Of a DNA stretch of 9,741 nt, positions 1 through 9,741 are shown one piece after another. How positions within the stretch are numbered: position 1 is the stretch's first letter; each line of letters opens with the position of its first letter. Position numbers and translations under genes: made by a program. The stretch comes from a bacterium (GTDB lineage: Bacteria; UBA9089; CG2-30-40-21; SBAY01). The notes below the pieces were generated by a model. That model searched no databases. It was not told where the DNA came from and saw nothing but the letters and a program-made list of their open reading frames with translations. The DNA lies in assembly GCA_040757115.1 (NCBI GenBank), contig JBFLYA010000138.1, forward strand, positions 1-9,741, in the 5' to 3' direction.

Positions 1-895
1 TTTTTATCCACCTGATACCCCAGATAAGCTGTGGTAAATTAAACAGGCAGGATAAATAATAAATAATATATTTAGGATTTAGAGGTTGATAAGTTAGGGC
101 TATTTTAAATTTCTTTTTTGCATTTTGTAACTCACCTATTTCAAAATACCTGCGTCCCCATGTAAAATAAAGTTTTCCATATCTTAATTTTGATTTACCT
201 GCAATCTCAGGAAAATTCTGGATAGTCTTCTCAATAATTGCTTTTTCATCAAAAAATAACCGGTCAATTTTCTTTATCTTTTGAGTGGGATGAATCCGAT
301 ATTTGACTAATGGTTGCTCAAGATAGCCACATTTGTAATGATGTGCCAGTCGAAGCCAAAAATCATAATCTTCTGTCCGTGATAGTGCCTCATCAAACAT
401 TCCAATCATCTTAAAGCAATCTTTCTTCACCATAACCGATGAAGTAAGTACCCAATTCTCCATAAATAGTGTTTTAAAAATATTTCCAGATAAAGTATCT
501 GATACCCTTCGAACTCCGATTATATTTCCTGATTCGTCAATAAGCATTAAATTAGTATGAATCCAATCTATCTCCTGGCATTGTCGAAACAGGTTTATTT
601 GTAATTCCAATTTTTGTGGCAGCCAGATATCATCCGCATCCAAAAAGGCAATATATTCCCCTTTAGCTGATTTTATTCCCACATTCCTCGCTGAAGCAGA
701 ACCGCCATTATCTTTATAAATATAGTAAATTTTATCCATAAATGGCTCAATTATCCGTTTGGTATTATCTGTTGAGCCATCATCTACTACAATTATTTCA
801 ATATCCTGATATGTTTGTTCTACAACGCTATTAATAGCTTGCGGTAGAAAATTCTCTGCGTTATAGGTTGGAATAATAATACTTATCGTTGCCAT
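1..895 (-). CDS. GT2-family glycosyltransferase with TPR-like tail (3' end beyond window)
   Basis: About 298 codons are visible from the ATG at 895-893, and no stop occurs before the window edge, so only the C-terminal end is missing. The protein opens with the GT-A fold start SIIIPTYNAENF (residues 5-16). It has the nucleotide-binding VVDDGSTDNT (36-45), the metal-binding DADD (86-89) and TEDYDFWLRL (about 174-183), which holds the usual catalytic acidic pair. This is the classic GT2 pattern. After about residue 235, a segment reading roughly YFTWGRRYFEIGELQNAKKK resembles one TPR unit and is followed by a hydrophobic stretch, as in many polysaccharide GT2 enzymes. The likely role is transfer of one sugar from a nucleotide donor to a lipid- or polysaccharide-linked acceptor at the inner membrane face. 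Donor and acceptor cannot be told. It starts 16 bases after the upstream GT4 stop, with only a weak ribosome site (AGAGCGA), so it is probably the last visible gene of the same operon. Confidence 0.92.
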   Translation of the reverse strand, partial: MATISIIIPTYNAENFLPQAINSVVEQTYQDIEIIVVDDGSTDNTKRIIEPFMDKIYYIYKDNGGSASARNVGIKSAKGEYIAFLDADDIWLPQKLELQINLFRQCQEIDWIHTNLMLIDESGNIIGVRRVSDTLSGNIFKTLFMENWVLTSSVMVKKDCFKMIGMFDEALSRTEDYDFWLRLAHHYKCGYLEQPLVKYRIHPTQKIKKIDRLFFDEKAIIEKTIQNFPEIAGKSKLRYGKLYFTWGRRYFEIGELQNAKKKFKIALTYQPLNPKYIIYYLSCLFNLPQLIWGIRWIK

Positions 896-911
896 AGTTT
901 TATTCGCTCTA

Positions 912-2057
912 CTAATTTGCTAAACTGACCATCTTATAAATCTTTAAAGTTTCATTAGCTGTCTTTTCCCATGAAAAAAATTTGGCTCTTTGAATGCCTT
1001 TTTCTCTTAATTCATTCGCAAGAGTGGTATTAGTTAAAACCTGTCCCATTGCTTGACTTATTTCTTCTACATTATAAGGATTAACTAAAATCCCTGCATC
1101 TTCTACTACCTCAGCAGTGGCTGTTGTAGCAGAAGCTATAATCGGTGTGCCGCAAGCCATTGCTTCTACAACAGGTAACCCAAATCCTTCTACTAATGTA
1201 GGAAAGACAAATACCTCTGCTGAGGAATATAGCCCGGGCATATCTTCCATAGGAATTTCGTTAATAAAAATTACATCTTCTTTTAGATTTAATTCCTGGA
1301 CTTTTTTTAATATTTCATCAGTTTCTAACCTCCACTTGCAACCTGCAATGACTAAATTATATGCTTCAGATACATTATTTTTTAACTCATAAAAAGCCTC
1401 GACCAATCTACCTACATTTTTTCGAGGAGTTAAATTCCCTACATAAAGTAAGTATTTTCTATTTAGATTATACTTTTTCCGTATATTATTTAAGATATTC
1501 TTATCATTAATAGGATAATATTCTTCACCAACACCAAGATAAGTTACTCCTATTTTTTCTTGAGGGATTTTTAACACCTCCCTAATATAATTTTTAATAT
1601 GATGAGAGATAGTAATAATGAAATCTGTTCTTTTTAAAGTAATTGCCCTTTCCAGTTCATATTTTTTAGCCAAAAAATTTAAACATTCTCTCATGCCTAC
1701 TCCTGAATCGTAAATGGTAACTATTGATTTACCAAATAGTTGAGGTGGAGATGGAGAGAAAGTTTGATGAAAAATATCTACCTTCCCTACGAGCAGTTCT
1801 ATTGGCAGATGAAATCTTCCCCAGACCCAATTTTCTAAGAATTGAGTTTGACATCTAAAAACCCTATTTTTAAAATTTGAGGTCTCTAAATCCCTGATAA
1901 GTTTATAATTTTTCGGTCTAACAAAGCTATGAAATAAAATATACTCATTCTCTTTATCTATTTTAGCTAAATGTTTAACTAAATTGTAAGAATAGACGGC
2001 TAAACCACCTATCATCTGTTGAAAGACAATTTTTCTAACATCAATTCCTATTCGCAT
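912..2057 (-). CDS. GT4-family glycosyltransferase (second of a tandem pair)
   Basis: This 381-residue GT-B fold enzyme has an N-terminal Rossmann domain starting MRIGIDVRK, with the glycine loop IGGLAVYSYNL at about 16-26. The C-terminal donor-binding domain begins near YVGNLTPRKNVGRLVEAF (205-222) and carries the family EX7E motif, E290 to E298, in VEGFGLPVVEAMACGTP. It should move a sugar from a nucleotide donor with retention of configuration, on the cytoplasmic side. It is clearly a paralogue of the gene upstream: both share IDKENxY, LPIE, and an ending of the form AKxFSWEKTAxETLxxYK. One difference stands out: the conserved TIHDL of the neighbour (H113) reads TIYDS here (Y116), and the following segment diverges. 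The upstream stop and this ATG are two bases apart (TGA AA ATG), and an AAGGAG lies inside the upstream gene end, so translation is probably coupled. The exact sugar is unknown. Confidence 0.92.
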   Translation of the reverse strand: MRIGIDVRKIVFQQMIGGLAVYSYNLVKHLAKIDKENEYILFHSFVRPKNYKLIRDLETSNFKNRVFRCQTQFLENWVWGRFHLPIELLVGKVDIFHQTFSPSPPQLFGKSIVTIYDSGVGMRECLNFLAKKYELERAITLKRTDFIITISHHIKNYIREVLKIPQEKIGVTYLGVGEEYYPINDKNILNNIRKKYNLNRKYLLYVGNLTPRKNVGRLVEAFYELKNNVSEAYNLVIAGCKWRLETDEILKKVQELNLKEDVIFINEIPMEDMPGLYSSAEVFVFPTLVEGFGLPVVEAMACGTPIIASATTATAEVVEDAGILVNPYNVEEISQAMGQVLTNTTLANELREKGIQRAKFFSWEKTANETLKIYKMVSLAN

Positions 2058-2059
2058 TT

Positions 2060-3187
2060 TCAGGCTAACTCCTTATACACTGCCAATGTTTCGCTGGCTG
2101 TTTTTTCCCATGAAAATAATTTAGCCCTTTGTAGCCCTTTCTTTCCTAATTCTATCCTGAGGTTAGTATCACTTAATAGTTGATACATAGCCCCAGCTAT
2201 ATCCTCTACCTTAAAAGGGTCAATTAAAATTCCTGCATCCCTGGCTAATTCAGGTAAAGAAGCAATATTCGAGGTAATAACTGGTGTCCCACAAGCCATT
2301 GCTTCAATTACTGGTAGTCCAAACCCTTCATATAAAGAAGGGAAAACAAAGATTTCAGCACCACTGTACAAAGCCGGTAAATCTTCATCCGAAATATAAC
2401 CTGTAAAAATAACATCTTTTTGTAGATTCAATTCATTCACCTTTTGAAATACTTTGTCAAAAGCCCAACCTCCACCTGTTATTACCAAATTATAACCGTC
2501 TATGGAATTCTTCAATTGAGAAAATGCCTCAAATAATCTGATAAGATTTTTTTTAGGTTCAACATTGCCCACAAATAAAATATATCTGTTTTTAATGCCG
2601 TATTTATGTTTAATCTTATCAATTATTACCTTATCTTCGATAGGATAGAAGCACTCATTCACGCCAGAATATATAACTTTAATTTTCTCTGCTGACATCT
2701 TCTTCCAGTTTTCCAATATCCGATTTTTTGTAAAGAGTGAGTCTGAAATAATCAAATTTGCCCTTTTGATTCCCTTATGAACTTCTTTTTCCAGTGACTT
2801 TACCCACTCTAATTTTAGAAATTCAGGGTGGTCTATAAACATCAAATCATGGATTGTTAATACTGTTTTAGCCCAAATTGAGGGAAGAAGCAGATGTCTG
2901 GGACCATGAAATACATCCAGCCTGCCCAGACAAAATTCTATGGGTAAAGAAACTTTAAATAGCCTGGTCATAATTTTTGATGGTATAGGGCAAACAGCAT
3001 TATGAAAATTATTGGAGGTGAATTGAGGAAGAAATCTTTGATATTGCGGTCTTATAAAATTGAAGAATAAAAAGTATTGATTTTCCTTATCTATTTTTTC
3101 CAGATGAGATATTAAATTAGCCAGATACTGTTCTAATCCTGCTCGTTCTTCTCTAATGAGACTCCGTGCATCTATTCCAATTTTCAT
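2060..3187 (-). CDS. GT4-family glycosyltransferase (first of a tandem pair), mannosyltransferase-like
   Basis: This 375-residue GT-B enzyme starts MKIGIDARSL. The N-terminal domain has TVLTIHDLMFIDHPEFL (about 108-124), a pattern typical of GT4 enzymes annotated as mannosyltransferases. The donor domain has LFVGNVEPKKNLIRLFEAF (204-222) and the EX7E motif, E287 to E295, in YEGFGLPVIEAMACGTP. All usual landmarks are present, so it should be active; the sugar specificity cannot be read from sequence. The start is well defined: in-frame TGA and TAA codons lie just upstream and the conserved first strand begins at residue 2. No Shine-Dalgarno sequence precedes the ATG. Instead the -10 hexamer of a strong promoter ends six bases before it, which predicts a leaderless mRNA. 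It is followed almost without gap by its paralogue and then by a GT2 gene, a run typical of polysaccharide assembly clusters. Confidence 0.93.
   Translation of the reverse strand: MKIGIDARSLIREERAGLEQYLANLISHLEKIDKENQYFLFFNFIRPQYQRFLPQFTSNNFHNAVCPIPSKIMTRLFKVSLPIEFCLGRLDVFHGPRHLLLPSIWAKTVLTIHDLMFIDHPEFLKLEWVKSLEKEVHKGIKRANLIISDSLFTKNRILENWKKMSAEKIKVIYSGVNECFYPIEDKVIIDKIKHKYGIKNRYILFVGNVEPKKNLIRLFEAFSQLKNSIDGYNLVITGGGWAFDKVFQKVNELNLQKDVIFTGYISDEDLPALYSGAEIFVFPSLYEGFGLPVIEAMACGTPVITSNIASLPELARDAGILIDPFKVEDIAGAMYQLLSDTNLRIELGKKGLQRAKLFSWEKTASETLAVYKELA
2069..2074 (-). promoter_or_regulatory. Ribosome binding site inside the upstream gene end
   Basis: AAGGAG on the minus strand lies 11 bases before the ATG at 2057 and within the last codons of the preceding GT4 gene. 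The spacing is slightly long. Together with the two-base gap between stop and start, it supports translational coupling. Confidence 0.6.
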
Positions 3188-3193
3188 AATTCT

Positions 3194-3222
3194 ATTTTAT
3201 CATTCGTAGGAGATAATGTCAA
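3194..3222 (-). promoter_or_regulatory. Near-consensus sigma70-type promoter for the glycosyltransferase genes
   Basis: On the minus strand TTGACA (3222-3217) and TAAAAT (3199-3194) are separated by exactly 17 bases, a perfect -35 and a 5/6 match at -10. The -10 ends six bases before the ATG at 3187, so transcription should begin at or beside the start codon. Before insertion of the neighbouring element, this promoter filled the 42-base gap between the ligase stop and this gene. Confidence 0.72.
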
Positions 3223-3233
3223 GGGAATTTTAA

Positions 3234-3241
3234 GCGGCGGC
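3234..3241. repeat. 8-bp target duplication, left copy
   Basis: GCGGCGGC directly before the element is identical to 3601-3608 directly after it. The second copy lies in the last codons of the methyltransferase/ligase gene, so this one is a displaced duplicate of that coding sequence. Confidence 0.8.
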
Positions 3242-3283
3242 ATAATGGGTTAGTCATTTGGGGGTAATGTGTAATAAAACATT

Positions 3284-3332
3284 AGACAACCCCCTAACCC
3301 CCTTTGTTAAGGGGGAATTTTGGGGGGTGTCT
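3284..3332. repeat. Nested C/G-tract palindrome
   Basis: There are two stems, one inside the other. The outer stem pairs AGACA (3284-3288) plus CCCCC (3290-3294) with a G run plus TGTCT (3322-3332). The inner stem pairs CCCCCTT (3298-3304) with AAGGGGG (3309-3315) around a TGTT loop. Similar CCCCCTAACCCCC-type nested palindromes occur as dispersed intergenic repeats in cyanobacteria and other bacteria, so this may be a second repeat lodged within the element. Confidence 0.7.
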
Positions 3333-3367
3333 GAAAATAACGCTAATAGTGAAATCTATCCAGATTT

Positions 3368-3487
3368 GTGTAAAAAAGGGGATAAGGAGATAAAAGGAGA
3401 TATGGAGATTATTCATTGTAATTTGCAAAATTTTAGAATGAATTTATCTCCTTATCTCCATAATCCCCATATCTCCTTTTCTTACAC
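3368..3487. repeat. Long imperfect inverted repeat made of GGAGATA-type units
   Basis: The left arm (3368-3417), from GTGTAAAAAAGGGG to TTCATT, is matched in inverted order by 3436-3487, ending CTTACAC. Both arms are built of short purine units such as GGAGATA and GGGGATA with small gaps between arms. A transcript in either direction could fold into a long hairpin. Confidence 0.75.
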
Positions 3488-3596
3488 TATTTCAACCTTT
3501 ATGCTAGATTAAGACACCACCGAATTTTGCCTACAAACCTGCAGTTCTGCTCATCCTCCAAATCTCTAATCTCTAGTTCTCCATTTCACTAACCCA

Positions 3597-5570
3597 TTAC
3601 GCGGCGGCACGAATGAGTGTTTCTTCTTTTTTTCCATTAGTCATTTGAAGTCCCAATCGTTGTTCTGTGGCTCGGATGATCGTTCCAATCATCTCACTGT
3701 AAGATATTCCTTCAATCTTTGCCATTTTTGCCAGGTGTCCATCCCAGCACCAACCTGGGTTAGGATTTACCTCAAGCAATTTAGGATTACCATCTGAATC
3801 AACCCTCCAATCAAATCGGCAATAATCCCTGCACTCCAGGCGCTCATATAACTTTAAACAACATTCCACAATGGATTTTTTTGTCTCCTCTGGCAACTGG
3901 GCAGGAATGGATTTGATAACCCAATATGGCGAGTCTGGAAGCCATTTTGCTTCATAGCCGCATATTTTAGGCAGTCCTTGTGGAAGTGCTGAGTAATCCT
4001 CCTCGATAATGGGTAAGATTGTATAAAATTCTGGTGGATTTCCTATTATCCCTACACTCAAGTCTTTTCCTGTCAGGAATTCTTCAACAAGAATAGGTTT
4101 GTCATACCCAAATTTCTCACGGATTTCTGAAATAGCGTTTACCAGTTCCTCAATATTATTTGCCACACTCCGCTGTGTTATACCAAAACTGGAGTCCCCA
4201 AAGTTGGGTTTTGTAATTACCGGGAATTCAAAAGGAATCTCAAAAGTGGTATCTTCTGGTTTGATAAAGAAAGCCTCTGGAACTGGAATCTCCATCTCTT
4301 TTGCAATTCCACGCACAAGTGATTTATCATAGCAGTAAGCAAGACATTGTGGGCCGGCGCCTGTATATGGAATATCAAGCATTTCCATCAAAGAAGGGAT
4401 ATGAAGTTCTTTTCTCGGGTCGTTAGCATATCCTTCATCACACAAATTAAAAACAAAATCTATTTGAGGTTTTAGTTTTACCAACTCCTGATACAAGGTA
4501 TCGTGGTTATTAAGTGGTATAAACCGATAACCATGAAGTTCTCTTAAGGCATCTTTTAATTGGTCAATTGTATAGAAATCATCGTCATCAAAGATGCACA
4601 TTGGTTTTAATGGGTCGGGTTTTGACGGGTCACCTAAAATTACGGCTATATTTCTTAGTGATTCTTTTGGTTTTTTCTTAATGGGTGTCCATTCTTTTCT
4701 AACTATAGAGCTGACGAGGATGCGTCGTTCCATCATACCGAGGTCTTGATTTCGATGGGAATCCGTTATTATTTCTCCATGAAAGGCAATATTCGTAAAT
4801 CCTGCGGATTTGAGAAGTTCTTCCATACTTTCTCGGGTGTAAAGTCTTTCTGCATAAAATTGGTCTGTAATCACACCCTTTTCGACATGAGTTACTACCT
4901 CTCGTGAGATTAGACGCTGTTTATCTTTTGAAAGCGAACGCTCTCGACAAACAAAATGCTTTTTGTCTATCCATTCCCATGACCTTGGTTGAAATTGTTT
5001 TTTTAAATATTTTCCATCTGCCACATCGATAAGGATTCGTCCCCAGGGTTTCAGGACTCTAAAGATTTCCTTGAGCACCTGCAAATCATCCTGAATTGTT
5101 TCAAAATAGCCGAAGCTGTTACCCAGAATTACCACCACATCGAATGTATCGGGTGAAAATGGGATTTTTCTGGCATCGCCTTCTTTAAATCTGATATTCA
5201 AGCCTTCTTTTTTTGCTTGTGTTTTTGCCTTTTGAATGAGGTAATAGGAGCGGTCTAAGGCATCAATATCGGTTATACCACGGCTGGCTAATTCAAAGGT
5301 GTGTCGTCCCTGTCCGCAACATAAATCTAAAATTCTATCTTCTGGCGACAGTCTCAGGATTTTTGAAAATAAATCAACCTCCTTCGCGGTCAAGTTTTCA
5401 TCCTCAACTACATCCGCATCTGTTTTTAAATAAATTGAGTTGAATATCCGTCGCCACCAATCCGGCTGAACATACTCCTCCAAATTGTGCAAAGGACCAA
5501 ATGTCCTTTTACATCCTAATGTTACCTTTTCTTTACGAAATGGTTTGACATTAGATACTTTTATTTTCAT
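3597..5570 (-). CDS. Fused SAM-dependent methyltransferase / D-Ala-D-Ala-ligase-like ATP-grasp protein
   Basis: This is a 657-residue cytoplasmic two-domain protein. Residues about 50-290 are a class I methyltransferase: motif I ILDLCCGQGRHT (80-91), the acidic strand end at D106, GDARKIPF (131-138) and DVVVILGNSFGYF (144-156). Residues about 305-640 are an ATP-grasp ligase of the D-Ala-D-Ala ligase type: FNLCDEG (374-380), PYTGAGP (401-407), ATP-binding KPNFGDSSFGIT (454-465), YEAKW (539-543) and metal ligands D587, E600 and N602 in LLEVNPNPG. An ungapped alignment from memory to E. coli DdlB across the C-terminal part gives S281 to G611 and Y216 to W543, and the DdlB E15 region is not recognisable. 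ATP and metal binding look intact but the D-alanine sites do not, so it probably joins another acid and amine. It leads the leftward glycosyltransferase cluster. Its TAA stop (3599-3597) lies in the inserted element. Confidence 0.86.
   Translation of the reverse strand: MKIKVSNVKPFRKEKVTLGCKRTFGPLHNLEEYVQPDWWRRIFNSIYLKTDADVVEDENLTAKEVDLFSKILRLSPEDRILDLCCGQGRHTFELASRGITDIDALDRSYYLIQKAKTQAKKEGLNIRFKEGDARKIPFSPDTFDVVVILGNSFGYFETIQDDLQVLKEIFRVLKPWGRILIDVADGKYLKKQFQPRSWEWIDKKHFVCRERSLSKDKQRLISREVVTHVEKGVITDQFYAERLYTRESMEELLKSAGFTNIAFHGEIITDSHRNQDLGMMERRILVSSIVRKEWTPIKKKPKESLRNIAVILGDPSKPDPLKPMCIFDDDDFYTIDQLKDALRELHGYRFIPLNNHDTLYQELVKLKPQIDFVFNLCDEGYANDPRKELHIPSLMEMLDIPYTGAGPQCLAYCYDKSLVRGIAKEMEIPVPEAFFIKPEDTTFEIPFEFPVITKPNFGDSSFGITQRSVANNIEELVNAISEIREKFGYDKPILVEEFLTGKDLSVGIIGNPPEFYTILPIIEEDYSALPQGLPKICGYEAKWLPDSPYWVIKSIPAQLPEETKKSIVECCLKLYERLECRDYCRFDWRVDSDGNPKLLEVNPNPGWCWDGHLAKMAKIEGISYSEMIGTIIRATEQRLGLQMTNGKKEETLIRAAA
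3601..3608. repeat. 8-bp target duplication, right copy
   Basis: GCGGCGGC, identical to 3234-3241. On the minus strand it encodes the last alanines of the methyltransferase/ligase (GCC GCC GC followed by G of the element). Confidence 0.8.
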
Positions 5571-5576
5571 TTTATT

Positions 5577-5593
5577 CCCCCCCCCAAAAAAAA
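5577..5593 (-). promoter_or_regulatory. T8-G9 homopolymer acting as ribosome-binding region
   Basis: On the minus strand, eight T (5593-5586) run into nine G (5585-5577), ending six bases before the ATG at 5570. The G run is the only Shine-Dalgarno-like sequence available. Homopolymers of this length slip easily, so the strength of the site could vary between cells. Confidence 0.5.
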
Positions 5594-5603
5594 GTTTAGG
5601 ATA

Positions 5604-5632
5604 ATAATATCATTTTTTGGATAATTTTGCAA
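5604..5632 (-). promoter_or_regulatory. Promoter for the methyltransferase/ligase gene
   Basis: Minus-strand TTGCAA (5632-5627; 4/6) and TATTAT (5609-5604; 5/6) are 17 bases apart. The start would fall near 5597, giving a short leader that contains the T8-G9 run. Confidence 0.55.
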
Positions 5633-5633
5633 C

Positions 5634-5662
5634 AAAAATTTTAATAAAAAAATAAAATTTTT
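5634..5662. promoter_or_regulatory. A-tract inverted repeat between divergent promoters (UP element or operator)
   Basis: AAAAATTTTA (5634-5643) and TAAAATTTTT (5653-5662) are perfect inverted copies around a 9-base A/T centre. The arms sit just upstream of the leftward -35 (5627-5632) and the rightward -35 (5673-5678), the position expected for RNA polymerase UP elements. A binding site for a regulator or an A-tract binding protein is the alternative. Confidence 0.5.
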
Positions 5663-5672
5663 GGTTATCCAC

Positions 5673-5701
5673 TTGACAAAAAAAAGATATTATGATATAA
5701 T
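5673..5701 (+). promoter_or_regulatory. Perfect-consensus sigma70-type promoter for the rho unit
   Basis: TTGACA (5673-5678) and TATAAT (5696-5701) are separated by 17 bases, matching the consensus at all 12 positions. The start should be near 5708, leaving a leader of about 150 bases before the first gene. Confidence 0.8.
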
Positions 5702-5707
5702 TTTAAT

Positions 5708-5857
5708 TAATGGAAAGTATGACCAACCCAAAAATCTTTCCCAATTAAAATCAATTTTTCCATAAAGTGCTTCTCTAATTCTTTTTAAATATCCTGAGGA
5801 ATAAAAAGATTACCCTGTTATTTAAGGATGGACACTAAATTTTGGGAGAAATAATAT
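5708..5857 (+). promoter_or_regulatory. Long, G-poor 5' leader of the rho transcript
   Basis: This roughly 150-base leader lies between the predicted transcription start and the first gene. Its first part (about 5718-5800) is rich in A, C and U with few G, the composition Rho prefers for loading. ATGGAAA (5710-5716) can pair with TTTCCAT (about 5756-5762). Rho is known to control its own leader in E. coli, so feedback is plausible here, but no defined attenuator or T-tract terminator is visible. GGGAG at 5844-5848 is the ribosome site for the ATG at 5858. Confidence 0.4.
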
Positions 5858-6529
5858 ATGCCCACCAGGGAACAAGGCATAAAAAAAGACCGTGGAACAA
5901 AAATTGACATCTTGAGTTTTTTTTATAAATATCCAATAAAAAACTTACCTGTGGTAGATAAAAATAAATGTATTATTGGAATTCTGGTAAAAGAGAGTTT
6001 AATTGCATCATCTACGGTCACTTCAAATTTGACCACACCACTGACAAAAGTCATTTCAGACCATCTTGTCCCGGTGATATTAGAAAAAGATTATCAAATC
6101 TTACAAGGGTTACTTCAAAACTTTAAAAAAGTTACGACTATCCCGGTTATTGATGTTAAAGGTAGGGTGGTTGATTGGTGGAATAGATTTGATTTAATCT
6201 GTGCCTGGGAAGGATACCCGGACTTAGCTACCCAGCACTTTGAAACAATTTTCGCTAATTTCCCTTATCCTGTGGTGATTGTTGATAATAAATTAAAAAT
6301 AACTTATATGAATTTAGCCGGTATCAATCTGACAATCACCGGTCGGGGAAGAAAAGTAATCGGAAAATCTTTGAATGAAATCTTTCCTGTGGTGAAGGAT
6401 ATTAGTGATTCTTCTATTATCGATGAACGGATACTCATAGAAGGAGAAGAATTTAGATATGATAGTGTGCCTATTAAGAAAGAAGAAACAATAGTAGGTG
6501 CCATATATTTTTTAAGGAGGAAAATATAG
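5858..6529 (+). CDS. CBS-PAS domain protein coupled to rho
   Basis: This 223-residue soluble protein has no signal or membrane segment. Residues about 17-118 look like a pair of CBS modules, with [20 protein letters not shown] (28-47) and [20 protein letters not shown] (93-112). The first module seems short at its N-terminus. Residues about 127-222 look like a PAS domain: [19 protein letters not shown] (128-146), then ITYMN (148-152) and [11 protein letters not shown] (167-177). CBS modules commonly bind adenine nucleotides and PAS domains bind small ligands or mediate contacts, so a sensor or adaptor is likely. There is no enzymatic or DNA-binding output domain. Upstream in-frame TAA at 5852 limits the start to 5858 or later; GGGAG sits nine bases before it. 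Its stop TAG overlaps the GTG start of rho by one base, which suggests both proteins are made together. Confidence 0.75.
6514..6520 (+). promoter_or_regulatory. Strong ribosome binding site of rho
   Basis: AAGGAGG, eight bases before the GTG at 6529, is a full Shine-Dalgarno match lying in the last codons of the CBS-PAS gene. It decides the GTG start of rho. Confidence 0.85.
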
Positions 6530-7791
6530 TGGAAGGACAACTTAACTTATCAGATTTACAAGCAATGAGCATTTCAAAACTAAGCGACTTAACCCATCAA
6601 TTAAAGATAGAAGGGGTTAGTGGGATGAAAAAGCAGGAGCTTATTTTTGCCATTTTACAGGCTCAAGCGGCAGAAAAAGGGCTTTTGTTTGGAGAAGGAG
6701 TATTAGAGATATTACCTGATGGATATGGTTTTTTGAGGTCACCAAAATATAATTATCTTCCTTCACCAGATGATATTTATATTTCACCTTCTCAGATAAG
6801 AAAATTTAGTTTAAAAACCGGGGATACGGTTTCTGGACAAATAAGGCCACCAAAAGAAAATGAGAAATTCTTTGCCCTTTTAAAGGTAGAGGCAGTCAAT
6901 TTCGATGACCCTGACAGGGCGGCTGATAGGATATTGTTTGATAATCTTACCCCATTATACCCGGATAAAAGAATTCATTTAGAGCGAGAATCAAAAGAGG
7001 TCTCAATGCGCATTATGGATTTACTTACCCCTATTGGCAAAGGACAACGAGGATTAATTGTCGCACCGCCACGCACCGGGAAAACAGTATTATTACAAAA
7101 ACTGGCTAATTCAATTACGACTAACCATCCGGAAATTAAATTAATCGTTTTGCTTATCGACGAACGACCTGAGGAAGTTACAGATATGGAAAGGTCAGTT
7201 AAGGGTGAGGTGATAAGTTCGACATTTGACGAGCCAGCGAGTAGGCATGTTCAAGTCGCGGAAATGGTGATTGAAAAGGCAAAAAGATTAGTCGAACATA
7301 AATATGATGTTGTCATCTTGCTGGATAGTATCACGCGATTAGCCAGGGCTCATAATCAGGTAGTTCCTGCCTCTGGAAAGGTGCTTTCTGGTGGTGTTGA
7401 TTCAAATGCCCTACATCGGCCAAAACGATTCTTTGGTGCGGCACGAAATATCGAAGAAGGCGGAAGTTTAACCATTCTTGCTACGGCTTTAATTGATACA
7501 GGAAGTAGAATGGATGAGGTTATTTTTGAGGAATTTAAGGGAACGGGGAATATGGAGGTCCTTTTAGACCGCAGTTTAGTTGACCGTAGATTATTCCCTT
7601 CTATCAATATTTCCAAATCAGGAACCCGCCGAGAAGAGTTACTTTTAGAAGAAGACGACTTGAATAAGGTCTGGCTACTGCGTAAAGCCATTACCCCATT
7701 GAATCCAGTAGAAAGTATGGAATTAATCGTTGAAAAAATGCACTCCACACAAAATAATAAGGAGTTCTTAATGGCTATAAACAGGGGATAA
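6529..7791 (+). CDS. rho: Transcription termination factor Rho
   Basis: This 420-residue protein is the usual length for Rho, the hexameric RNA-dependent ATPase that ends transcription. In order: Rho N-terminal helical domain (about 8-50); cold-shock-like RNA-binding domain with GVLEIL (57-62) and DGYGFLR (64-70); ATPase core with Walker A APPRTGKT (179-186), [13 protein letters not shown] (208-220) and Walker B VVILLDS (261-267). The Q-loop region [20 protein letters not shown] (279-298) is followed by [15 protein letters not shown] and [19 protein letters not shown]. All catalytic and secondary RNA-binding landmarks are intact, with no inserted domain in the N-terminal half. It starts with GTG overlapping the stop of the CBS-PAS gene. 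The downstream 8-bp duplication and element begin eight bases after its stop. Confidence 0.98.
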
Positions 7792-7798
7792 CAATGAA

Positions 7799-7806
7799 GA
7801 GTAAAC
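7799..7806. repeat. 8-bp target duplication, left copy
   Basis: GAGTAAAC just before the element is identical to 8009-8016 just after it. It lies a few bases after the rho stop codon, so no coding sequence was hit. Confidence 0.85.
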
Positions 7807-8008
7807 GTAATGGGTCAGTTATTTGGGGGAAACGAACATTAACCTGTGGAGGACAAAGCAATGAAAACAGTAGGCAAGTAGGTAGTAGGTAAGTAGGAAA
7901 GGGATAAAGGATGTGCACGGTATTCCTCTTCTGGGGGCAATGTCTCCCCCTTTCCTACTCTCCTACTTCCTACTTTCAGGAGAATCCCCCATTTCACTGA
8001 CCCATTAC
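7807..8008. mobile_element. MITE-like non-autonomous element, copy 2 (202 bp)
   Basis: The ends GTAATGGGTCAGT (7807-7819) and ACTGACCCATTAC (7996-8008) are perfect 13-bp inverted repeats. Extended to 23 bases, 20 match (left continues TATTTGGGGG; right reads GAAATGGGGG inward). Perfect 8-bp duplications flank it. The interior is one imperfect hairpin: GTAGG/AAGTAGG units at 7870-7903 are opposed by CCTAC/TTCCTAC units at 7948-7977. In the loop, GGGGG (7933-7937) can also pair with CCCCC (7946-7950). There is no gene inside. Apart from its ends it shares no sequence with the copy at 3242-3600 beyond the same kind of purine/pyrimidine repeat design. It separates rho from the diadenylate cyclase gene and may change read-through between them. 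Confidence 0.86.
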
Positions 8009-8016
8009 GAGTAAAC
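8009..8016. repeat. 8-bp target duplication, right copy
   Basis: GAGTAAAC, identical to 7799-7806. Confidence 0.85.
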
Positions 8017-8017
8017 A

Positions 8018-8040
8018 GTGAACAATAGGCTACTGTTCAC
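8018..8040 (+). other. Hairpin between rho and the cyclase gene
   Basis: GTGAACA (8018-8024) pairs with TGTTCAC (8034-8040); the stem can extend past one A-C mismatch. Before the element inserted, this lay about 23 bases after the rho stop. No T tract follows, so it is not a standard intrinsic terminator. A processing or pausing site is possible. Confidence 0.45.
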
Positions 8041-8067
8041 CATCTTCTTACAATAGGGTGTGAATAA

Positions 8068-8838
8068 ATGTTTAAATTTCCTCTTCTACCAATTAGATTC
8101 TTAGATATAATTGAGATGTTATTAATCGCCTGTGCCTTTTATTGGCTATTTATCTTGATAAAGGGAACAAGGGCGGTGCAAGGAGTAAAAGTCCTTGTCT
8201 TCCTTATTGTTGCTTCCTTTGCCGCCAATCTATTCCAATTATATACCATCGATTGGATACTGACAAGCCTATGGACTATCCTACCGTTATCGTTTGTTAT
8301 CTTATTTCAGCCAGAATTAAGACAGGTAATTGGCGAAATTGATAAAAACTATATTTTAAGAAAATTTTTTAAGAATGAAAGCCGATTGATTCCAGAAATT
8401 GTAAAAGCAATAATGTCATTATCAAAGGAACAATTAGGAGCATTAATTGTTTTAAAACAAAATATAAGCCTGAAAAATTATATCGAAACAGGGGTAAAAA
8501 TAGATGCAGAAGTAAGTTATGAACTACTTAAGACAATATTTACCCCTCATAGTCCACTTCATGATGGTGCAGTTATTATTCAAGGTGATAAAATAATTGC
8601 GGCAAGCTGTGTTTTGCCATTAACTCAAAATCCGGATGTTGTTACTCCACTTGGCACAAGACATCGCGCCGCACTTGGGCTTTCCGAAGAAACAGATGCC
8701 TTAATCCTGGTCGTGTCTGAAGAAACAGGTAATATATCCATTGCCTTAGATGGCAAGATGCGTGGTAACCTGGATGAAGAAAGCCTTACTCAAATGCTTA
8801 CCTGGTACAAAGCAAAAGAAGGACAAAAAGAAGGGTAG
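8068..8838 (+). CDS. cdaA: Membrane-bound diadenylate cyclase CdaA (DacA)
   Basis: This 256-residue enzyme condenses two ATP into cyclic di-AMP, a second messenger tied to potassium, osmotic and cell-wall balance. Three hydrophobic segments lie at about 14-31, 40-58 and 66-80, with FQPELRQ (80-86) leading into the cytoplasmic DAC domain. The DAC catalytic motifs are both present: HDGAVII (165-171) holding the DGA triad, and GTRHRAALGLSEETDA (196-211) holding RHR. Length and layout are those of CdaA rather than DisA. The ATG at 8068 is preceded by AGGGTG seven bases away, a modest ribosome site; MFKFPLLPIRFLDIIEML is a typical start for the family. The next gene encodes a YbbR protein, the known membrane partner and regulator of CdaA, which supports the call. 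The mobile element just upstream may affect how much is transcribed from the rho promoter. Confidence 0.96.
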   Translation: MFKFPLLPIRFLDIIEMLLIACAFYWLFILIKGTRAVQGVKVLVFLIVASFAANLFQLYTIDWILTSLWTILPLSFVILFQPELRQVIGEIDKNYILRKFFKNESRLIPEIVKAIMSLSKEQLGALIVLKQNISLKNYIETGVKIDAEVSYELLKTIFTPHSPLHDGAVIIQGDKIIAASCVLPLTQNPDVVTPLGTRHRAALGLSEETDALILVVSEETGNISIALDGKMRGNLDEESLTQMLTWYKAKEGQKEG

Positions 8839-8932
8839 ATACATTTAAGTAAATAGTTACTGCAGGAGAAACGGACATGCCCCTGTAGGGCACAAATGAC
8901 GATGAAAATTAATGGGACAGAGATTGGAGTCA

Positions 8933-8982
8933 TTAGTCAATGGTCATTAGTCAATGACCATTGACCAATGACCATTGACCAA
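8933..8982. repeat. 24-bp near-perfect palindrome of TCAATGG-type units
   Basis: The left arm 8933-8956 is inverted at 8959-8982 with 22 of 24 positions matching and only two bases between the arms. Each arm itself repeats GTCAATG and GTCATT. It would fold into a cruciform or strong RNA hairpin; no T tract follows, so a simple terminator is not indicated. Confidence 0.85.
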
Positions 8983-9011
8983 AAGGAGATAGGCGTAAGG
9001 AGTGATGTTTT

Positions 9012-9062
9012 CTTTACTTTCTACTTTCTACTTTCTACTCTCTACTTTCTACTTCCTATTTT
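9012..9062 (+). repeat. Heptamer tandem array TTTCTAC
   Basis: About seven head-to-tail 7-base units, mostly TTTCTAC with variants CTTTAC, TCTCTAC and TTCCTAT, end at the ribosome binding site of the following gene. The array contains no A/G-rich complement nearby except the CCTAC-type units in the element at 7807-8008. Confidence 0.85.
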
Positions 9063-9063
9063 C

Positions 9064-9068
9064 AGGAG
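9064..9068 (+). promoter_or_regulatory. Ribosome binding site of the ybbR gene, within repeat DNA
   Basis: AGGAG seven bases before the ATG at 9076. It is part of the TTTCAGGAGAATC segment shared with the MITE-like element after rho, so repeat DNA seems to supply the site. Confidence 0.75.
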
Positions 9069-9075
9069 AATCTAA

Positions 9076-9474
9076 ATGACACATTTACACATTTACCGTT
9101 GGATTATCAATAACCTCTGGCTAAAATTATCTTGTTTTTTATTAGCTGTGCTATTATGGTTTTCTACAAGTGGTGGAGTATCTATAATTAGAGATTTTAG
9201 TATTGCCATTACACTGGAAAATATCCCAAAAAATTTAATAGTATCCTCACTAACGACAAAAAATGTATTTATTACTGTGCAAGGGAATAGAAGTGTTATT
9301 TTGAAATGTCAGGCATCTGCTTTTTATCTCCCAATTGATTTATCAAAGAGTAATAAACCAGGAACATATTCATATAACCTGATTCCGGATGAAGTTTATA
9401 CCCCTACTGGAATTAAGGTTATTTCCATAGAACCACGAAAGGTAATACTTGCCTTAAGGGAAAAGAAGAAGTAG
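9076..9474 (+). CDS. Single-domain YbbR protein, likely CdaA regulator (CdaR-like)
   Basis: This 132-residue protein is anchored in the membrane by one N-terminal segment, WLKLSCFLLAVLLWFST (about 15-31), typical of YbbR proteins. One outward-facing YbbR repeat follows: DFSIAITLENIPKNLIV (40-56), VFITVQGN (64-71) and the closing IKVISIEPRKVILAL (113-127). CdaR of Firmicutes binds CdaA and adjusts cyclic di-AMP output but has several YbbR domains; a single repeat is unusual there though seen in other phyla. The position right after cdaA supports the same role. The ATG is set by AGGAG at 9064-9068. The phosphoglucosamine mutase gene glmM, often next in this cluster, does not follow within the window. 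Confidence 0.85.
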   Translation: MTHLHIYRWIINNLWLKLSCFLLAVLLWFSTSGGVSIIRDFSIAITLENIPKNLIVSSLTTKNVFITVQGNRSVILKCQASAFYLPIDLSKSNKPGTYSYNLIPDEVYTPTGIKVISIEPRKVILALREKKK

Positions 9475-9536
9475 TGCTCTGCTGTGATAGAGCAGTAGGT
9501 AGTGGTAGGGTTCTGCAAAATAGGATTTGGGGCAGA
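9475..9536. other. Small hairpins and TAGG-unit repeat after ybbR
   Basis: Directly after the ybbR stop, TGCTCT (9475-9480) pairs with AGAGCA (9489-9494). Then GTAGGTAGTGGTAGGG (9495-9510) follows, the same kind of unit as in the arm of the element at 7870-7900, and TCTGC (9512-9516) can pair with GCAGA (9532-9536). No T tract follows either stem. Confidence 0.5.
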
Positions 9537-9539
9537 CAA

Positions 9540-9603
9540 CAAATAAATATCAAATATAAATATCAAAATGCAAAATTACAAATCAAATTTCAAAAAGGAC
9601 TTC
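9540..9603. repeat. G-poor ATCAAA-type degenerate repeat
   Basis: A run of ATCAAAT/ATCAAAA-like units with almost no G. Its second half overlaps the start of the four-helix-bundle remnant. It has the look of a dispersed intergenic repeat. Confidence 0.45.
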
Positions 9604-9700
9604 AAAAAAAAGACTGTATAACTTTACTCTGCGACTTATAGAATTCATCGATAAGTTGCCAAAGGATAGTGTTTCTCAAAGAGTTGGAGGAATTTGGTAA
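9568..9700 (+). pseudogene. Frameshifted, truncated four-helix-bundle (S23-like) protein
   Basis: An ATG at 9568 opens a frame that stops at 9619-9621. Skipping one A in the A8 run (9604-9611) links it to a second frame encoding RLYNFTLRL and then LIEFIDKLPKDSVSQRVG before a TAA at 9698-9700. That joined sequence closely resembles the N-terminal half of the small four-helix-bundle proteins related to the S23 family found in 23S rRNA insertions and free-standing in many genomes. The usual continuation (roughly QLLRSGTSIGAN) is not present, so the gene seems both frameshifted and cut short. The 41 bases after it hold nothing I recognise. A sequencing error in the A run could explain the frameshift but not the lost second half. 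Confidence 0.55.
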
Positions 9701-9741
9701 TATCTTTGCTTCAAGTATTTTAACGCTGAAAGGAAAGAGAT

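Follow-up and report, generated by a model that had tools for sequence, protein, structure and literature searches.

The window analysed here is one entire contig (C138) of 9,741 nucleotides, part of a 4.3-Mb genome that is spread across 462 contigs. It contains a 657-aa methyltransferase/ATP-grasp reading frame, neighboring cdaA-like and YbbR-like genes and two conspicuous repeats, here called copy 1 and copy 2. Both repeats are small transposons without coding content, with outer sizes of 152 bp (copy 1) and 202 bp (copy 2), inverted ends and no transposase gene. A further hairpin module lies in the gap between the cdaA-like and YbbR-like genes (Table 1). The sister referred to throughout is a species of the same genus, with approximately 97.5% identity in the region compared.

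Table 1. Repeat features of the window (positions 5' to 3'; a point marks features without strand)
Feature	Position	Strand	Basis or remark
Copy 1, left target duplication GCGGCGGC	3234..3241	.	sequence; identical 8 bp in sister
Copy 1, outer TAATGGGTTAGT element	3242..3600	+	359 bp as found; 152 bp minus nested insert and its duplication
Nested MITE, left duplication GAATTTTG	3315..3322	.	only one GAATTTTG in sister
Nested family-B MITE GGGGGTGTCT...AGACACCACC	3323..3521	+	20+ dispersed copies; orthologous sister site without insert
Nested MITE, imperfect hairpin	3378..3480	+	arms ~3378-3412 and 3443-3480; z -5.6 vs shuffles
Nested MITE, right duplication GAATTTTG	3522..3529	.	alignment; sister comparison
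Copy 1, right target duplication GCGGCGGC	3601..3608	.	sequence
Copy 2, left target duplication GAGTAAAC	7799..7806	.	sequence; duplication survey
Copy 2, 202-bp AAGTAGG-family MITE	7807..8008	+	~20 full-length relatives, 86-97% identical
Degenerate linker beneath copy 2 left end	7821..7870	+	model R1, 29.4 bits, E 6e-5
Copy 2, hairpin cassette, ATGAAAAC to TTTCAGGAGAA	7861..7984	+	cassette boundaries, clustering, folding
Copy 2, right target duplication GAGTAAAC	8009..8016	.	sequence; duplication survey
Full linker CAGGAGAAACGGACATGCCC-loop-GGGCACAAATGACGATGAAAAT	8860..8911	+	model R1, 66.2 bits; between cdaA-like and YbbR-like genes (Pfam)
Hairpin cassette	8912..9058	+	sister: two different cassettes at corresponding place
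Closing motif TTTTCAGGAGAA	9059..9070	+	AGGAG within it: likely ribosome-binding site for gene start 9076

All four outer ends are exact copies of TAATGGGTYAGT, which a scan of the window finds four times in exact form. With up to two mismatches it occurs nine times in the window against 1.9 expected, a count that none of 200 shuffles reached, and the terminal 13 bp of the ends recur many times across the genome. Beyond the ends, YATTTGG stands on one side and GAAATGG on the other, an asymmetry that also recurs genome-wide. The initial annotation had described GTAATGGGTYAGT ends with this asymmetry and perfect 8-bp duplications, and these are real and exact at both copies. Among 29 copies of the copy 2 family from this genome and the sister, an exact 8-bp duplication was found in 15, at least one other copy (L063) having been bounded wrongly by the script although its duplication is exact on direct reading; 21 of the 29 have at most one mismatch, and the flanks further out differ by a mean of 4.9 mismatches. 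Similar ends are carried by two distant genomes of the genome collection, from which the source genome's own record is excluded. In a Verrucomicrobia genome (L096, 5133-5311), GTAATGGGTCAGTTATTTGGGGG faces GTAATGGACCAGTTATTGGG at a distance of approximately 180 bp, without a matching duplication. Two loci (L122, 2891-3047; L123, 2540-2696) hold 157-bp elements with the ends GTAATCC(C/T)TCAG and GTAATCGGTCAG, an 8-bp duplication CTCAGCCG in each and a CGCAAAG-type hairpin.

The GGAGATA hairpin of copy 1 belongs to a separate 199-bp MITE that has its own ends and its own 8-bp duplication. When copy 1 was used as the query, at least 20 genomic places matched its positions 73-288 alone. The aligned relatives define a 199-200-bp element, family B, with the ends GGTGGTGTCT/AGACACCACC and mostly AT-rich duplications of 8 bp, exact in nine of the 15 copies measured. 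This element is present 20 or more times without TAATGGGT ends, with a common interior within the family. In the sister, the outer element at the orthologous site is likewise flanked by the GCGGCGGC duplication, contains a single GAATTTTG and lacks the nested insert. It is this empty site that establishes the nesting and, together with the independent copies, assigns the GGAGATA hairpin to another transposon. The proposal that the two interiors are alternatives within one family therefore fails, since the hairpin of copy 1 is that of a nested foreign MITE. The insertion of copy 1 predates the split from the sister, and the unrelated MITE now sits inside it in this genome. The remaining 152 bp of copy 1 share with copy 2 only about 23 bp at each end. 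One relative of this outer element, with 91% identity over nearly the full length, was found elsewhere in the sister, so that a common interior is weakly indicated by a single relative. As a separate observation, the right end of copy 1 (window 3597-3608) provides ORF 3597-5570, the methyltransferase/ATP-grasp frame, with its stop codon (TAA within GTAATGGG), and the final residues of the protein are encoded by the target duplication of copy 1.

For copy 2, the AAGTAGG interior is common to approximately 20 full-length copies in this genome. One common interior among other copies had been set beforehand as the test that would refute exchangeable interiors, and it was found. Nesting and one ordinary MITE family account for the reported pair. 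Copy 2 is short, lacks a transposase gene, and combines inverted ends with an 8-bp duplication and, like family B, a common interior, as expected of a MITE. Both interiors had been described as hairpin-forming, and both indeed fold much better than shuffles (z -5.6 for copy 1, -4.6 for copy 2). Lengths within the copy 2 family vary mostly by whole units of 7-8 bp in the pyrimidine arm; these variants bear out the suggested expansion by slippage. The sister has no copy 2 in the gap after rho, where a different, GGTAATTGGTAACT-type repeat is located instead. Several copies of a 209-bp MITE (L068, L069, L070, L071) also share their flanks, on the left for at least 70 bp, with a CATATATG duplication, and three of them share 88 bp on the right; the shared flanks indicate that this MITE is part of a larger repeat, and that the larger repeat has been copied as well.

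Exchange of cargo, which does not account for the reported pair, is supported genome-wide. Elements with ends of the copy 2 type contain other hairpins (L004/L145, L003, L143, L148), and these alternative hairpins are again bounded by ATGAAAA and TTTCAGGAGAA. Conversely, the AAGTAGG hairpin is also found between different ends, GTAACTATTCAG. These mark a second MITE family with AAGTAGG hairpins (L155, L154 and L156, with two in tandem at L155). A chimera (L130) joins a left end GTAACTATTCAG to a right end CACTGACGCATTAC of the copy 2 kind. Finally, a MITE insertion that both species share, flanks included, contains one cassette in this genome (C40) and two in the sister (C59), the extra unit having TTTCAGGAGAA both at its start and at its end.

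Cassettes of this kind are separated by a linker of 52 nt, TTTCAGGRGAAACGBTCATG-stem-CACAAANGANGATGAAAAT. A covariance model built from 15 examples (R1) recovers 150 or more linkers both in this genome and in the sister; these counts are lower bounds, since 150 was the number scored per species. Each of 17 further genomes from the phylum contains 0-2. Across 80 distinct sequences, 95.7% of the cells in the stem are paired. Both sides have changed in 81 cells, compared with 31 in shuffles, and none of 500 shuffles scored as high; the alignment used was fitted to the structure, and the first alignment, built without structure, agrees. A fixed-length linker pattern matched a single site, the loop length varying among linkers, and a coding role of the linker was set aside by eye, since differences in loop length put the copies in different reading frames. 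Searches of Rfam with eight sources gave no match at the gathering score, three sources yielding chance-level matches alone. In the viral collection, neither the 5' half of the linker nor the MITE end was found, and three matches to the 3' half (18-23 bits) are taken as chance. Single linkers occur in other genera of the phylum (L221 and L226 in genome G002, L223 in G005, L222 and L227 in G008), and at L223 and L226 a short cassette comes next and closes with TTTTCAGGGGAAA. The linker-cassette unit may predate its expansion.

The cassettes themselves are diverse. The loci sampled yielded 99 distinct cassettes, which the chosen thresholds group into 20 clusters, and most cluster representatives pair ATGAAAA with TTTTCA at the base of the hairpin. 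The representatives of 12 of the 20 clusters fold better than shuffles at z < -2, whereas the other eight do not clearly exceed shuffles; the idea that interiors are selected only for their ability to fold is thus borne out in part. The arrays run head-to-tail, and adjacent cassettes are usually unrelated. A given cassette class turns up at many loci, where it is freely combined with other classes between constant linkers. Because the region beneath its left end matches the linker model weakly (E 6e-5), copy 2 reads as transposon ends around one linker-cassette unit.

Arrays share the coding strand with the downstream gene and are often found immediately before it, with its ribosome-binding site as the last motif of the array. 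A gene start lies at ribosome-binding distance after 22 of the 41 array ends that lead to neither another linker nor a MITE end, compared with 238 of 4000 random positions (6%) and 213 of 1293 AGGAG sites (16%) at the same loci. Array content also changes between the two species. At one gene, a single unit in this genome (C123) corresponds to six in the sister (C110), and the cdaA-like/YbbR-like gap in the window holds one cassette to which both sister cassettes are unrelated. With two species compared, such differences in unit number may be gains or losses.

With regard to mobilization, the ends of IS66 elements begin with GTAAGCG and produce 8-bp repeats (PMC11946415). The ends studied here share the GTAA start and the 8-bp duplication with IS66-family insertion sequences and MITEs (PMC11946415), and continue as GTAATGG where the published ends read GTAAGCG. 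A full-length insertion sequence with the same ends, which the initial annotation had proposed to look for, did not emerge: unlike in IS66 elements, no transposase was found between GTAATGGGTCAGT ends in this genome or in nine relatives. Inverted GTAA-NNNN-TCAG/TCAC ends (GTAANNNNTCAG/C class) enclose four IS66-type transposase loci (PF03050; L091, L159, L160, L161), found in this genome and in three others of the phylum. No exact 8-bp duplication was found at any IS66-type locus with GTAA ends. Since none of the PF03050 loci has GTAATGGGTCAGT and none shows an exact duplication, the GTAATGGGTCAGT ends are probably IS66-like at the level of the class only.

The closest known kind of repeat is represented by the BOX elements of Streptococcus pneumoniae and S. 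suis, the likeness being one of architecture (PMC3049150). BOX elements are composite MITE-like repeats in which end modules flank a variable number of inner modules. Their number varies among strains at one site, and in S. suis two end sets flank the same inner boxB module (PMC3049150). The elements described here likewise place ends around a variable number of inner modules. The elements here differ from BOX elements in several respects. Their inner modules, each preceded by a constant 52-nt linker, fall into approximately 20 mostly unrelated clusters; arrays can also lack transposon ends and frequently close with the ribosome-binding site of the gene downstream; and the outer ends have clear 8-bp duplications. 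By analogy, the cassette system appears to work like BOX elements, although its inner modules are much more diverse and it is tied to gene leaders; the literature on heptamer repeats and non-coding cassette arrays held nothing closer. Short palindromes in intergenic mosaic arrays are also typical of REP/REPIN/BIME repeats with their Y1 (RAYT) transposases (PMC3116915, PMC2817692), but the units here all point in one direction. Y1 transposases (PF01797) occur in genomes both with and without arrays and are therefore uninformative as a mover, and no linker was found beside the seven Y1 loci tested in this genome and the sister. Integron arrays consist of unrelated units placed head-to-tail with a constant folding segment between them, as do the cassette arrays here; in contrast to integron cassettes, no genes were recognised in the units read.

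Taken together, we favor, with a probability of roughly 0.7, a reading in which IS66-type miniature transposons coexist with a separate modular system of hairpin cassettes, which some of the transposons have incorporated. The GTAATGGGTYAGT elements would be moved in trans by an IS66-type cut-and-paste DDE transposase that needs the ends alone, as the end class and the duplications suggest, and copy 2 would have the same kind of ends surrounding one linker-cassette unit. Units of the form [TTTCAGGRGAA...CATG-stem-CACAAANGANGATGAAAAT][cassette] build the head-to-tail arrays of this genus, and the two-species comparison shows that it is at the TTTCAGGRGAA motif that entire units are added or removed. 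A unit could be lost simply if the 11-bp repeats recombine or slip against each other. New cassette types would have to be supplied by a donor copy, probably by recombination within the linkers or hairpin bases that units share, or else by a putative recombinase. Arrays on the coding strand that end in a ribosome-binding site could persist as a 5' leader at little cost, and may tune the expression of the downstream gene. It is possible, if rather unlikely, that the cassettes form a dedicated integron-like mobile system, in which a putative recombinase would insert hairpin units singly at TTTCAGGRGAA in leaders, re-creating the ribosome-binding site and sparing the gene, while some arrays hitch-hike inside IS66-type MITEs.

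We hold it doubtful that the arrays are instead a non-mobile, selected RNA device, namely structured 5' leader modules that control translation and were tandemly duplicated. The covarying linker stem, the conserved strand and the ribosome-binding site at the array end would fit such a device, whereas the change from one to six units at one gene between close relatives, the wholly different array contents at another gene, the lack of conservation of the cassettes and the presence of linkers inside MITEs speak against it. It is improbable that only ordinary MITE families are involved, with one interior per end type, apparent exchange resulting from nesting and decay, and arrays from tandem duplication. 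The nesting of copy 1, the common interiors of the copy 2 and nested families and the outer copy 1 relative with the same interior agree with this account, but the AAGTAGG hairpin occurs in two different kinds of ends and in one chimera, and array neighbors are usually unrelated; the difference of one unit within a single fixed insertion (C40/C59) weakens it further. An origin of the hairpin interiors in situ, by slippage and quasi-palindrome repair without exchange, is very unlikely: arm lengths do change mostly by whole 7-8 bp units and short-unit repeats make up many interiors, yet the recurrence of cassette classes at many loci, freely mixed between constant linkers, largely contradicts slippage as the main process and leaves it able to adjust lengths. 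That short-read contigs of an uncultured genome were wrongly joined via repeats is hardly credible, since, despite 462 contigs and many repeats, another assembly shows the same modules with orthologous flanks and the window copies lie within a single contig with matching duplications.

On the favored reading of transposons and a separate cassette system, cassette exchange explains how unrelated insides arise within one family of transposon ends. Short hairpin modules number in the hundreds in this genome and are swapped into and out of repeats and gene leaders, which is unusual. The two species provide a natural experiment on change in modular non-coding repeats, with unit boundaries resolved to an 11-bp motif. 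Provided that insertion at a ribosome-binding site leaves the site intact, units would have a cheap way to spread through gene leaders, and each insertion would reset the structure of the leader, here in the diadenylate cyclase region.

Follow-up and report, generated by a model that had tools for sequence, protein, structure and literature searches.

A CBS-CBS-PAS sensor-like protein descended from a Fis-type HTH regulator: linkage of its gene to rho in three little-known phyla

The stretch of DNA analysed here (9,741 nt of contig JBFLYA010000138.1, hereafter the window) contains the transcription termination factor gene rho, whose product carries the Rho_N, Rho_RNA_bind and ATPase domains, preceded by a gene for a small CBS-CBS-PAS protein that we call gene X (Table 1). 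Gene X lies between rho and a sigma-70 promoter that matches the consensus at all 12 positions. The window has no second site of this quality, and chance alone would give 0.03. The TAG stop codon of gene X (6527-6529) and the GTG start codon of rho (6529-6531) have one base, a G, in common, and the ribosome-binding site of rho is located inside gene X. In these respects, including the limits of the reading frames, our reading of the sequence agrees with a preliminary description of the locus, which had placed gene X between a perfect-consensus promoter and an overlapping rho.

Table 1. Features of the window discussed in the text (positions in the window).
Feature	Position	Strand	Remarks
Divergent 657 aa protein, N-terminal methyltransferase and C-terminal D-Ala-D-Ala ligase-like ATP-grasp part	3597-5570		
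Sigma-70 promoter	5673-5701	+	TTGACA 5673-5678, 17 nt spacer, TATAAT 5696-5701, extended TG; 12/12 match
Conserved leader element, GGAAAGT..ACCAACC(C)AAAAATCTTTCC, also given as GGAAAGT...ACCAACCAAAAATCTTTCC	5712-5741	+	conservation in f1
Gene X, soluble CBS-CBS-PAS protein, HTH-less member of the CBS-PAS-(Fis HTH) family	5858-6529	+	223 aa
Shine-Dalgarno sequence of rho, AAGGAGG, within gene X	6514-6520	+	read from sequence
rho, transcription termination factor	6529-7791	+	420 aa, GTG start; TIGR00767 707.7 bits
Two nested imperfect inverted repeats between rho and cdaA	7806-8009		arms 28 nt and 25 nt
cdaA-type diadenylate cyclase gene, downstream of rho	8068-8838	+	TIGR00159 235 bits
YbbR-like gene	9076-9474		follows cdaA after rho in f1

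The window's family (f1) comprises four of the genomes compared (G000-G003), two of which (G000 and G001) make up the window's genus. The promoter is kept in 4/4 of these genomes, with small changes in the -10 element (G001, G002 and G003 compared), and so is a leader element of 29-30 nt directly after it, just past the predicted start site, which occurs in exactly one copy per f1 genome, at this operon, and is missing from the phylum's 15 remaining genomes. Promoter and leader element are conserved despite near-saturated synonymous sites between the two genera of the family. In the window's lineage, gene X and rho are probably co-transcribed from this one conserved promoter. The arms of the leader element can pair, forming a weak hairpin whose fold is not clearly better than those of shuffled sequences, and a stable leader structure was rejected (z 0.39). 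Also rejected were a known RNA element, as no Rfam match was obtained, and a rut-like C-rich, G-poor leader that would hint at Rho autoregulation, as 3-21% of stretches score as well. The one-base overlap (TAGTG) is restricted to G000 and G001; 82 bp separate gene X from rho in G002, and 200 bp in G003. The overlap on which translational coupling had been proposed is therefore present in the window's genus, but because it is confined to that genus, the coupling itself is not conserved. As a separate observation, the inverted repeats between rho and cdaA resemble a small non-autonomous mobile element, and their GTAATGGGTCAGT motif recurs as an inverted pair near cdaA in G007 (L131), an order-level relative.

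The product of gene X scored 24.1 bits against the Pfam CBS profile (cut-off 24) and 22.2 bits against PAS (cut-off 22.6); with scores at or just under the cut-offs, the CBS/PAS assignment is borderline from sequence matches alone. The tandem CBS (Bateman) module is represented by a Pfam match at cut-off for the first CBS unit (CBS1) of the window protein and by two CBS stretches in L034 and L039. In a model predicted by AlphaFold2 (mean pLDDT 80), a PAS fold accompanies two CBS-like units. Residues 117-221 of this model match the CitA PAS domain (8bjp; Z 13.1, rmsd 2.7, 103 residues) in a search with whole models that was dominated by PAS hits and so probed the CBS and HTH regions very little. 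We found no output domain in the window's own protein.

Gene X is present as a single copy in 17 of the 19 genomes of the window's phylum, and 11 of the 16 genomes with resolvable linkage carry it upstream of rho. In ten of these (G000-G003, G006, G007, G008, G010, G011 and G015) the two genes are on the same strand. In G005, the last bases of one contig and the first of the other, about 60 in number, are shared between the gene X contig and the rho contig, so the two genes adjoin there too. G004, where gene X was not found, and G013 were left out of the linkage count because contig borders make linkage unresolvable. The commonest order is argS-X-rho, and gene X is co-directional with rho in every linked case. 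In families f4 (G009, G014 and, by contig start, G016) and f8 (G017), ssrA precedes rho, and gene X instead adjoins miaA, recO or gatA (neighbors named from sequence), which indicates that the pairing is not obligatory. The replacement of argS-X by this tmRNA gene can be seen at L115 (4646-4995), L116 (5729-6075) and L118 (3092-3435). In G018, the gene downstream of gene X is convergent. Family f7 keeps argS-rho without gene X; in G012, from which gene X is absent, argS directly adjoins rho. The argS gene has gone from the string in f1.

Relatives elsewhere were sought by a profile search that covered 386 genomes, was extended to both further phyla with matches and scored only the best six candidates per genome. 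Full-length gene X members came only from the window's phylum and from two small ones (G036 and G183; G047 and G329). A second genome set, largely overlapping the first, gave no further members. Further members may exist, given this limit on candidates and the thin coverage of well-sampled phyla, each represented by a few genomes. In all four outside members, gene X lies about 1.57 kb upstream of rho and co-directional with it, with two genes between, and argS has also gone from the string in G047. Partial CBS or HTH matches in 18 genomes served as a control, and none of these matches lay near rho. In f5, too, a gene intervenes between gene X and rho (L041 6292-6726, L043 9905-10330); it encodes a degenerate GGDEF protein in which the GGDEF motif itself is missing. 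This protein is similar to the product of the first gene between gene X and rho in G047, over the C-terminal half of that product (hhalign E 0.0045; blastp 2e-4 to 4e-3, with a very small database), and a GGDEF-like intervening gene may therefore be ancestral. The genes that intervene in G036 and G183 have no recognizable kinship to it. Judging from these sequence comparisons, gene X is a vertically inherited, single-copy regulator located near rho in three little-known phyla.

The members differ at their C-termini. Families f3, f5 and f6 and the two outside phyla have members with a Fis-type HTH there; HTH_8 scores are above the cut-off in the f3, f5 and f6 members, G047 and G183, and just below it in G036. 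The HTH is absent from the window protein and from f1, f2, f4 and f8. Members of f3 have lost the PAS part instead and kept the HTH. No conserved operator was recognized upstream of argS in the HTH-bearing families f3 and f5. The forms without the HTH occupy two clades of the Rho tree, f1+f2 and f4+f8. Because relatives in three phyla end in a Fis-type HTH, gene X descends from a CBS-PAS-HTH one-component regulator that is like PrdR but for the AAA+ domain, and the absence of an output domain is thus derived by loss. The earlier statement that the protein has ligand-binding modules and no output domain therefore stands for the window copy, a CBS-CBS-PAS protein, but describes a lineage-specific loss and not the family as a whole, which includes HTH-bearing relatives. 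Comparison of the members shows the ancestral form to be CBS-CBS-PAS-Fis HTH, encoded in an argS-X-(GGDEF-like)-rho string. In HTH-less pairs, dN/dS is about 0.07-0.17 for gene X and 0.02-0.09 for rho; by this measure, purifying selection acts on the protein even without its HTH, and loss of the HTH began no decay. The pairing with rho is not unique to the window's genome, being kept in its phylum and in two others, and this wide conservation, together with purifying selection on the HTH-less protein, removes the objection of uniqueness that the preliminary description had raised against its own proposal of a Rho modulator.

The ligand was considered through the CBS residues and the neighborhood. 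In adenosine-binding CBS pairs, a G-h-h-[ST]-x-x-D motif holds the ribose. At this position, the window's CBS1 reads GILVKES, with neither S/T nor D, so that it has no evident site for adenine nucleotides, and its second CBS unit (CBS2) reads DWWNRFD, where the motif is half kept: the D is present and an N replaces S/T. The S and D are found in CBS1 of some relatives, and the CBS ligand residues are weakly conserved among gene X members overall. Although cdaA follows rho in the window, this adjacency is restricted to f1. We found no DAC domain in f4, f6, f7 and f8 of the window's phylum, and f4, f6 and f8 keep gene X without a detected diadenylate cyclase. Because gene X is kept in lineages without a detected DAC domain and cdaA neighbors rho only in f1, c-di-AMP was rejected as a general ligand.

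Overall, gene X is best read as a sensor or regulator for which Rho is a candidate partner only. The explanation that we tentatively favor, at a probability of roughly 0.45, is that gene X is a selected regulator of CBS-CBS-PAS-HTH ancestry. In HTH-bearing members, the CBS/PAS part would most likely bind a small ligand, and the protein would most likely adjust transcription across its own string of genes, among them rho. In the window's lineage, where the HTH has been lost, the protein would, by analogy with DarB, most likely still sense a ligand and act accordingly through contact with another protein, for which Rho would be the leading candidate. Nearly as likely, because two families keep gene X at a distance from rho, is that the sensor has some other target and that the argS/rho neighborhood is merely an inherited, unchanged housekeeping string. 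The string does include argS, which is unrelated to termination, gene X sits by miaA, recO or gatA in f4 and f8, and slow gene-order shuffling in these lineages would suffice to keep it near rho elsewhere. This is harder to reconcile with an order, gene X upstream of rho, that survives across three phyla despite the departure of argS in f1 and G047 and despite extra genes between gene X and rho in some genomes, or with the unfailing co-directionality of the two genes when linked.

It is unlikely, in our estimate, that gene X binds Rho directly and that a CBS/PAS ligand alters Rho activity or assembly, as the preliminary description proposed. The depth of the linkage across three phyla, the single promoter and overlapping reading frames in the window's genus, the persistence of purifying selection after HTH loss and the precedent of DarB, which binds Rel in a ligand-dependent manner (PMC7900238), would all be consistent with such contact; yet gene X stays in f4 and f8 though the linkage is gone, the ancestral form had a DNA-binding output, and the one-base overlap is limited to one genus. 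We give slightly less credence again to the full version of this scenario, in which a former regulator of the rho operon, having lost its HTH, is now a dedicated metabolite-sensing protein partner that controls cellular Rho itself. Very improbable is a role of the upstream cistron as a mere leader that sets Rho synthesis through translational coupling, to which the stop/start overlap and internal Shine-Dalgarno sequence in G000 and G001 might point, but which fits neither the 82 and 200 bp gaps in the sister genomes nor purifying selection on the protein sequence itself.

Rho is usually seen as constitutively active and autoregulated, and to our knowledge few cellular proteins adjust it. A sensor kept by rho in three phyla would offer a concrete handle on whether termination is tied to metabolite sensing. 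In addition, the series of forms in which the HTH is present, lost with the linkage to rho kept, or lost with the linkage gone constitutes a natural experiment in how the output of a regulator changes.

Among known systems, PrdR, a sigma-54 activator of proline reductase genes, is the best NCBIfam match (NF041552) for gene X and for most of the HTH-bearing relatives tested, with scores of at most 56 bits against a cut-off of 795 bits. It has in common with the HTH-bearing relatives an N-terminal CBS-PAS sensor part and a C-terminal Fis-type HTH, and one f5 member matches it over two stretches with the AAA+ part missing. PrdR has a central AAA+ ATPase, whereas the gene X family is without any, and the window protein is also without the HTH; the AAA+ sigma-54 interaction domain gave no match in any member scanned (proteins of 199-311 aa). 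A sensor joined directly to the HTH without AAA+ is known from PrrA/RegA, short Fis-HTH regulators in which the sensor is a receiver domain; in gene X it is a CBS-PAS part, and the window copy is without the HTH. AcuB (9s4y, 9s50) has a tandem CBS module like that of gene X, although the fold match is weak; it carries an ACT domain where gene X has PAS, and we know of no link between AcuB and rho. In the open-access literature, we found no paper linking a CBS protein to Rho. A parallel to the HTH-less form in the explanation we favor is DarB/CbpB, a stand-alone CBS receptor of c-di-AMP, which in Bacillus subtilis is a two-CBS protein that binds the regulator Rel ligand-dependently (PMC7900238). 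Gene X differs from DarB/CbpB in its added PAS domain, its HTH-regulator ancestry and its persistence in lineages without a detected diadenylate cyclase, but the two are alike as small soluble tandem-CBS proteins without an output domain, and in f1 a diadenylate cyclase gene follows rho.
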